A program made the position numbers and the translations under genes. The notes under the pieces were generated by a model that saw only the letters and a list, made by a program, of their open reading frames with translations, was not told where the DNA came from and did no database searches. From Collinsella aerofaciens (lineage in GTDB: Bacteria; Actinomycetota; Coriobacteriia; Coriobacteriales; Coriobacteriaceae), in contig NZ_CP084004.1 of the NCBI RefSeq assembly GCF_020181355.1, positions 1,550,001-1,614,000 of the forward strand: DNA of 64,000 bases. The letters are read 5' to 3'. Shown here piece by piece: positions 1 through 64,000 of the stretch (the first letter of the stretch is position 1; each line of letters begins with the position of its first letter).

Positions 1-21
1 CTCAGAGATGATGGGGGTGGC

Positions 22-351
22 GTGACGATGAGGCGACGCCGACAGCCTGCCGTATATAGTCCGGGTGGATGCGGGTGCGGTTTGCTGCTGCTTCCGGTCA
101 TCGCTGTGAGCATTGGCGTAATGTTTGCGCTTGCCGGGTTGGCAGCAGCGGCACTCGTGTTGCTGATTGTGGCCATTGGCGTGATGATTTGGCTTTGCCG
201 CAATCGCGAGCAACGCCGTGCCGACGGTAAAACCACTGTCGGCTGGGTCGTCTTCCTGATTATTGCGTACCCGCTGAGTGCCAGCTACCTGGTGTTCTTT
301 GTCCTGTTGATGATCAGCGCCTTTACTGGGGAATCCGTAACGGTGGGTTGA
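22..351 (+). CDS. Small multi-pass membrane protein, unknown function
   Basis: About 109 residues. A basic, Arg-rich N terminus is followed by a Cys/Gly-rich patch (GGCGCG) and roughly three hydrophobic segments (about residues 18-40, 40-58 and 75-100), so it should sit in the cytoplasmic membrane. The start is GTG at 22 or ATG at 28. The GTG overlaps a TGA at 23-25 that could end an upstream gene cut by the window edge, which would suggest translational coupling. I do not recognise a family. The frame is open with a sensible membrane topology, so it is probably real. Confidence 0.6.
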   Translation: MTMRRRRQPAVYSPGGCGCGLLLLPVIAVSIGVMFALAGLAAAALVLLIVAIGVMIWLCRNREQRRADGKTTVGWVVFLIIAYPLSASYLVFFVLLMISAFTGESVTVG

Positions 352-456
352 CGCGCTGCCAGCAGACGGTTGCGCAAAGTGCGTTTGCTCGGCGTTTGGA
401 TAACTGCATTGGCCGTTTACTGCAGCCTTAGCTCTCAGCTAATGAATTCAAGTTCA

Positions 457-510
457 ATCCTTTCTACGATGTGCTGTATGCCGGCGCGGTAGCCGGATCG
501 TAGGAAGGAT
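457..510 (+). promoter_or_regulatory. Hairpin that buries the ribosome binding site of the next gene
   Basis: Bases 457-470 and 497-510 are complementary over 14 positions with a single G-U type wobble. A second stem (CCGGC 481-485 with GCCGG 492-496) stacks inside. The 3' arm contains the Shine-Dalgarno sequence AGGAAGG (502-508) of the gene starting at 516, so folding would hide it. Seen directly; function is inferred. Confidence 0.55.
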
Positions 511-515
511 GAATA

Positions 516-959
516 ATGGCAAAAGAGGGAAAGAAGCCGATCGGCAAGATTGTCCTAGGCGTCATCGTGGTGCTGGTTATCGTCGGTGCCGTGGGCTCTA
601 TGGGTGGCAATTCAACCGATTCGTCTGCGAGCGATTCGGCAAAACCTGCCGAGGCGACACAGCAGGCTGAGGAGCAAAAAGAACCGCAAGAACCGTATGC
701 CATTGCTGATGAGGCTGAAGACACCTCCAATCAGTTTGCCTATAAGATCACGGGCACGCTGACCAATAACACGGACAAGGAAAAGAGCTACATTCAGATT
801 GAGTATGTTCTGTATGATGCCGATGGCAACCAGGTTGGAACGGCTCTTGCAAACACCAATCATCTGAAGGCGGGCGGCTCCTGGAAGTTCGAGGCGCTGG
901 GTACAGTGTCTCCCGACCAGGTTGCTAGCTGGGAGCGTTCTGACGTAAGTGGTTTCTAG
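516..959 (+). CDS. Membrane-anchored FxLYD-type domain protein
   Basis: 147 residues. A short Lys-rich N terminus (MAKEGKKPIGK) precedes one hydrophobic anchor (about residues 11-30). Next comes an acidic, Ser/Ala/Glu-rich linker, then an extracytoplasmic domain whose core IEYVLYDADGNQVGTALA matches the FxLYD pattern of surface proteins in Gram-positive bacteria. It probably faces outward as a beta-sandwich of unknown ligand. The start ATG is 7 nt after AGGAAGG, which lies inside a predicted hairpin. It is followed 32 nt later by the HTH-kinase pair on the same strand. Confidence 0.7.
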   Translation: MAKEGKKPIGKIVLGVIVVLVIVGAVGSMGGNSTDSSASDSAKPAEATQQAEEQKEPQEPYAIADEAEDTSNQFAYKITGTLTNNTDKEKSYIQIEYVLYDADGNQVGTALANTNHLKAGGSWKFEALGTVSPDQVASWERSDVSGF

Positions 960-991
960 CATGTTGCATGCACTGGGGGAGGTGAAGCCGT

Positions 992-1414
992 ATGCCCGAT
1001 AAAAAGCTGACCGAGGAGTTGCTTAATGAGCTTCTCGACGCGCCAAACATCGATGGCTATATCAAAGAACACGACTTTGCCGCCCCATCGCTTTCGGACT
1101 ACCTGAAGCGGCTACTGCAGGAAAAGGGCTTGGAGCGCTCGCGCGTGGTTCGTATGGCCGATCTCAATGAGACCTTTGGCTATCAGATCTTTACCGGTGC
1201 GCGTCATCCGAGTCGCAATAAGGTGCTGCAGATTGCCTTTGCGATGGCACTGACGCTCAAAGAGACCAACCGTGCGCTGACGGCTGCCGGGGTAAGCGTC
1301 CTTAACTGCAAGGACCGCCGCGATGCGATTATCATCTTTTGTATCGATCGCGGGTGCAGCCTCCAAAAGGTCAACGAGGAGCTGTATCGCTTTGGCGAGG
1401 AGACGGTGAGTTAG
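992..1414 (+). CDS. Helix-turn-helix protein paired with a Ser/Thr kinase
   Basis: 140 residues. An N-terminal helical segment (residues 1-35) is followed by an XRE/Cro-like helix-turn-helix region (about 36-90), with the hallmark string YQIFTGARHPSRNKVLQIAF. The C-terminal part (RRDAIIIFCIDRGCSLQKVNEELY) resembles a common form of this protein found next to kinases in gut Firmicutes and Actinobacteria. GGGGAGG precedes the ATG. It lies about 90 nt upstream of the kinase gene on the same strand, so the two likely form one signalling unit. DNA-binding targets are unknown. Confidence 0.7.
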   Translation: MPDKKLTEELLNELLDAPNIDGYIKEHDFAAPSLSDYLKRLLQEKGLERSRVVRMADLNETFGYQIFTGARHPSRNKVLQIAFAMALTLKETNRALTAAGVSVLNCKDRRDAIIIFCIDRGCSLQKVNEELYRFGEETVS

Positions 1415-1500
1415 CGGTTGATATCTGAGCTGGCGGAGCTGCCGAACAACGACGCAAACGAACGGGGCGCGGATGCCATGGGGTGTCTGCGCCCTGCGCT

Positions 1501-2889
1501 ATGATGGAGGCTATGGATACTCAGAGCCCAACATATTCCGATGACGAGCTGACCGCAGCGCTTGCCGAGCACCTGGCGTCGCTCGATCGCGACGACAGCT
1601 ATCGCGTGGAGCGTGTACTTAAGCGCTCGTCCGTTGAAGCAACCGAGCTCGTGTACTTTGAAGGAACCGGCGGTGGTTCGCTCGGCCCCTTTGTCCGTAA
1701 ACGCATCGATGCTTCGGCTCAAATCGGCGGGGCATACGAGCGTCTGTTTGCCGCTCAGCGGGCAGGCAGGCGTTTTGAGCACCTGCCCAGAATCGTCGAT
1801 TGTCGTCGTGTGGGCGACGAGCTCAACGTGGTTATAGAATACATCGAAGGGGAGACGCTCGGGGCGCTGGTGGACCGTCTGGGAGCCACCCCCGATTATG
1901 CGCGTGAATTGTATCCTGTCCTTTGCGACGCCGTGGGCGAGCTCCATGCCGGTTTTTCAATGGCGGGGGAGACGTCGGCGCCGGTGATCCATCGTGACCT
2001 CAAGCCGTCGAATATCATCGTGACAGGTGCTAACTATACGCCTGATGACGGCCTGACATTTTCATCGCTGGTGATTATCGACTTGGGAATCGCCCGCGTA
2101 TGGCGCGATGGCGCCGATGCCGACACCGTCAAGTTCGGCACGCGACCCTATGCGCCGCCCGAGCAGTATGGGTTTGGGCAGACGAGTGTGCGCAGCGATG
2201 TCTACGCACTTGGCGCCCTGTTGTTCTTCTGCTTGACGGGAGTCGACCCTAAACCAGGGCTCGACATGCGCGAACAATGCGAGGCGCGCGGCATTCCCAC
2301 TCCACTTGCCGATGCCGTCTGCATGTCGATGGCGCTCGACCCGGCCAAGCGTTTTGCGAGTGCGGAAGCGTTGGGACGGGCGACGCGCGCGGCATGCGAT
2401 CTGAGTCGCCCCGTGCGGCCTCCTGCGCCGCCTGTCCGAACTCCGGCCTCGGAGACGGTGTTGACGCCCCAAGGGCTCCAGAACCCCGCAGGGCTTCCTA
2501 GGCCTGCCGCCTCCGCTGCATGCGGTCTGCTCTCTCGCGTTCCGGAGTCTCTGGGGCGTATTTGGAATACGCTCGTCTGCCTCTCGCTGCTTGTGTTCTT
2601 TGCCGGAAGTCACTTTGCCGTCTTTCACCCCACGGGAGCAAACCAAAGCTACCCGACGTGGCTTCTCATAATCGAGTATTTTTTCTTTGTCGATGGCCTT
2701 ATGGTGCTTATGCATTTTGCGCTGCTCGATAAGCGCCGTCTTCGTCGGCGATTCGCACTGCTCGACAGCTATCGCGGCAAGAAGCTCGCGAAACTCTGGC
2801 TCAAGGCATTGGGTGTGCTGCTCCTATGCATGATCGTCATAGTCGCGGTTGCCAATGCGACCGGCGTCGTCGATGCCTCCGCTACCTAA
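1501..2889 (+). CDS. Membrane-anchored Ser/Thr protein kinase (Hanks type)
   Basis: About 460 residues. The N-terminal kinase domain (about residues 30-290) has the catalytic loop HRDLKPSN and the metal-binding triad as DLG instead of DFG. It also has an activation-segment end GTRPYAPPEQYG and SDVYALGALLF. A Pro-rich linker follows, then three hydrophobic segments in the last 120 residues, so the kinase faces the cytoplasm and its C terminus is in the membrane; no PASTA repeats are present. The start is uncertain: GTG 1483, ATG 1501, 1504 and 1513 are in frame, and GGAGG lies only 2 nt before 1513. The HTH protein upstream is a likely partner or substrate. Confidence 0.85.
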   Translation: MMEAMDTQSPTYSDDELTAALAEHLASLDRDDSYRVERVLKRSSVEATELVYFEGTGGGSLGPFVRKRIDASAQIGGAYERLFAAQRAGRRFEHLPRIVDCRRVGDELNVVIEYIEGETLGALVDRLGATPDYARELYPVLCDAVGELHAGFSMAGETSAPVIHRDLKPSNIIVTGANYTPDDGLTFSSLVIIDLGIARVWRDGADADTVKFGTRPYAPPEQYGFGQTSVRSDVYALGALLFFCLTGVDPKPGLDMREQCEARGIPTPLADAVCMSMALDPAKRFASAEALGRATRAACDLSRPVRPPAPPVRTPASETVLTPQGLQNPAGLPRPAASAACGLLSRVPESLGRIWNTLVCLSLLVFFAGSHFAVFHPTGANQSYPTWLLIIEYFFFVDGLMVLMHFALLDKRRLRRRFALLDSYRGKKLAKLWLKALGVLLLCMIVIVAVANATGVVDASAT

Positions 2890-2893
2890 AAGA

Positions 2894-2916
2894 AAAGGGC
2901 CCCATTGGGGCCCTTT
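2894..2916. terminator. Bidirectional terminator between kinase and hydrolase genes
   Basis: A perfect 10-bp stem AAAGGGCCCC / GGGGCCCTTT with an ATT loop sits between the two convergent stop codons. A-rich and T-rich edges on each side suit termination from both directions. Confidence 0.85.
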
Positions 2917-2926
2917 GCAGTTGCAC

Positions 2927-4060
2927 TTAGATGCGGTTCATCTGAGCGGCGACTTTGTTGTACCAGTCCTGCCACGTGGGCGGGCAGTACTTTTTGGCCG
3001 CAGCCGGGGTAAGGGTGGAGCCGTAGTTGGCGCCCAGATAGGCAACGTGAGCGGAGATGCCCTCGCTCCAGCTGCCAAAGCTGCGCCAACCGCCGCCACG
3101 TGCACTCCAGCCCCAGGCGTTATAAGAATTGGCGCAATAAGCACCCTTGGTGCTCTCGATGCAGGCGATGGCGGGGGACCAACGGGGGTCGACACCGGTA
3201 TTCCAAGCGGCGACGGCAAAGTTGTAGCCCTGGCCTGCCATGGGGGAGCCGGCGAGATAATTGTCGATGCGGCCTGTCCACTCATTAATGAACGAATCGT
3301 AATCGGAGCTACCGGTATTGGAGTTGTTCACCGTGGTGTCGATGGTGGTGTTGGTGTTGGTGGCCTGGCTGCTGGAATTGCTGCCGCTTACGCCCTCGCC
3401 CGAGAGCTTCTCGGCGGCAGCGGCCTTATCGGCCTCAAGCTTGGCAAGCTCGGCGGCATTTTCCTGCTCGGCTTTTGCCTGTGCCTCGCTGCGGAGCTGC
3501 TGGGCCTGCGCCAGCGCATCCTCGGCGTTTTTCTGCTCTGCCTCAAGCTGTGACTTGGCCTGCTGGAGCTCGGCCTTGTTCTGCTCAAGTTCGGTTTGCA
3601 TGTTATTGAGCTCTTCGATCTCGTCGACGCTCGAGCTCGTGATCTGGTTGGTGTATTTGCAGGTCGTGATGAACTCACCCAGGCTCTGCGCGTTGACCAG
3701 GAAGCTCCCGATGGGATTGGTGCCCTTCTGATACTTGTACAGATCGCGCATGGCAGAGCTTGCCTTGGCCTGCTGCTCGGGAAGCTTAGCCTCGATTTCC
3801 TCGATGCTCGCCTCATTGGAGTCAATCTGCTTTTGCAGGTCATCGAGTTTGGTGCGGGCGTCGTTGTAGGCGCTCGTGGCGGCTTCGATCTTCTGCTGGG
3901 CTGCGGAAAGCTGGTCCTGCGTTGCCTGCGAGGCGGCATACGCCGCAACGGGGGAGAGCATCGGCGTGGCCGTCAGCGCAACGGCGAGCGCGGCGCTCGT
4001 GATGATACGAGCCGGCTTCGACGCAATGAGCGCTGCGGTGCGATGATTCGAATGCTGCAT
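2927..4060 (-). CDS. Secreted coiled-coil cell-wall hydrolase-like protein (PcsB-style N terminus)
   Basis: 377 residues. A Sec signal peptide ends near AAYAA. A long coiled coil (about residues 45-215, rich in Gln, Glu, Ala and Lys) resembles the PcsB/CwlO regulatory coil. A Ser/Thr/Asn linker follows, then a C-terminal domain (about 255-377) with FAVAAWNTGVDPRWSPAIACIESTKG and NAWGWSARGGGWRSFGSW. That domain looks like a lysozyme or glucosaminidase-type fold with a candidate catalytic Glu in the CIES string. ATG at 4060 is chosen because AGAGGG precedes it; an upstream TTG at 4075 lacks one. It likely cuts peptidoglycan during growth or division. Confidence 0.75.
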   Translation of the reverse strand: MQHSNHRTAALIASKPARIITSAALAVALTATPMLSPVAAYAASQATQDQLSAAQQKIEAATSAYNDARTKLDDLQKQIDSNEASIEEIEAKLPEQQAKASSAMRDLYKYQKGTNPIGSFLVNAQSLGEFITTCKYTNQITSSSVDEIEELNNMQTELEQNKAELQQAKSQLEAEQKNAEDALAQAQQLRSEAQAKAEQENAAELAKLEADKAAAAEKLSGEGVSGSNSSSQATNTNTTIDTTVNNSNTGSSDYDSFINEWTGRIDNYLAGSPMAGQGYNFAVAAWNTGVDPRWSPAIACIESTKGAYCANSYNAWGWSARGGGWRSFGSWSEGISAHVAYLGANYGSTLTPAAAKKYCPPTWQDWYNKVAAQMNRI

Positions 4061-4120
4061 CCAGTCCCTCTGCAATCAATCGTAGGTTATGGTTCGAACG
4101 GTATTCTACTACTGCTTTCG

Positions 4121-4169
4121 ACCTCAACTTGAACCTTAAAGGTTCCAAAGGGTCAAGTTGAACTTGAGG
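4121..4169 (-). promoter_or_regulatory. MerR/FtsR-like operator upstream of the hydrolase gene
   Basis: Bases 4153-4167 form a perfect 15-base dyad, TCAAGTTGAACTTGA, and 4132-4144 form the near dyad AACCTTAAAGGTT. On the gene's strand the first dyad reads CCTCAAGTTCAACTTGA, one base different from the sequence at 44621-44637 upstream of mraZ. It lies about 60-110 nt before the hydrolase start codon. Regulator identity is inferred. Confidence 0.5.
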
Positions 4170-4294
4170 CTTTGGCTTTGACCTGCAGTTATGATGAATT
4201 GTTGAGAAACCATAGAGTTCAACTTTAACGTTACGGGGGCCTGTTTAAGAGGGGTTTGGGGCTGTAAAAGCTATCTCAACGTGGGGTTTTACAA

Positions 4295-4927
4295 CTACAG
4301 CGTGCCCTCCTGGCGAGCCTGCTCAATCTCTTCGAGCGCCTCGGCGGGGGTGAACGAACAGGTGCCGTCGCCGAGTTTGACTACCTGGATATCGTCGCCG
4401 ATATGGACCTCTCCGCCCTTTAGTACCACGCCGAAAACGCCCTCGTGGGGAAAGATGCAGTCGCCGGCTAGATAGTAGATGGCACAGCGTGTGTGGCAGA
4501 CCTTGCCGATTTGGCTGATTTCGACAAGCACCTCGCTGCCAAGCTTGAGCTGCGTGCCCAAGGGGAGCGAGAGCAGGTTGATGCCCCGGGTTGTGAAGTT
4601 CTCTCCAAAGTCACCCTCGTGTACGTCGAGCCCGCGTGCCTGCGCCGTCTGGATGGACTCCGCGGCTAAAAAAGAGACCTGGCGGTGCCAATGTCCGGCG
4701 TGCGCATCGGTAGCGAGGCCAAATTGCTCGATGACGGTGTCGCGTCCATCGGCGACGGGCGACTTGCGAGTGCCTTTGTGCTCCGACGTGTTGATTGAGA
4801 CGATACGAGCAGGCCCGTTGTAAGCATCGTTTGCGGTGCGTAGGGGAGCTGCCGTCCGGGCACGATCCGCAAGTTCGCGCTTGGCGGCGTCAATGATGGG
4901 GTTGTTGATCGGATGAGCCTGGGGCAC
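4295..4927 (-). CDS. MOSC domain protein
   Basis: 210 residues. MOSC domains occur in molybdenum cofactor sulfurases and related sulfur-carrier proteins. Family features are HAGHWHRQVSFLAAESI, GDFGENFTT and the C-terminal block CHTRCAIYYLAGDCIFPHEGVF, where the Cys residues could carry sulfur or bind metal. The N terminus (about 45 residues) is less conserved. No molybdenum cofactor genes lie nearby, so the substrate is unknown. It stands alone on the minus strand between the hydrolase promoter and a divergent plus-strand gene. Confidence 0.8.
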   Translation of the reverse strand: MPQAHPINNPIIDAAKRELADRARTAAPLRTANDAYNGPARIVSINTSEHKGTRKSPVADGRDTVIEQFGLATDAHAGHWHRQVSFLAAESIQTAQARGLDVHEGDFGENFTTRGINLLSLPLGTQLKLGSEVLVEISQIGKVCHTRCAIYYLAGDCIFPHEGVFGVVLKGGEVHIGDDIQVVKLGDGTCSFTPAEALEEIEQARQEGTL

Positions 4928-5061
4928 GGTGCACCTTTCGACGGGGCGGGCAACATGTTGAATCCTACAACAATGGTAGGTTCATTGCCCATTGTCATAC
5001 AACGGTGAGCGCCGCCTTCGTGCTGGACGATTGCGTCGATTGCCATAGATACGGTGGAGCT

Positions 5062-5091
5062 TTGGGCGCCGGCGGCTTGGCACGCTAGAAT
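5062..5091 (+). promoter_or_regulatory. Likely sigma-A promoter of the ATP-grasp gene
   Basis: TTGGGC (5062-5067) and TAGAAT (5086-5091) are separated by 18 bp and lie 57 nt before the ATG at 5148. This is a pattern match only. Confidence 0.45.
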
Positions 5092-5147
5092 AAATCAGTT
5101 GCGCAAAGACCGCCCGTTGTGTGGGCAGTTCATGATAGGAAGTTTCC

Positions 5148-6404
5148 ATGGCATTGCAGTTTACAGAGCGCGAGTTCATCCCCGTGCTGCTCGGTGGCGA
5201 CATCAACGCCTATTCGGTGGCGCGCGCCTTCTACGAAGAGTATCAGGTCAAGAGTCTGGTCTTTGGCAAGTATCAGACGGGTCCTGCGTATCGAAGCCAG
5301 ATTATCGACTACACGCCCAATGTCGACATCGATACCATGCCCGTGATGCTCGAGACCGTCAACGGCATTGCCCAGGCGCATGCCGATAAGACGATCGTCC
5401 TGATGGGCTGCGGCGATAACTATGTTGCCCTGGTGGCCCAGGCAAAGGATGCCGATGAGCTGGCGGATAACATCGTTGCGCCCTATGCACCCTACAGCAT
5501 GCTCGAGCAGTGCCAGAAGAAGGAGATCTTCTACGAGCTGTGCGAGAAGCATGGCGTGCCGTATCCGCACACCTTTACCTTTACTGCGCAGATGCTCAAT
5601 GCGCAAGGCGAGGCGCCGGCCGAAGTGCTCGACCAGATCGACTTCCCGTTCCCGATGATCCTGAAGCCGTCCGACGGCATCATGTGGTGGCAGCATGAGT
5701 TCGAGGGCCAGAAGAAGGCTTATGAGATTGCCGATCGCGCCGAGCTGGAGCAGGTTATCCGTGACTCCTATGCCAGCGGCTACACCGACGACCTGATCTT
5801 GCAGGACCGCGTGCCCGGCAACGACGAGTACATGCGCGTGCTCACCAGCTATTCCGACCGCAACGGTAAGGTCCGCATGATGTGCCTGGGCCATGTGCTG
5901 CTCGAGGAGCATCAGCCCCACGGTGTCGGCAACCATGCCTGTATCATTACCGAGCCCAACGACGAGCTCATGGGCGGCGTGCGCAAGTTGCTCGAGGACC
6001 TTCACTTTGTGGGCTATTCCAACTTTGACGTTAAGTACGACGAGCGCGACGGCTCGTTTAAGTTCTTCGATTTCAACACGCGCCAGGGCCGCAGCAACTA
6101 CTACGTTACCAACAGCGGCTTTAACGTTGCCAAGTATGTGGTGGACGAGTATGTGTTCAACCGTCCGTTTGAGCCGGAGTTTGTGACGGCTCAGGACGAG
6201 GCCCTGTGGATGGTCGTCCCCATGGGCGTCGTCGACAAGTACGTCAAGGATCCCGAGCTGCGCGCTAAGGTGCATCGCCTGGACAAGGAAGGCAAGGGCG
6301 CCGACCCTTCGTTTATGAAGGGCGACTTTGTCTTTAACCGCTGGCTGCGCATGTGGCACACCAAGCTGCGCCACTTTAAGCTGTTCAAGACGTATTACAA
6401 GTAG
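5148..6404 (+). CDS. ATP-grasp ligase, candidate D-aspartate/D-glutamate ligase
   Basis: 418 residues. The ATP-grasp fold shows in PFPMILKPSDGIMWW (ATP-binding lysine), LILQDRVPGNDEYMRV and the metal-binding end SFKFFDFNTRQGRSNYY. Length and layout resemble carboxylate-amine ligases such as the D-aspartate ligase that adds the cross-bridge residue to peptidoglycan precursors in Enterococcus faecium. An Asp/Glu racemase gene follows on the same strand, as in known D-Asp cross-bridge systems. The substrate is an inference from context; other ATP-grasp ligations remain possible. AGGAA precedes the ATG. Confidence 0.7.
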   Translation: MALQFTEREFIPVLLGGDINAYSVARAFYEEYQVKSLVFGKYQTGPAYRSQIIDYTPNVDIDTMPVMLETVNGIAQAHADKTIVLMGCGDNYVALVAQAKDADELADNIVAPYAPYSMLEQCQKKEIFYELCEKHGVPYPHTFTFTAQMLNAQGEAPAEVLDQIDFPFPMILKPSDGIMWWQHEFEGQKKAYEIADRAELEQVIRDSYASGYTDDLILQDRVPGNDEYMRVLTSYSDRNGKVRMMCLGHVLLEEHQPHGVGNHACIITEPNDELMGGVRKLLEDLHFVGYSNFDVKYDERDGSFKFFDFNTRQGRSNYYVTNSGFNVAKYVVDEYVFNRPFEPEFVTAQDEALWMVVPMGVVDKYVKDPELRAKVHRLDKEGKGADPSFMKGDFVFNRWLRMWHTKLRHFKLFKTYYK

Positions 6405-6488
6405 ATGAGCGCGGCGCCCGTCCGGTTTGCATCGGGCGGGCGCGGGTATGATACGCGCAATTGCGCAAGCGTCACCAAGGAGGCGGCG

Positions 6489-7235
6489 ATGGAAAAGCTG
6501 GGAGTTATCGGCGGCATGGGCGCCGAGGCCACGTCGTATTACTACGACCAGGTGGTGCGTCATACGGCTGCTGCCTGCGATCAGGAACATATCGACATGG
6601 TGGTGCTCTCCAAGTCGACCATGCCCGACCGCACGTTGGCCATTAAGACCGGCGAGCATGCCAAGCTGCTGGCGACCATGAAAGAGTGCGCCCAGGCACT
6701 CGAGTCGCTGGGCTGTGCGCACATTGCCATTCCCTGCAACACGTCGCACTACTTCTACGACCAGATCCAGTCGTTTACGAAGGTGCCGATTATCCACATG
6801 CCGCGTGAGTCGGTGCGCTATGCTCTGGCCGGTGCGGTGATGGGGGAGTGCGAGTTCGACCCCAACCTGAGTATGCCGGCCGAGCCGGTGCACAAGATTG
6901 GCATCATGGGCACCGACGGAACCGTGGGCGCGGGTGTCTACGGCCGCGAATGTAAGGCTGCGGGTGTTGAGGTTGTCTATCCCAGCGAGAAACGTCAGAA
7001 CGATGTGATGTCGCTTATCTACGATGATGTGAAGGCCGGACGTGAGCCCGATATGGATAAGTTCGACCGCGTGATGTGGGAGTTCGCCCGTAGCGGCTGC
7101 GACCGCGTCATTCTGGCCTGCACCGAGCTCTCGGTGTTGCAAAAGTACCGAGAGATGCCCGAGATCACCCTCGACGCCATGGATGTCCTGGTGCGCGAAT
7201 CCATCATCCGTAGCGGCGCTCCCTACCGCCTCTAG
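6489..7235 (+). CDS. Aspartate/glutamate racemase family protein
   Basis: 248 residues. The start MEKLGVIGGMG is preceded by AAGGAGG. Two catalytic cysteines sit in family contexts: AIPCNTSHYF (about residue 82) and ILACTELSV (about residue 205). This two-cysteine, cofactor-independent mechanism interconverts L- and D-Asp or Glu. It follows the ATP-grasp ligase by 84 nt, which suggests supply of a D-dicarboxylic amino acid for the peptidoglycan cross-bridge. Asp versus Glu specificity cannot be read by eye. Confidence 0.85.
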   Translation: MEKLGVIGGMGAEATSYYYDQVVRHTAAACDQEHIDMVVLSKSTMPDRTLAIKTGEHAKLLATMKECAQALESLGCAHIAIPCNTSHYFYDQIQSFTKVPIIHMPRESVRYALAGAVMGECEFDPNLSMPAEPVHKIGIMGTDGTVGAGVYGRECKAAGVEVVYPSEKRQNDVMSLIYDDVKAGREPDMDKFDRVMWEFARSGCDRVILACTELSVLQKYREMPEITLDAMDVLVRESIIRSGAPYRL

Positions 7236-7298
7236 CTTCCGACCTGTCAAAAAGGGACAGGTTAATTTTGGTAGGTTTTATCTGGTGAAACAGTAAGG

Positions 7299-7324
7299 CC
7301 TCGGCTCGTTTGGTGCGAGCCGAG
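7299..7324. terminator. Terminator between racemase and ecfT
   Basis: A 10-bp perfect stem CCTCGGCTCG / CGAGCCGAGG with a short loop, followed by ACTTTT, lies between convergent genes. A smaller dyad ACCTGTC / GACAGGT (7242-7262) lies just upstream. Confidence 0.75.
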
Positions 7325-7359
7325 GACTTTTGCGTTGGGCGGTTGCTGTCGGTGGTGAA

Positions 7360-8106
7360 CTAGAACAGGAAGCCGATGGCGATGAGGGCGATGCTGACGA
7401 TGAGCACGGCGATGTCTAGGCCCTTGATGGGGTAGCGCTTGTACGAGCTGGCGCGCGTACGCAGATAGAAGCCGCGCTGTTCTGCCGCCAAGGCTGTGGC
7501 ATCGGTCTTGCCCACGCTCGAGATGAGCAGTGGCACACACAGTGGCAGCATGAGCTTAAGCTTCTTGATGGGGTTCTTGGTGTCGTACTCGACGCCGCGT
7601 GCGGTCTGCGCCTCCATGATGGCGTTCATCTCCTGACCAAACACCGGCACAAAGCGCAGCGCCGTGGTAAAGGTGAAGGCATAGCGATACGGCACGTGCA
7701 GCACCTCGACGCAGGCGTTGGCAAGGTCGTTGAGCTTGGTCACCATGAGCATGAGGATGAGTGGTAACGCCACACCCAGCAGGCGCAGACAGGCCTTCGA
7801 TCCTGTGATGAGACCCGTATCGGTGATAAAGCCCCACACCACGTTGCCATCGCGCATAAAGGCCAGCTGGAGCACCAGCATGATAAGCGCGAGCGGAATC
7901 AGCAACTTGAGCAGCGAGAACAGACGGTCGACGACGCCGGCATAGGCACCCAGCGCAAGGGTGAGTGCCAAAAAGCCCAGCAGCGCCACGTAGGTGTCGG
8001 ACAAGAAGATGCCGACGATGATGGCGGCGGCGAGGCCCAGTTTGACGACGGGATTCAGGCGATGCAGCAGCGTATCGCCCGGCATGTAGTCGATGACGTT
8101 AACCAC
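7360..8106 (-). CDS. ecfT: ECF transporter transmembrane component EcfT
   Basis: About 248 residues. Several hydrophobic helices flank the cytoplasmic coupling region; TARGVEY and AAEQRGFYLR match the two Ala-Arg-Gly type coupling motifs of the CbiQ/EcfT family that contact the ATPases. It couples ATP hydrolysis to toppling of the substrate-binding S component. GTG at 8106 is preferred because AAGGAG lies 10 nt upstream and the start overlaps the ATPase stop by 8 nt; an earlier in-frame ATG at 8139 would overlap by 41 nt. It is last in the trpP-ecfAA-ecfT operon. Confidence 0.88.
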   Translation of the reverse strand: MVNVIDYMPGDTLLHRLNPVVKLGLAAAIIVGIFLSDTYVALLGFLALTLALGAYAGVVDRLFSLLKLLIPLALIMLVLQLAFMRDGNVVWGFITDTGLITGSKACLRLLGVALPLILMLMVTKLNDLANACVEVLHVPYRYAFTFTTALRFVPVFGQEMNAIMEAQTARGVEYDTKNPIKKLKLMLPLCVPLLISSVGKTDATALAAEQRGFYLRTRASSYKRYPIKGLDIAVLIVSIALIAIGFLF

Positions 8107-9850
8107 GGTGGACCATCTCCTTGGCAATTCGAACGACATCGGTGACCTCGCTCACCTGCGCAAAAGCGGGCGAGACGGAAGATGCCAGACGGCGCGAGAG
8201 TTCAATAACCTGGGGAGGCTCCACGTAGGCACGCCGCATGAGATCGATGTTCGAGAATAGCTCGTGCGTGCGGCCGCGGTCGAGGATGCGACCGTCGGCC
8301 ATTACCACAATGCGCTCGGCAAAGTCGGAGACGACTTCCATATCGTGGCAGACCATGATAACGGCGCAACCGCGCTCGGCCATGGTACGCACCGTTTCCA
8401 TGACGGTCATGCACTCGCGGTAATCAAGGCCGCTCGTGGGCTCGTCGAGCACGACGATCTTGGGCTCAACCACTACGACGGAGGCAAGCGCCACCATTTG
8501 TCGCTGACCGCGCGAGAGCGAGAAGGGCGCCTCGTCGGCCGGCAAGCCAAAGCGGTCGATGACGAGCTGGGCGCGACGCAGCGCCTCGGCACGGTCGATG
8601 CCGGCAAGCTCCAGGCCAAAGGCGACCTCGTCGAGCACGGTGTCCTTGCAGATCTGGCGGTCGGGGTTTTGGAAGAGGGTCGCGACCTCGCGAGCGATGC
8701 GGCTCGTGGGAACCGATGCCGTGTCCAAGCCCGTAACGCGTACGCTGCCCGATGCGGGCTTGAGCAAACCCGTGAGCAGTTTGGTGAGCGTGGTTTTGCC
8801 GGCTCCGTTTTGGCCGACAATGCCCACGAGCTCGCCGGGGTAGAGCGTCAGGCTAAGGTCGTGTACGGCGGCGCCGCCATTGGGATAGGCAAACTCAACA
8901 TGGTCGAAGGTGAGTACGGGTTCGGCGTCCTTGGCATGAGGGCGCAACGACGGTGCATGCGGGGAACCGGTGGGCGCCTGGGCTTCGATAGCCGCGCGTG
9001 CGGGGTCGACGATGCCCGAAATCAGGCGCTCAGCCTCATCGACATCCAAGCAGGGGGTACCGCTTACCAGGCCATCGGCCTCGAGGCTATTGAAGATACG
9101 CGTGACGCGAGGGCAGTCGACGCCGATGGCACGGAGCTCGTCGGTATGCGCGAAGACCTCGTGTGGCTCGCCCTGCAGCGCAATTTCGCCATGGTTGAGC
9201 ACGAGCACGCGGTTGCAGTACTCCGAGAGCAGAGCGACCTTTTGCTCAACGACGACGATGGTGATTCCAAGTACGCGGTTTGCCTCACGCAGCGTCTCGA
9301 AGACCAATGTGGAGCTGGCGGGGTCGAGTGCCGCGGTGGGCTCGTCGAGAACCAAGACGCGCGGACGCATGGCGAGGATGGCGGCGATGGCTACCTTTTG
9401 CTTCTGTCCGCCCGAGAGGGTTGCGATCTCGCGGTCGCGCAGGTCGCTGATGCCGACGGTCTCGAGCGTTTCGCTCACGCGCTGCTCGATCAGGTCGTGG
9501 GGAACGCCAAAGTTCTCGAGGCCAAAGAGCATCTCGTCCTCGACGATCGAGGCGACCATCTGCGTGTCGATATCCTGCAGCACACTGCCGACGATCTGTG
9601 ACACGTCGGTCAGCGAGACTTCGCAGGTGTCATGGCCGTCAACCATGACGGACCCAAAGAACGTGCCGGTGTAGTGGTGGGGCACGGCACCTGACAGGCA
9701 GGCGGCAAGCGTGGACTTGCCGGCGCCCGAGGGCCCGATGATGCCGATGAAATCTCCCTTGTTCACGCTGAGCGAGATGTGGCTGAGCGCCTGCTCGGTC
9801 TGCGTGCCATAGGAGAACGAGACATCGTCGACGTTGATGATCGTTTCCAT
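8099..9850 (-). CDS. ecfA: ECF transporter ATPase, two ABC domains fused in one chain
   Basis: 583 residues carrying two complete ABC ATPase halves. The first has GPSGAGKST, LSGGQKQ and VLDEPTAALD; the second (from about residue 310) has GQNGAGKTT, LSRGQRQ and VLDEPTSGLD. In most ECF modules these are two proteins, EcfA1 and EcfA2; here one gene supplies both. The stop overlaps the ecfT start. The S-component gene lies upstream, separated by 213 nt holding two large palindromes, so ATPase expression may be tuned separately from the S component. Confidence 0.92.
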   Translation of the reverse strand: METIINVDDVSFSYGTQTEQALSHISLSVNKGDFIGIIGPSGAGKSTLAACLSGAVPHHYTGTFFGSVMVDGHDTCEVSLTDVSQIVGSVLQDIDTQMVASIVEDEMLFGLENFGVPHDLIEQRVSETLETVGISDLRDREIATLSGGQKQKVAIAAILAMRPRVLVLDEPTAALDPASSTLVFETLREANRVLGITIVVVEQKVALLSEYCNRVLVLNHGEIALQGEPHEVFAHTDELRAIGVDCPRVTRIFNSLEADGLVSGTPCLDVDEAERLISGIVDPARAAIEAQAPTGSPHAPSLRPHAKDAEPVLTFDHVEFAYPNGGAAVHDLSLTLYPGELVGIVGQNGAGKTTLTKLLTGLLKPASGSVRVTGLDTASVPTSRIAREVATLFQNPDRQICKDTVLDEVAFGLELAGIDRAEALRRAQLVIDRFGLPADEAPFSLSRGQRQMVALASVVVVEPKIVVLDEPTSGLDYRECMTVMETVRTMAERGCAVIMVCHDMEVVSDFAERIVVMADGRILDRGRTHELFSNIDLMRRAYVEPPQVIELSRRLASSVSPAFAQVSEVTDVVRIAKEMVHRG

Positions 9851-9868
9851 GGATACCTTTCATAGTCA

Positions 9869-9912
9869 TTGGGGACGTTCTTAAATGACTAGTCGTTTAA
9901 GAACGTCCCCAA
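9869..9912. repeat. 44-bp near-perfect palindrome with GGGGACG/CGTCCCC ends
   Basis: Arms 9869-9885 and 9896-9912 are perfectly complementary over 17 bp, and the centre contains the dyad GACTAGTC, so nearly the whole element is self-complementary. It sits 19 nt upstream of the ecfA start codon. It shares its GGGGACG ends with elements near 27326 and 44458. Confidence 0.8.
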
Positions 9913-9955
9913 AAGCTCGTTGTTTGGGACAGTCTTTGGTGGTGAAGCGCGGAGA

Positions 9956-10057
9956 CGGCTTTACGAGGGGCCCAGGTTGGCGCGAAAGAGGAGTGAAGCG
10001 TACTTGGGTACGCGAGCGACGAATGAACGCCAAGATGGGGTGGGGCTCGTAAAGCCG
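9956..10057. repeat. About 100-bp nested palindrome between trpP-like gene and ecfA
   Basis: Outer arms CGGCTTTACGAG (9956-9967) and CTCGTAAAGCCG (10046-10057) pair perfectly. A second level TTGGCG/CGCCAA (9977-9982, 10028-10033) and a central GCGTAC/GTACGC stem (9998-10003, 10008-10013) follow. It begins 7 nt after the stop codon of the S-component gene. Confidence 0.75.
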
Positions 10058-10063
10058 AGCGGG

Positions 10064-10636
10064 TTAGTTGAGCTTCAGGGCCTTCTGGATGGGCAGATAG
10101 AGGGCGCCGACCAGAATGGCGTTAAAGACGGCGGTCATGGCGACGACGGGCAGCATGGCGGCGGCGAGCTCGCCGACCACGCCGAGCATGGCCATCTTGA
10201 TGATCATGAAGATGACGCCGGAGACAAAGGTGGTCAGGAAGGTTGCGACAATGGCGATGGCGGGCTTGACCTGACCGTTCTTGCCAGCGGCGTTGACGAT
10301 GCCGGCCATGAGCATGGCGGCGATGCCCTCGGCGGCAAAATCGACGAACGGCGAAGTGGTGGTGATCTGGATCACGGCAGCCGAGATGAGGCCAATAACG
10401 AGCGCCTGGCCGATGTTGGGGCGAACGACCAGGATGGTGAGGCAGAAGGCCGAGATGATGAACTCGGGGCTGATCATGCCGCCCGAGATGCCCGAGATGG
10501 CCTTGCCGACGGTGAAGTTGAGGATGAAGCCGGCAGCGAGCAGGATGGCGAGCAGGACGAGGGCGCGGACATCGAGTTTGCCGCGGTCGGCGGTCTGGAC
10601 GGTGCGGGGCTGGGCGGCGGTGGTGTTCTGAGACAT
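10064..10636 (-). CDS. trpP: ECF transporter S component, TrpP-like tryptophan transporter
   Basis: 190 residues. After a polar N terminus of about 30 residues come five to six hydrophobic helices. The segment ALVIGLISAAVIQITTTSPF resembles the VIGIVTGIISALTT region I recall from Bacillus TrpP, a tryptophan transporter of the S-component superfamily. ATG at 10636 is chosen for AAAGGA 8 nt upstream. Upstream lie a Trp-rich leader peptide and a terminator, independently pointing to tryptophan as substrate. ATPase and EcfT genes follow on the same strand, giving a dedicated transporter. Confidence 0.8.
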   Translation of the reverse strand: MSQNTTAAQPRTVQTADRGKLDVRALVLLAILLAAGFILNFTVGKAISGISGGMISPEFIISAFCLTILVVRPNIGQALVIGLISAAVIQITTTSPFVDFAAEGIAAMLMAGIVNAAGKNGQVKPAIAIVATFLTTFVSGVIFMIIKMAMLGVVGELAAAMLPVVAMTAVFNAILVGALYLPIQKALKLN

Positions 10637-10681
10637 GGTGAAAATCCTTTCGGAATGGGGGTGCAAGAGAAAAGCGGAGGC

Positions 10682-10811
10682 GCGTGATGCGAATGCGATC
10701 GGGCTCGAGATAGAAAAAGGCCCCCGGTCGAAACCGGAGGCCTTCCAATCACCTAGAGCGCAAAAACAGGCGTGAGGGACTCACTGTCGACCGATCGTAT
10801 TCGCATCACGC
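10682..10811. repeat. 21-nt inverted repeat flanking the attenuator terminator
   Basis: Bases 10682-10702 are the reverse complement of 10791-10811 with one mismatch in 21. The 10791-10811 copy lies within the leader-peptide codons immediately after the Trp codons; the other copy lies beyond the terminator, before the S-component gene. In read-through RNA the two could pair around the terminator hairpin. Confidence 0.85.
10717..10744 (-). terminator. Attenuator terminator upstream of the TrpP-like gene
   Basis: On the minus strand a stem AAGGCCTCCGGT / ACCGGGGGCCTT with a TTCG loop is followed by TTTTT and lies 37 nt after the leader-peptide stop codon. It is a strong intrinsic terminator in front of the transporter operon, as expected for attenuation. 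Confidence 0.88.
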
Positions 10812-10849
10812 CACCACCAGTTGTTGAGAGACTTCATCGTGTTCTTCAT
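10781..10849 (-). CDS. Tryptophan leader peptide (attenuator)
   Basis: A 22-codon open frame (start 10849, stop TGA 10781-10783) has AAAGGAG 8 nt before the ATG. It contains three consecutive Trp codons (10811-10819) in NNWWWRDANTIG. A GGCGTGA segment at the third Trp codon can pair with TCACGCC just after the stop (10769-10775), the usual region 1 and 2 pause hairpin, and a terminator follows. Ribosome stalling at Trp codons when charged tRNA-Trp is scarce should let transcription continue into the transporter genes. The antiterminator pairing is not obvious by eye. Confidence 0.85.
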   Translation of the reverse strand: MKNTMKSLNNWWWRDANTIGRQ

Positions 10850-10907
10850 GTTGGTGGCTCCTTTCGTGATGCCGTGGCGCGGTCGCACCTAGTTGCTGTT
10901 GCGCTGC

Positions 10908-10913
10908 ACTATA
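10908..10913 (-). promoter_or_regulatory. Candidate -10 element of the leader/ECF operon
   Basis: The minus strand reads TATAGT within GCTATAGTG, about 60 nt before the leader ATG. No convincing -35 is seen, so this is tentative. Confidence 0.3.
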
Positions 10914-10988
10914 GCACAGCGAAGTGTGTGCGGGGAAATCTTTTTTGAAAAGATTTCAGGCGGGTTTCCCGCCGGTCAAAAGAGCGGG

Positions 10989-11031
10989 CTGAGCGGGCGA
11001 GGCTGCCATCGCTGCCTTGCCCGCTCAGCTA
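10989..11031 (-). terminator. Terminator of the C69 dipeptidase gene
   Basis: A long stem, GCTGAGCGGGC with GCCCGCTCAGC, carries inner complementary bases and follows the minus-strand stop codon at 11045. It has no strong T tract; nearby 10939-10959 holds the separate dyad AAATCTTTT / AAAAGATTT. Confidence 0.6.
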
Positions 11032-11044
11032 GGACATGAGGGCC

Positions 11045-12847
11045 TTAGGCCTTCTTGCGACGATAGATCACGTAGGCGCAGACACCGATGATGACGACGG
11101 CGCCAACGGCCATGGCGGCCATGTTGTTGCCCTCGGACTTCTCCTCGGTGACCTCTTCCTCTTCGGCCTCGGGCTCGGCCACGTCCTCATCGGAAAGGGC
11201 CTCGTCGGCGTAGGTGATGGACTCGACCAGGCAGTTGTTGTCAACATCGTAGTCACTCGGGACGAACTCCTCGGAGAAATCGCCCTCCTGGAGGTAGTCG
11301 CGCATCTCCTCGAGCATGGCCTTGCACTTAACATAGGTGTTCTTGGTTGCAGCCTTGCCGGCCTTGTTGGCCAGGGCGGTGCGGGCTTCGGTGCCTTCTT
11401 CGGCCTGCATGGCCTCGTCGACGGTCAGGTTCTGCTCGATGAGTTCCTTCTGCAGGGCGTCGAGATAGGCGCGGACGCCGGTGGCGCAGTGGTCGCGGTT
11501 CTCATAGGCGAGCGTGTTGATGTCCATGAGGACGTAGTTGATGGAGTTCTTGGGCTCCTCGTTGTTCACGACGTCTTCCTCTTCGCAGTGATCGAAGGGG
11601 ACATCCTGATCGCTGAAGTAGGGGCTGACCTCGGTGAGCAGTGCGGAGTAGAGGGGGATGGCGACGGAGAACTCAGCGTTGGAGAGCATCTCCCACTGGA
11701 TGGTCGCGATCTCGGGATCCATGCCGTGACGGATCTGGAAGGTGTGGATCTCGGTGTTGCGGTTGGAGCCGATGGCATAGGCGCCGTCGGTGTTGGCGTT
11801 GAGGCCGGCGACATTCTCGCCGCGAGCGGCGAAGGAACGAATCATCTCAAAGGTGTTCCAGTCGGACTTGCCGGGCTGAAAGAACAGCGGCTGCATCTCG
11901 TGGACCAGGGCGCCGGTCGTGGCGCGAGCCTCTTCGCGCTCGTCCTTGACGATCTCGTAGTCAGTGCCTTCAGCCAGCGGGGCCATGAAGTAATCGCGAC
12001 CCTGGATATAGCGCGACCACTGGTGCATACCGGCCTCGTCGATCTTCTCGCCGTAGGTCTTGGCGACGTCGAACTTGCCGTCGGTGTACTCGGCAAAGCC
12101 CTTCTCCTTAGGCATGGACTCGATGCCCTCGGAATGGAGACAGTTCTCGGTGTCATCGAGGTCGACGTTATAGGTGAGGTTGCCGATGTTGGGGTTGAGC
12201 GAGGCGATGTCATCGGCGAGCTTCATAGCAATCCACTGATGGCCGGAAAGCGCGGCGAACAACCAGGTCTCGGTGCTGTCGGCGATGATGATCTGATCGT
12301 TGGAGCAGACGCCCTGCTCGTCGATCAGGCTGCCGATGAGCTCGACGCCCTCGCGGGCCGTGGCGCTCTCGCCCAGGATGACGCTGGCATAGCTGTATTC
12401 GCCAATGCCGGTCTCCTCGGTGATGGGGTCGGCCTCTTCGGCCTTCTCGTTATAGGAGGTGCTCAACGTGGCAGAGCAGGAGACGCCCTTCTCGTTGATG
12501 CCGGCCTCGGAATATGCGTCGTAGCGATCTTCCCACTGCGAGGGGTTGTCGCGAACGAAGGTGTAGCGGTAGGTTGCGCCCTTGGACTTGTACTCAAAAC
12601 CGGACTCGACCGAGGTGTACTCGTTGCCGTCCTTGTGTGCGGGCTCAATGCCAAAATGCTTGACATAGCGCGGACCGAAGTCCTCGGAACGGCCGTAGTA
12701 CGTGTTGCCGTCTGCCGTGAGCTTGCTGCCCATGTAGATCTGGGTGCAGGCGAGTGCCGAAGTCGGCATGGCCATGATGGCCGCTGCTCCAAACGCAAGG
12801 CCGCAGCCGAGCTTTTTGAGCGTGTTGACAGGATGAGTAAACCTCAT
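11045..12847 (-). CDS. Cell-surface C69 family dipeptidase
   Basis: 600 residues. A signal peptide ends at SALA followed by Cys-Thr (ALACTQIYMG); in family C69 (peptidase U34) this newly exposed Cys is the N-terminal nucleophile, so secretion may also activate the enzyme. Other family strings are YYGRSEDFG and GVSCSATLS. The C terminus has an acidic stretch (EPEAEEEEVTEE), one hydrophobic helix and YRRKKA, an anchor that keeps the enzyme on the outer face. It should release amino acids from dipeptides for uptake. ATG 12847 has GGGAGG before it. Confidence 0.88.
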   Translation of the reverse strand: MRFTHPVNTLKKLGCGLAFGAAAIMAMPTSALACTQIYMGSKLTADGNTYYGRSEDFGPRYVKHFGIEPAHKDGNEYTSVESGFEYKSKGATYRYTFVRDNPSQWEDRYDAYSEAGINEKGVSCSATLSTSYNEKAEEADPITEETGIGEYSYASVILGESATAREGVELIGSLIDEQGVCSNDQIIIADSTETWLFAALSGHQWIAMKLADDIASLNPNIGNLTYNVDLDDTENCLHSEGIESMPKEKGFAEYTDGKFDVAKTYGEKIDEAGMHQWSRYIQGRDYFMAPLAEGTDYEIVKDEREEARATTGALVHEMQPLFFQPGKSDWNTFEMIRSFAARGENVAGLNANTDGAYAIGSNRNTEIHTFQIRHGMDPEIATIQWEMLSNAEFSVAIPLYSALLTEVSPYFSDQDVPFDHCEEEDVVNNEEPKNSINYVLMDINTLAYENRDHCATGVRAYLDALQKELIEQNLTVDEAMQAEEGTEARTALANKAGKAATKNTYVKCKAMLEEMRDYLQEGDFSEEFVPSDYDVDNNCLVESITYADEALSDEDVAEPEAEEEEVTEEKSEGNNMAAMAVGAVVIIGVCAYVIYRRKKA

Positions 12848-12927
12848 AATCCCTCCCAACCGTTGAAACCCTGCGGAACCGTGCAGGATTTCAGCTAATA
12901 AATACATCTATTAGCCTATAGGAAGTC

Positions 12928-13006
12928 TAAAGAGTATTCATCTAATTCGATGAAGTACTCGATGAGCGTCCTAAAATATGCGATGAGCGGATAAGAATAC
13001 TCATTT
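12928..13006. promoter_or_regulatory. Iterated GATGA motifs upstream of the C69 dipeptidase
   Basis: The region contains TTCATC-TAATTC-GATGAA (a dyad), two CGATGAGCG copies about 20-25 nt apart, and outer matching arms GAGTATTC / GAATACTC. It is an AT-rich patch between divergent or tandem genes and looks like an operator array. The regulator is unknown. Confidence 0.4.
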
Positions 13007-13082
13007 TGTAGCTTTAGTTAAATAAAGGCACCCTGCAATTACTGTACCTGAATAAAGCGCCTTGCACGGGGCACAAAGAAAA

Positions 13083-13121
13083 ATCCCCCGCTGCTTGGCA
13101 AATGCATAAACAGTGGGGGAG
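13083..13121 (-). terminator. Terminator of the lipid kinase/small protein operon
   Basis: On the minus strand TCCCCCACTG and CAGCGGGGGA form a stem followed by TTTTTC, about 35 nt after the small ORF stop. Confidence 0.8.
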
Positions 13122-13155
13122 ACGATAATTGGATGAATATCATGCCAATGTGGAA

Positions 13156-13248
13156 TTACTTCTTCCGGCGGTGGATTACGTTGATCGCATAGCCGACGAG
13201 CATGGCCAAAACGATGATGATAAAGCCGAGCAGGGGATTGTCGTTCAT
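13156..13248 (-). CDS. 30-residue single-pass membrane miniprotein
   Basis: The short frame starts ATG at 13248 and stops TAA at 13156. A perfect AGGAGG (13254-13259) overlaps the stop codon of the lipid kinase gene. The product begins MNDNPLLGFIIIVLAM, has one hydrophobic helix of about 20 residues, and ends in RRKK, so it should insert with its C terminus inside. It is translationally linked to the kinase and followed by a terminator. Function unknown; it may anchor or modulate the kinase. Confidence 0.65.
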   Translation of the reverse strand: MNDNPLLGFIIIVLAMLVGYAINVIHRRKK

Positions 13249-13257
13249 AGGGTCCTC

Positions 13258-14175
13258 CTATTTTCCGAGCGGGGAGAATTCGTCGACGATGAGGTCGAGG
13301 CATTGTGGAAGCGCGCGGGCTCCAAAGACGCCCGAATTGCTGGAGATAATCTCGCCATCGAACTGCATGCCCAGCGACGGGGTGCAGGTGATCTTGGCTT
13401 CCTTGGTCTGGATGATCTTGAACTGCGGGCGCCCGAGTACCTTGCCGGCGGGGTCAAGCGCAGCGGTGATCACGGTAGGCAACAGCTGCACGGTGCGCAC
13501 GGGTTCGATGACCGCAATGTCGACCATGCCATCGTTCATGCGGCAGTCGGGGAACAGGTTGATGTCGTTTTGGATGACCGAGGTGTTGCCGGCCATGCAG
13601 CAGATGCCGTCGAGCTCCTCGACAATGCCGTCATGCTCAATCGTAAAGTGCGCCACCGTGGGGTTGGGCGTGGCGAGCGCAGAGAGGAAGTAGGCGATCT
13701 CGCCGATGTCGTTTTTGGTGGGGGCGGCCTTCATCATGATCTCGGCGTCGAAGCCCGAGCCGGCGATGATGATAAAGCCGTGGCGCTTCTCGTTGCCGTT
13801 CTCGTCGAGCCAAAAGAGCTCGCCCATGTCCACTTTGACCGTGCGACCGGCGCGGCAAGCCTTGGCAAGCGCCGCTGCCTCGGGGGCATTGCCGATGTTG
13901 TTGAAGAACAGGCAGGCTGTGCCGGAGGGGAAGACGAGCGTGGGGACACCGCATCCGCGCATCTGGTCGAGCACGTTGGAGACGGTGCCGTCGCCGCCCG
14001 AAACGACCACGCGATCAAACTCGCGCACGTCTGCCACGGCGTCCTCGGGCTCCATGCCATCGCCGATAAAACGCATCACGACCTCGTCGCCGCCCTGCGC
14101 GAGGGCGTGCGTGAATGCGTAGATTTCATCTGAGCTGGGGCCCGATGCCGGGTTGTGGATGATAAGGCAGCGCAT
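13258..14175 (-). CDS. Diacylglycerol/lipid kinase family protein
   Basis: 305 residues. The N-terminal nucleotide-binding domain shows IHNPASG (residues 6-12) and the hallmark VVSGGDGTVSNVL (about 56-68). The C-terminal beta-rich domain carries LDGICCMAGNTS and QFDGE. Family members phosphorylate diacylglycerol, sphingoid bases or undecaprenol-like lipids at the membrane; the exact lipid cannot be deduced. A 30-residue membrane protein is encoded immediately downstream and a terminator ends the unit. Confidence 0.85.
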   Translation of the reverse strand: MRCLIIHNPASGPSSDEIYAFTHALAQGGDEVVMRFIGDGMEPEDAVADVREFDRVVVSGGDGTVSNVLDQMRGCGVPTLVFPSGTACLFFNNIGNAPEAAALAKACRAGRTVKVDMGELFWLDENGNEKRHGFIIIAGSGFDAEIMMKAAPTKNDIGEIAYFLSALATPNPTVAHFTIEHDGIVEELDGICCMAGNTSVIQNDINLFPDCRMNDGMVDIAVIEPVRTVQLLPTVITAALDPAGKVLGRPQFKIIQTKEAKITCTPSLGMQFDGEIISSNSGVFGARALPQCLDLIVDEFSPLGK

Positions 14176-14273
14176 ACTTACGTTCCCGTTCTGTGACTAA
14201 CCGAGTATAGTTGTAAGGCAATGCCGATATCCTACCCGTGTTTTTCGGGCCTAACCTTATTCGATGGGTTGAT

Positions 14274-15407
14274 ATGTACATTTCCACACATCAGGCTCTA
14301 CTCGACTTTTGCCAGCGCGCCCGTGAGTTCGACGCGATTGCCGTCGATACCGAGTTTTTGCGCGAGCGCACATTCCATCCGCGTCTGTGCTTGGTTCAGA
14401 TTGCCACCCCTGCCGAGAGCGTCGCGGTCGATCCCCTGGTAATCGACGACCTATCGCCGCTGGCCGAGCTTATGGCAGACGAGAGCGTGACTAAGGTCTT
14501 CCACGCCTGCTCGCAGGATATGGAGGTTATGCTCCATACCGTGGGCGTGCTGCCACGACCGATTTTCGATACGCAGGTCGCCGCTGCCTTTTTGGGCGAG
14601 CGCCAGCAGATTTCGTATGGCGCGCTTGTTCAGACGTTTTGCGGCGTCTCGCTGCCCAAGACCGAGTCGCTGACCGACTGGTCGCGTCGCCCGCTGACCG
14701 ATAAGCAGATTGAGTACGCGATTGATGACGTCAAGTACTTGATCGTCGCCTATACCGAGATGATGAGTCGCCTGCGCGAGCTGGGCCGTGTGGACTGGGT
14801 GCTCGACGAGCTACGCCCGCTGGCTGACGAGTCGCACTATCGCGCCGACCGTCACGAGGCATTCCGCAAGGTCAAGCGCATCAACTCGTGCAGCCGCCAC
14901 CAGCTGGGCATCGCGCGCGAGCTCGCCGCCTGGCGCGAGGACCGCGCCGAGCGCCGTAACATCCCGCGCAAGTGGGTCATGTCCGACGACACGCTGCTTG
15001 CGCTCGTCAAGCGCAATCCCGTGCGCGTTGAGGAGTTCCGTAGCATTCGCGGTACCGATCAGTTGGGGGAGCGCGACGTGGACGGTGCGCTCATGGCCAT
15101 CAAGCGTGGCGCAAGCTGCCCGCACGATCGCCTGCCGCTCATGGTGCGCGGGCATCGCCAGATCTCTCCGGAGTTGGAGAGCGTGACGGACCTGATGTAT
15201 GCGCTCATTCGCCTGGTTGCCGAGCGCTCGGGCGTGGCGACCTCGGTCATCGCCTCGCGCGATGACCTGGCCGACTATATTGAGCACCCCGAGCAGAGCC
15301 CCCTGCGCGAAGGCTGGCGCTTTGAGCTTGTGGGCTCGCGTCTGGACGATCTGCTTTCCGGCAATATGGGACTCACCGTGAAGGACGGCAAAATCGAGCT
15401 CCTGTAA
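14274..15407 (+). CDS. rnd: Ribonuclease D
   Basis: 377 residues. The DEDD-type 3'-5' exonuclease domain contains AVDTEFLRERTF (first Asp-Glu pair), FHACSQDMEVM, FDTQVAAAFLG and YAIDDVKYL (final Asp with nearby Tyr). It is followed by one HRDC domain (RELAAWREDRAERRNIPRKWVMSDD cut into two halves around residue 220) and a second helical domain. It trims 3' ends of tRNA and other stable RNA. ATG 14274 gives the usual N terminus; a GTG at 14238 would add 12 residues without an evident Shine-Dalgarno. Confidence 0.88.
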   Translation: MYISTHQALLDFCQRAREFDAIAVDTEFLRERTFHPRLCLVQIATPAESVAVDPLVIDDLSPLAELMADESVTKVFHACSQDMEVMLHTVGVLPRPIFDTQVAAAFLGERQQISYGALVQTFCGVSLPKTESLTDWSRRPLTDKQIEYAIDDVKYLIVAYTEMMSRLRELGRVDWVLDELRPLADESHYRADRHEAFRKVKRINSCSRHQLGIARELAAWREDRAERRNIPRKWVMSDDTLLALVKRNPVRVEEFRSIRGTDQLGERDVDGALMAIKRGASCPHDRLPLMVRGHRQISPELESVTDLMYALIRLVAERSGVATSVIASRDDLADYIEHPEQSPLREGWRFELVGSRLDDLLSGNMGLTVKDGKIELL

Positions 15408-15471
15408 GGAAGCCTAGCCGCTTGAGTGGGTAGAATGCCTCCAACGTGTAACTCGATTCGGAGGAATTCGC

Positions 15472-16176
15472 ATGCCCTATTACTATGGATACGGCTTTGG
15501 TATCGACCCGCTGTACCTGCTGGTTGTTCTTGTTTGTACGGTGCTCGGTCTTGCCGCGCAGAGCTATATCAACTCGACGTACAAGACGTGGTCTAAGGTG
15601 CGCTCGGACGGCGATACGGGCGCCACGGTCGCTCGCCGCATGCTCGATGCCAACGGTTGTAGTGCCGTGGGCATCAAGGGCGTTGCTGGCGAGCTCACCG
15701 ATCATTACAACCCGCAGGACAACAACCTGTATCTGTCGGATTCCAACCGTTCGGGCGGCTCGGTCGCAAGCGTTGCTGTCGCTTGTCACGAGGCAGGCCA
15801 TGCCGCGCAGCGTCAAAGCGGCTATGCCATGATGAAGGTACGTACCGCCCTCGTGCCGGTCGTCAACTTTACCCAGAACACCTGGACCATCGTGCTGCTC
15901 ATGGGCCTGTTTATGAACATCGCGGGACTCACGACCCTCGCGCTGATCTTCTTCTCGTTTAGCGTGCTGTTCCAGCTCGTTACGCTGCCGGTCGAGATTG
16001 ACGCCAGCCGCCGCGCCGTGGCGTATATCGAGCAGTCGGGCATGAGCTCCAAACAGGTCAACGGTGCCAAGAAGGTCCTGACGGCCGCCGCGCTTACCTA
16101 TGTGGCTGCGGCGCTCACCTCGATTATTCAGCTGCTCTATCTTATGGCTCGCTACAACAAAAACTCCAACCGATAA
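15472..16176 (+). CDS. YugP-type membrane zinc metalloprotease
   Basis: 234 residues. A Tyr-rich N terminus leads into a first helix (about residues 13-30). The zinc motif HEAGH lies in ACHEAGHAAQR (about residue 105), and two or three helices occupy 120-165 and 195-225. This matches the neutral zinc metallopeptidase family typified by YugP. It should be a membrane-embedded protease of unknown target. GGAGG precedes the ATG. It follows RNase D by 64 nt and may share its transcript. Confidence 0.85.
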   Translation: MPYYYGYGFGIDPLYLLVVLVCTVLGLAAQSYINSTYKTWSKVRSDGDTGATVARRMLDANGCSAVGIKGVAGELTDHYNPQDNNLYLSDSNRSGGSVASVAVACHEAGHAAQRQSGYAMMKVRTALVPVVNFTQNTWTIVLLMGLFMNIAGLTTLALIFFSFSVLFQLVTLPVEIDASRRAVAYIEQSGMSSKQVNGAKKVLTAAALTYVAAALTSIIQLLYLMARYNKNSNR

Positions 16177-16192
16177 CAAATTGGGTCGCTGG

Positions 16193-16222
16193 GCGCCGCG
16201 GGGATTTGTGTCCCCGCGGCGC
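16193..16222 (+). terminator. Terminator-like hairpin after the YugP-type gene
   Basis: GCGCCGCGGGG (16193-16203) pairs perfectly with CCCCGCGGCGC (16212-16222). There is no T tract, so it may be weak or act on RNA stability. Confidence 0.6.
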
Positions 16223-16291
16223 TGTACTATGTGTTGGACTTGAATTTGCGCAGGGCCGGAGCCCTTGTGCACGATGACGAAAGGAGGCTGC

Positions 16292-17743
16292 GTGGCAGGC
16301 TGGAATCTAACCGGCAATGCCGTTTCCGCCGAGTTCGACGGTTCGGACGAGCAGGAGCGCAAAGAGCTCAGCGTGAGCCAGGCGGTAGAGATCGCCGCCG
16401 GTGCGCTCGATGCCATTCCGCAGCTGAGCGTTTTGGGCGAGGTCACGGGTTTTCGTGGCCCAAACGCCCGAAGCGGCCACTGCTACTTTCAGATCAAGGA
16501 CGACTCGGCGGCCGTCGACTGCATCATCTGGAAGGGCGCCTACCTTAAGCGCACCTTCGACTTGCGCGACGGCATGCAGGTAAGCTTTAAGGGCAGCTTC
16601 AATCTCTACAAGCCTACGGGTCGTATGAGCTTCGTCGCCCGCTCGTTCTCGTTAGCGGGGGAGGGTCTGCTGCGTCAACAAGTGGCGCAACTGGCCGAAA
16701 AGCTACGCCGCGAGGGCCTGATGGACGAAGCGCGCAAGCGCCGCATCCCGGTGTTCTGCTCCCGCGTGGCAGTCGTCACCTCGCTTTCGGGTGCCGTAAT
16801 CGACGACGTCAAGCGCACATTGCGTCGTCGCAACCCGCTCGTCGAGCTCGTCTGCGTGGGCGCCAAGGTTCAAGGCGAGGGTGCGCCGGCCGAGCTCATT
16901 GAGGGCTTGCGCCGCGCCGCTTCCATTACGCCGGCGCCCGACTGTATTTTGCTGGTGCGCGGCGGCGGCTCCTTTGAGGACCTCATGACCTTTAATGACG
17001 AGGAGCTTGCCCGCGCGGTGGCGGCTTGTCCTGTGCCCGTGGTGACCGGCATTGGCCATGAGCCCGACACCTCGATTTGCGACATGGTGAGCGACCGACG
17101 CGCCTCTACGCCCACGGCGGCGGCAGAATCGGTGGCGCCGGCTATGACGGAGTTGGCCGATGTGCTCGAGGCGCGCCATCAGCGTCTGGGTGCCGCGATG
17201 GCATCGATGATTGGGTCGGCCCAGGTCGACCTGGAGATGCTCGACCAGCGCGGTCGCCGTGCCTGGGATACCTATACGGCTCGCTTGGGCGATGCGCTCG
17301 ATGCGGCTGCGTGTCGCCCGTGCCTCAACGACCCAACGTTTATGGTTGAGCGTCGCGAGTCTGAGCTTGCCCTGACGGCCGATCGTTTGTCCGGCGCCAT
17401 AACGCGTTCGGTTGGGGCATTCCGCTCCAACTTTGAGCGTCTGCCCGAGCGTCTGGTTGCAAGCACCTCGGGGTTCGATGGCAAGCGCCATGCGCTCATG
17501 CTTGCGAGCTCCCGTCTGGAGCATCAGGGGCGCACGATGCTCAGCAAGCCAGTGTCCGACCTGGGCCGAGCTGCCGCGTCGCTCGATGCTCTGTCGCCGC
17601 TCAAAGTGCTTGCCCGTGGCTATTCCATCGCGTACAGCGATGATGGTGTGGCTACGAGCGTCAAGACCTTTAACCCCGGCGACGCCATCCGCGTGCGCAT
17701 GGCAGACGGCAAAGTGGCGGCAACGGTCGATACGGTCGAGTAA
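16292..17743 (+). CDS. xseA: Exodeoxyribonuclease VII large subunit
   Basis: 483 residues. The N-terminal OB-fold (SVLGEVTGFRG, GHCYFQIKDDSAAVDCIIWKG) binds single-stranded DNA. The catalytic domain has RGGGSFEDLMTFNDEELARAV and GIGHEPDTSICDMVSDRRASTPTAAAE, followed by the helical C terminus ending in LARGYSIAY. With XseB it degrades single-stranded DNA in both directions. GTG at 16292 is preferred because AAAGGAGG lies 4 nt upstream; in-frame TTG 16265 and ATG 16274 precede it. xseB follows after 42 nt. Confidence 0.93.
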   Translation: MAGWNLTGNAVSAEFDGSDEQERKELSVSQAVEIAAGALDAIPQLSVLGEVTGFRGPNARSGHCYFQIKDDSAAVDCIIWKGAYLKRTFDLRDGMQVSFKGSFNLYKPTGRMSFVARSFSLAGEGLLRQQVAQLAEKLRREGLMDEARKRRIPVFCSRVAVVTSLSGAVIDDVKRTLRRRNPLVELVCVGAKVQGEGAPAELIEGLRRAASITPAPDCILLVRGGGSFEDLMTFNDEELARAVAACPVPVVTGIGHEPDTSICDMVSDRRASTPTAAAESVAPAMTELADVLEARHQRLGAAMASMIGSAQVDLEMLDQRGRRAWDTYTARLGDALDAAACRPCLNDPTFMVERRESELALTADRLSGAITRSVGAFRSNFERLPERLVASTSGFDGKRHALMLASSRLEHQGRTMLSKPVSDLGRAAASLDALSPLKVLARGYSIAYSDDGVATSVKTFNPGDAIRVRMADGKVAATVDTVE

Positions 17744-17785
17744 CCCGCGTTTCATAGCGATAAACCTTTAGGAAAGGAAACAGAT

Positions 17786-18052
17786 ATGGCAGAGAAGACC
17801 CCGGTCGAGCAGCTTACGTACAAGCAGGCCTCGCAGGAGCTGGAGCTTATCATTCGCAGCTTGGAGTCGGGCGATATGGAGCTCGAGGAGTCGCTCGAGA
17901 GCTATACCCGCGGCGTCGAGCTCCTCAAGAGCCTGCGCACCCGCCTGTCCGATGCCGAGCAGAAGGTTTCGGTGCTCCTTAAGGACGTCGACGGCAACGA
18001 CGTGCTCGCCGACGGCGAAGCCGCCAACACCGACGACAGTCTCTCGTTCTAA
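17786..18052 (+). CDS. xseB: Exodeoxyribonuclease VII small subunit
   Basis: 88 residues, the usual size of XseB. The core LTYKQASQELELIIRSLESGDMELEESL and SYTRGVELLKSLRTRLSDAEQKV is the characteristic helical hairpin that wraps the C-terminal helices of XseA in the exonuclease VII complex. An acidic tail of about 20 residues follows. AGGAAAGGAAA precedes the ATG. It lies 42 nt after xseA and 48 nt before the HIT gene, all co-directional, so the three are probably one operon. Confidence 0.93.
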   Translation: MAEKTPVEQLTYKQASQELELIIRSLESGDMELEESLESYTRGVELLKSLRTRLSDAEQKVSVLLKDVDGNDVLADGEAANTDDSLSF

Positions 18053-18100
18053 CCATCTCGACCAATATAATTACCTTGGTCTGTGAGAAAGGAACCAACC

Positions 18101-18436
18101 ATGTGTGATTGCATCTTCTGCAAAATTGCCAACCACGAGATCCCCTCGACCGTTGTCTATGAGGACAACCAGGTCATCGCCTTCGACGACCTCAACCCCC
18201 AGGCGCCGGTCCATACGCTCGTGATCCCCAAGAAGCACTACAGTGACATCGCCGACAACGTGCCGGCTGAGACCATGGGTGCCATGGCTCACGCCATCCA
18301 GGAGGTCGCTAAGGCCAAGGGCTTGGAGGACGGTTTCCGCGTCATCTCCAACAAGGGCGTCAACGCCGGTCAGACCGTCATGCACTTTCACATGCACGTC
18401 CTCGGCGGCAAAAATCTGGGCGAGAACCTCATCTGA
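18101..18436 (+). CDS. HIT family nucleotide hydrolase (HinT-like)
   Basis: 111 residues. The N terminus CDCIFCKIANHEIPS holds the Cys residues typical of zinc-containing HinT proteins. The C terminus has the histidine triad HFHMHVLGG. Family members hydrolyse purine nucleoside phosphoramidates and acyl-AMP adducts in the cytosol, a housekeeping clean-up role. ATG 18101 is chosen with AGAAAGGA upstream; a GTG at 18083 would add six residues. It is likely co-transcribed with xseAB. Confidence 0.9.
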   Translation: MCDCIFCKIANHEIPSTVVYEDNQVIAFDDLNPQAPVHTLVIPKKHYSDIADNVPAETMGAMAHAIQEVAKAKGLEDGFRVISNKGVNAGQTVMHFHMHVLGGKNLGENLI

Positions 18437-18496
18437 GGACGCTTTTTCCTTGCAATGAAACGGAAGCTCAAGCACCGATAACTTATATATCAACGC

Positions 18497-18530
18497 AATA
18501 AACCCGAGCGCGAGGGCGTTTGGGTTTATT
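18497..18530 (+). terminator. Inverted repeat between HIT gene and first ackA
   Basis: AATAAACCC (18497-18505) pairs with GGGTTTATT (18522-18530), and inner bases extend the stem. A short AT run follows. It could terminate the xseAB-HIT transcript or lie in the ackA leader. Confidence 0.5.
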
Positions 18531-18583
18531 ATTGAAACGTATGTAACCTGGCGGCGCCACACCGCCTGTTAGTAGGGAGACAC

Positions 18584-19762
18584 ATGAACGTTCTGGTCGT
18601 CAACGCAGGATCTTCGACCCTTAAGTATCAGGTCATCGATACCAAGTCCCACAAGGTGTCCGCAAAGGGCTCCTGCGAGCGCGTCTGCTTTACCGGCGGT
18701 ACCTTCACCCACGCTGCCAACGGTTCCAAGAAGGTGACCGAGAACATCGAGTTCCCCGACCACAAGGTCGCCATCGAGGTCGTCCTGAAGGACCTCGAGG
18801 CCAACGGCGTCAAGATCGAGGGTATTGGTCACCGTATCGTTCAGGGCGGCTGGTACTTTGGTGATTCCTCCCTCGTCGACGAGGACGTCCTCGCTAAGAT
18901 CCGCGAGGTTGCCCCGCTGGCGCCGCTGCACAACAACCCCGAGGCCAACGTTATCGAGTACTGCCTGGAGCAGTATCCCGATCTGCCCAACGTTACGGTC
19001 TACGACACCGCTTTTCACTTCAACATGCCCGAGGTTGCCAAGACCTACGCCCTTCCCAAGGATGTTTGCGACAAGCTGCACATCCGTAAGTACGGCGCCC
19101 ACGGCACCAGCTATCGCTACATCTCCAAGAAGGTCGCCGAGATGACCAACGGCGAGGCCCGCAAGGTCGTCGTGTGCCACATCGGCTCTGGTGCCTCCCT
19201 GTGCGCCATCGAGGACGGCAAGTGCATGGATACCACCATGGGCCTCACCCCGCTCGACGGCGTCATGATGGGCACCCGCTGCGGCTCCATTGACCCGGCT
19301 ACCGTGTGCTACCTGCAGCGCGAGGGTGGCTACACCTTCGACGAGGTCGACGAGATGATGAACAAGAAGTCCGGTCTTTTGGCTGTGACCGGTGGCAAGA
19401 CCAACGACTGCCGCAACGTCGAGGAGCTCGCCGCCGCTGGCGACCCCGAGGCTCAGCTCGCCTTCGACATGTTCGTCTACAAGATTGCCGCCAAGGCTGC
19501 CGAGATGGCTACTTCCATGTGCGGCATGGACACCCTGGTCTTTACCGCCGGCATCGGCGAGCACGCTCCGGCTGTCCGCGCTGGCGTGGCCGACCGTCTG
19601 GCCTTTATGGGCGTCAAGATGGACCATGCCCGCAACGCCCTGCGCGGCGACGGCGCTTGGTGCCTGTCCGCCAAGGATTCCAAGGTCAAGATTTTCGTCA
19701 TCCCCACGGACGAGGAGTTCATGATCGCTTCCGACGTCGAGCGCATCGTCAACGGCAAGTAA
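18584..19762 (+). CDS. ackA: Acetate kinase paralog with altered active-site motifs
   Basis: 392 residues with full-length acetokinase architecture (NAGSSTLKYQ, GHRIVQGG, APLHN, DTAFH, TAGIGEH, IPTDEEFMIASD). It would convert acetyl phosphate and ADP to acetate and ATP. Three conserved positions differ from the usual family: NAGSSS is NAGSST, the GTSH histidine is Tyr (Tyr177), and HLGNG is HIGSG. The tandem copy downstream keeps the standard residues at all three. Codon use is strongly C-ending, as in highly expressed genes, so this is not a decayed copy. It may act on another acyl phosphate or have changed kinetics. Confidence 0.88.
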   Translation: MNVLVVNAGSSTLKYQVIDTKSHKVSAKGSCERVCFTGGTFTHAANGSKKVTENIEFPDHKVAIEVVLKDLEANGVKIEGIGHRIVQGGWYFGDSSLVDEDVLAKIREVAPLAPLHNNPEANVIEYCLEQYPDLPNVTVYDTAFHFNMPEVAKTYALPKDVCDKLHIRKYGAHGTSYRYISKKVAEMTNGEARKVVVCHIGSGASLCAIEDGKCMDTTMGLTPLDGVMMGTRCGSIDPATVCYLQREGGYTFDEVDEMMNKKSGLLAVTGGKTNDCRNVEELAAAGDPEAQLAFDMFVYKIAAKAAEMATSMCGMDTLVFTAGIGEHAPAVRAGVADRLAFMGVKMDHARNALRGDGAWCLSAKDSKVKIFVIPTDEEFMIASDVERIVNGK

Positions 19763-19767
19763 TTGCA

Positions 19768-19813
19768 AGAGGGGAGGGGCTGGACGACCGAGCGCCGTTC
19801 GGCCCCTCTTTTG
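19768..19813 (+). terminator. Terminator between the two acetate kinase genes
   Basis: AGAGGGG and CCCCTCT arms enclose a GC-rich loop and are followed by TTTTGTG. This suggests the two ackA copies are transcribed separately. Confidence 0.65.
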
Positions 19814-19832
19814 TGCTCGTTGGGCGATATGC

Positions 19833-19861
19833 TTGATAGCTATTTATCAAGTTGTGATAAC
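19833..19861 (+). promoter_or_regulatory. Candidate promoter with overlapping dyads for second ackA
   Basis: TTGATA (19833-19838) and GATAAC (19856-19861) are 17 bp apart. Overlapping dyads CTTGATA/TATCAAG and TTATCA/TGATAA (19832-19860) cover the promoter and could bind a regulator. Confidence 0.45.
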
Positions 19862-19926
19862 TTCTTATTAAAATGCGGCCGCCTTAAGGGGTCTGCGTCG
19901 ACCGTATTGCACTGCAAAGGAGTCTC

Positions 19927-21105
19927 ATGAACGTACTTGTTGTCAACGCCGGCAGCTCAAGCCTTAAATATCAGCTTTTGGATACCGATACCCGCGAGGT
20001 TTTCGCCAAGGGCAACTGCGAACGTATCGGTTCGGACATGGGCATCTTTGGCCACTCCGAGAACGGTGGCGCCAAGCAGACCGAGGAGGTCCCTTTCCCC
20101 GATCATCGCTCTGCTATCGCTCGTGTGCTCGAGGAGCTCGAGAAGACCGACTTTACGATTGATGGCATTGGTCATCGTATCGTTCAGGGCGGCTGGCACT
20201 TCGATGATTCCGCAGTTGTCGACGACGAGGTTATGGCCAAGATTCTCGAGGTGGCCCCGCTCGCCCCGCTGCACAACTACGGCGAGGCCGCGGCGATTGA
20301 GTATTGCCGTGAGAAGTATCCGGAGCTGCCCAACGTGGCGGTCTTCGATACCTCGTTCCATATGACCATGCCCGAGGTCGCCTATACCTACGCGCTGCCC
20401 AAGGACGTGTGCGACAAGTACCACGTGCGCAAGTACGGCGCCCACGGCACGAGCCACCGCTATGAGTGGATGATGGCCAAGGAGATCCTGGGTTCGCGCT
20501 GCCACCGTCTGCTTTCGTGCCACTTGGGTAACGGTGCTTCGCTCGCTGCTATCGAGGACGGCGTGTGCCGCGACACCACGATGGGCCTCACGCCGCTCGA
20601 CGGCCTGATGATGGGCACTCGCTGCGGTTCCATTGATCCGGCCACCGTGTGCTACCTCCAGCGCGAGGGCGGCTACAGCTATCAGGAAGTCGATGACATG
20701 ATGAACAAGCAGTCTGGTCTGCTTGCCATCTCGGGCATCTCCAACGACGCCCGCGACATCCGTACACGCGCCTCCGAGGGCGACGAGCGCTGCCTGCTCG
20801 CCTTCGATATGTTCGCCTACAAGGCCATGCAGCAGGCTGGCTCCATGATCGCTTCCATGGCGGGCGTGGACACCATCACCTTTACCGCCGGCATCGGCGA
20901 GAACGACTGGTCGATCCGCAAGGCCTTCTGCGACTGCTTTGAGTGGCTGGGCGTGCGCATCGACAATAACAAGAACCGCGAGGCCGTGGGCAACGGCCCG
21001 CAGGTCATCAGCGCCGCCGGTTCCGCCGTCACGGTCATGGTCATCCCCACCGACGAGGAATACATGATCGCCCACGACGTCGAGCGTCTGACCAAGAACA
21101 ACTAA
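19927..21105 (+). CDS. ackA: Acetate kinase
   Basis: 392 residues, same length as the upstream paralog. It has the standard family motifs: NAGSSSLKYQL near the N terminus, GTSHRY with the conserved His (residue 177), HLGNGASLAA, and IPTDEEYMIAHD at the end. It makes ATP from acetyl phosphate in the Pta-Ack pathway. AAGGAG precedes the ATG. A strong terminator separates it from the convergent pta gene. Because it keeps canonical active-site residues, it is the likelier housekeeping acetate kinase. Confidence 0.95.
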   Translation: MNVLVVNAGSSSLKYQLLDTDTREVFAKGNCERIGSDMGIFGHSENGGAKQTEEVPFPDHRSAIARVLEELEKTDFTIDGIGHRIVQGGWHFDDSAVVDDEVMAKILEVAPLAPLHNYGEAAAIEYCREKYPELPNVAVFDTSFHMTMPEVAYTYALPKDVCDKYHVRKYGAHGTSHRYEWMMAKEILGSRCHRLLSCHLGNGASLAAIEDGVCRDTTMGLTPLDGLMMGTRCGSIDPATVCYLQREGGYSYQEVDDMMNKQSGLLAISGISNDARDIRTRASEGDERCLLAFDMFAYKAMQQAGSMIASMAGVDTITFTAGIGENDWSIRKAFCDCFEWLGVRIDNNKNREAVGNGPQVISAAGSAVTVMVIPTDEEYMIAHDVERLTKNN

Positions 21106-21127
21106 CGCTCGCATTTGCAAGTAAACG

Positions 21128-21162
21128 AAAGGCCTCCAGAGCAACAGCTCCGGAGGCCTTTT
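21128..21162. terminator. Bidirectional terminator between ackA and pta
   Basis: The AAAGGCCTCC / GGAGGCCTTTT stem has an inner GAGC/GCTC extension and lies between the convergent stop codons. Confidence 0.88.
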
Positions 21163-21202
21163 GCTAGCGGGCGGAAATTCCTGTCCCGAGGGGATATGTT
21201 CG

Positions 21203-22183
21203 CTACTCAGCCATCTGAGCCTGGACGGCGGTGATGGCCACGACACCCACGATGTCGTCGGCAGAGCAGCCGCGCGACAGGTCGTTAACCGGCTTGGCGA
21301 TGCCCTGCAGGATGGGGCCGTAGGCGTCAGCACCGGCGAAGCGCTGGACCAGCTTGTAGCCGATGTTGCCGGCCTCGAGGTCGGGGAACACGAGCACGTT
21401 GGCCTTACCGGCGACGGAGGAGCCGGGGGCCTTGAGCTGGGCGACGGTGGGGACGATGGCGGCGTCGAGCTGCAGGTCGCCGTCGATGGCGAGCTCGGGA
21501 GCCTTCTCCTTGCAGAACTTCACGGCCTCCTGGACCTTCTTTGCGACCTCGCCACCGGCGGAGCCCATGGTGGAGTAGGAGAGCATGGCCACGTGCGGCT
21601 CAACGTTGCCCATGAAGGTGGACCAGGAGTGGGCCGAGGCGATGGCGATCTCGGAGAGCTCGTCGGAGGACGGGTTGATGTTGAGGCCGCAGTCGGCGAA
21701 GATCAGCGTGCCGTCGGTACCGAACTGCGGGGTGTCGGTGCACATCACGAAGAAGGCCGAGACCAGCTTGGTGCCCGGGGCGGTCTTGAGGATCTGAAGC
21801 GCAGGGCGCAGGGTGTCGGCGGTGGAGTGGCAGGCGCCGGAGACCAGGCCGTCGGCATCGCCCATCTTGACCATCATGGTGCCAAAGTAGGTGGCGTCCA
21901 TCACCTGGGCGCGAGCCTGCTCGATGGTAACGCCCTTCTTGGCGCGGAGCTCGGCAAACTTCTGCGCGTACTCCTCGTGCTTCTCGGCATTGCGCGGGTC
22001 GATGACGGTGGCGCCGGGAACGTCGATCTCGTCGGGGTTGCCCAGGATGACGATCTTTGCCAGGCCCTCCTCGATGATCTTGGTGGCCGCGACGATGGTG
22101 CGCGGATCCTCGCCCTCGGGCAGGACGATCGTCTTAAGGTCGGCCTTGGCGGCAGACTTCATACGGTTAAGGAAATCGCTCAT
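21203..22183 (-). CDS. pta: Phosphate acetyltransferase
   Basis: 326 residues, the single-domain form. Family signatures include LPEGEDPRTIVAA, GMVSG-like DGLVSGACHSTADTLRPAL, GTLIFADCGLNINP and VLVFPDLEAGNIGYKLVQR. It converts acetyl-CoA and phosphate to acetyl phosphate, feeding the acetate kinases encoded convergently beside it. The start ATG has GGAG upstream (TTGTAAGGAGTAAC). Together these genes supply substrate-level ATP, in keeping with a fermentative gut anaerobe. Confidence 0.95.
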   Translation of the reverse strand: MSDFLNRMKSAAKADLKTIVLPEGEDPRTIVAATKIIEEGLAKIVILGNPDEIDVPGATVIDPRNAEKHEEYAQKFAELRAKKGVTIEQARAQVMDATYFGTMMVKMGDADGLVSGACHSTADTLRPALQILKTAPGTKLVSAFFVMCTDTPQFGTDGTLIFADCGLNINPSSDELSEIAIASAHSWSTFMGNVEPHVAMLSYSTMGSAGGEVAKKVQEAVKFCKEKAPELAIDGDLQLDAAIVPTVAQLKAPGSSVAGKANVLVFPDLEAGNIGYKLVQRFAGADAYGPILQGIAKPVNDLSRGCSADDIVGVVAITAVQAQMAE

Positions 22184-22312
22184 GTTACTCCTTACAAGCG
22201 TTTCGCTAAGCTCCAGGCGCCCGGCTGTTCACGAATAAACCCGCTGCTAGCGGGTCTACCTTTCAATTATGTTCGCCGCGGTGCTTGAGCTTTCCTTGTG
22301 TGGCAAGCTCAT

Positions 22313-22336
22313 TATAGGACGCATTAGCGCTATAAT
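22313..22336. promoter_or_regulatory. Back-to-back -10 elements for pta and glf
   Basis: TATAAT reads on the minus strand at 22318-22313 and on the plus strand at 22331-22336, only 12 bp apart, so RNA polymerase binding for the two divergent units may interfere. Good -35 boxes are not seen. Confidence 0.4.
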
Positions 22337-22352
22337 CGCTCTGATAAATATG

Positions 22353-22403
22353 TCTCGAAGAATGTTCGAGAAAAGCCCAGCTAACGAGCCCGTGGCTTTT
22401 GAC
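22353..22403 (+). promoter_or_regulatory. Two hairpins in the glf 5' leader
   Basis: TCTCGAA / TTCGAGA (22353-22371) is a 7-bp dyad. AAAAGCC ... GGCTTTT (about 22372-22401) forms a second stem just before the AAGGAG of glf. Confidence 0.4.
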
Positions 22404-22414
22404 AAGGAGTATCG

Positions 22415-23617
22415 ATGCAGATTACCTCAGGCCTGCCTGAAGGCTTTAACGCCGGCGCGTACGACATGATTGTCGTCGGTGCTGGATATGCCGGTGCCGT
22501 TTGCGCCCGCCGTCTTGCCGAGACCATCGGCTATCGTGTTGCCGTTTTGGAGCGCCGTAGCCACATTGCGGGCAATGCCTATGACTGCACTGACGAGGCC
22601 GGAATCCTGATCCACGAGTACGGTCCGCATATCTATCACACCTTTAACGAGCGCGTGCACAATTTCCTGTCGCGCTTTACCAAGTGGACGGATTATCAGC
22701 ACAAGGTGCTCGCCAACATCAACGGTACCCTTATGCCCGTGCCCTTCAACCATGCGAGTCTCAAGCTCGCCTTTGGTGACGAGCGCGGCGAGGAGCTGTA
22801 TCAGAAGCTCGTGGAGACCTTTGGCAAGGATGTCAAGGTGCCCATTATGGAGCTGCGTAAGAAGAACGACCCGGATCTTGCCGAGGTCGCCGATTACGTC
22901 TACGAGAACGTCTTTTTGCATTACACCATGAAGCAGTGGGGCCAGACGCCCGATCAGATCGACCCCTCGATCACCGGCCGCGTTCCCGTCTTTGTGGGCG
23001 ATGATGACCGCTACTTCCCGCAAGCTCCCTTCCAGGGCATGCCGCAGGAGGGCTACACGGCGCTCTTTGAGCACATGCTCGACCACGACCTGATCGACGT
23101 GTTCTGCGACGTGGACGCCCGCGATCTCTTTGAGATCGACGAGACCACCGTCAAGATCGACGGCAAGGTCTATGGTGGCGAGATTGTCTATACCGGTCCA
23201 CTCGACGAGCTGTTCAACCTCGACTTGGGTGCGTTGCCGTACCGCACGCTCGATATGAAGTTCGAGACGCTCGATACGGACCAGTTCCAGCCCGTGGGCA
23301 CCGTCAACTACACCACGAGCGAGGACTACACGCGTATCACCGAGTTCAAGAACATGACCGGTCAGGTCCTGCCCGGCAAGACCACCATCATGAAGGAGTA
23401 CTCCAAGGCCTATACGCCCGGCTCGGGCGAGACGCCGTACTACGCCATTCTTGAGCCCGAGAACCGTGAGCTCTATGAGCGCTATCTTGAGCGCGTCCAG
23501 AACCTGACGAACTTCCACCCGGTGGGTCGTCTGGCCGAGTATCGTTACTACGATATGGACGCCGTGACCAATTCCGCCCTCGATCTTTCGGATGAGATTA
23601 TCGCCTGCCATGCATAA
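22415..23617 (+). CDS. glf: UDP-galactopyranose mutase
   Basis: 400 residues. The N-terminal FAD-binding motif VVGAGYAGAVCARRLAE is followed by HIAGNAYDCTDEAGILIHEYGPHIYHT, highly typical of Glf. Later come YTGPLDELF and the C-terminal DMDAVTNSALD. The flavoenzyme converts UDP-galactopyranose to UDP-galactofuranose for cell-surface glycans. AAGGAG lies 5 nt before the ATG. The stop overlaps the start of a glycosyltransferase, so the pair probably builds a galactofuranose-containing polymer. Confidence 0.95.
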   Translation: MQITSGLPEGFNAGAYDMIVVGAGYAGAVCARRLAETIGYRVAVLERRSHIAGNAYDCTDEAGILIHEYGPHIYHTFNERVHNFLSRFTKWTDYQHKVLANINGTLMPVPFNHASLKLAFGDERGEELYQKLVETFGKDVKVPIMELRKKNDPDLAEVADYVYENVFLHYTMKQWGQTPDQIDPSITGRVPVFVGDDDRYFPQAPFQGMPQEGYTALFEHMLDHDLIDVFCDVDARDLFEIDETTVKIDGKVYGGEIVYTGPLDELFNLDLGALPYRTLDMKFETLDTDQFQPVGTVNYTTSEDYTRITEFKNMTGQVLPGKTTIMKEYSKAYTPGSGETPYYAILEPENRELYERYLERVQNLTNFHPVGRLAEYRYYDMDAVTNSALDLSDEIIACHA

Positions 23618-24641
23618 AGTCATAACATTCGGTATTCCCTCGTATAACGCCGCCAAGGACATGGACCATTGCATCACCTCCATCTTGGAGGGGAGCAATT
23701 ACGCCACCGATATCGAGATTATCGTGGTGGACGACGGCTCCAAGGACGAGACGGCCGCCAAGGCCGACGAGTGGGAGGCGCGTTATCCCGGTATCATTCG
23801 CGCGGTACACCAGGAGAACGGCGGCCACGGTATTGCCGTCCTTTCGGGTCTGCGCGAGGCACAGGGCACTTACTACAAGGTCGTCGACTCGGACGACTGG
23901 CTCGACGCTGCGGCTCTTTCGACTATGCTGTCGATTCTGCGTGGCTTTGAAGAGCGCGATCAGCGCGTTGACCTGTTTATCTCGAACTACGTGTACGAGA
24001 AGGTTTACGAGGGCACGCATACCGCTATTGGCTACAAATTTGCCCTGCCGCGCAAGAAGATCTTTTCCTGGGATCAGATCGGTCATTTCCGCCTGGACCA
24101 GAACCTACTCATGCACAGCCTGTGCTATCGCACGGATGTGCTGCGCGAGTCCAACCTTCCCATGCCGCCGCACACGTTCTATGTGGACAACATCTACGCC
24201 TACGTGCCGCTGCCGCGTTGCAAGACCATGTACTACGCCGACATCGACCTCTATCACTACTTTATCGGTCGCGAGGGCCAGAGTGTCAACGAGGCCACGA
24301 TGGTCAAGCGTCTGGACCAGCAGTTCCGTGTGACGCGTATCATGATGGAGTCGTACCACCTGTACAGCGATGTTGAGTCGTCGCGTCTGCGCTCGTACAT
24401 GATGGGCTATTTCACCATGATGATGGCGATCTGCTCGGTGCTCACCAAGCTTTCCGAGGAAGATTGCGCCGACGAGCGCCTAAAGACGCTGTGGAATGAT
24501 TTGAAGGCCTACGACGAGCGTATGTATCGTCGTGCCCGCTACGGCGTGGTCGGGTTCTTCACCAATCTGCGCGGTCGTGCCGGTGACAAAACCACACTCG
24601 GCCTATACCGTCTTGCTTCAAAGATCTTCAAATTCAACTAG
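23610..24641 (+). CDS. Family 2 glycosyltransferase
   Basis: 343 residues with a GT-A fold. GIPSYNAAKDMDHCI begins the nucleotide-sugar domain; VVDDGSKDETA (about residue 40) and VDSDDW (about residue 97) are the UDP- and metal-binding aspartate motifs. No transmembrane helices are evident. The ATG at 23610 overlaps the glf stop (ATGCATAA), giving translational coupling. Transfer of galactofuranose is a reasonable guess from context, but the donor and acceptor are not proven. Confidence 0.88.
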   Translation: MHKVITFGIPSYNAAKDMDHCITSILEGSNYATDIEIIVVDDGSKDETAAKADEWEARYPGIIRAVHQENGGHGIAVLSGLREAQGTYYKVVDSDDWLDAAALSTMLSILRGFEERDQRVDLFISNYVYEKVYEGTHTAIGYKFALPRKKIFSWDQIGHFRLDQNLLMHSLCYRTDVLRESNLPMPPHTFYVDNIYAYVPLPRCKTMYYADIDLYHYFIGREGQSVNEATMVKRLDQQFRVTRIMMESYHLYSDVESSRLRSYMMGYFTMMMAICSVLTKLSEEDCADERLKTLWNDLKAYDERMYRRARYGVVGFFTNLRGRAGDKTTLGLYRLASKIFKFN

Positions 24642-24673
24642 CTGCTGAGTAATCGCTGCTGATAGGTTGACTG

Positions 24674-24783
24674 GGCCCCTTGGCCTTTAGTTTGCTACTG
24701 CGAACAGTCCTGCTCGCACGGAAAGCACATTAAGTGCTTTCCGACTCGTGCGGAACTTGTATCAAACTAAAGGCCAAGGGGCC
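24674..24783. repeat. Nested palindrome, copy 1
   Basis: The 21-bp outer arms (24674-24694 and 24763-24783) are perfectly complementary. The core has CAGTCCTGCTCGCACG (24705-24720), an inner stem GGAAAGCAC/GTGCTTTCC around ATTAA, then GACTCGTGCGGAACT. The core matches copy 2 in reverse complement, while the outer arms are unrelated. Confidence 0.85.
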
Positions 24784-24876
24784 TCTGCTACAAGAATCGA
24801 TTGTCAGGTTATTTGAATTTGAAGATCTTCGACGCGCGGTACACAGGGGCCTGGGCTGAAAAGAATCTGGTTGGTA

Positions 24877-25001
24877 GGTTGCCCGGTGGGGCTTGGTTGT
24901 GTTTGTCGCGAGTTCCGCACGAGCCGAAGAGCACTTAATGTGCTCTTCGTGCGAGCCAGGACTGTAGAGCAGCAAACATAACCAAGCCCCACCGGGCAAC
25001 C
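24877..25001. repeat. Nested palindrome, copy 2 (inverted relative to copy 1)
   Basis: The 29-bp outer arms (24877-24905 and 24973-25001) pair with one wobble. The core contains AGTTCCGCACGAG, an inner stem GAAGAGCAC/GTGCTCTTC around TTAAT, and CAGGACTG (24957-24964). Differences from copy 1 in the inner stem are compensated on both arms. The element abuts the stop codon of the P1-family peptidase gene. Confidence 0.85.
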
Positions 25002-25012
25002 GTCAGGTTAGG

Positions 25013-26014
25013 CTACTTCGCGGCGCCGGGGATGCCGTGGGAGGTTTTTGCGGTTTTGGCTCCGTTTACGATGGCGGTTTCCAGGGCCCTTACGGCGAGC
25101 ATGCCCAGCAGGTCTAGGGGAACGGCGGCGCTTGCCTGGGCGCCCAGTTTGCCGCTGGCGAGGGTGTAGATGGTGTCGCCGTCGTTGGTGGTGTGCGTGG
25201 GACGGATGGCGTGTGCGTAGGCGTCTGCGGCCATCTGGGAGACCTTGGTGGCTTGTGCCTTAGTGAGTTCCACGTTGGTGACGATGCAGCTGATGGTGGT
25301 GTTGGTGCGGTCGAGCGGCATCTGCATGGATCCGGCGGCGGCAAAGGCTGCGAGTTCCATGTCGACGATTTGGTCGCTATCGGCTGCGGCGCGCATACCG
25401 GCGACCCACTCGCCGGTGAAGGGGTCGACAACGTTGCCGCAGGCGTTGACCGAGACCACGGCGCCCACCTTGATGGGGCCGAGCGCCACGGCGGCAGCGC
25501 CAAGGCCGGCCTTCATGCAGGTAGCGGGGCCCATGAGCTTACCCACGGTAGCGCCCGTGCCGGCGCCTACGTTGCCCTGTTCGAGCTTGGTGGGGGTGTT
25601 GTCGAGTGCTTCGCGCACGGCGGCGATGCCGGCCTCAATGTCGGGGCGAACGGTGGGGTTACCAAAGGCGAGGTCGAAGATACAGCTCGAGCACACGATA
25701 GGCACCTGCGTGGGGCCGACGGGAAGGCCGATGCCGCGGCTCTCAAGCTCGCGAGCGACGCCGCTTGCAGCCTCGAGGCCAAAGGCCGATCCGCCCGAAA
25801 GGCAGACGGCGTGGACCTTGTCGACGGTGTTCTCGGGTCGCAGCAGGTCGGTCTCGCGCGAAGCGGGAGCACCGCCGCGAACGTCAACGCCGCCGGTGGC
25901 GCCCTCGGGTGCCACGATTACGGTGCAACCGGTGCCGGCCTCCTCGTCCGTATAGTTGCCATAGCAAAAGCCATCGACATCGCAGACGTCAATGGCCTCG
26001 AGCAGTGTATCCAT
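25013..26014 (-). CDS. P1 (S58) family peptidase, DmpA-like
   Basis: 333 residues. VHAVCLSGGSAFGLEAASGVARELE and the block DRTNTTISCIVTNVELTK resemble the L-aminopeptidase D-esterase family (DmpA), whose precursor self-cleaves before a nucleophilic Ser or Thr; the NTTISC segment is the likely site. These N-terminal nucleophile enzymes trim N-terminal residues from peptides or amides; the substrate here is unknown. AGGAG precedes the ATG. It stands alone between two palindromic elements and a terminator. Confidence 0.85.
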   Translation of the reverse strand: MDTLLEAIDVCDVDGFCYGNYTDEEAGTGCTVIVAPEGATGGVDVRGGAPASRETDLLRPENTVDKVHAVCLSGGSAFGLEAASGVARELESRGIGLPVGPTQVPIVCSSCIFDLAFGNPTVRPDIEAGIAAVREALDNTPTKLEQGNVGAGTGATVGKLMGPATCMKAGLGAAAVALGPIKVGAVVSVNACGNVVDPFTGEWVAGMRAAADSDQIVDMELAAFAAAGSMQMPLDRTNTTISCIVTNVELTKAQATKVSQMAADAYAHAIRPTHTTNDGDTIYTLASGKLGAQASAAVPLDLLGMLAVRALETAIVNGAKTAKTSHGIPGAAK

Positions 26015-26084
26015 GTTTAACTCCTATCGGTTTTCCGCCGCGCCTTGTGCCCGGTCGGGATCCGTACGGTACGCCAAAATTGTA

Positions 26085-26107
26085 GGCGCTGGGGGATACC
26101 CAGCGCC
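26085..26107 (-). terminator. Terminator after maf
   Basis: The GGCGCTGGG / CCCAGCGCC stem is followed on the minus strand by TACAATTTT, 9 nt beyond the maf stop codon. Confidence 0.8.
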
Positions 26108-26115
26108 AGATGCAA

Positions 26116-26697
26116 TTACGAGAGTTTTTGAATCGCGCGCGCGACGCGGGCGATGGGTAGGCCCACCACGTTATAGAAGTCGCCCGAAATATCGTGCACG
26201 AGCATGCGGCCGCCTGTGCCCTGGATGCCGTAGGCGCCTGCCTTATCCATGGGCTCACCCGAGGCAACGTAGTGCTCGATCTGCTCGTCGGTGAGCTCGT
26301 AGAATGTCACGTCGGTCATATCGACAAACGACAGGCTCTCGGCGGCATGCGGGGCGGCCGTATCGCCTGCCTTAACGATGCAGACGCCGGTTGCGACCTG
26401 GTGCGTGCGGCCCGAAAGCTCACGGAGCATGGTGCGCGCCTCGCCCTCGGTTGCCGGCTTGCCCAAAATCTTGCCGTCGAAGGTGACGATGGTGTCGGCC
26501 GCGACCGTCAGCTCATTGGGCTCGGCATACTCGGCAGCAACGGCAGCCGCCTTGGCGCGTGCCAAGCGCTCGACAAGCGTGAGCGGGGCCTCGCCATCAA
26601 AGGGCGTTTCGTCGATATCCGCGGGAATCACGCGAATGTTGTAGCCTGCCTCGCGCATCAGCTCTATGCGGCGCGGTGATTGCGAAGCCAAAATCAT
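26116..26697 (-). CDS. maf: Maf-type nucleoside triphosphate pyrophosphatase
   Basis: 193 residues. The N-terminal LASQSPRRIELMREAG is the Maf signature. Further motifs are VAADTIVTFDGKILGKP and GAYGIQGTGGRMLVHDISGDFYNVVGLPI. These enzymes hydrolyse non-canonical or dTTP/UTP nucleotides to monophosphates, a house-cleaning function once linked to septum inhibition. The start overlaps the stop of the DJ-1/PfpI gene (ATGA), so they are translated together. Confidence 0.92.
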   Translation of the reverse strand: MILASQSPRRIELMREAGYNIRVIPADIDETPFDGEAPLTLVERLARAKAAAVAAEYAEPNELTVAADTIVTFDGKILGKPATEGEARTMLRELSGRTHQVATGVCIVKAGDTAAPHAAESLSFVDMTDVTFYELTDEQIEHYVASGEPMDKAGAYGIQGTGGRMLVHDISGDFYNVVGLPIARVARAIQKLS

Positions 26698-27236
26698 AGT
26701 TGGATGCCCTCGGCGACCTTCTCGACAGCCTTGTCGCCGGCGATCGTGCGCAGCAGCTCAAGCGCAAAGGGGAGCGACTGGGCCATGCCGCTGGCGGTGA
26801 TGATGTTGCCGTCTTGCGTAACCTTCTCGCCGGTATAGGCGCCCTCGGGGAAGCTTTTCTCAAAGCCAGGGAAGCACGTGGCGTGGCGCCCCTCGAGCAG
26901 GTCGAGCTCGCCCAGGATAAACGGGGCGGCGCAGATGGCGGCGACGTGCTTGGTCGCGGCGAACTCGCAGACCACGTCGCAGACGCGCTGATCGGCGCGC
27001 AGGTTGGTGGCACCGGGCAGGCCGCCGGGCAGCACGACGCAGTCGTACTCGTCAAAGTTGATCTCATCAAAGAGCGCATCGCAGGTCACGGGGATCTGCA
27101 GCGAGCTTACGACCTCGCGCGTGGGCATAATCGAGACGAGCGTGGCGCGCACGCCGCCGCGACGCATGACATCGACCATGGTCAGGCATTCAATCGTTTC
27201 AAAGCCATCGGCGGCAAGAACGGCAACGCTGGGCAT
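26694..27236 (-). CDS. DJ-1/PfpI family protein
   Basis: 180 residues. SVAVLAADGFETIECLTMVDV starts a flavodoxin-like fold. DCVVLPGGLPGATNLR and AAICAAPFILGE carry the conserved nucleophilic Cys at the elbow. This resembles the YajL/ThiJ branch (oxidative or glyoxal damage response, chaperone-like); exact chemistry is unproven. ATG 27236 follows AAAGGAA by 6 nt; in-frame ATG codons further upstream are less well placed. It is coupled to maf by a 4-nt overlap. Confidence 0.88.
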   Translation of the reverse strand: MPSVAVLAADGFETIECLTMVDVMRRGGVRATLVSIMPTREVVSSLQIPVTCDALFDEINFDEYDCVVLPGGLPGATNLRADQRVCDVVCEFAATKHVAAICAAPFILGELDLLEGRHATCFPGFEKSFPEGAYTGEKVTQDGNIITASGMAQSLPFALELLRTIAGDKAVEKVAEGIQL

Positions 27237-27325
27237 AAGGGTTCCTTTCATAGGGCGGCATACAATTAGCCGTCTTATACCCCGAAGACCCCCGCTTGCC
27301 ACGCTCGATTTCCCAATGTTTAAAA

Positions 27326-27379
27326 GGGACGGGGATTAAATAATCATTCGGTACAAATTGATCATTTAATCCCCGTCCC
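27326..27379. repeat. GGGACG-type palindrome
   Basis: Arms 27326-27345 and 27360-27379 pair at 19 of 20 positions with a 14-nt loop; ends are GGGACGGGG and CCCCGTCCC. It lies just beyond the stop codon of the RNA methyltransferase gene, so it may terminate transcription as well. Confidence 0.8.
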
Positions 27380-27393
27380 AGAAAAATCATCAG

Positions 27394-28707
27394 CTAGTTG
27401 CGCCTAAGGTGGACGACGGTCTCGCAGTGGAAGGTTTGTGGGAACAGATCGACTGGCGTGATCTTTACGGGGGAGAAGGTGCCTTCTTCGACAAAGCGTT
27501 TGAGATCGCGCGCCAGGGTGGCCGGGTCGCAGCTCACATAGGCGACATCGCGAGCGCTTGTGCTGGCGATGAGGTCGATGGCCTCAGGTGCTAGGCCTGC
27601 ACGCGGCGGGTCGACTACTAGGACATCGGCGTCCTGGTCGGGGAACTCGCGCACCGCGTCTCCGCCAATGACGTCGACGTTATCAAGCTTGTTGATTTCC
27701 AGGTTACGGCGTAGATCGCGCACGGCGGGGCCGTAGGCCTCGACGGCAGCGACAAAGTCGCAGCGGCGGGCGAGCGGCAGGGTAAAGGTGCCGGCACCGC
27801 AGTACAGGTCCACGGCAAGCTCGTCTTCCTGCGGATCGAGCGCCTCCATAACGAGCTCGATCAAAATCTCGGCGCCCTTGGTGTTGACTTGGAAAAACGA
27901 TGGGGCGGACAGGCGCATCTGGCCGTCAGCGATGTTCTCGGTCCACGAGCCCTCACCGGCGAGCATCTCCACCTTAGAGACACGGCGGGCCTTCTTTTCG
28001 CCCTTGCTCATCACGCGCACGATGCTCGTGGGATGAGCGGCGTCCGCCAGCACGCGGGAGACCTGCGAGCGCGGAAAAGAGCCTGTCGGCGTCCAGAGTG
28101 CGACCTCGAGTGCCTTGGTGCGGCGCGATGCGCGAATGCCCACGCGTTCGAGCCCCAAGTCATGGCTGCCGCTTAGATAGTTAAGTGCGCCGACGACCGA
28201 TTTGAGTGCCTTCGGGAAGCGCTTATCGAACAGCGGACACATATCGACGGTCACGATTTTGCTGGGGTCGACACCGTGCATGCCAAGGCGCACGCGACCG
28301 TTGACGACGGTCGGTTCGAGCTCGATTTTATTGCGGTAGCCCCAGTCGTCCTTGGTGTGGCAGATGGGCTGTACCAACTCATCGACCTGCTCAGGAGCGA
28401 ACTTGCCGATGCGCTCGAGCGTGGAGCGCAGGTTTTGCTCCTTGGCGGCGAGCTGTGCCGTGCGTGAGAGATTGCCCCACGAGCAGCCGCCGCAGATGCC
28501 CACGAAGGGGCAGGGAGGCTGAATGCGATCGGGGCTTGGCTCCAGAATCTCGGTGGTGCGGGCGCGCATGAACGACTTGCCGTCCTGTACGACCTCGGCC
28601 TCGACGATGTCGCCTGCCACGGCACCCTGCACAAAGACGGCCTTGCCGTTGTCGGCGTGCGCCAGCCCGTCGGCGCCGTAGGTCATCGATTCTATAGTGA
28701 GCTTCAT
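27394..28707 (-). CDS. 23S rRNA (uracil-C5) methyltransferase, RlmD/RlmCD family
   Basis: 437 residues. The N-terminal TRAM-like domain (about 1-55) is followed by a cysteine cluster CPFVGICGGCSWG, typical of the iron-sulfur-containing members. The SAM domain shows DLYCGAGTFTLPLA, the catalytic strings DPPRAGLAPEAID and YVSCDPATLARDL (nucleophilic Cys). It methylates a uridine of 23S rRNA or tRNA; the precise position is not predictable. ATG 28707 is chosen with AGGCAGGA upstream. Confidence 0.9.
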   Translation of the reverse strand: MKLTIESMTYGADGLAHADNGKAVFVQGAVAGDIVEAEVVQDGKSFMRARTTEILEPSPDRIQPPCPFVGICGGCSWGNLSRTAQLAAKEQNLRSTLERIGKFAPEQVDELVQPICHTKDDWGYRNKIELEPTVVNGRVRLGMHGVDPSKIVTVDMCPLFDKRFPKALKSVVGALNYLSGSHDLGLERVGIRASRRTKALEVALWTPTGSFPRSQVSRVLADAAHPTSIVRVMSKGEKKARRVSKVEMLAGEGSWTENIADGQMRLSAPSFFQVNTKGAEILIELVMEALDPQEDELAVDLYCGAGTFTLPLARRCDFVAAVEAYGPAVRDLRRNLEINKLDNVDVIGGDAVREFPDQDADVLVVDPPRAGLAPEAIDLIASTSARDVAYVSCDPATLARDLKRFVEEGTFSPVKITPVDLFPQTFHCETVVHLRRN

Positions 28708-28755
28708 ATTCCTGCCTGTCATTCGCGTTGTTGTTCGCACCATGGTAGCAGGGAA

Positions 28756-28797
28756 AAGCGCCCCGCATCCGAGGCTTTCCTCAAATGCGGGGCGCTT
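28756..28797 (-). terminator. Terminator of the polyphosphate kinase gene
   Basis: The AAGCGCCCCGCAT / ATGCGGGGCGCTT stem has an inner GAGG/CCTC extension and lies just after the ppk stop. On the minus strand it is followed by TTTTCCC. Confidence 0.85.
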
Positions 28798-28820
28798 CTA
28801 CAAACTGCTTCTACAAACGA

Positions 28821-31394
28821 CTATTTCGTCTTGCCGGTAATGAGCGTCTTAAGACCCAGGCCGATCAGGCCCAGACCCATGCGCACGCGGCCGGGGCGAT
28901 GGCGCTCGATGGCCTTGGTCTTGCCAGCGGGCTTATCGCGACGGGCACTCGTCTCGGGTGCGGGCTTGGTGACCTGAGGCTCGGGCCGAGGTACAGGTGC
29001 AGGCTCGGGCTCAATGACGGTCGCCTGGACCTTCTGAACCTCGGGTGCGGCCGGCTGCGGCTCAGGAGCAGGGGCGGGCTTTGCCTCGGCGGCGGGCCCC
29101 GGAGTCGCGGTAGCGGGCGCGGGCGCTTTCTCCACGGCGGGCTCTGCGGCAGCCTCGGGCTCATTCACCGGGGGAGCGGCAACCGCTTTCGGTTTGGCAG
29201 CTGCCCCATGTTCAACCTCGGCCTGAATAGCCTCCTCGGCTACGCGTTCCTTCTCCTGTGCGCGCTGTTGCGCGGCGGCCTCGGCGTTGCGATAGGCACG
29301 CTCCAGCAGAGCTTCCTGCGAGTTGAAGGGTTTTTCACCCTCTGCACGCTCCACGGGGACCCAGGTGCCGTCGCTCGTGAGGCTGCGGGCCTTCACGTTG
29401 TCCCGCAGCTGCATGCCCATGTACTCGTGCACTAGGGCGCGGCAGGTGGGGTCGAGCACGGGGAAGGCGATCTCCACGCGGTGCTCGGTGTTGCGCGTCA
29501 TCATATCGGCTGAGCTCAGGTAAATCATGTCCGAGTCCACGCCGAAAGCATAGACGCGCGCGTGCTCCAAAAAGCGTCCGACGATGGAGCGGACATGCAC
29601 GTTCTCGGTCTTGCCCGGAACACCGGGCTTGAGGCACGAGATGCCGCGGATGATCATGTCTACGCGCACGCCGGCACACGATGCCTCGGCGATCTTGTCG
29701 ATAACCTCGCGGTCGGTCAGTGAGTTGAGCTTAAAGAACACGCGGGCGGGCTCGCCGGCAAGGGCGCGCTGGATCTCGCGGTCAAGCCCGCGCATGATGA
29801 GCGGTTTCAGTCCGACGGGCGCCACACCCAGGAAGCGGTAGTCGCCGCGCAGGTTGCCCAGCGACAGATTGCGGAAGAACAGGTTGGCGTCTTCACCGAT
29901 GCCGGGATGGGCTGTCATGAGCATAAAGTCGCTGTAGAGTTTGGCCGTCTTCTCGTTAAAGTTGCCGGTGCCCAAAAGCGTGAGGCGGGTGAGCGCCATG
30001 CCCTCGCGATAGGTGAGCTGGCAGATCTTGGAGTGGCACTTAAAGCCTTCGGAGCCGTAGATGACGGTGCAGCCTGCCTCTTCCAGACGCTCGGCCCACT
30101 CGATGTTGTTCTGCTCGTCAAAGCGGGCGCGGAGCTCCATGAGCACCGTGACCTCTTTGCCGTTCTCGGCAGCATCGATCAGCGACTCGCACAGGCGGCT
30201 CTGCTTGGCCACGCGGTAGAGCGTGATGCGCAGCGAGATGCACTCGGGGTCGTAGGCGGCCTCGTGCACCAGATCCAGGAAGGGGTTCATGGCCTCGTAG
30301 GGATAAAAGAGCAGCTTGTCGTGCTGCAGCACCTGCTCGCGGATGGAGCGGGTCATGTCGATGGTGGGATTGGGCTGCGGCCTAAACGGCGTAAAGAGCA
30401 GCTCGTTGCGCAGGTGCTCGGGAATCTTGCCCTCAATGCCAAAGACGTAGCCCAGGTCGAGCGGGATATCGCAGGTAAAGACAGAGCGGCGCGAAAGCTC
30501 GAGCGCCTTGCGGATGGTCTTGAGCGTTGCCTTCTCGAGCGACCCCGAGACCGCGAGCACTACCGGCTGCAGACGCAGGCGCTTCTTGAGGATGCGCTTC
30601 ATGTGCTGGCGGTAGTCCTCTTCCTCTTCGACGCCCTCGCCGTCCGGATCGATGTCGGCGTTGCGGGTGACGCGGATCAGCGCACGATCCAGCGGCTTAT
30701 AGGAGCCAAAGCAGCTGTCCAGGCAGGCGAGGATGACGTCCTCGAGCAAGATGTAGGAGTAGGTGCCGGTGGGCGAGGGGATCTCGACCACGCGGTTCAT
30801 CGAGGCGGGAATCTCGATAAGGCCCAGCAGGCTCTCCTCGTCGGTGGCGCCGTCCAGACCACAGGCCAGATAGAGCGCGCCATTGCGTAGGTTGGGGAAG
30901 GGGTGGCGAGGATCGATGACCAGCGGCGAGATGACCGGCGACACGTAGGCCTGGAAGTAGCGGGTTACAAAGGTGCGCTCCTCGGGCGTAAGCGAATCGA
31001 TGCGGGCGCGGTGAACGCCCAAGGTGTCGAGCTTGCCCTCGATGCTCTTAAAGATGGACTCCCAACGGGTAAGGAGCCCGGGCATTTCGGCCATGACAGC
31101 ATCGACCTGTTCGGAGGCGGTCATATTGCTCTTGTTGTCGACAGGTTGCTTTTTGAGCTCTGCCAGATCGGACAGGCCGCCCACGCGCACCATGAGAAAC
31201 TCGTCGAGGTTAGACTCGAAAATCGACACGAACTTTAGACGCTCGAACAGCGGAACGGTCTCGTCGAAGGCTTCGTCAAGCACACGGTTGTCAAAGCGCA
31301 GCCAGCTAAGCTCTCGGTTTTGTGTATATGAAAAATCACGCGGCGGCTTGCGCAGCTTTGCGGCGGCTTGCTTCTTTTCGATTTTGCTCGGCAT
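28821..31394 (-). CDS. ppk: Polyphosphate kinase 1 with a long Pro/Ala-rich tail
   Basis: About 857 residues. Residues 20-690 match PPK1: NRELSWLRFDNRVLDEA, FESNLDEFLMVRV, HGSEG-type YGSEGFKCHSKICQ with the autophosphorylated His, and STADMM-like YLSSADMMTRNTEHRVE. It builds polyphosphate from ATP. The last 150 residues are unusual: an Ala/Glu helix, then a Pro/Ala/Glu-rich repeat region, ending in a basic segment RRDKPAGKTK and GLGLIGLGLKTLITGKTK. The start is uncertain between ATG 31394 and 31400. It may serve phosphate storage. Confidence 0.92.
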   Translation of the reverse strand: MPSKIEKKQAAAKLRKPPRDFSYTQNRELSWLRFDNRVLDEAFDETVPLFERLKFVSIFESNLDEFLMVRVGGLSDLAELKKQPVDNKSNMTASEQVDAVMAEMPGLLTRWESIFKSIEGKLDTLGVHRARIDSLTPEERTFVTRYFQAYVSPVISPLVIDPRHPFPNLRNGALYLACGLDGATDEESLLGLIEIPASMNRVVEIPSPTGTYSYILLEDVILACLDSCFGSYKPLDRALIRVTRNADIDPDGEGVEEEEDYRQHMKRILKKRLRLQPVVLAVSGSLEKATLKTIRKALELSRRSVFTCDIPLDLGYVFGIEGKIPEHLRNELLFTPFRPQPNPTIDMTRSIREQVLQHDKLLFYPYEAMNPFLDLVHEAAYDPECISLRITLYRVAKQSRLCESLIDAAENGKEVTVLMELRARFDEQNNIEWAERLEEAGCTVIYGSEGFKCHSKICQLTYREGMALTRLTLLGTGNFNEKTAKLYSDFMLMTAHPGIGEDANLFFRNLSLGNLRGDYRFLGVAPVGLKPLIMRGLDREIQRALAGEPARVFFKLNSLTDREVIDKIAEASCAGVRVDMIIRGISCLKPGVPGKTENVHVRSIVGRFLEHARVYAFGVDSDMIYLSSADMMTRNTEHRVEIAFPVLDPTCRALVHEYMGMQLRDNVKARSLTSDGTWVPVERAEGEKPFNSQEALLERAYRNAEAAAQQRAQEKERVAEEAIQAEVEHGAAAKPKAVAAPPVNEPEAAAEPAVEKAPAPATATPGPAAEAKPAPAPEPQPAAPEVQKVQATVIEPEPAPVPRPEPQVTKPAPETSARRDKPAGKTKAIERHRPGRVRMGLGLIGLGLKTLITGKTK

Positions 31395-31400
31395 ATGCAT

Positions 31401-31951
31401 CTGTCCGTTCAGTCCCCACAGGGGACGGTAGCCTAACACTATTCACTATTGTCTCAATTTAGTCGACCTGTGGCACGGACGTATCGCGTGAACGGTATCT
31501 TTACCTACTTCTTACGCTGCCAAGGCATGCAACTAACTGCCCAACTCGTTTAGAAACAATCTATATCCATACTCAATTGGTGAGGATGTATGAATAAGAA
31601 TGATTGCGAGCTGAATATAATCGAATCCAAATTGAATCATGAACAAACGACATATATATGCAGAAAACCGTTTTAGCTATGCAATTCCTAAACATGAAAA
31701 TATTTGTGCAATCTAGCTTAATTCCTTAGAAAAAAGAACATTTACCTTTGAAAACCTGCTTTAGAGAACCGAAGTGCATCATGGGGGAATCATATGAGAT
31801 ATACCGTTCATCGCACTTTGCTGACCGTTCGGGGGCGAGGTGGAATTGCAGGTGGTTTTTGGATATAACTAGAGCTGTCAGCAAGCAGCGTCCCATACGG
31901 AGGGGCGCTGATACATTCGGCCAGTAAGGCCCGAAAGAAAGGTAGGAGGCC
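31401..31951 (+). promoter_or_regulatory. 550-bp control region of arcA copy 1
   Basis: An AT-rich stretch without a plausible gene. It holds GTGAACGGTATC (31488-31499), several TGAATA-type ArgR-like half sites around 31588-31640, two ACCGTTC boxes (31803-31810, 31824-31831), a candidate -10 TATAAC (31864-31869), and a small GGCC/GGCC hairpin just before the GGTAGGAGG Shine-Dalgarno. The region -149 to the start is alignable with that of arcA copy 2. Confidence 0.6.
31803..31831 (+). promoter_or_regulatory. Paired ACCGTTC boxes, arcA copy 1
   Basis: ACCGTTCA (31803) and ACCGTTCG (31824) stand 21 bp apart, two helical turns, 149 and 128 nt before the ATG. The same pair occurs at identical distances upstream of arcA copy 2. 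This looks like an activator site just upstream of the promoter. Confidence 0.55.
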
Positions 31952-33193
31952 ATGACGAAAGGTCTGCACGTGCCTTCCGAGATCGGCAAGCTCAGGAAGG
32001 TCTGCCTGCACCGTCCCGGCGACGAGCTCCTCAACCTGCCGCCCGACGAGCTCGAGCGACTCCTGTTCGACGACGTCCCGTTCCTGGAGGTCGCGCAGCA
32101 GGAGCACGACACCTTCGCCCAGATCCTGAGGGACCAGGGCGTGGAGGTCCTCTACCTCGAGAACCTCGTCGCCGAGGTGTTCGACCAGGTCCCCGGCGCC
32201 CGCGCCGAGTTCACCGACCAGTACATCGCCGAGGCCGGCATCCGCGGCCAGCACATGCCGCAGATCGTCCGCGAGAAGCTGGACTCCATCGAGGACAACC
32301 TCGAGTTCGTCAAGAAGACCATGGCCGGCATGACCAAGTCCGAGATCGACATGCCCCTCACGGCGTCCACGACCCTCGACTCCCTGGTCAACTCCGAGTC
32401 CGAGTCCGACCTGATCATCGACCCGATGCCCAACCTCTACTTCACCCGCGACCCGTTCGCGGTCATCGGCGAGGGCGTCAACCTCAACCGCATGTACTCG
32501 GTCACCCGCAACCGCGAGACCCTGTACGGCAAGTACATCTTCAAGTACCACCCCGACTACAAGGACGTCTCGCTGTACTTCCGCCGCGACTGCCAGTTCC
32601 ACACCGAGGGCGGCGACGTGCTGAACATCAACGAGAAGACCCTCGCCGTCGGCATCTCCCAGCGCACCCAGGCCGCCGCGATCGACGTCATGGCCCAGAA
32701 CATCTTCTGGAACTCCGACTCCAAGGTCGAGCGCATCCTGGCCTTCGACATCCCGGTCTCGCGCGCCTTCATGCACCTCGACACGGTCTTCACCCAGATC
32801 GACGTCGATAAGTTCACGATCCACCCCGCCATCATGGGCACCCTGCGCGTCTACGAGCTGACCGCCGGCAAGAACCCGGGCGACGTGAACATCCGCCTGA
32901 TCGAGGACACCCTCGAGCACGTCCTGGAGGACGCCACCGGCGTCGACCAGGTCAAGCTGATCCCCTGCGGCGGCGGCGACCCGATCGCGGCCTCCCGCGA
33001 GCAGTGGAACGACGGCTCCAACACCCTGTGCGTCGAGCCCGGCAAGATCTGCGTCTACGCCCGCAACACCGTCACCAACGACGTGCTGTACAAGGAGGGC
33101 CTGGACCTTCTCGTCGTGCCCTCCGCCGAGCTCTCCCGCGGCCGCGGCGGCCCGCGCTGCATGAGCATGCCCTTCTGGCGCGAGGACCTCTAA
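31952..33193 (+). CDS. arcA: Arginine deiminase, copy 1
   Basis: 413 residues. Motifs include MPNLYFTRDPF, HTEGGDVLNI (Glu-Gly-Gly-Asp), HLDTVFTQID and the catalytic Cys in GRGGPRCMSMPF. It hydrolyses arginine to citrulline and ammonia, the first step of the ATP-yielding ADI pathway. Nearly every codon ends in C or G, suggesting high expression. The coding sequence appears identical to the second copy at 35041, although the flanks differ. GGTAGGAGG precedes the ATG; a hairpin follows the gene. Confidence 0.95.
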   Translation: MTKGLHVPSEIGKLRKVCLHRPGDELLNLPPDELERLLFDDVPFLEVAQQEHDTFAQILRDQGVEVLYLENLVAEVFDQVPGARAEFTDQYIAEAGIRGQHMPQIVREKLDSIEDNLEFVKKTMAGMTKSEIDMPLTASTTLDSLVNSESESDLIIDPMPNLYFTRDPFAVIGEGVNLNRMYSVTRNRETLYGKYIFKYHPDYKDVSLYFRRDCQFHTEGGDVLNINEKTLAVGISQRTQAAAIDVMAQNIFWNSDSKVERILAFDIPVSRAFMHLDTVFTQIDVDKFTIHPAIMGTLRVYELTAGKNPGDVNIRLIEDTLEHVLEDATGVDQVKLIPCGGGDPIAASREQWNDGSNTLCVEPGKICVYARNTVTNDVLYKEGLDLLVVPSAELSRGRGGPRCMSMPFWREDL

Positions 33194-33253
33194 GGTCTTT
33201 CAGGACCCGTACAGGTCATAATACATACATCTAGCTGCAATTAGATGTCTCCC

Positions 33254-33287
33254 ATTGGGGCGGTGCGGGTTTTCGCACCGCCCCAAT
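33254..33287. terminator. Terminator after arcA copy 1
   Basis: The perfect 14-bp stem ATTGGGGCGGTGCG / CGCACCGCCCCAAT has a six-base loop, then CTTG. It lies between arcA and the aminotransferase. Confidence 0.75.
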
Positions 33288-33342
33288 CTTGTATGAGGGA
33301 CGTCAACACGATTGGATGACTGCTTTTGTAAGGAGCTTGGCC

Positions 33343-34467
33343 ATGGACATCAAGACGATTGGCGTTGAGGAATGGCTCAACGTTTGGGAGAAAAGTGCCA
33401 CGTGGGACATCGCCCAGTCGACGATCTCGTCGCTCACCATGGGCGAGCTGCGCGCGCTCGATGAGCAGGACGGCGCCACGTTCTACGAGCGCTTGGACCG
33501 CGAGAAGATGAACTACGGCTGGATCGAGGGCTCGCCGGAGTTTAAGGCCGTGGTTGCCAAGCTGTATCGTCAGGAGGTCAATCCCGACCACATTCTGCAG
33601 ACCAATGGCTGCACGGGTGCGAACCTCAACGCCATCATGGCCGTGGTCGAGCCCGGCGACCACGTTATCGCCGAGTGGCCCACCTACGCACCGCTCTACG
33701 AGATTCCGCGCACGCTGGGCGCCGAGGTCGAGTATTGGGAGCTTCGCGAGGAACTCGGCTGGAAGCCCGATATCGAGGAACTCAAGCGCTTGGTGCGCCC
33801 CAACACCAAGCTTATCTGCATAAACAACGCATCGAACCCCATCGGTACGGTGCTCGATACCGATATGCTCGGCCAGATTGCCGAGATCGCCCGTTCGGTG
33901 GGCGCCTACGTGCTGTGCGACGAGGTGTATCTGCCGCTCGAAAACACTGAGTCCTTTATGTCGATGGTCGACGTGTACGAGAGGGCCATTGTCACCAACT
34001 CGTTGTCGAAGACCTATTCGACGCCTGCGGCCCGCGTGGGCTGGGTCGTGGCCGACGAAGAGGTGTCCAACCGCATCCGTACCTATCGCGATTACACCAT
34101 GATCTGCGGCGGTGTGTTCAACGACGCCTTGGCGACCTATGTGCTTGAGCACAAGGACAAGATCCTCGAGCGCAATCGCAAGATCGTGTTTGGCAACCGC
34201 GATATCGCGCAGGCTTGGATCGATACGCAGCATCGCGTTTCCTGGACGGCCCCACAGGGCGTGTCTACCTCGTTTATCCAGCTGGATATTCCCGAGGACG
34301 ACGAGGAGTTCTGCAAGCGCCTGCTGTCCGAGAGGGGAGTGCTGCTGGTACCCGGCAGCCGCTTTGAGCTTCCCTGTGGCGCACGCCTGGGCTACTGCGC
34401 GAGCGAGGACGTTCTGCGCGAGGGCCTGAGGCTTTTGGGCGAGGCGCTGGCGGAGTTTGATCGCTAG
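33343..34467 (+). CDS. Class I/II PLP-dependent aminotransferase, substrate unknown
   Basis: 374 residues. QTNGCTGANLNAI, INNASNPIGTVLD (PLP-binding Asn), VLCDEVYLPL (Asp contacting the pyridine) and NSLSKTYSTPAARVGWVVA (Schiff-base Lys) define a fold type I aminotransferase; the final RLGYC holds the carboxylate-binding Arg. AAGGAG lies 7 nt before ATG 33343. It sits between two arginine deiminase genes, so an arginine- or ornithine-related substrate is plausible but unproven. A terminator follows. Confidence 0.85.
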   Translation: MDIKTIGVEEWLNVWEKSATWDIAQSTISSLTMGELRALDEQDGATFYERLDREKMNYGWIEGSPEFKAVVAKLYRQEVNPDHILQTNGCTGANLNAIMAVVEPGDHVIAEWPTYAPLYEIPRTLGAEVEYWELREELGWKPDIEELKRLVRPNTKLICINNASNPIGTVLDTDMLGQIAEIARSVGAYVLCDEVYLPLENTESFMSMVDVYERAIVTNSLSKTYSTPAARVGWVVADEEVSNRIRTYRDYTMICGGVFNDALATYVLEHKDKILERNRKIVFGNRDIAQAWIDTQHRVSWTAPQGVSTSFIQLDIPEDDEEFCKRLLSERGVLLVPGSRFELPCGARLGYCASEDVLREGLRLLGEALAEFDR

Positions 34468-34516
34468 GATTCCGATGATCTTCGAGGGCGTTATCTAAAT
34501 TGGCCGAAGATAATCG

Positions 34517-34555
34517 AAAACGGACCCGTTTCCCTAGTGAAGCGGGTCCGTTTTT
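34517..34555 (+). terminator. Terminator of the aminotransferase gene
   Basis: AAAACGGACCCG and CGGGTCCGTTTTT arms form a stem with a T tract, 50 nt after the stop codon. Confidence 0.88.
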
Positions 34556-34891
34556 CTATACCGAGAAGTCAAGTTGTTACAAATGGGGCCGTAAAGCGAG
34601 CCGGTATCCGCTGGGCCTTATACTGAGTTTCCGGTGAACGGTATCAAGCGTCTGGTAAACGGTAATTTATTTACCAGAAATGAATAGGACAATCTTTTTT
34701 CTGAATAAAAATGAAAATGGTTGAGACGCGGTATGAACCGCTAATTCTATTCATAGCTTTAGTGGAAATATGCAATTTGAGGATGATTTAACAAAGTTAA
34801 GTTCCATTTGATTTTAGGATTGAAAACGCGTTTAAGCACGTAAATACGCTTTATTAAGATGAAGTGTGCCATGCGTGAAGTATATGTGTAT

Positions 34892-34920
34892 GCCGTTCAC
34901 CCCCTATAAAAAACCGTTCG
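34892..34920 (+). promoter_or_regulatory. Paired CCGTTC boxes, arcA copy 2
   Basis: GCCGTTCA (34892-34899) and ACCGTTCG (34913-34920) are 21 bp apart and lie 149 and 128 nt before the ATG, exactly as upstream of copy 1. Confidence 0.55.
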
Positions 34921-35040
34921 GGGGCAAGGTGGAAGTATGGGCTGATTTTGGATATAAATATGTCGTCAGCAATAACGCCTCACACGGAGGGGCGCTAACG
35001 AATCGGCCCTGACAAGGGCCCGAAAGAAAGGTAGGAGGCC

Positions 35041-36282
35041 ATGACGAAAGGTCTGCACGTGCCTTCCGAGATCGGCAAGCTCAGGAAGGTCTGCCTGCAC
35101 CGTCCCGGCGACGAGCTCCTCAACCTGCCGCCCGACGAGCTCGAGCGACTCCTGTTCGACGACGTCCCGTTCCTGGAGGTCGCGCAGCAGGAGCACGACA
35201 CCTTCGCCCAGATCCTGAGGGACCAGGGCGTGGAGGTCCTCTACCTCGAGAACCTCGTCGCCGAGGTGTTCGACCAGGTCCCCGGCGCCCGCGCCGAGTT
35301 CACCGACCAGTACATCGCCGAGGCCGGCATCCGCGGCCAGCACATGCCGCAGATCGTCCGCGAGAAGCTGGACTCCATCGAGGACAACCTCGAGTTCGTC
35401 AAGAAGACCATGGCCGGCATGACCAAGTCCGAGATCGACATGCCCCTCACGGCGTCCACGACCCTCGACTCCCTGGTCAACTCCGAGTCCGAGTCCGACC
35501 TGATCATCGACCCGATGCCCAACCTCTACTTCACCCGCGACCCGTTCGCGGTCATCGGCGAGGGCGTCAACCTCAACCGCATGTACTCGGTCACCCGCAA
35601 CCGCGAGACCCTGTACGGCAAGTACATCTTCAAGTACCACCCCGACTACAAGGACGTCTCGCTGTACTTCCGCCGCGACTGCCAGTTCCACACCGAGGGC
35701 GGCGACGTGCTGAACATCAACGAGAAGACCCTCGCCGTCGGCATCTCCCAGCGCACCCAGGCCGCCGCGATCGACGTCATGGCCCAGAACATCTTCTGGA
35801 ACTCCGACTCCAAGGTCGAGCGCATCCTGGCCTTCGACATCCCGGTCTCGCGCGCCTTCATGCACCTCGACACGGTCTTCACCCAGATCGACGTCGATAA
35901 GTTCACGATCCACCCCGCCATCATGGGCACCCTGCGCGTCTACGAGCTGACCGCCGGCAAGAACCCGGGCGACGTGAACATCCGCCTGATCGAGGACACC
36001 CTCGAGCACGTCCTGGAGGACGCCACCGGCGTCGACCAGGTCAAGCTGATCCCCTGCGGCGGCGGCGACCCGATCGCGGCCTCCCGCGAGCAGTGGAACG
36101 ACGGCTCCAACACCCTGTGCGTCGAGCCCGGCAAGATCTGCGTCTACGCCCGCAACACCGTCACCAACGACGTGCTGTACAAGGAGGGCCTGGACCTTCT
36201 CGTCGTGCCCTCCGCCGAGCTCTCCCGCGGCCGCGGCGGCCCGCGCTGCATGAGCATGCCCTTCTGGCGCGAGGACCTCTAA
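35041..36282 (+). CDS. arcA: Arginine deiminase, copy 2
   Basis: 413 residues with the same protein sequence as copy 1. All DNA blocks I compared were also the same, from about 13 nt before the Shine-Dalgarno to just after the stop codon. The enzyme converts arginine to citrulline. This copy is followed 105 nt later by ornithine carbamoyltransferase and then a carrier gene, so it is the copy placed in an ADI operon. Upstream sequence is only partly similar to copy 1, which suggests an older duplication kept identical by gene conversion. Confidence 0.95.
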   Translation: MTKGLHVPSEIGKLRKVCLHRPGDELLNLPPDELERLLFDDVPFLEVAQQEHDTFAQILRDQGVEVLYLENLVAEVFDQVPGARAEFTDQYIAEAGIRGQHMPQIVREKLDSIEDNLEFVKKTMAGMTKSEIDMPLTASTTLDSLVNSESESDLIIDPMPNLYFTRDPFAVIGEGVNLNRMYSVTRNRETLYGKYIFKYHPDYKDVSLYFRRDCQFHTEGGDVLNINEKTLAVGISQRTQAAAIDVMAQNIFWNSDSKVERILAFDIPVSRAFMHLDTVFTQIDVDKFTIHPAIMGTLRVYELTAGKNPGDVNIRLIEDTLEHVLEDATGVDQVKLIPCGGGDPIAASREQWNDGSNTLCVEPGKICVYARNTVTNDVLYKEGLDLLVVPSAELSRGRGGPRCMSMPFWREDL

Positions 36283-36387
36283 GTCTTTCCGTTTCCGGTG
36301 CGGTCCCCCTACAACCGCACCGGCTTCGCCCGTTAAACGGGCACCACTAATACTTACGTAATTCATTTCTTCGAAAGGAATCAAACC

Positions 36388-37383
36388 ATGGGTGTTAACC
36401 TTTCCGGCCGTAGCTTCCTCAAGCTTCTCGACCTCACCACCGAGGAGATCGAGTACCTGCTCAAGCTCTCCAAGAACTTCAAGGATATGAAGCGCGCTGG
36501 CGTTCCGCACCGCTATCTCGAGGGCAAGAACATCGTTCTGCTCTTCCAGAAGACCTCTACTCGTACCCGCTGCGCCTTCGAGGTCGGCGGCATGGATCTG
36601 GGCATGGGCGTCACCTACCTCGATCCGGGTTCGTCGCAGATGGGCAAGAAGGAGTCCATCGAGGACACTGCCCGCGTTCTCGGCCGCATGTATGACGGCA
36701 TCGAGTTCCGTGGCTTTGCCCAGGACGATGTCGAGGAGCTCGCTGCTAAGTCCGGCGTGCCCGTGTGGAACGGCCTGACCACTGAGTGGCATCCCACCCA
36801 GATGCTCGCCGACATCCTGACCGTCCAGGAGAACTTCAACTACGACATCAAGGGCAAGACCCTCGTCTTCATGGGCGACTGCAAGAACAACGTTGCTCGC
36901 TCCCTCATGGTTGTCTGCTCCAAGCTTGGCATGAACTTCGTGGCCTGCGGCCCCGAGGAGTGCATGCCCGCTGACGACGTCATCGAGGCCTGCAAGCCCA
37001 TCGCCGAGGCCAACGGCTGCACCATCAAGCTGACCACCGACGTCAAGGACGGCGTCACCGGTGCCGACGTTATCTACACCGACGTGTGGGTCTCCATGGG
37101 CGAGCCTGACGAGGTCTGGGCCGAGCGCATCGCTCAGCTCACCCCGTATCGTGTCACCTCCGAGGTCATGGCTATGGCCAACCCGGGTGCCATCTTCCTG
37201 CACTGCCTGCCCAGCTTCCACGACACCAACACCACGATTGGCGCCGAGAAGTGCGAGCAGTTCGGCATCACCGAGCAGGAGGTCACCGACGAGGTCTTCG
37301 AGAGCCCCGCTTCCAAGGTCTTCGACGAGGCCGAGAACCGCATGCACACCATCAAGGCCGTCATGTACGCCACGCTCAAGTAA
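36388..37383 (+). CDS. arcB: Ornithine carbamoyltransferase
   Basis: 331 residues. [15 protein letters not shown] is the carbamoyl-phosphate binding motif, [17 protein letters not shown] follows, and [10 protein letters not shown] is the ornithine-side motif with the catalytic Cys. In the ADI pathway it works in the catabolic direction, splitting citrulline with phosphate into ornithine and carbamoyl phosphate. Its position after arcA and before a carrier supports that role. No carbamate kinase gene follows. AAAGGA lies before the ATG, and a terminator follows the gene. Confidence 0.93.
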
Positions 37384-37398
37384 GTGCATCTAGCATCT

Positions 37399-37430
37399 CG
37401 CTCGGGGTGTATTGTTGAACACCCCGAGCG
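37399..37430 (+). terminator. Terminator after arcB
   Basis: The perfect 12-bp stem CGCTCGGGGTGT / ACACCCCGAGCG is followed by GCTTTATC. Confidence 0.8.
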
Positions 37431-37530
37431 GCTTTATCTGGTAAAAATCTCGCATCGAGCGGCAGGCACGGCACGGAAGAGCCGCTTCGGGCGAGATCAG
37501 TAAATGATTTATGAAGGGGGGATGAGAACT

Positions 37531-39009
37531 ATGACTGAGACCGCTAAGAAAAAGCGCGGTATGCCTTCATCGTTCACCATTCTTCTTGCTCTGCTGGCAA
37601 TTGTTGCAGTGATTACCGTTATCGTCTCCGGCACGTCCGGCGGCGCGGTTACTGCCGCCCGTCTGAGCGATTTCTGCACCGCCCCGATTAAGGGCTTCGC
37701 TGACGCTCTGCCCGTCTGCCTCTTCGTTATGATCCTGGGCGGCTTCCTCGGCATGATGACCGAGACCGGCGCCCTGGACAACGGCATCGCCGTCCTGGTG
37801 CAGAAGCTTAAGGGCAACGAGATCATGCTCATTCCCGTGCTGATGCTCATCTTCTCCCTCGGTGGTACCACCTATGGTATGTGCGAGGAGACCGTTCCCT
37901 TCTACGCCCTGCTTGCCGCTACCATGATGGCCGCTGGCTTCGACCCGATGGTCGGTGCCGCCACCGTCCTGCTCGGCGCTGGCTGCGGCTGCCTGGGCTC
38001 CACGGTTAACCCGTTCGCCGTCGGCGCTGCCGTCGACGCTCTGACCGGCGTTGGCATTGAGGTCAACCAGTCCATCATCATCGGCCTCGGTGCCGTCCTG
38101 TGGATTGTTACCACTGCCATGTCCATCTTCTTCGTCATGAGCTATGCCAAGAAGGTCAAGGCTGACAAGGGTTCCACCATCCTGTCGATGCAGGAGCTCA
38201 AGGACGCTGAAGAGGCTCACGGCAAGGCTGCTTCCGAGGTTCACAATGAGGTCAAGCTCACCGGTCGTCAGAAGGGTGTTCTGATCGCCTTTGCCTTCAC
38301 CTTCGTCGTCATGATCGTCGGCTTCATTCCGCTGGCCGACCTCAACGAGGGCGTCGCCAACTTCTTCGACGCTGGCGCTGTCTACGACGCCGACGGTAAC
38401 GCCGTCGTCCAGGGCTGGTCTGCCCTGATCACCGGCCTGCCCATTGGTCAGTGGTACTTCGACGAGGCTTCCACCTGGTTCTTCCTCATGGCCGTCCTGA
38501 TCGGTATCATCGGTGGCCTGTCCGAGAAGCAGATCGTTAACACCTTCATCACCGGCGCTGCCGACATGATGTCCGTTGTTCTCGTCATCGCCCTCGCCCG
38601 TGGTATCTCCGTCCTCATGGCTAACACCGGCCTCGACGTCTACGTCCTCGACGCTGCCGCCAATGCTCTGGCTGGCCTGTCCGGCGTGATCTTCGCTCCC
38701 ATGAGCTTCCTGGTCTACTTCGGCCTGTCCTTCCTGATCCCCTCGACCTCTGGTATGGCTACCGTCTCCATGCCTATCATGGGACCGCTGGCTGTTAAGC
38801 TCGGCTTCTCGCCCGAGGTCATGGTCATGATCTTCTCCTCTGCCATCGGCGTTGTGAACCTGTTCACCCCGACCTCCGGCGCCATCATGGGCGGTCTCGC
38901 CCTGGCCAAGATCGAGTGGACGACCTGGCTCAAGTTTGCCCTTAAGCTCATCGTCGCTCTCTCCGTCGTCTGCGCCATCATCCTGACCGTCGCTTGCGTG
39001 ATGCTCTAA
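37531..39009 (+). CDS. YfcC/DcuC-family carrier, probable arginine-ornithine antiporter
   Basis: About 492 residues with 11-13 hydrophobic helices. Motifs such as GGFLGMMTETGALDNGI, GGTTYGMCEETVPFYALL and FLIPSTSGMATVSMPIMGPLA are typical of the YfcC (C4-dicarboxylate carrier-like) family. Members next to arginine deiminase genes are thought to exchange arginine for ornithine; that function is inferred from context. In-frame ATG codons at 37504, 37522 and 37531 compete; 37531 has GGGGGG at a usable distance. Codon bias is as strong as in arcA and arcB. Confidence 0.85.
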   Translation: MTETAKKKRGMPSSFTILLALLAIVAVITVIVSGTSGGAVTAARLSDFCTAPIKGFADALPVCLFVMILGGFLGMMTETGALDNGIAVLVQKLKGNEIMLIPVLMLIFSLGGTTYGMCEETVPFYALLAATMMAAGFDPMVGAATVLLGAGCGCLGSTVNPFAVGAAVDALTGVGIEVNQSIIIGLGAVLWIVTTAMSIFFVMSYAKKVKADKGSTILSMQELKDAEEAHGKAASEVHNEVKLTGRQKGVLIAFAFTFVVMIVGFIPLADLNEGVANFFDAGAVYDADGNAVVQGWSALITGLPIGQWYFDEASTWFFLMAVLIGIIGGLSEKQIVNTFITGAADMMSVVLVIALARGISVLMANTGLDVYVLDAAANALAGLSGVIFAPMSFLVYFGLSFLIPSTSGMATVSMPIMGPLAVKLGFSPEVMVMIFSSAIGVVNLFTPTSGAIMGGLALAKIEWTTWLKFALKLIVALSVVCAIILTVACVML

Positions 39010-39111
39010 GTACCCAACGGGTACCCCACGGAAACCTTGACGATCCTGTAAAGGATCACCTGGTCATCGTCTGTCCGGTGGGGTCAACCCACCGGTAGAC
39101 TCCTACCTTTA

Positions 39112-39142
39112 GCCCCCTCCCGTTCCGTGCGCGGGAGGGGGC
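39112..39142 (+). terminator. Terminator of the YfcC-type carrier gene
   Basis: GCCCCCTCCCG pairs perfectly with CGGGAGGGGGC around an eight- to nine-base loop, about 100 nt after the stop codon. Confidence 0.7.
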
Positions 39143-39197
39143 GCTCTCATGTTGCGCGGTTCTACGAACCGCGCAACCAGTCGACGCTGCGCACCGC

Positions 39198-39283
39198 CCA
39201 GAACGACAATTTGTCATTCAAAAGGCAAGGCATGACCAGAAGGTCTATGCCTTGCCTTTTTCATGCCAACTTGTACGTTCTGG
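39198..39283. repeat. Nested palindrome with terminator-like core
   Basis: Outer arms CCAGAACG (39198) and CGTTCTGG (39276) enclose AAAAGGCAAGGCAT / ATGCCTTGCCTTTT (39220-39233, 39247-39260) and a GACC/GGTC tip. A T run follows the inner stem. Confidence 0.7.
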
Positions 39284-39564
39284 ACGTCGCTCGCTGACTT
39301 ATGCTCAACCTGCGACGTTCCCCTTGTTGGTGCAGGGGGAAGCTTGCTCGCTCTGGTGCCCGTTCGCTGGCTTCAGCTCTGCCTGCGACGTTTTTGTTGT
39401 TGGTGCTGAGTGACTTGTTCCCCGTTCTAAACGAGCTGCCCCGGGTCCCCGGTGGTTGTGGTGAGCGTGTTTGGTTGGTGCCTGTTGATGGTCTGGGTAT
39501 CGGGGAGGGCGGGCTCCGTTATAATCGCCTAGGACATTAAATGGAAACGGGACGGGAGCCACAC

Positions 39565-41046
39565 ATGCGCCAGGGTTTCGACAACGCGAAGTACATCGAG
39601 CTGCAGGCTGCTCACATTAAGGAGCGCATCTCGCAGTTTGGTGGCAAGCTCTATTTGGAGTTTGGCGGTAAGCTGTTCGATGACTATCATGCGAGCCGCG
39701 TGCTGCCGGGTTTTGAACCGGACAGCAAGTTCCGCATGCTCAAGAGCATCGCCGACGATGTCGAGGTTATCATCGCGATCAACGCGAACCACATCGAGAA
39801 AAACAAGGCTCGTGGTGACCTTGGCATTACCTATGACGAGGATGTGCTGCGCCTGGTTGACCTGTTCCGCGGCAACGGCTTTGCCGTCGCGGCTGTGGTC
39901 ATCACCCAGTACGCCGGCCAGCCCGCTGCCGATGTATTCCGCAACCGCCTGAACGCGCTCGGTATCCCCGCCAAGCTGCACTATCCCATCGAGGGGTATC
40001 CGCACGACGTCGACCTGATCGTGTCCGACGACGGCTATGGCAAGAATGAGTTTGTCGAGACCACTCGTCCGCTCGTCGTGGTCACCGCTCCCGGCCCCGG
40101 CTCAGGCAAGCTCGCCACTTGCCTCTCGCAGCTCTATCACGAGCACAAGCACGGCACCGCCGCCGGCTACGCCAAGTTCGAGACTTTCCCGGTCTGGAAT
40201 CTGCCCCTCACGCATCCGGTCAACATCGCCTATGAGGCAGCAACGGCCGATCTCGACGATGCCAATATCATCGACTCCTTCCACTTGGAGGCCTACAACA
40301 AGACCACGGTCAACTACAACCGCGACGTCGAGGCCTTCCCGGTGGTCCGTGCTCTGATGGAAAAGATCCTGGGCAAGAGCCCCTATCAGAGTCCTACGGA
40401 CATGGGCGTCAATATGGTCGGCTTTGCCATCACCGATGACGATGCCTGCCGCGACGCTTCCAAGATGGAGATCGTCCGCCGCTACTTTACCGCGGTCGAA
40501 AATGTGCGCCGTACCGGCATGGGCGATGAGCAAGTCGACCGTCTCAAGATTATTATGAAGAAAGCCGGCATCGATAAGAACTACTCACCGGCGCGCTCGG
40601 CGGCCCTCACCAGGGAGCAGCTGACGGGTGGTCCCGTGGGTGCCATGGTCATGCCCGATGGCTCCGTGGTGACCGGTAAGACCTCCACGCGCCTGGGCGC
40701 CGCAAGTTCGCTCATTATGAACGCCCTCAAGCATGTCTCGGGCGTCGACCTTGAGCTCGAGGTCATTAGCGATGAGGCGATCGAGCCCATCAGCAAGCTC
40801 AAGACGCATTTCCTGGGCAGCAAAAACCCTCGCCTCCACACCGACGAGACGCTTATGGCGCTGTCGATCACCTCGGCCACGAGTGAGACGGCCGCTCGCG
40901 TCCTTTCGGGCCTGGAGCAGCTGCGCGGTTGCGATGCCTTCTTTAGCGTGATTATCTCGCCGACGGACGAGACGGTACTGCGCAAACTGGGTATCAACGT
41001 GTGCTGCGAGCCCAAGTTTGAGCGCCGCGGTTTCTTCCACCGCTAA
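39565..41046 (+). CDS. DUF1846 family protein
   Basis: About 493 residues, the full family length. Characteristic strings are LYLEFGGKLFDDYHASRVLPGF, VVTAPGPGSGKLATCLSQLYHE (a P-loop-like GPGSGKLAT), and GVNMVGFAITDD. It is a widespread cytosolic protein of anaerobes whose biochemical function is not established to my knowledge; the P-loop-like string hints at nucleotide binding. ATG 39565 has GGGAG 6 nt upstream; ATG 39541 would add eight residues. It is monocistronic, with a strong terminator after it. Confidence 0.85.
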   Translation: MRQGFDNAKYIELQAAHIKERISQFGGKLYLEFGGKLFDDYHASRVLPGFEPDSKFRMLKSIADDVEVIIAINANHIEKNKARGDLGITYDEDVLRLVDLFRGNGFAVAAVVITQYAGQPAADVFRNRLNALGIPAKLHYPIEGYPHDVDLIVSDDGYGKNEFVETTRPLVVVTAPGPGSGKLATCLSQLYHEHKHGTAAGYAKFETFPVWNLPLTHPVNIAYEAATADLDDANIIDSFHLEAYNKTTVNYNRDVEAFPVVRALMEKILGKSPYQSPTDMGVNMVGFAITDDDACRDASKMEIVRRYFTAVENVRRTGMGDEQVDRLKIIMKKAGIDKNYSPARSAALTREQLTGGPVGAMVMPDGSVVTGKTSTRLGAASSLIMNALKHVSGVDLELEVISDEAIEPISKLKTHFLGSKNPRLHTDETLMALSITSATSETAARVLSGLEQLRGCDAFFSVIISPTDETVLRKLGINVCCEPKFERRGFFHR

Positions 41047-41080
41047 GTTTGAAGCACCGCGGTAATTGCATTGCATTTTG

Positions 41081-41113
41081 GCCGTATCGGGTTGGCGCCC
41101 GGTACGGCTTTTT
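41081..41113 (+). terminator. Terminator of the DUF1846 gene
   Basis: The GCCGTATCGGG / CCCGGTACGGC stem (one mismatch) is followed by TTTTT. Confidence 0.88.
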
Positions 41114-41302
41114 GATCAATAAAGCGCCTATTTCGGCGAAAAATAGCCGTTTACCTGCCTAGAAACAATTTGAGCGGTATACAATAACCGTAACTGTTTC
41201 ATCCTTAGCGGGATGCCGCATGATGGATATTACCTGCCATCGTGAGGTGTGTCGGTCGCGCACGGCGCGTTAGATGCTCGTGCTCGGTTTGAGGAGGCTG
41301 CT

Positions 41303-41641
41303 ATGGCGGGCAAGGGTCGTGCGAGTGTCAACGATATGAAGCGTGTCGAGGTGCTGGTGTTGATGGAAATCGACCAGCAAACCGAAGACAATGGCGGGCC
41401 GTATGGTTTCTCGCGCAAAACGCTTGCCGAGCGCGTGGGGGTTTCGCCGTATCGTGCCCGCGCCGCAATCGATCGCTTGGATTCCGAAGGCATGATTGAT
41501 GTCGTCTCGCGTTATAGCGACGACGGCGGTCAGCTTGCAAATGGCATTTGCCTCACCGAACGTGGCGAGTGGTATCTTGAGGGCGTCCGTACCGGCATGC
41601 TCGTTCAAGAAATGCTTGAGGACGAGGTTGCTGATCGATAG
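41303..41641 (+). CDS. Small winged-helix DNA-binding protein
   Basis: 112 residues. GFSRKTLAERVGVSPYRARAAIDRLDSEGMIDVVSRYSDDG reads as a winged helix-turn-helix (recognition helix about residues 45-65), followed by a wing with an NGICLTERGEWYL strand. It resembles MarR- or GntR-like replication or transcription regulators in size, but I cannot assign a family. GAGGAGG lies 5 nt before ATG 41303. It has its own terminator (41666-41694) and no obvious operon partner. Confidence 0.7.
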   Translation: MAGKGRASVNDMKRVEVLVLMEIDQQTEDNGGPYGFSRKTLAERVGVSPYRARAAIDRLDSEGMIDVVSRYSDDGGQLANGICLTERGEWYLEGVRTGMLVQEMLEDEVADR

Positions 41642-41665
41642 CAGCATGTAACCCTTGCCATAGCG

Positions 41666-41694
41666 ACGCCGCCTGGGAAACCGGGCGGCGTTTT
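41666..41694 (+). terminator. Terminator of the winged-helix gene
   Basis: ACGCCGCC and GGCGGCGT arms form a stem followed by TTTTGTTTC. Confidence 0.85.
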
Positions 41695-41813
41695 GTTTCA
41701 AGATTGAGAAATGCAATCGCACGCGAGAAAAATTGCGAACGGTCCGCGGCGCGAGTATTACAATGAAGACCCGTAAGATGTGGATAAACAACTTCTACGG
41801 GAAGCGCAGGTAA

Positions 41814-43481
<1,668 letters not shown>

Positions 43482-43483
43482 GG

Positions 43484-44425
43484 GTGCCGGCGAATAAGGA
43501 ACATACCGAAGCTACTCCCTCGTCGCTCGCCGTGGCGGCGGGGGAGTATCTCGATTACCTTGCGGTCGAGCGGGGTTTGGCGCGCAACACGATTGCGGCC
43601 TATCGTCGTGACCTGACGACGTACTGCGCCTATCTGGAGCGGGCGGGTATTGTGTCTTTTGAAGAGGTGACCCGTCAGGTCGTGGAGGGCTTTGTCGCCG
43701 ACCGTCGCGATGGGGGCTATTCGGATGCCTCGGTGGAGCGTGCGCTTGCGGCCGTGAAGGGCCTGCATGCCTTTTTGGTGCGCGATGGGGCTGTGGCCCA
43801 AAATCCAACGGCGGCGTTGCGCCTGCCTAAAAAGGCTGAGCGTTTGCCGGAGTATCTATCGGTGGAGGATGTCTCGGCGCTGCTCGATCAAGACTTCCCC
43901 GAGGGCGAGATGGGCTTGCGCGACCATGCCATCTTGGAAGTGCTTTACGGATGCGGTTTGCGTGTGAGCGAGTTGGTGGGACTCGATGTGGGCGATATCC
44001 ATATCGACGATGGCTTTGTGCTCGTTCGCGGTAAGGGCTCGAAGGAACGCCTGTCCCCGCTGGTGGGAAGCGCGGCGCGAGCTCTGACGCTTTATGTAAC
44101 TGAGGGGCGTTCTCGCTTGGCGGCCCATGCCCGCGGAACCGAGACCTCGGCGGTCTTTTTAAATAAGAACGGCCGCCGTCTGTCGCGCCAGGGCATCCAT
44201 GCCATCTGTGAGCGCTACGGGCGCCAGGTGGGACTGGTGGGGCTCCATCCCCATACGCTGCGTCACTCCTTTGCCACCCATATGCTTGCGGGCGGCGCAG
44301 ACCTCCGTGTGCTACAGGAGATCTTGGGACATGCCGATATATCGACCACGCAGGTCTACACGCATGTCGATCGTACGCAACTGACCGAGGTCTATTTGGC
44401 GGCGCACCCGCTGGCACATCGTTAA
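43484..44425 (+). CDS. xerD: Tyrosine recombinase XerD
   Basis: 313 residues. The N-terminal SAM-like core-binding domain (about 15-105) contains YLDYLAVERGLARNTIAAYRRDL. The catalytic domain has Arg in YGCGLRVSELVGLD, Lys in RGKGSKERLSPL, HTLRHSFATHML (His-x-x-Arg), LGHADISTTQVYTHV with the final His and the nucleophilic Tyr. It likely resolves chromosome dimers at dif with a partner recombinase. The start is GTG at 43484, 2 nt after pyrG; longer in-frame starts lie inside pyrG and are unlikely. Confidence 0.9.
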   Translation: MPANKEHTEATPSSLAVAAGEYLDYLAVERGLARNTIAAYRRDLTTYCAYLERAGIVSFEEVTRQVVEGFVADRRDGGYSDASVERALAAVKGLHAFLVRDGAVAQNPTAALRLPKKAERLPEYLSVEDVSALLDQDFPEGEMGLRDHAILEVLYGCGLRVSELVGLDVGDIHIDDGFVLVRGKGSKERLSPLVGSAARALTLYVTEGRSRLAAHARGTETSAVFLNKNGRRLSRQGIHAICERYGRQVGLVGLHPHTLRHSFATHMLAGGADLRVLQEILGHADISTTQVYTHVDRTQLTEVYLAAHPLAHR

Positions 44426-44457
44426 CACATCGCTGACCTGCATATTTATAGGTATTT

Positions 44458-44527
44458 GGGGACGGGCTCCAGATTGCCGCGGCGTGCTTTTGCGCGCGCA
44501 TGGGCAATCTGGGGCCCGTCCCATTTT
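44458..44527 (+). terminator. GGGACG-type palindrome acting as xerD terminator
   Basis: Arms 44458-44478 and 44503-44522 pair over 20 bp with one mismatch; ends are GGGACGGG and CCCGTCCC, followed by ATTTTT. It shares its end sequence with the elements at 9869 and 27326. Confidence 0.8.
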
Positions 44528-44620
44528 TCGCCACTTGGCGTCGCGGTGGTGGGCCGCACGGGCCTTGGGTGGGGGAGTTTGGGGGCGATGTGAACGGCAT
44601 GTAAAGGGACGTAAAAATCG

Positions 44621-44646
44621 CCTCAAGGTCAACTTGAAGGTTGAGG
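44621..44646 (+). promoter_or_regulatory. MerR/FtsR-like operator upstream of mraZ
   Basis: CCTCAAGGTCAACTTGAAGG followed by TTGAGG is a dyad (CCTCAA/TTGAGG outside, TCAACTTGA inside) about 240 nt before mraZ. Seventeen of its bases match the hydrolase-gene operator with one difference, and TCAACTTGAAGGTTGA resembles TCAACCTGAAGGTTAA upstream of ftsZ. Confidence 0.5.
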
Positions 44647-44756
44647 TTCGCGGGTGTGGTTCTACAGGTGGCATCCCGCCGTTGCTGCAAACACAACATA
44701 TTGTGTTTTCGAACATATGCTTGGGGGTGTTTTGCAATATATGGTGAGTGGAGTGG

Positions 44757-44803
44757 TGGGGCGGGGTGGGGGAAGGGGTGGGGAAAGGTGTTGAAAAATG
44801 GGG
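44757..44803 (+). promoter_or_regulatory. Array of TGGGG boxes, probable MraZ operator
   Basis: TGGGG occurs at 44757, 44767, 44779 and 44799, close to a 10-bp period, 90-130 nt before mraZ. MraZ of E. coli binds TGGGN repeats spaced by 5 nt upstream of its own operon, so autoregulation is likely. Confidence 0.55.
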
Positions 44804-44887
44804 CGGTTCCCCATATTATTGATGACGTCGACAGGCGGGGTGGTTCCCCGCGTACGTGCCATCTGAGTAACCGAGGGGAGGGCGCAC

Positions 44888-45322
44888 ATGGGAATGACGG
44901 GTGCATACGAGCGCAATCTCGATGCAAAAGGTCGTCTATCCCTGCCTGCACCCCTTCGCGAGGAGCTTGGAGAGCACGTTCGCGTGTTCAAAGCCCTGGA
45001 TGTCGATGCTCTGTACGTGTTCTCTGCCGAGGCCTTCGATAAGTGGGTCGAAGGACTCTTCGCGGGTCGTGAGGGCCACGAGGGTTTTAACCCGCGTGAC
45101 ATCAACGACCAGAAGCTCATGAGGGCGATCAACAAGCGCACCACGTCGATGGACGTGGACAGCGCCGGTCGTATCGGTCTTTCCGAGTCTCTCCGCAAGC
45201 AGGCGAACCTCGACCGCGAGGTCACGGTTGTGGGCAACTACGACCACCTTGAGGTTTGGGATCGCGCCGCGGCCGATGAGGACGATGACGATGAGGCCCT
45301 GCTGGACCTCTTCTTCTCGTAA
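44888..45322 (+). CDS. mraZ: Transcriptional regulator MraZ
   Basis: 144 residues. Two SpoVT-AbrB-like repeats are visible: GAYERNLDAKGRLSLPAPLRE (residues 5-25) and TTSMDVDSAGRIGLSESLRKQA (about 80-101), each with the DxxGR signature. MraZ forms a ring that binds repeated boxes in its promoter and controls the division and cell-wall cluster. It is the first gene of the dcw cluster here, preceded by TGGGG repeats. The C-terminal 20 residues are strongly acidic (ADEDDDDEA). Confidence 0.95.
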   Translation: MGMTGAYERNLDAKGRLSLPAPLREELGEHVRVFKALDVDALYVFSAEAFDKWVEGLFAGREGHEGFNPRDINDQKLMRAINKRTTSMDVDSAGRIGLSESLRKQANLDREVTVVGNYDHLEVWDRAAADEDDDDEALLDLFFS

Positions 45323-45342
45323 GGGCAAGGCACGGGTAACGG

Positions 45343-46308
45343 ATGGAGCGTGGGATCTTGACACAAGAATATCGGCATGAACCTGTCATGCTCGGCGAAG
45401 TGCTTGAGTCGCTGCGGCTAAAGAGCGGCTCCGTTGTCTGCGATTGCACCCTTGGCGGTGCCGGCCATTCGGTAAAGATGGCCGCGCAGGTGGGGGAGAC
45501 GGGCCTTTTGCTCGGCGTCGATCAGGACGACATGGCCCTCGAGGCCGCTGGCGCCCGTCTGGACCGCGAGGTTCCCGGCGTTCCGCACCGGCTGCTGAAG
45601 GGCAACTTCGGCGACTTGGACGAGCTGCTTTGCTCGGCCGAGGTGCCCGGGGTCGATGGCTTCCTGTTCGATTTGGGCGTTTCGTCGCCGCAACTCGATA
45701 TCCCTGGCAGGGGCTTTTCGTATAACGAGGACGCCCCATTGGACATGCGGATGGATCCGGGTAATAACACCTTAAACGCAGCTGAGGTCATCAACACCTA
45801 TAACGAACACGACCTCGCCCGGATTCTACGCGTCTACGGCGAAGAGAAGTTCGCCTCGCAGATCGCGCGCGAGATCGTGCGCCGCCGCGAGCAAGAACCG
45901 ATCGAAACCACCGGCCAATTTGTCGAGATCATCAAGGCGGGTATCCCGGCTGCCGCTCGTCGGCATGGTGGACACCCGGCCAAGAAAAGTTTCCAGGCCA
46001 TTCGCATCGAGGTCAATCACGAGCTCGATGTGCTCGAACGAGGGCTTGATGCCGCCACCAGGTGGCTCAACCCGGGCGGACGTATCTGCGTCATCTCGTA
46101 TCACTCGCTCGAGGACCGTATCGTAAAGAACCACTTTAAGGAGTTGAGCCAGGGGTGCACGTGTCCGCCGGAGATTCCGGTGTGCGTGTGCGGCAACGTG
46201 CCGATACTCAAGGTCATCACCCGCAAACCCCTGGTTGCCCAGCCTGATGAGGTTGAGCGCAACCCTCGGGCGAGATCAGCCAAAATCCGCGTGGCGCAGC
46301 GTCTGTAG
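45343..46308 (+). CDS. rsmH: 16S rRNA (cytosine-1402-N4) methyltransferase RsmH
   Basis: 321 residues. YRHEPVMLGEVLESL opens the protein. The SAM-binding motif appears as DCTLGGAGHS, and FDLGVSSPQLD, GFSYNEDAPLDMRMD and ISYHSLEDRIVKNHF are RsmH hallmarks. It adds a methyl group to C1402 in the ribosomal P site. It follows mraZ by 20 nt in the standard dcw order. ATG 45343 or TTG 45358 could be the start. Confidence 0.95.
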   Translation: MERGILTQEYRHEPVMLGEVLESLRLKSGSVVCDCTLGGAGHSVKMAAQVGETGLLLGVDQDDMALEAAGARLDREVPGVPHRLLKGNFGDLDELLCSAEVPGVDGFLFDLGVSSPQLDIPGRGFSYNEDAPLDMRMDPGNNTLNAAEVINTYNEHDLARILRVYGEEKFASQIAREIVRRREQEPIETTGQFVEIIKAGIPAAARRHGGHPAKKSFQAIRIEVNHELDVLERGLDAATRWLNPGGRICVISYHSLEDRIVKNHFKELSQGCTCPPEIPVCVCGNVPILKVITRKPLVAQPDEVERNPRARSAKIRVAQRL

Positions 46309-46398
46309 GCGCGACCGCGCGATATTGGACCTCCCGCTCGCACCATAAACGAAGCTTAAACACACTACCAACGTACTCGGGATGGGAGGCGGCATATC

Positions 46399-46869
46399 AT
46401 GGGCTACAACACTTCAAGCGCAGCACTCGCCTATGATATGAACGCCATGCCCGCCTATCGTGAGACGCCGCAGGCCCCCGTTGCTCCCCGTGAGCAGCGC
46501 ACGCCGCGCTTTGATGTCTACACGGGCGCGGGCCGTCAGGCAAACCAGGCGGTAAGCCCGGTTTTCATGAGCGTTCTTAAAACGTTTTGCATCATTGCGG
46601 CTATCTTCATGACGATCGGCGTCGCCCGCGTGGCGCTCGCCGGCGTTACGGCCCAGGTGCTCAACAGCAACGCCGAGCTTACCAACACGCTCGAAAAGGC
46701 GACCGATGAGAGCTCCGACCTGGAGGTCATGCATTCGGTCTATGGCGCCGACACGCGCATTCGCGACCTTGCGGGCGCTTATGGCATGGTGGAGCCCAGC
46801 GAGAGCGTTACACTTGACTTTTCGCAGGATGCAGCCGCGGGCGCCAACGCGACCGCGACCGCTCAGTAG
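46399..46869 (+). CDS. FtsL-like division protein
   Basis: 156 residues. A polar N terminus of about 55 residues precedes one hydrophobic helix (about 56-80), then a short coiled coil (LNSNAELTNTLEKATDESSDLE) and an Ala/Thr-rich tail. Sequence identity to FtsL is not recognisable by eye, but size, bitopic layout and its place between rsmH and the PBP gene are those of ftsL. It should bind FtsQ/DivIB and a DivIC-like partner at the septum. GGGAGG precedes the ATG. Confidence 0.7.
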   Translation: MGYNTSSAALAYDMNAMPAYRETPQAPVAPREQRTPRFDVYTGAGRQANQAVSPVFMSVLKTFCIIAAIFMTIGVARVALAGVTAQVLNSNAELTNTLEKATDESSDLEVMHSVYGADTRIRDLAGAYGMVEPSESVTLDFSQDAAAGANATATAQ

Positions 46870-46886
46870 CAAGACGGTAGCTGAGT

Positions 46887-48752
46887 ATGACAAATGACTA
46901 TCGCCGCGGTTCCGATAGGGGCCGCGGTTCTGGACGTCCCTCGTCGCGGGGACGTTCTGGTTATCAAGGAACGGGTCGGCAATCTTACAACGCCGGGCGG
47001 TCCCGTGGCAACGATCCGGCGTCGCGACTTCGCGGCTCGGGCGGCCCTCAAGTGCATAACACCAGGTCGCGCAAGAGTTCGCCGACCGAATGGCTCACAG
47101 GCACGCCTCTGCCTCGCCGCAAAGCCGTCATGGGATTCATTGGGCTTGGCTTGGGCTTGGGCGTCTTTCGCCTTGCCGACTATCAGGTTGTCGAAGCCGA
47201 TAAACTGCGCGAGCGTGCCGATGCGCGTCGCCTGCTTGCGCAGACCCTCTATGCCAAACGTGGCACCATCTACGACCGCAACGGTAACGTGCTGGCGTCG
47301 TCGGTCGAATGTCGCAACATCGCCGTGAACCCGCAGCTTGTCGAGGACGTTGACAAGACGGTGTCGGCGCTGGTCAAGGCAACTGGAATCGATAAAAAGA
47401 CCTGCCGCAAGCTCGTTGAGTCCGATGGAACCTGGGTGTATATCAAGCGCCAGGTGGACGAAGACGATGCTGCGACGCTGGAGAAGAAGAACCTGCCCGG
47501 TGTGCTTTTTGAGCAGGCCATGAAGCGCGTATATCCATACGGCAATCTGGCATCGCAGGTGCTGGGTGTAGTGAATGTGGACAACGATGGCTTGACGGGT
47601 CTCGAAAAGCAATACAACAAGCTTCTGACCGGCACGAACGGTTCTCTCGTACGCGAGCGCGCGAGGGACGGCAGCTATATCGCGGGCGGTGCCTATAAAA
47701 AGGTGGCTGCGGTCGACGGCGTTGATATCGTGACGACGCTCGACGTCAATATCCAGCGTGCGGCCGAGGATGCCCTGGCAGAGGCAGTTGAGAAGACTAA
47801 GGCCAAGAACGGCTCGGCGCTGGTCACCGATCCTACGACAGGCGAGATCTTGGCAGCCTGCTCGTATCCGACTTACGACCAGACCAATCTGGAAAACGCC
47901 AAGACCGAGGATATGAACTTGCGCCTGGTCACCGACGCCTACGAGCCCGGCTCGGTCTTTAAGACGCTCGTGGCGGGCGCCGGCTTCGACTTGGGCGTCG
48001 TGCGATCGAGTACGTCGTTTGAGGTGCCGGCGAGCATCAAGGTGGGCGACGATACCGTCACCGATGCCGACAAGCGCGACTACGCCATGACCATGGATGT
48101 GCGCGAGATGATGCGCCGTTCGTCCAACGTGGGCTTTGTCCTGGTGGGGCGCAAGATCGGTGCCGATGACTTTGCCGCTTATGTGGACAAGTGGGGCATC
48201 GGTCACAGCTCTGGTGTCGATTTTCCGGGCGAGAGCCTGGGTATCGTCAAGGAGCGTGACCAGTATGACGGCGCCACGCTGGGCTCGATGAGCTTTGGAC
48301 AGGCGCTGTCCGTCTCGCCGATTGAGATCGCACGCGCCGTGGGCGGCATCGCCAACGGCGGCGTGATGATGACACCGCACTTCTATAAGTCCAGCAAAGG
48401 CGACGAGAAGGACTGGGGCGAAGGCGAGCGCGCGATTTCGGAGGACGCCGCATCCCAGGTGACATCGTGCATGCAGACGGTCGTGTCCGAGGGAACGGGC
48501 GTTGGCGGCGCGGTTGACGGCTATGACGTGGCGGGTAAGACCGGTACGGCCGAACGTGCCGACGAGAACGGCGGCTACCTCAAGGAGAACTACATGTCGT
48601 CCTTTATGGGCTTTGCACCGGCACAATCGCCCAAGGTGCTGTGCTATATCACGCTCGACGGAACGCCGAGCGGCTCAGATGCCGCTGCGGTGCCGTTCCA
48701 GTCCATTATGGCCAACGCGCTCGACGTGCTGGGTATCCCGCACACGAAGTAG
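46887..48752 (+). CDS. ftsI: Division-type penicillin-binding protein (FtsI/PBP3 class)
   Basis: 621 residues. A basic, Arg/Ser/Gly-rich cytoplasmic tail (1-75) is followed by one transmembrane helix (about 80-100). The dimerisation domain has RGTIYDRNGNVLASS. The transpeptidase domain has the active-site Ser in EPGSVFKTL (SxxK), SSN in MRRSSNVGF, and GKTGTAE (KTG). It crosslinks septal peptidoglycan with FtsW. No PASTA domains are present. It starts 17 nt after the FtsL-like gene. Confidence 0.95.
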   Translation: MTNDYRRGSDRGRGSGRPSSRGRSGYQGTGRQSYNAGRSRGNDPASRLRGSGGPQVHNTRSRKSSPTEWLTGTPLPRRKAVMGFIGLGLGLGVFRLADYQVVEADKLRERADARRLLAQTLYAKRGTIYDRNGNVLASSVECRNIAVNPQLVEDVDKTVSALVKATGIDKKTCRKLVESDGTWVYIKRQVDEDDAATLEKKNLPGVLFEQAMKRVYPYGNLASQVLGVVNVDNDGLTGLEKQYNKLLTGTNGSLVRERARDGSYIAGGAYKKVAAVDGVDIVTTLDVNIQRAAEDALAEAVEKTKAKNGSALVTDPTTGEILAACSYPTYDQTNLENAKTEDMNLRLVTDAYEPGSVFKTLVAGAGFDLGVVRSSTSFEVPASIKVGDDTVTDADKRDYAMTMDVREMMRRSSNVGFVLVGRKIGADDFAAYVDKWGIGHSSGVDFPGESLGIVKERDQYDGATLGSMSFGQALSVSPIEIARAVGGIANGGVMMTPHFYKSSKGDEKDWGEGERAISEDAASQVTSCMQTVVSEGTGVGGAVDGYDVAGKTGTAERADENGGYLKENYMSSFMGFAPAQSPKVLCYITLDGTPSGSDAAAVPFQSIMANALDVLGIPHTK

Positions 48753-48878
48753 GGGGTTACAATCTTTGGGGCGTGGTTTGTTGTCCCATATGAGGGTGTT
48801 CACATGCCCTGCACCACGCATGTGCGGCGCTGGGATACAATACGCCGATAGCATTATTAGGTTTACAGGGGAGCTGCA

Positions 48879-50303
48879 ATGATAGAGATCGCCGTCAACA
48901 ACCTCGCGGCCGCAACAGGGGCCCGAACCGTGACGGGAGAAGCCGATCGGGTATGCCGCGGGTGCGTTATCGACTCGCGCCAGGTCGAGGAAGGGACGAT
49001 TTTCGTCGCCTTTCCCGGTGAAAACGTCGACGGCAATGATTTTGCTTCCCGTGCCGTCCAGTCGGGTGCCGGCGCCGTCGTGATGACGCGTGAGCCCGAG
49101 GCCGAGCTGGTCTCGCTGGCGCAGGACAAGGGGTGCGCCATCCTGCTGACCGATGATCCCGAGGAGTTTCTGCTGCGTTTGGCGCACACGTATCGCCTGG
49201 AGCTTGGCTGCCTGGTCGTTGGCATTACCGGTTCCATCGGCAAGACGACGACCAAGGACGTGCTCGCCGCCGTGCTCGCCAAGCGCTATCGTGTCTGGGC
49301 CACCAAGGGCAATTTCAATAACCTGATCGGCATGCCGCTCACGGTGCTTTCCGCTCCGGCCGATACCGAGGTCCTGGTGCTCGAGATGGGCATGAACCAT
49401 TTCCACGAGATTGAGCGCCTGTCCAAGTCCGCCAATCCCAACCTTGCCATCGTGAGCAAGATTGGTACCTCTCACATCGGCATTTTGGGCAGCCGCGAGA
49501 ACATCGCCCGCGCTAAGGCCGAGATTGTCCAGGGTATGTGCGCCGCCGGCGACTTCTTGCCGCTGCTGGTTTTGGGCGGTGAGGACGACTTTACGCCGTT
49601 CATTCGCGATACGTTCGCCCAGCCTGCTGGTATCGACGTTATGCTGGCCGGCGTCTCGGACGATGATGAGGTCCGTGCCCGCGACATTCGTGTTGATGAC
49701 GAGGGACGTCCGGTCTTTACGCTCGATTTTGGCCAGGGTGAGACGATCGATACCATGCTTGCCATCCCCGGCGTGCAGTCCGTTCCTAATGCCGTTAAGG
49801 CCGCCGCGGTTTCCTATCGCCTGGGCGTGACGCCCGAGCAGATCGATGCTGCCTTTAGGGGCCTCACGATCACCGGTCACCGCCAGGAGATCAAGCGCGC
49901 CAAGAGCGGTGCCCGCGTCATCGACGATTCCTATAACGCCAGTGCCGAATCCATGGCTGCTGGCCTCGATCTACTGTGCTCGCTTTCGTGCACGGGGTCT
50001 CGCATGGCGATCCTGGGCGAGATGGGCGAGATGGGCGATGAGGCTCCTCGCATGCATGAGCTCGTGGGCGCCTATGCGGCCGCCAAGAAGCTCGACATGC
50101 TGGCGTGCGTGGGTGGTGAGCTGGCCCAGCTTATGGCCGATGCCGCGCGCATGATGGGCATGGACGAGGACCGCATCCAGGTGTTCTCCGATTATCAGCA
50201 GGTGCTCGACCGCATGGGCGGCGCGCTTGAAAAACATGATGTTGTACTGGTCAAGGGTTCCCGCTTTGTTGAGCTCGACCGCTTTGTGGAAGGTGTGTGC
50301 TAG
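48879..50303 (+). CDS. murF: UDP-MurNAc-tripeptide-D-Ala-D-Ala ligase MurF
   Basis: 474 residues. Mur-ligase layout: an N-terminal UDP-binding domain with GCVIDSRQVEEGTIFVAFPG, the ATP-binding loop GITGSIGKTTTKDVLAAVL, LEMGMNHFHEIERLSKSA, and the C-terminal DDSYNASAESMAAGLDLL and KGSRFVELDRFVE. It adds D-Ala-D-Ala to the stem peptide. murE, which usually precedes murF, is absent here. A 126-nt gap with a candidate TACAAT element separates it from ftsI. Confidence 0.95.
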   Translation: MIEIAVNNLAAATGARTVTGEADRVCRGCVIDSRQVEEGTIFVAFPGENVDGNDFASRAVQSGAGAVVMTREPEAELVSLAQDKGCAILLTDDPEEFLLRLAHTYRLELGCLVVGITGSIGKTTTKDVLAAVLAKRYRVWATKGNFNNLIGMPLTVLSAPADTEVLVLEMGMNHFHEIERLSKSANPNLAIVSKIGTSHIGILGSRENIARAKAEIVQGMCAAGDFLPLLVLGGEDDFTPFIRDTFAQPAGIDVMLAGVSDDDEVRARDIRVDDEGRPVFTLDFGQGETIDTMLAIPGVQSVPNAVKAAAVSYRLGVTPEQIDAAFRGLTITGHRQEIKRAKSGARVIDDSYNASAESMAAGLDLLCSLSCTGSRMAILGEMGEMGDEAPRMHELVGAYAAAKKLDMLACVGGELAQLMADAARMMGMDEDRIQVFSDYQQVLDRMGGALEKHDVVLVKGSRFVELDRFVEGVC

Positions 50304-50306
50304 CCC

Positions 50307-51326
50307 ATGTTCGGCAATCCCTCGTATCCAACGTATCAGGCTTTTTTGGGGCTTGGCATCGCCGCTGCCATTGCGCTGCTGCTCATGCCGTGGTGGATCA
50401 AGCTGCTCAAGGTCGAGGGTATCGGCCAACAGGTCCGAGCCGACGGCCCCAAGCGTCACTTGATTAAACAGGGTACGCCGACCATGGGCGGCGTCATCAT
50501 CCTTGTTGCGATTTCGCTGACCTGCCTGCTGATGGGCAAGCTCACCACCGAGCTCGTGCTCGTGCTGCTCGCCACGCTGGCGACCGGCGTGCTGGGCCTG
50601 ATCGACGACCTGACCTCCGTTACGCATGGGCGCTCGCTCGGTCTGACGCCTCATGCCAAGATGATCGGCCTAACCATTATCTGTGTCACCTTTACGGTAC
50701 TTGCCGTTAACTGGTGCGGCGTCGCCCCCGAGATTCGTTTTCCCGGCGGCCTGACGATTGACCTTGGCGTGCTTTCGACCACCATCTGCGGCCTTTCGTT
50801 CCCGTGGCTCTACATTGTCTTTTGCTGGCTGATGATCGCCGGTCTTTCTAATGCCGTGAACCTGACCGATGGCCTTGACGGTCTTGCTGGCGGCACCTCC
50901 ATGATTGCCATGCTCGCCATGGCTGCCATGGCGTTTTTGCACGGAGACGTGAACCTGTCCATCTTCTGCACCGCGTGTGCCGGTGCCTGCTTGGGCTTTC
51001 TGTGGTTCAACTGCTATCCGGCGAGCATCTTTATGGGCGATACCGGCTCGCTTGCCCTGGGCGCCGCGTTTGCCTGCACGTCCATCATGACCAACACCGA
51101 GGTCGTCTCCCTTATCATCGGCGGCCTGTTTATCGTTGAGACCCTGTCGGTCATGATTCAGGTTGTCTACTTCCACTTTACGCACAAGCGCGTCTTCCTT
51201 ATGGCGCCCATCCATCATCATTTCGAAAAGAAGGGCTGGGCCGAGACCAAGGTCGTCATCCGTTTTTGGATTATCGCTGCTGCCTTTGGTGCCGTTGGCC
51301 TTGCTCTGTTCTTCCAGTTGGGATAG
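50307..51326 (+). CDS. mraY: Phospho-MurNAc-pentapeptide transferase MraY
   Basis: 339 residues with about ten hydrophobic helices. Hallmarks are GTPTMGGVIILVA, GLIDDLTSV (catalytic Asp-Asp), NLTDGLDGLAGGTSM, MGDTGSLALGAAFA and the cytoplasmic PIHHHFEKKGWAETKVV histidine motif. It transfers the muropeptide to undecaprenyl phosphate to give lipid I at the inner face of the membrane. It begins 3 nt after the murF stop, so translation is probably coupled. Confidence 0.97.
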   Translation: MFGNPSYPTYQAFLGLGIAAAIALLLMPWWIKLLKVEGIGQQVRADGPKRHLIKQGTPTMGGVIILVAISLTCLLMGKLTTELVLVLLATLATGVLGLIDDLTSVTHGRSLGLTPHAKMIGLTIICVTFTVLAVNWCGVAPEIRFPGGLTIDLGVLSTTICGLSFPWLYIVFCWLMIAGLSNAVNLTDGLDGLAGGTSMIAMLAMAAMAFLHGDVNLSIFCTACAGACLGFLWFNCYPASIFMGDTGSLALGAAFACTSIMTNTEVVSLIIGGLFIVETLSVMIQVVYFHFTHKRVFLMAPIHHHFEKKGWAETKVVIRFWIIAAAFGAVGLALFFQLG

Positions 51327-51335
51327 TGGTCTTTC

Positions 51336-52742
51336 ATGTCTCTTGCTGATGTCTTTAGCCTGCTCGTTTTGGGTCAGGGCAAATCCGGTCTCGATGTCGC
51401 CCGCTGGGCGCTGGCACATCCCGAGCGCGTAAGTGCCGTTACCGTGTATGGCGGTGGCACCTCTGAGCCCAATGACGCCACGCGTGCGCTCGAGGCTGCT
51501 GGTGCGTCGTTTGTCTATGGGACCGAACAGGTCGAGGGCGCCTATGACGTATGCGTGACGTGCCCGGGCATCTCGGAGTTCTCGGGCTTCATTAAGGCTG
51601 GGCGCGAGCATGCCGCCCAGATTATGGGTGAGCCCGAGTTTGCCTATCGCCTGTCGCCCGATAACTGGATTGCCATCACGGGCACCAACGGCAAGACGAC
51701 CACCACGTCGCTGACTGATTATCTGCTTAAGGCTGCCGGCGAGGCCAGCGTTGCTGTCGGCAACATCGGCGAGCCGCCGGTCAACGAGATTGACGGCCGA
51801 GGCCACAACGAGTGGTTTGTGGCTGAGCTCTCGAGCTATCAGATTGCTACGACAACCGAGCTCCACCCCCGCGTGGCGGTGCTGCTCAACATCACTCCCG
51901 ACCACTTGGGCTGGCATAAGAGCCATAAGAACTACGCGCTTGCCAAGATCAAACTGTTTGACAATATGGTCGATGACGATCTGGCGGTTGTCGACGTCGA
52001 AGACGCCGGCATTCACGAGTTCGATGAGTACATCTACACGCCGGGTCGTCGCATCTGCAAGGTTGCCTTTGACGAGCCTGAGGGCGAGGATGCCGCCTTT
52101 GTGCGCGACGGCAAGATGGTCGTGCGCCTGAAGGGCGTCGAGACCCCGCTCATCGCTACATCCGAGCTCAAGATCTCGGGCCATCACAATGTTATCAATG
52201 CCCTGTGCGCCGCCACGGCTGCCTTGGCGGTCGGTGCCGATGTCGATGGCGTCTGCCGCGGTCTTGCCTCGTTCCAGCCGCTCGAGCACCGCGTGGAGCC
52301 GTGTGGCGAGATTGACGGCGTGCGCTACGTCAACGATTCCAAGGCGACCAACACCGATGCGGTCGAGAAGGCACTGACGGCATTTCCCGATGACGACGTG
52401 ATCTTGCTGCTCGGCGGCCACGATAAGGGCACGCCGCTCACGGACTTCGCGCGCGTCGTTATGGACAACGTGCGCTCGGTCGTCTGCTTTGGCGATGCGC
52501 GCGAGCGCTTCACCGCCGCTATGGACGAGGCCGATGTCGATGGCGATGTGGATATCGCCCAGGCGGATGACCTACGCGACGCCGTGGACGTCGCCCGTTC
52601 GCTGTCGAGCCGTGGTGACGTGATCTTACTTTCTCCTGCCTGCTCTTCGTTCGATGAGTTCTCGGGCTATGAGGAGCGCGGCCGCGTGTTTAAGGACTAC
52701 GTGGCCCAGCTTGCCGCTGCAGCGAAATCACAAATGGAATAG
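51336..52742 (+). CDS. murD: UDP-MurNAc-L-Ala-D-Glu ligase MurD
   Basis: 468 residues. The N-terminal Rossmann-like part has LVLGQGKSGLDVARWA; the ATP loop is ITGTNGKTTTTSLTDYLL; AELSSYQIATTTELHPRVAVLLNITPDHLGWH and YVNDSKATNTDAVEKAL are MurD signatures. It adds D-glutamate to UDP-MurNAc-L-alanine. The gene starts 9 nt after mraY, in the usual mraY-murD-ftsW order. Length is normal for the family. Confidence 0.96.
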   Translation: MSLADVFSLLVLGQGKSGLDVARWALAHPERVSAVTVYGGGTSEPNDATRALEAAGASFVYGTEQVEGAYDVCVTCPGISEFSGFIKAGREHAAQIMGEPEFAYRLSPDNWIAITGTNGKTTTTSLTDYLLKAAGEASVAVGNIGEPPVNEIDGRGHNEWFVAELSSYQIATTTELHPRVAVLLNITPDHLGWHKSHKNYALAKIKLFDNMVDDDLAVVDVEDAGIHEFDEYIYTPGRRICKVAFDEPEGEDAAFVRDGKMVVRLKGVETPLIATSELKISGHHNVINALCAATAALAVGADVDGVCRGLASFQPLEHRVEPCGEIDGVRYVNDSKATNTDAVEKALTAFPDDDVILLLGGHDKGTPLTDFARVVMDNVRSVVCFGDARERFTAAMDEADVDGDVDIAQADDLRDAVDVARSLSSRGDVILLSPACSSFDEFSGYEERGRVFKDYVAQLAAAAKSQME

Positions 52743-52750
52743 GGGTTGCG

Positions 52751-54271
52751 GTGAGAGAGGAGAGCCCCCGACAAGGTATGAGGAGGCCCGACTCGGACCG
52801 TGCTTCCTCACGTCGTATCACACCGCGTTCCAGCCGCGGCGGGCAGTCGTTTAGCGAACGCTATATTGCCGGCGTTCCCGCCCGTATCATGCGCCCCCGT
52901 TTGATATTCATGGCCTGCTTGTTTACCTTGGTATGCTTTGGCCTGCTGATGGTGTACTCGGCGTCTTCGGTCGAGGCGCTGCACGAGAATGGCTCGGCGA
53001 CGTTTTTTCTGGGTCGACAGGCCGCGTTTGCCGTGGTCGGTGTTCTGGCGCTGATTGCCATCGTGCGCGTTTTGCCGGACAGCTGGTTTGGGGAGGATGT
53101 GCTCAGGATCTTCCTCATAGGCATGATAGGGCTACTGTTTCTGGTGTTCTTGGTGGGCAGCGGCAGCCGTGGCGCCACGCGCTGGCTTAACATCGCCGGT
53201 ATTCAGTTCCAGCCTTCCGAGTTTTTAAAGCCATTTGCCATTGCGTATTCGGCCATCATGCTTGATCGCTTCTTTTCGCCCGGTGGCAACATCAACGAAT
53301 TCCTTCGCAAGATGGGCATCTACCTGGGCATTTCGCTCTTTCTGATCTTTATCCAGCCCGATTTCGGTACTGTCCTGATCATCCTGTTGACCCTCATGTG
53401 CATGGCGTTGTTTGCGGGTCTCGACCCCAGATTTATCATCGGTGTGCTAATCTTCGGCATTCTCGTGATCGTGATTGCGCTTGTCGCAGAGCCGTACCGT
53501 ATGGTGCGCATTCAGGTTGCCTTGAACCCTTGGGCCGACGAGTATGGTGACGGCTATCAGGCCACGCTTGCCATCATGGCCTTTGCCTCGGGCGGTCTGT
53601 TCGGCCGTGGCATCGGCAACTCAACCATGAAGTACTCGTATCTTCCCGAGGCGCACAATGACTACATCCTGGCCATCATTGGCGAGGAAGTCGGTTTTGT
53701 CGGAACCGTGCTGTTCTTCTTGGTGTTTGCGATGCTGATCTACTCGGCGTTTCGCATTGCCGAGCAGGCGACCGATCGTCGGGGCGCGCTTATGGCGTCT
53801 GGCTCCGCGGTCATTCTCGCGGTGCAGTTTTTGATTAACGCGCTGGGCATCCTCAACGTGTTTCCCATGACGGGCAAACCGTTGCCGTTTATTAGCTACG
53901 GCGGTTCGTCGATTATCGTGTCGCTTATGCTCGCCGGTCTGATCCTGCGCGTTTCGTATGAGAGCGCCCGCCGCGATGAGTATGACCGCCGCCGTGAGAG
54001 CTTTGCCGTTATGGATGAGAGTACCGCCGGCGTGCCCCACGTGCGCGGTGAACGACCTTCGCGTAGCGGCTTTACCGTTCTGGATGGCTCTGCATCCGAG
54101 CCGGCAGCTCGTCCACGCCCGCGAATGGCTCCGCAAGGTCGTCCTCAGCGCCCCAGCCCTCGCAACGCGGGCGGCGGATATAATCGAATCGATTTGAACT
54201 CGGACCCGTCGGCGCGTCTGCGCACCGACGACCAGGGACCGCGTGTACGAAGGGACTATCATGACCGATAA
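52751..54271 (+). CDS. ftsW: Septal peptidoglycan polymerase FtsW
   Basis: 506 residues. A basic N-terminal tail of about 45 residues precedes roughly ten helices. SEDS family motifs include GSGSRGATRWLNIAGIQFQPSEFLK, QPDFGTVLIILL, PEAHNDYILAIIGEEVGFVG and GKPLPFISYGGSSI. The cytoplasmic C-terminal tail of about 110 residues is Arg/Pro-rich and unusually long. It polymerises glycan at the septum with the FtsI-type PBP. The start is GTG at 52751, 8 nt after murD; the stop overlaps murG by 11 nt. Confidence 0.95.
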   Translation: MREESPRQGMRRPDSDRASSRRITPRSSRGGQSFSERYIAGVPARIMRPRLIFMACLFTLVCFGLLMVYSASSVEALHENGSATFFLGRQAAFAVVGVLALIAIVRVLPDSWFGEDVLRIFLIGMIGLLFLVFLVGSGSRGATRWLNIAGIQFQPSEFLKPFAIAYSAIMLDRFFSPGGNINEFLRKMGIYLGISLFLIFIQPDFGTVLIILLTLMCMALFAGLDPRFIIGVLIFGILVIVIALVAEPYRMVRIQVALNPWADEYGDGYQATLAIMAFASGGLFGRGIGNSTMKYSYLPEAHNDYILAIIGEEVGFVGTVLFFLVFAMLIYSAFRIAEQATDRRGALMASGSAVILAVQFLINALGILNVFPMTGKPLPFISYGGSSIIVSLMLAGLILRVSYESARRDEYDRRRESFAVMDESTAGVPHVRGERPSRSGFTVLDGSASEPAARPRPRMAPQGRPQRPSPRNAGGGYNRIDLNSDPSARLRTDDQGPRVRRDYHDR

Positions 54272-55376
54272 AATGACCGTTGCTATTGCAGCCGGCGGCA
54301 CGGCAGGACACATCAACCCCGCGCTCGCCTTGGCCGAAGAACTGCGTGATCGTGGCCACCACGTTGTGTTCGTGGGCCAGTCGCGCAAGCTCGAGGGTCG
54401 TCTGGTCCCCGAGGCTGGGTTTGATTTTGTGCCCATTACGGTCACGGGCTTCGACCGCTCCCGTCCTTGGACGGCGCTGACCTCGCTGTGGCGTGTCAAC
54501 AAAGCCAAGCGTGCGCTCGCCAGTCATTTCTCAAAGGTCGGCAAGCCCGACGCCGCCATCGGTTTTGGTGCCTATGTCGAGGTTCCGCTGCTGGGGTGGT
54601 GCAAGGGCGCGGGCGTTCCGTATCTGCTGCATGAGCAGAACTCTGTTCCGGGCCTGGCCAACAAGATGATGAACTCCCACGCCGCCCGCGTGTGCATCTC
54701 GGTGCCGGCAGCGCGTTCGGTCTTTGAGCGCGAAGGTGACCCTGACCACGTGCTCATGACCGGCAACCCCGTACGTCGCTCGGTGATCGAGGGCGATCGC
54801 GCTCGCGGCCGCAAGGCACTTGGCGTTCCCGAGGACGCTACGCTGCTGCTCGTCTTTGGCGGTTCACTTGGCGCCCAGCACCTCAACGAGCGTGTGGCTT
54901 CGCTCAAAAACGAGCTGCTTTCGCGCAAGAACCTCTATGTGTTGCATTCGACGGGTGCCGACGGCTTTGAGGAGACCGAGCGCGCTTTGGCGCTGACGCC
55001 CGAGGAGGCGAAGCGTTACCGCGTCCAGCCTTACATCGACAACATGGGCGATATGCTGGCTGCTGCCGATTTGGTGCTCTCGCGTTCGGGCGCATCGAGC
55101 GTGGCCGAGATCGCTGCACTCGCCGTGCCTTCGGTGCTCGTGCCGTACCCGCATGCGACGGCCGACCACCAAACCACCAATGCCCGTTATCTGGTCGACG
55201 CTGGGGCCGGCGTGCTCTGCGCCGATGCCGATATCGACGGTTCTGCCTTTGCCGATGAACTGCTGCACCTGGTCGATGACGCGGCGGCGCGCGACGCCAT
55301 GCGTCAGGCGGCGCGTGGTCTGGCTCAGGATAGGGCCGCCGCTCTTCTGGCGGATGCGGTAGAGGGTTTGCGTTAG
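54261..55376 (+). CDS. murG: Lipid II synthase MurG
   Basis: 371 residues. AAGGTAGHINPALALAEEL is the N-terminal loop binding lipid I. GKPDAAIGFGAYVEVPL, HEQNSVPGLANKMM, LVFGGSLGAQHLNE and SRSGASSVAEIAALAVPSVLVPYPHATADHQTTNA are MurG signatures. It adds GlcNAc from UDP-GlcNAc to lipid I on the cytoplasmic face of the membrane. ATG 54261 has GAAGGGA upstream and overlaps the end of ftsW; an upstream GTG at 54243 is in frame. Confidence 0.96.
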   Translation: MTDKMTVAIAAGGTAGHINPALALAEELRDRGHHVVFVGQSRKLEGRLVPEAGFDFVPITVTGFDRSRPWTALTSLWRVNKAKRALASHFSKVGKPDAAIGFGAYVEVPLLGWCKGAGVPYLLHEQNSVPGLANKMMNSHAARVCISVPAARSVFEREGDPDHVLMTGNPVRRSVIEGDRARGRKALGVPEDATLLLVFGGSLGAQHLNERVASLKNELLSRKNLYVLHSTGADGFEETERALALTPEEAKRYRVQPYIDNMGDMLAAADLVLSRSGASSVAEIAALAVPSVLVPYPHATADHQTTNARYLVDAGAGVLCADADIDGSAFADELLHLVDDAAARDAMRQAARGLAQDRAAALLADAVEGLR

Positions 55377-55473
55377 TTAGACGGGATATCGTCGGTCGCC
55401 CTCGCGCTGATGCGGTAGGTGCGGTACAGTTAACGGGTTACAGGCAGTGTTTACGCAAGGAGTACACGAGCAC

Positions 55474-56892
55474 ATGGCTGATTCCCAGACTGCAACCTCC
55501 GCGCCCGAGTTTAAGAGCGCCCACTTTATCGGTATCGGCGGCGCCGGCATGAGCGGCATCGCCCTCGTTCTTCACGAGCGCGGTTATGCCGTTACCGGCT
55601 CCGACCTTAAGACGTCACGTTATATCCGCCAGCTTACCCGCGCTGGCGTGAAGGTGCATGTGGGCCATGAGGCCGCCACGATCGACGAGGTCAAGCCCGA
55701 CGTGGTTGTTGTCTCCACCGCTATTCCGGAGTCCAACCCCGAACTCGTGCGCGCTCGCGAGCTTGGTATTCCCGTGTGGCCCCGTGCCAAGATGCTCTCT
55801 GCTTTGGGCCACGGCTACACCACCGTCGCTGTTGCCGGCACGCATGGCAAGACCACCACGTCTTCGATGTGCGCCACCATGCTCGACCGCATGGGTCTGG
55901 ATCCGAGCTTCTTGATCGGCGGCATCGTCGAGGGCTATGACACGAACGGCAAGAACGGCTCGGGCGACTACTTTGTCGCCGAGGCCGACGAGTCCGACAG
56001 CTCCTTCCTGTTCCTGAACCCCAACGTAGTCATTGTGACCAACGTCGAGGCCGATCACCTCGATCACTACTCGGGTATCGAGGAGATCGAGGCAACTTTC
56101 GCCAAATTCATGAGCCTGGTGGGCGAGGACGGCACCGTCATCGTCTGCGGTGAGGACCCGCATCTGGTCGAGCTCGCCAAGTCGACGGGCCGTCACGTGC
56201 TTTCCTACGGCTTTGCCGAGAGCAACGACATCGTCTGCATGCACCCGGATGTCAAGGGTATCCAGAGTGACTTTATCGTTCGCTTTGAGGATGGCACTGA
56301 ACATGCCGTGGAGATCAAGAGCAATCCCGGTCGCCACAACATGCTCAACGCCACGGCGGTGCTCACCGTCGCCCATGTCCTGGGCCTTGACATCGACGCC
56401 GCCGCCAAGGCGCTCTCGAGCTTTGAGGGCGTTCGCCGCCGCTTTACCCACGTGGGCGATATCGATGGCATCACCGTGGTCGATGATTACGGCCATCACC
56501 CCACCGAGATCAAGGCGACGCTTGCTGCCGCTTCGTCGCTGGGCTACAAGCACGTCGACGTCGTGTTCCAGCCGCACCGCTATTCGCGCCTGCAGGCCCT
56601 GTGCGACGACTTTGCCGATGCATTTGCCAATGCCGATAAACTGCTGCTGATTGATGTGTTCTCGGCTGGCGAGATGCCCATCCCGGGTGTCACCTCTAAG
56701 ATGCTCGCCGATACCGTGCGCGCCAAGCATCCTGGCAAGGAGGTCGTGTACTGCTCCAGCCGTCTTGAGCTCAATCAGGAGCTCGAGCAGATGGTGGGCG
56801 AGGGCGACCTGCTGCTCACTATGGGTGCCGGTGACGTTACGACCGTCGGCCCCGAGTTTATCGAGTATTTGACTGCCAAGAAAGACGCTTAA
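55474..56892 (+). CDS. murC: UDP-MurNAc-L-alanine ligase MurC
   Basis: 472 residues. FIGIGGAGMSGIALVLHERGYAVTGSD is the MurC N-terminal dinucleotide-like motif; VAGTHGKTTTSSM is the ATP loop; NVEADHLDHY and DDYGHHPTEIKATLAA complete the pattern. It adds L-alanine to UDP-MurNAc, the first stem-peptide step. ATG 55474 follows AAGGAG at 11 nt; a GTG at 55447 would lengthen it by nine residues. murB starts 5 nt after the stop. Confidence 0.96.
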   Translation: MADSQTATSAPEFKSAHFIGIGGAGMSGIALVLHERGYAVTGSDLKTSRYIRQLTRAGVKVHVGHEAATIDEVKPDVVVVSTAIPESNPELVRARELGIPVWPRAKMLSALGHGYTTVAVAGTHGKTTTSSMCATMLDRMGLDPSFLIGGIVEGYDTNGKNGSGDYFVAEADESDSSFLFLNPNVVIVTNVEADHLDHYSGIEEIEATFAKFMSLVGEDGTVIVCGEDPHLVELAKSTGRHVLSYGFAESNDIVCMHPDVKGIQSDFIVRFEDGTEHAVEIKSNPGRHNMLNATAVLTVAHVLGLDIDAAAKALSSFEGVRRRFTHVGDIDGITVVDDYGHHPTEIKATLAAASSLGYKHVDVVFQPHRYSRLQALCDDFADAFANADKLLLIDVFSAGEMPIPGVTSKMLADTVRAKHPGKEVVYCSSRLELNQELEQMVGEGDLLLTMGAGDVTTVGPEFIEYLTAKKDA

Positions 56893-56897
56893 GTCTA

Positions 56898-57809
56898 ATG
56901 GGTCTGTTTAACGCCGTCATGGCGCTCTCGGGCATGATCGACACGGATGTGATCGAGGACGAGCGCCTTGCGCGTCATACGAGCTATCGTATCGGCGGCA
57001 AGGCTGACCTCTTTGTGACGTGCCATAGCTATCATGCCCTCCGCCGCGCCGTGGCGGTGCTCGATCGCGAGCAGGTGCCGTGGGTCATCATCGGCAAGGG
57101 CTCCAATCTGCTGGTTGCCGATGGCGGTTATCGCGGCGCCGTCATTTCGCTCGGACGTGAGTTTCAGCGCACGGTTGTTGCCGATGACGGTTGTACGCTG
57201 ACGGTCGGTGCGGGCGTGATGTTTGCGCGCCTGGTCAACGATGCCCTGTCGCGTAGCCTCTCGGGCCTTGAGTTTGCCGTTGGCATCCCTGGCTCGGTTG
57301 GCGGTGCGATATCTATGAATGCCGGCACACGGACCGAGTGGATTGGCTCGCTGGTTGAGGATGTCGTAACGTTTGACCCGGCATCCGGTATCAAGCATTA
57401 TGCGGGGTCCGAGATCACTTGGGGCTACCGCGAATGTAGCCTTCCCCGCAATGAGATCATCCTCGAGTGCGTGCTCAAGCTTAAACCGGCGCCCAAGGCC
57501 GACATTCGCGAGCGCATGGAACGGTACCTGACGAGGCGCAAGCGTACGCAGCCCATGGGTCGCGCATCCTGCGGGTCGGTCTTTCGTAACCCGCCCGATG
57601 CGAGTGTGGGCAAGCTTATCGAGGATTGTGGATTAAAGGGTTTTTCGATTGGCGGCGCGGAAGTTTCGCCCGTTCACGCTAATTTTATCGTTAATAACGG
57701 AACCGCCTCGGCCGATGACGTTGCCGCGGTTATCAGACATGTGCACGGAAAGGTGAGGGAGGCGTATGGCATCGAGCTCAGACCGGAAGTTAAATTCCTC
57801 GGCTTCTAG
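56898..57809 (+). CDS. murB: UDP-N-acetylenolpyruvoylglucosamine reductase MurB
   Basis: 303 residues. HTSYRIGGKADLFV and IGKGSNLLVADGGYRGAVI bind FAD; GIPGSVGGAISMNAG and YRECSL are family motifs; GRASCGSVFRNP carries the catalytic Ser, and SPVHANFIVN with the terminal segment completes the active site. It reduces the enolpyruvyl group to give UDP-MurNAc. It follows murC by 5 nt, and its last 44 nt overlap the start of ftsQ, so the three are coupled. Confidence 0.95.
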   Translation: MGLFNAVMALSGMIDTDVIEDERLARHTSYRIGGKADLFVTCHSYHALRRAVAVLDREQVPWVIIGKGSNLLVADGGYRGAVISLGREFQRTVVADDGCTLTVGAGVMFARLVNDALSRSLSGLEFAVGIPGSVGGAISMNAGTRTEWIGSLVEDVVTFDPASGIKHYAGSEITWGYRECSLPRNEIILECVLKLKPAPKADIRERMERYLTRRKRTQPMGRASCGSVFRNPPDASVGKLIEDCGLKGFSIGGAEVSPVHANFIVNNGTASADDVAAVIRHVHGKVREAYGIELRPEVKFLGF

Positions 57810-59022
57810 AGCATCGAAACCCACCTTCCGCCGCGCCGGAGGGCGTTCCGGCGCGCCTGCCAAACCTCAACGCAATACCGTCGCGCACTCTAAGTCTGTC
57901 GGGCATGCTCGACAGACCAGTCGTCCGGTTGTCGGCTCGCAGCTCGGTAATCGTCCGGCCGCAAAAAAGTCCTCGCGTCCCTCGGTGACGTCAAAGCCTG
58001 TTATGGGCGCCAAGCCTGCCCGTCCTATGGCAACTCCTAAGCCCTCGACGGGAACTAAGGCGGCGCGTCCGGGTCGCACGCTGGGCGCATCGAAACCGCG
58101 CTCGCTGACATCGGTGCCGGCTACCGCCAAGAAGCCTTCGGGTAAAAAAGGCGTCAACCCGTTGTCTTCACTTAGGGCGATGGCAAATAAAACATCAGAC
58201 GCCGCTTCTGTCGTTACAGGCAAAGGCAAAATCGTGGGCGGCGTTTTGGCCGTCTTGGCCGTGCTCGTCGTCGTTGCTATCGTGGTGATTAACTCTGGAT
58301 TGTTTACCGCCACTGATATTGAGATTCAAGGCAGCGAGCATGTGACGAAGCACGATGCTATCCAGCTGATCGATTTGCCCGAGGGAACGTCGCTTTTTAA
58401 CGTCGATCCCGACCAGATTACCGAGGACCTCAAGCAGAATCCGTGGGTCTCGGGCGTGGATGTCCAGCGTCAGTTCCCGCATACGCTCATCATTACGCCG
58501 ATGGAGCGCAAGGTCATCGCAATTGCCTATATCAGTTCCGATGACCTTGCCTGGGCCATCGGGGATGATGACACCTGGATCGCCCCACTGTCGACGTCGG
58601 TCGAAGTGGACGACCAAGGCAACGTCATCACGACAGGGCAGGGCTCAAATACCTTGACCGGAATCGATGCCGCGCTGGCGCTCGCTAAGCACTATGGCGC
58701 GGTGTTGTTGACTGATGTCTCGGCGGATGTCGCTCCGGTTTCCGGCCAGGCAGTGAGCTCCAAGGCCGTTAAGGCTGGCTTGGATTATGTGCGTGGTTTT
58801 TCGAGCGAGTTCTTGGGACAAGTCAAGGATATTTCCACGCCTTCGGTCGAAGCCATCTCGGCAAACCTCAATAACGGCATTGAGGTGTCGCTGGGCGATT
58901 CGAACGATATCGTCAAGAAGGAGCGCGTAGTCACCAAGCTGCTTTCGCAGGTAGAGGGCGTAACGTATATCAATGTGCGCTCTCCGGGTAACTATACATT
59001 TAGGAACGCTCCGACCTCGTAG
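57766..59022 (+). CDS. ftsQ: Divisome protein FtsQ/DivIB with long basic N terminus
   Basis: 418 residues. The first 150 residues are a low-complexity basic tail rich in Lys, Arg, Pro, Ser and Ala. One transmembrane helix (about 158-180, GGVLAVLAVLVVVAIVVINSG) follows. The extracellular POTRA domain starts with FTATDIEIQGSEHVTKHDAIQL, and the FtsQ domain includes NPWVSGVDVQRQFPHTLIITPMERKVIA split over two stretches. It scaffolds FtsL and its partner. AGGGAGG lies 3 nt before ATG, inside murB. The tail is longer than in most homologs. Confidence 0.88.
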   Translation: MASSSDRKLNSSASRASKPTFRRAGGRSGAPAKPQRNTVAHSKSVGHARQTSRPVVGSQLGNRPAAKKSSRPSVTSKPVMGAKPARPMATPKPSTGTKAARPGRTLGASKPRSLTSVPATAKKPSGKKGVNPLSSLRAMANKTSDAASVVTGKGKIVGGVLAVLAVLVVVAIVVINSGLFTATDIEIQGSEHVTKHDAIQLIDLPEGTSLFNVDPDQITEDLKQNPWVSGVDVQRQFPHTLIITPMERKVIAIAYISSDDLAWAIGDDDTWIAPLSTSVEVDDQGNVITTGQGSNTLTGIDAALALAKHYGAVLLTDVSADVAPVSGQAVSSKAVKAGLDYVRGFSSEFLGQVKDISTPSVEAISANLNNGIEVSLGDSNDIVKKERVVTKLLSQVEGVTYINVRSPGNYTFRNAPTS

Positions 59023-59150
59023 CGCTGGTTGATGCTTTGTTGAGGGGCCATACCACGCCGTTTATCTGGTTTGTTTGGTTTTCACGGTCAATTATTTGAC
59101 TGATACGTTCATAATGTGCAAACATAATACGGTTTACCTTTGCATTTACT

Positions 59151-59167
59151 TTCAACCTGAAGGTTAA
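59151..59167 (+). promoter_or_regulatory. MerR/FtsR-like operator upstream of ftsZ
   Basis: TTCAACCTGAAGGTTAA lies 55 nt before the FtsZ start codon. It shares 14 of 16 positions with TCAACTTGAAGGTTGA of the mraZ operator. FtsR of Corynebacterium glutamicum is a MerR-type regulator of ftsZ, so an orthologous site is plausible. Confidence 0.5.
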
Positions 59168-59221
59168 TGTGCGCAGGGGTCGACCCATGCTATGGCTATA
59201 ACCTTTGTTCGGAGGACCGAC

Positions 59222-60376
59222 ATGCACGAGACAGAGATCAACAACTACCTTGCCGTCATTAAGGTGGTCGGCGTCGGCGGCGGCGGTACCAACGCGGTCA
59301 ATCGAATGATCGAAGAGGGCATCCGCGGCGTCGAGTTTGTTGCCATCAACACCGATGCTCAGGCACTCGCGATCTCTGATGCCGATATCAAGGTGCACAT
59401 CGGCACCGACCTTACCCGCGGCTTGGGCGCCGGCGCCAACCCCGAGGTTGGCCGCAAGGCTGCCGATGAGTCCCGCGACGACATTGCCGAGGCGCTCGCT
59501 GGCGCCGATATGGTGTTCATCACCTGCGGCGAGGGCGGTGGCACCGGTACCGGCGCTGCTCCCATCGTTGCCGATATCGCGATGAACGAGGTCGGTGCGC
59601 TGACCGTCGCCGTCGTGACCAAGCCCTTCACCTTCGAGGGCCGCAAGCGCAAGAAGAGCGCCGAGGAGGGCATTAAGACCCTCTCCGATTGCGTCGACAC
59701 CATGATCGTCATCCCTAACGATAAGCTGCTCGACATCGCCGAGAAGAAGACCACCATGCTCGAGGCCTTCGCGATTGCCGATGGCGTCCTTTCCCAGGGC
59801 ACCCAGGGCATCACCGACCTCATCACCGTCCCCGGTATCATCAACCTGGACTTCGCCGATGTTAAGACCATCATGAAGCAGGCCGGTACCGCCATGATGG
59901 GTATCGGTACCTCTTCTGGGGACACCCGTGCCGTCGACGCTGCCCAGCAGGCCATCTCCAGCCCGCTGCTCGAGAGCTCCATCGATGGCGCCACGCGCGT
60001 GCTGCTCTCCATCGCCGGTTCCAAGGACCTGGGCATCCAGGAGATCAGCGACGCCGCCGACGTTGTCGCCAACGCCGTCGACCCCGAGGCCAACATCATC
60101 TTCGGTACCGTTGTCGACGAGTCCCTGGGCGATCAGGTGCGTATCACCGTCATCGCTACGGGCTTCTCCGACTCCAACGTCAACCGTCAGGACGAGCTCT
60201 TTGCTGCTCAGCAGTCTCAGAGCAAGGCCGCTGCCTCCGCTGAGCCGCAGCGCACCGCTCCTGCCACGAGCCCGGCTCAGGCCGCTCCGACCCGCAACGT
60301 CGGTGGCACCGAGCTTCCTAACTTCGGCAACGATCAGTTCGAGCTTCCCGACTTCCTGAAGCGCGGTAGCTTCTAA
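59222..60376 (+). CDS. ftsZ: Cell division GTPase FtsZ
   Basis: 384 residues. The GTP-binding domain has [22 protein letters not shown] and the tubulin signature [13 protein letters not shown]; the second domain holds [12 protein letters not shown] Gln/Ala/Pro-rich linker leads to the conserved C-terminal peptide ELPDFLKR that binds partner proteins. It forms the Z ring. ATG 59222 follows GGAGG; an upstream ATG at 59192 would add ten residues not typical of FtsZ. No ftsA precedes it. It has its own 200-bp promoter region and a terminator. Confidence 0.97.
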
Positions 60377-60401
60377 GTCGTTCTTTGCATTGTTGTGCAC
60401 A

Positions 60402-60425
60402 GGGGCGTGTCCGTATGGACGCGCC
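60402..60425 (+). terminator. Terminator of ftsZ
   Basis: GGGGCGTGTCC and GGACGCGCCC arms around GTAT are followed by TTTTTATTT. Confidence 0.88.
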
Positions 60426-60586
60426 CTTTTTATTTCGACTTTGTAAACTAGAACCTCCAATCTCTTTACGTTCCCTTTACGATTGCCTCCAGCGCAGCAG
60501 GTATCCTTTTAGAGAAGTATGACAGCCGTATAAACGCGGGCTGTAGCGGCGATGCCGCGGTACTTGTGTTATTAGGAGGCTTTAGT

Positions 60587-61387
60587 ATGGCAGCACGTGC
60601 GGACAAAGTTTCGCGTGTCGACCATGATGGAGTTACGTTGGTGGAGGGCGCGACATCCGATGTTCGCTTTGCCTTCACCGAGCGTGCCGGTGGCGTTTCC
60701 GAAGATGCGTACTCCTCACTCAACTTGGGCTCGCATGTTGGCGATGACCCCTTTGCTGTTCAAGAAAATCGTCGTCGTGCGCTCGAGGCTATGGGTGCCG
60801 CCGAGTGCGAGCACAACCTGCTCGTTCCCAATCAGGTCCATGGTGATCATATCGTTGCGGTGACCTCGAACGGCGCCGATGACCTTGAGGACGTTCGCGA
60901 GCAGATTGCCGAGGGCTGTGATGCCATCGTCTGCACGGCGCATAACGTGCCCGTGCTGCTCTGCTTTGCCGACTGCGTTCCCGTGGTGCTGGTGGCCCCC
61001 GGCGGATTTGCCGTGGTGCACTCCGGTTGGAAGGGCACGATTGCACGTATTTCCGCCACGGCGTGCCAGGCGCTTTGCGATGCTTCCGGTTGCGATGCGA
61101 GCGACGTTTCCGCCTATATCGGCCCCCATATCTTGGGTGACGAATATGAGGTATCCCAGGAACTCATGGATCGCTTTGCCGCCGAGTTCTCTTGCATCGA
61201 TGCGAATACCTCTCGCATGCTCGATCTTTCCGCTGCCATTCGCGAGGCGCTGGTAGATGTCGGTGTCGACGCGGATAATATCGTGGATACCCAGCTTTCG
61301 ACCGTGTGTCAGAACGACCGCTTTTATTCCTACCGTAACGAGGACGGCACCTGTGGGCGCCATGCTGCGATCGGCGTGATGCTATGA
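60587..61387 (+). CDS. pgeF: Peptidoglycan editing factor/purine nucleoside phosphorylase (PgeF, YfiH family)
   Basis: 266 residues. Signatures of the multicopper-polyphenol-oxidase-like fold are LNLGSHVGDDPFAVQENRR, VPNQVHGDHI, CFADCVPVVLVAPGGFAVVHSGWKGT (metal-binding Cys and His) and AYIGPHILGDEYEV. In E. coli the family member corrects misincorporated amino acids in cell-wall precursors; other members act on purine nucleosides. AGGAGG lies before ATG 60587. It follows ftsZ, as in many Gram-positive genomes, and overlaps pstS by 4 nt. Confidence 0.88.
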   Translation: MAARADKVSRVDHDGVTLVEGATSDVRFAFTERAGGVSEDAYSSLNLGSHVGDDPFAVQENRRRALEAMGAAECEHNLLVPNQVHGDHIVAVTSNGADDLEDVREQIAEGCDAIVCTAHNVPVLLCFADCVPVVLVAPGGFAVVHSGWKGTIARISATACQALCDASGCDASDVSAYIGPHILGDEYEVSQELMDRFAAEFSCIDANTSRMLDLSAAIREALVDVGVDADNIVDTQLSTVCQNDRFYSYRNEDGTCGRHAAIGVML

Positions 61388-62220
61388 GAAAGATCGTATC
61401 GGTCCTGAGCGCCGCTGTGCTTACGCTTACGCTGTGCGCCTGTTCTTCGGGATCTTCTACCTCTTCCATTACCGTGGCCGGCTCCACGACCTGCCTTCCT
61501 ATCGCCGAGATTGCGGCCGAGGGCTTTAAGGAGGAGACCGGCATCGACGTGCTCGTTTCCGGTTTGGGTTCTTCCGCTGGGATCGAGGCCGTCAGCGCCG
61601 GCACGGCCGATATCGCCAGCTCCTCCCGTGGGCTCAATGCCGACGAACAGGATCTGGGCCTGACTCCCATCGTCATTGCCCACGACGGTATTGCGGTCAT
61701 CGTGAACGACGACAACCCCGTCGATAACCTCTCGACCGAGCAGCTCCGCGATATCTACGCCGGCAAGATTACCAATTGGAAAGAGGTCGGTGGCGAGGAC
61801 CTGAGGATTCAGGTCATCAACCGAGACGAGGCGTCCGGTACGCGCGAGGCCTTCCGTACCATCGTGATGGATGGCACGCCGTTCGATCGCCGCTCGGCTG
61901 TTCTTTCGGGTACGGGCCAGGTGCGCGACGTGGTATCTCGTTCGCGTGGGGCCATCGGCTACATTTCACTGGGCTTCGTCGATAGCCTCAACGCCAATAC
62001 CTCGGTCAAGGCCGTCTCGGTCAATCATGTTGAGGCGTCCGAGAAGACGGTCGCGAGTGGCGGCTATCCCATCTCGCGCGACCTTTACTTCTTTGTGAAG
62101 GGTGCGCCTTCGCAGCAGGCGCAGGATTACATCGACTATGTGACGTCCGAAAAGATGGACAAGCAGATTCGCGAGGCGGGCTTTATTCCCGTCACCAACG
62201 ACGAGAAGGGGAGTGAGTAG
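61384..62220 (+). CDS. pstS: Phosphate-binding lipoprotein PstS
   Basis: 278 residues. A signal peptide ends at a lipobox-like LTLCAC, with Cys20 as the lipidation site. TVAGSTTCLPIAEIAAEGF, GLGSSAGIEAVSAGTADIASSSRGLN and NRDEASGTREAFR carry the Ser/Thr/Arg residues that wrap phosphate in PstS. It delivers phosphate to PstCA. The ATGA overlap with pgeF implies coupled translation, an unusual tie between wall editing and phosphate uptake. No PhoB/PhoP box could be identified upstream. Confidence 0.93.
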   Translation: MRKIVSVLSAAVLTLTLCACSSGSSTSSITVAGSTTCLPIAEIAAEGFKEETGIDVLVSGLGSSAGIEAVSAGTADIASSSRGLNADEQDLGLTPIVIAHDGIAVIVNDDNPVDNLSTEQLRDIYAGKITNWKEVGGEDLRIQVINRDEASGTREAFRTIVMDGTPFDRRSAVLSGTGQVRDVVSRSRGAIGYISLGFVDSLNANTSVKAVSVNHVEASEKTVASGGYPISRDLYFFVKGAPSQQAQDYIDYVTSEKMDKQIREAGFIPVTNDEKGSE

Positions 62221-62221
62221 C

Positions 62222-63148
62222 ATGGAAGCACAGGAAAACTCCAAGACTGAGCAAAAAGTTCAGACGCCCAAGAAGCGCGAGCTGGCGCTCGTATCGCGCA
62301 GTACCTATATCAAGGAGAAGGCGCTGCAGTGGATCTTCTTTGCCTGCGCGTTCTTGGCGGTCGTTACCGTCATCCTGATTTTTGTCTTTACCACGTACTC
62401 GGCGCTGCCCGTCTTTACTGACATCGGTCTGGCGGACTTCTTTAGCTTTACGTGGGCGCCTTCCGAGGGCCACTACGGCATCTTGTCGCTGCTTGCCGGC
62501 TCGGGTCTGGTGACCGTCGGTGCGCTCGCCATGGGCGTGCCGCTGGGCGTGGGTACGGCCGTTTACCTGGTCGAGATTGCCAGCAAGCGCGTGCGCAAGC
62601 TCATCAGCCCCGCCGTTGACCTGTTGGCCGGCATCCCTTCTATCATCTATGGTTTCTTTGGCATGATCATCATCCGCCCGTTTATCGCACAACTGACCGG
62701 CGGCCTTGGTTTTGGTGCGCTGACGGCGTGGTTTGTGCTCGCCATCATGATCGTCCCTACCATCACCACGCTCACCATCGATGCTCTCAATTCCATTCCC
62801 ATGGGCATTCGCGAGGCATCGTATGCCATGGGCGCCACCAAGTGGCAGACCATCTATAAGGTCGTGCTACCTGCCGCGAAGCTGGGTATCGTTGATGCCA
62901 TCGTGCTGGGTATGGGCCGTGCCATCGGCGAGACCATGGCCGTGCTCATGGTCGTAGGTAACGCCCCGGTTATTCCCGACAGCATTGCGAGCCCTATCTC
63001 GACGCTCACGAGCCAGATCGCGCTCGACATGAGCTATTCCTCGGGTCTGCATCGCTCGGCGCTGTTCGGCATGGGCGTGGTCCTGTTTATCATCTCCGCC
63101 ACGCTGGTGGGCATCGTCCGTCTGATTTCCAAGAAGAAGAGGGGGTAG
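62222..63148 (+). CDS. pstC: Phosphate transporter permease PstC
   Basis: 308 residues. The N-terminal cytoplasmic tail (about 30 residues) precedes six helices. The ABC permease loop is seen as PMGIREASYAMGATKWQTIYKVVLPAAKLGIVDAIVLGMGRAIGET, given here only as the diagnostic EAA-type region around residues 200-245. It pairs with PstA to form the channel. ATG 62222 has AAGGGGAG 8 nt upstream; the start follows the pstS stop by 1 nt. Confidence 0.93.
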   Translation: MEAQENSKTEQKVQTPKKRELALVSRSTYIKEKALQWIFFACAFLAVVTVILIFVFTTYSALPVFTDIGLADFFSFTWAPSEGHYGILSLLAGSGLVTVGALAMGVPLGVGTAVYLVEIASKRVRKLISPAVDLLAGIPSIIYGFFGMIIIRPFIAQLTGGLGFGALTAWFVLAIMIVPTITTLTIDALNSIPMGIREASYAMGATKWQTIYKVVLPAAKLGIVDAIVLGMGRAIGETMAVLMVVGNAPVIPDSIASPISTLTSQIALDMSYSSGLHRSALFGMGVVLFIISATLVGIVRLISKKKRG

Positions 63149-63151
63149 GCT

Positions 63152-64000
63152 ATGTCCGATTCCGTTGACACGACGGTCGATACGACCTCGTCGCGCGAGC
63201 GCATCAAGCGTGCCCTTTCCCACGGCAAGAAGGGCCGCATCAACAAGGACCTGTCCAACAAGATCATGCTTTGCGTGTTTCGTGCCGCTGCCTACATCAC
63301 CACGCTGGTGCTGGTCGCTATCATCGCCTACGTGGTCATCAACGGCCTGCCACACATCTCGCTCGACTTTATCTTCGGTTGGCCCCAGGGCGTCAACGCC
63401 GAGGGCGGAATTTGGCCCACGATCGTCTCGACCGTCTACGTGACGGCGCTCGCCATGCTTATCTGCACGCCGATCGCTGTGCTGGCAGCCGTCTATCTGG
63501 CCGAGTACGCCAAGCAGGGCAAGGTCGTCGAGCTCATTCGCTACGCTGCTGACGCTTTGGCCTCGGTGCCCTCCATCGTTATGGGCCTGTTTGGCTACGC
63601 CTTGTTTGTCGAGGCCATGGGCCTGGGCCTTTCGATGGTCTCGGCCGCCCTGGCACTCGCGCTCTTGATGCTTCCCATCGTCATGCGTACCACCGAAGAG
63701 GCCATTCGCGCCGTTCCGCGCTATATCCGCTGGGGCGCATATGGCCTGGGCGCCACCAAGTGGCAGGTTGTCTCCAAGATCGTGCTTCCTTCTGCCTTTG
63801 GCCGTATTGCCACGGGCATCGTTCTCGCCATCGGCCGTGCCATTGGCGAGACCGCGGTGGTGCTCTATACCATGGGGCAGGCCATCAATCTACCTATTTC
63901 GCCGCTCGATTCCGGCCGCCCCATGACGGTTCACCTGTATCTGCTTGCCAACGACGGCATCAACATGAACGCAGCCTACGGCACCGCGCTCTTGCTGATG
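63152..64000 (+). CDS. pstA: Phosphate transporter permease PstA, truncated by the window end
   Basis: 283 codons are visible with no stop before the window edge. MSDSVDTTVDTTSSRERIK is a hydrophilic N terminus; helices start near residue 42. The permease motif region GAYGLGATKWQVVSKIVLP and AIGRAIGETAVVLYTMG matches the PstA loop. It starts 3 nt after the pstC stop with GAGGGGG upstream. The ATPase gene pstB would be expected just beyond the window. Confidence 0.92.
   Translation, partial: MSDSVDTTVDTTSSRERIKRALSHGKKGRINKDLSNKIMLCVFRAAAYITTLVLVAIIAYVVINGLPHISLDFIFGWPQGVNAEGGIWPTIVSTVYVTALAMLICTPIAVLAAVYLAEYAKQGKVVELIRYAADALASVPSIVMGLFGYALFVEAMGLGLSMVSAALALALLMLPIVMRTTEEAIRAVPRYIRWGAYGLGATKWQVVSKIVLPSAFGRIATGIVLAIGRAIGETAVVLYTMGQAINLPISPLDSGRPMTVHLYLLANDGINMNAAYGTALLLM

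Follow-up and report, generated by a model that had tools for sequence, protein, structure and literature searches.

The window, as the term is used here, is the whole stretch of Collinsella aerofaciens DNA that was analysed (64,000 nt; NZ_CP084004.1, positions 1,550,001 to 1,614,000). On its minus strand it carries a complete ECF transporter gene set (S component, ECF ATPases and EcfT), preceded by a short leader open reading frame with three adjacent Trp codons (WWW) and an intrinsic terminator. The genes and features of the locus are as follows.

7360..8139, minus: EcfT component (CbiQ family), 259 aa; PF02361, E 3.4e-26; two Trp residues
8099..9850, minus: fused pair of ECF ATPases, 583 aa; ABC_tran in two stretches, TIGR04520 above cut-off; no Trp residue
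10064..10636, minus: TrpP-like ECF S component, 190 aa; PF17099 (TrpP), E 1.5e-4, 22 bits against a cut-off of 27.2; no Trp residue
10676..10703, minus: anti-leader element CCCGATCGCATTCGCATCACGCGCCTCC behind the terminator; complementary to the Trp codons and to the leader codons that follow
10714..10744, minus: intrinsic terminator AAGGCCTCCGG-TTTCGA-CCGGGGGCCTT and T tract; paired in 93.8% of 450 cells
10769..10775, minus: TCACGCC, partner of GGCGTGA (10812-10806) in a 1:2 hairpin; 91.5% of 281 cells paired
10787..10793, minus: CGGTCGA inside the leader, proposed 5' arm of an antiterminator; CGGUC/GACCG conserved
10849-10781, minus: leader ORF MKNTMKSLNNWWWRDANTIGRQ, 22 codons, ATG at 10849, TGA at 10783-10781
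10819-10811, minus: the three Trp codons (WWW); WWW in 59 of 61 family loci
10852..10858, minus: GCCACCA between Shine-Dalgarno sequence and leader start, complementary to the UGGUGGC of the Trp codons
10864-10858, minus: Shine-Dalgarno sequence AAAGGAG of the leader; all 61 family rows tallied have GGAG at this place
10908..10916, minus: extended -10 promoter element TGCTATAGT, with a probable transcription start at about 10902

The S gene begins with an ATG at 10636, behind AAAGGA (10650-10645), and its product is 99% identical to C. aerofaciens entries. The preliminary description of this locus had recognised a TrpP-like S component with fused ATPases and EcfT. The make-up of the operon bears this out, and adjoining ECF ATPase and EcfT genes are, like a full-length profile alignment, common ground with TrpP (PF17099); the match itself is weak, at 22 against 27.2 bits. 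Among relatives, 11 of 21 match TrpP at E <= 0.001, and the partial S protein of one locus (L150) scores 30.5 bits, above the cut-off. No relatives of the S component were found among solved structures in a PDB sequence search (E <= 0.01). Within 3 kb of the S gene, an ATPase gene is present in 79 of the 80 named loci and an EcfT gene in 75. A second S-like match, approximately 45% identical and close behind the first, occurs in 12 of 65 family genomes (for example G002, G012, G038 and G063), where the tandem S components share the leader. As to the neighbourhood, a C69-family dipeptidase gene on the same strand (11045-12907, minus) ends approximately 130 nt ahead of the promoter, and a gene weakly matching carbamoyl-phosphate synthase precedes one of the Asp/Glu racemase family (5148-7235, plus), convergent with the transporter operon.

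The S component and the ATPases contain no Trp in 773 aa and EcfT contains two in 259, compared with 109 Trp in the 16,483 aa of 40 long open reading frames of the window. The S component is Trp-free in 61 of 62 family loci and 44 of 45 other loci, counts that are not independent because the sequences are related. The three PF12822 matches in the genome, one of them above cut-off, have four to five Trp each, in frames read by eye. Neither a chorismate-binding enzyme (PF00425; 14 of 14 controls positive) nor TrpA (PF00290) was detected in the host genome, and TrpA is present in four of 64 family genomes (G023, G024, G042 and G059), leaving 60 without it.

The leader, its terminator and their distribution

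A 22-codon frame with a good Shine-Dalgarno sequence and three Trp codons had been noted previously, and is confirmed by direct reading of the minus strand. Searches of the genus and family with the S protein gave a match in 63 of 65 family genomes and a set of 62 S-gene loci, one of which (L029) lies against a contig end and has no upstream DNA. The Trp leader is present at the same place in all 61 loci with readable upstream DNA, and is therefore not a product of chance. Within the family, 59 leaders have WWW, one has WW (L044) and one has WAW (L058, MDTLSDTIAAWAWRDACPLGRD); the last Trp codon and the stop are nine codons apart in 61 of 61, and the peptide end GR(R/Q) is kept. The sequence TGTGCTATAGT or near variants of it are found upstream of the leader at similar spacing in most alignment rows inspected, an impression rather than a tally, and a consensus scan with a -35 box found no promoter. 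GCATCACG, which stands before the Shine-Dalgarno sequence in C. aerofaciens, was considered as a conserved upstream partner of the leader and rejected, as it is not kept in other rows. The spacer between the Shine-Dalgarno sequence and the start codon is mostly GCCACCA or GCCACCG in the family and could pair with UGGUGGC, a possible self-closing of the leader; many Atopobiaceae have GCGCC, which would fit the UGGCGC of Atopobiaceae leaders.

The strong terminator that had been described between leader and S gene is read directly, and a pattern scan reports it as well. Its stem is formed by 10744-10734 and 10727-10717, with the T tract at 10718-10714, and its 3' arm, including GACCG at 10729-10725, is invariant in the 31 rows of one alignment (A1) and the 44 rows of another (A2). 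Loss of the Trp codons or terminator in close relatives had been named as a check on the preliminary description; both are retained there. The locus has a translatable leader with adjacent codons for the same amino acid and a terminator between this leader and the first gene, as expected of an attenuator, and the fixed distance from regulatory codons to stop is found throughout the family, but not in the SNF-type leaders described below. In the C. aerofaciens group, a GTGAG-TCC-CTCAC hairpin that lies at the leader stop and precedes GCCTGTTTTT (10784-10761, minus) is also terminator-like.

Two further pairings were considered. The “pause” pairing GGCGTGA/TCACGCC of the preliminary description is present in the sequence, but its covariation does not exceed that of shuffles, and 1:2 pairing was rejected as the main structure on this ground. 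GGCGTGA has a longer, covarying partner behind the terminator. The CGGUC of the leader, 20 nt from the third Trp codon, can pair with the GACCG of the terminator in 205 of 205 cells of A2 and in 97.8% of 412 cells of an order-wide alignment (A3), with neither covariation nor two-sided changes in A2 or A3. In L150 and L155, read by eye since they are misaligned in A3, both sides look changed, with CGGGUUA facing UAAUCCG. When the RNA is folded at equilibrium, the full terminator prevails whatever the ribosome state, and the antiterminator reaches 0.06 with the ribosome on the third Trp codon. In folding of truncated nascent RNA, for the 28 of 31 sequences with an exact CGGTC (L028, L055 and L057 being left out), the antiterminator reaches 0.49 with a stalled ribosome, 0.43 without one and 0.00 when the stop codon is occupied.

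The mechanism proposed is ribosome-mediated attenuation, with the leader segments covered being judged from ribosome footprints; the outcome of equilibrium folding and the absence of two-sided changes in CGGUC/GACCG weigh against it. When Trp-tRNA is ample, the ribosome would pass WWW, reach the stop nine codons on and cover CGGUC, so that the terminator would form. When Trp-tRNA is scarce, the ribosome would stall on WWW and cover GGCGUGAUG, leaving CGGUC free; the free CGGUC would then pair with the GACCG of the nascent terminator, and transcription would read on.

A covariance model built from the 31 leader-terminator sequences found matches (E <= 0.01) in 145 of 396 genomes of the class, representing 35 of 153 genera, with one match in the genome of the window. 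When the model was run on the phylum it matched 24 of 396 genomes: 20 belong to the order, and the other four matches, from elsewhere in the phylum, are weak (E 1.9e-5 to 3.2e-4). Sixty matches, mostly from outside the family, were read: 52 are leaders and eight are not (L152-L154, L156-L159 and L162); one leader offset by a contig end (L119) was read as L212. Outside the family the leaders are found mainly in Atopobiaceae (Olsenella and others), and one (L141) belongs to Slackia isoflavoniconvertens. The TrpP-like S gene lies within 400 nt of 43 of the 52 leaders. Seven precede SNF-family Na+-symporter genes (L142-L144 and L146-L149) and two precede a TrpB-like PLP enzyme gene (L150 and L155); in L150 a TrpP-like S gene follows 1.65 kb further on, and the sequence of L155 ends too early to tell.

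The occurrence of the same leader before SNF and TrpB-like genes strengthens the relevance of tryptophan to the transporter operon. It also argues against import of some other substrate, with the Trp codons responding to general Trp-dependent starvation. That explanation would accommodate the sub-threshold TrpP match of the window protein and the lack of relatives among solved structures at E <= 0.01, but it fits poorly with the TrpP match above cut-off in L150, with an S component devoid of Trp and with a host in which Trp synthesis (PF00425, PF00290) is undetected, and is considered quite unlikely.

In four SNF-type leaders (L143 and L147-L149) the reading frame ends two or three codons past WWW, ahead of CGGUC. 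Nevertheless CGGUC/GACCG is retained in them and CGGTCGATCG is kept as untranslated RNA, so that it is the RNA, and not the peptide end, that is conserved. This bears on the possibility that the leader is an arrest peptide of the TnaC type, sensing free tryptophan instead of slow Trp decoding. The tnaC operon of E. coli, which includes a tryptophan permease, depends on a single key Trp and on Rho-dependent termination. The GR(R/Q) end conserved in the family would suit an arrest peptide, but three adjacent Trp codons and the early stops of the SNF-type leaders would not, making this reading very improbable.

A covarying element behind the terminator

The preliminary description overlooked a segment behind the terminator (10703-10676) that is complementary to the Trp codons. 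In the window, arms at 10682-10702 and 10791-10811 form a 21-nt inverted repeat, 95% complementary, which is the only pair of at least 10 nt in 10620-10910. The minimum-free-energy fold of 10905-10625 uses this repeat (z -4.31; 0 of 200 shuffles as good). Across the family, an anti-leader element, taken as the best 11-nt complement of a locus's own leader core with at least nine pairs, is found in 56 of 61 loci and is missing in L044, L051, L054, L056 and L058. The element score threshold is reached by 49 of 54 distinct loci, compared with 6.2% of shuffled sequences.

Covariation was assessed on 44 rows (41 distinct) aligned with MAFFT. The 15-pair helix, referred to here as the clamp, is 89.1% paired against 82.4% in shuffles (0 of 500), paired counts of the element being raised because it was located by complementarity. 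Two-sided changes affect 11 of the 15 pairs and 38 cells, where shuffles give 5.0 and 10.1 (0 of 500 in both cases); sliding the helix never yields more than six pairs or 13 cells. RNAalifold independently proposes the same helix and extends it over the Trp codons, with GG-UGGUG pairing with a conserved flank. Altered leaders have matching elements, such as GCATGACGCG with CGCGTCATGC (L059), GCGTGGTTCTC with GAGGGCCACGC (L043) and, in a Slackia-type locus (L145), GCGCAATGCTG with CGGCATTGCGC, and all 12 of the distinct altered leaders pair better with their own element than with the consensus element. On a tree of the S gene, independent contrasts summed over positions 4-12, too few at any one position for a test, gave 11.0 in the same direction, 0.2 in the opposite direction and 6.8 unchanged. 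Partner swaps gave -32.4 kcal/mol for the own partner, -27.8 for swapped and -23.3 for shuffled ones, a difference that is modest because most elements are alike; the own partner ranked first in six of 31 sequences, and 17 of 31 beat all 100 shuffles.

Among the named loci, the element is present in 47 of the 79 with a readable leader. Beyond the family it lies between terminator and S gene in two of the 52 leaders only (L141 and L145); scores of at least 19 in L144, L146 and L150 arise at sites further downstream and do not enter the count, and the element is absent from the Atopobiaceae loci read. The clamp is missing, therefore, from five of 61 family loci and 50 of 52 other leaders, and is not needed for attenuation. 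In Slackia isoflavoniconvertens (L141 and L189) the S gene is 77% identical to that of the window and the element core is identical, which looks like transfer between families; the S gene of the other Slackia-type genome (L145) is only approximately 36% identical. Action of the element in trans was also considered and rejected: the exact element occurs once in the genome, patterns with up to three mismatches occur in 70 places against 40 for a reversed control pattern, and the six next-best places inspected (among the best 10) all lie inside open frames of at least 100 codons.

Proposed function of the element and relation to known systems

Being located behind the terminator, the anti-leader element would be present in read-through transcripts only, where it would pair with the Trp codons and the codons that follow unless a ribosome sits there. 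Such pairing would take the Trp codons out of use and end further folding of the attenuator. In calculations on full-length RNA, the cost of opening the Trp codons rises from 16.7 to 24.1 kcal/mol with the element (26 sequences) and changes from 16.3 to 14.9 in the five sequences without it, whereas the cost of opening the leader ribosome site falls from 12.3 to 8.1 kcal/mol with the element (26) and from 11.8 to 11.4 without it (five). The clamp therefore appears to pull the Trp codons off the Shine-Dalgarno spacer.

Overall, the locus is probably (we would estimate 0.72) a ribosome-mediated attenuator that responds to charged tRNA-Trp and sets the expression of an ECF-type tryptophan importer in a host without detectable Trp biosynthesis, with an element confined to read-through RNA that is proposed to clamp the leader of the committed mRNA. 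Sequence comparison establishes the leader, the fixed distance between Trp codons and stop, the terminator, the conservation of CGGUC/GACCG and the covariation of the clamp; ribosome stalling, antitermination and tryptophan as the substrate are deduced. Attenuation of uptake is a known kind of control; the clamp behind the terminator is the new part, and its function is inferred. Action on committed mRNA is favoured among several candidate roles, namely sparing of Trp-tRNA, 5' protection, recruitment of RNase III and the stopping of leaking polymerases.

The clamp might instead act as a second ribosome-gated transcription checkpoint, at which RNA polymerases leaking past the terminator in Trp-rich cells would pause or stop at the helix, alone or with Rho, and which a ribosome stalled on WWW would block. 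The logic fits, because the helix would form only when the Trp codons are free. Rho sites have been reported as C-rich and G-poor, and the post-terminator leader in the family is of this composition (C/G 2.1 against 0.86 in 31 window 5' flanks). However, C/G is equally high (2.14) in the five family loci without the element, and is therefore not tied to the clamp, and no conserved T tract follows the element, which leaves a checkpoint on the unlikely side. The post-terminator C/G of 39 Atopobiaceae-type loci is 1.35.

A comparably low likelihood is given to the helix determining how long the transporter mRNA lasts, either as a cutting site for RNase III or by stabilising the 5' end. A long duplex would exist in the full-length transcript only, and an idle ribosome could occupy the 5' end once the clamp has freed the leader ribosome site, as the fall from 12.3 to 8.1 kcal/mol suggests; this shift is a calculated one, however, and two loci (L023 and L034) do not show it. 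Control of S-gene translation, by hiding or freeing the S ribosome site, has a precedent in leader-controlled translation switches of other genes such as ermC. Here, opening the S ribosome site takes the same energy whether the leader is free (6.2 kcal/mol) or occupied (6.4 kcal/mol; 31 sequences), the distance from element to start codon varies widely, and this role was rejected as very unlikely.

Action on the committed mRNA leads to a more general and tentative proposal, which is put forward as a possibility rather than an expectation: attenuators could have a second stage past the terminator decision, in which the ribosome and an anti-leader segment found in read-through RNA only would be rivals for the regulatory codons. 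The committed mRNA would thereby continue to be adjusted to the level of charged tRNA, through translation of its leader, its decay or further transcription.

The trp attenuator of E. coli works through a stalled ribosome, a 1:2 pairing and a terminator, and controls a biosynthesis operon. The same logic is proposed here for an uptake operon, and to our knowledge the E. coli attenuator has no post-terminator anti-leader segment. In Firmicutes, TrpP is under the control of TRAP or of T-box leaders, which respond to uncharged tRNA, and is not known to be under that of a leader peptide. Neither a T-box nor any other Rfam family reached the gathering score in the window or in five relatives, and an Rfam assignment of the leader was rejected, with three sub-threshold matches only (best E 0.054). 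In the published passages available, the tnaC leader of E. coli is likewise a leader peptide with Trp, but differs in being induced by excess free tryptophan.

In the available passages of Seliverstov et al. (2005, PMC1262725), the trp attenuators described for Corynebacterium and Streptomyces stand before trp genes and trpS. These share with the present leaders two or three adjacent UGG codons, a poly-U terminator and a proposed antiterminator. As described in those passages, they precede trp biosynthesis operons and trpS, whereas the Collinsella-type leaders mostly precede an uptake operon (PMC1262725). The conserved triple gGCC-rGCy-GGCC reported there is not seen here, where the CGGUC arm lies inside the leader ORF, and the extra element behind the terminator distinguishes the present leaders from the Corynebacterium and Streptomyces attenuators as presented in the same passages. 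The passages available from a 2022 paper on histidine regulation (PMC9413887) contain no tryptophan leader. In the open-access literature, subscription journals being mostly beyond the scope of the search, no paper was found that describes a leader of this kind in Coriobacteriia or one preceding an ECF transporter, and as far as these searches show the anti-leader element is undescribed.

For Collinsella and related gut bacteria, which mostly lack Trp synthesis genes, the locus provides a rule for the regulation of tryptophan uptake that can be tested. Leader-peptide attenuation would have been moved in these organisms from the synthesis of an amino acid to its import and, if the clamp does act on committed mRNA, it would add an extra stage to a textbook mechanism.
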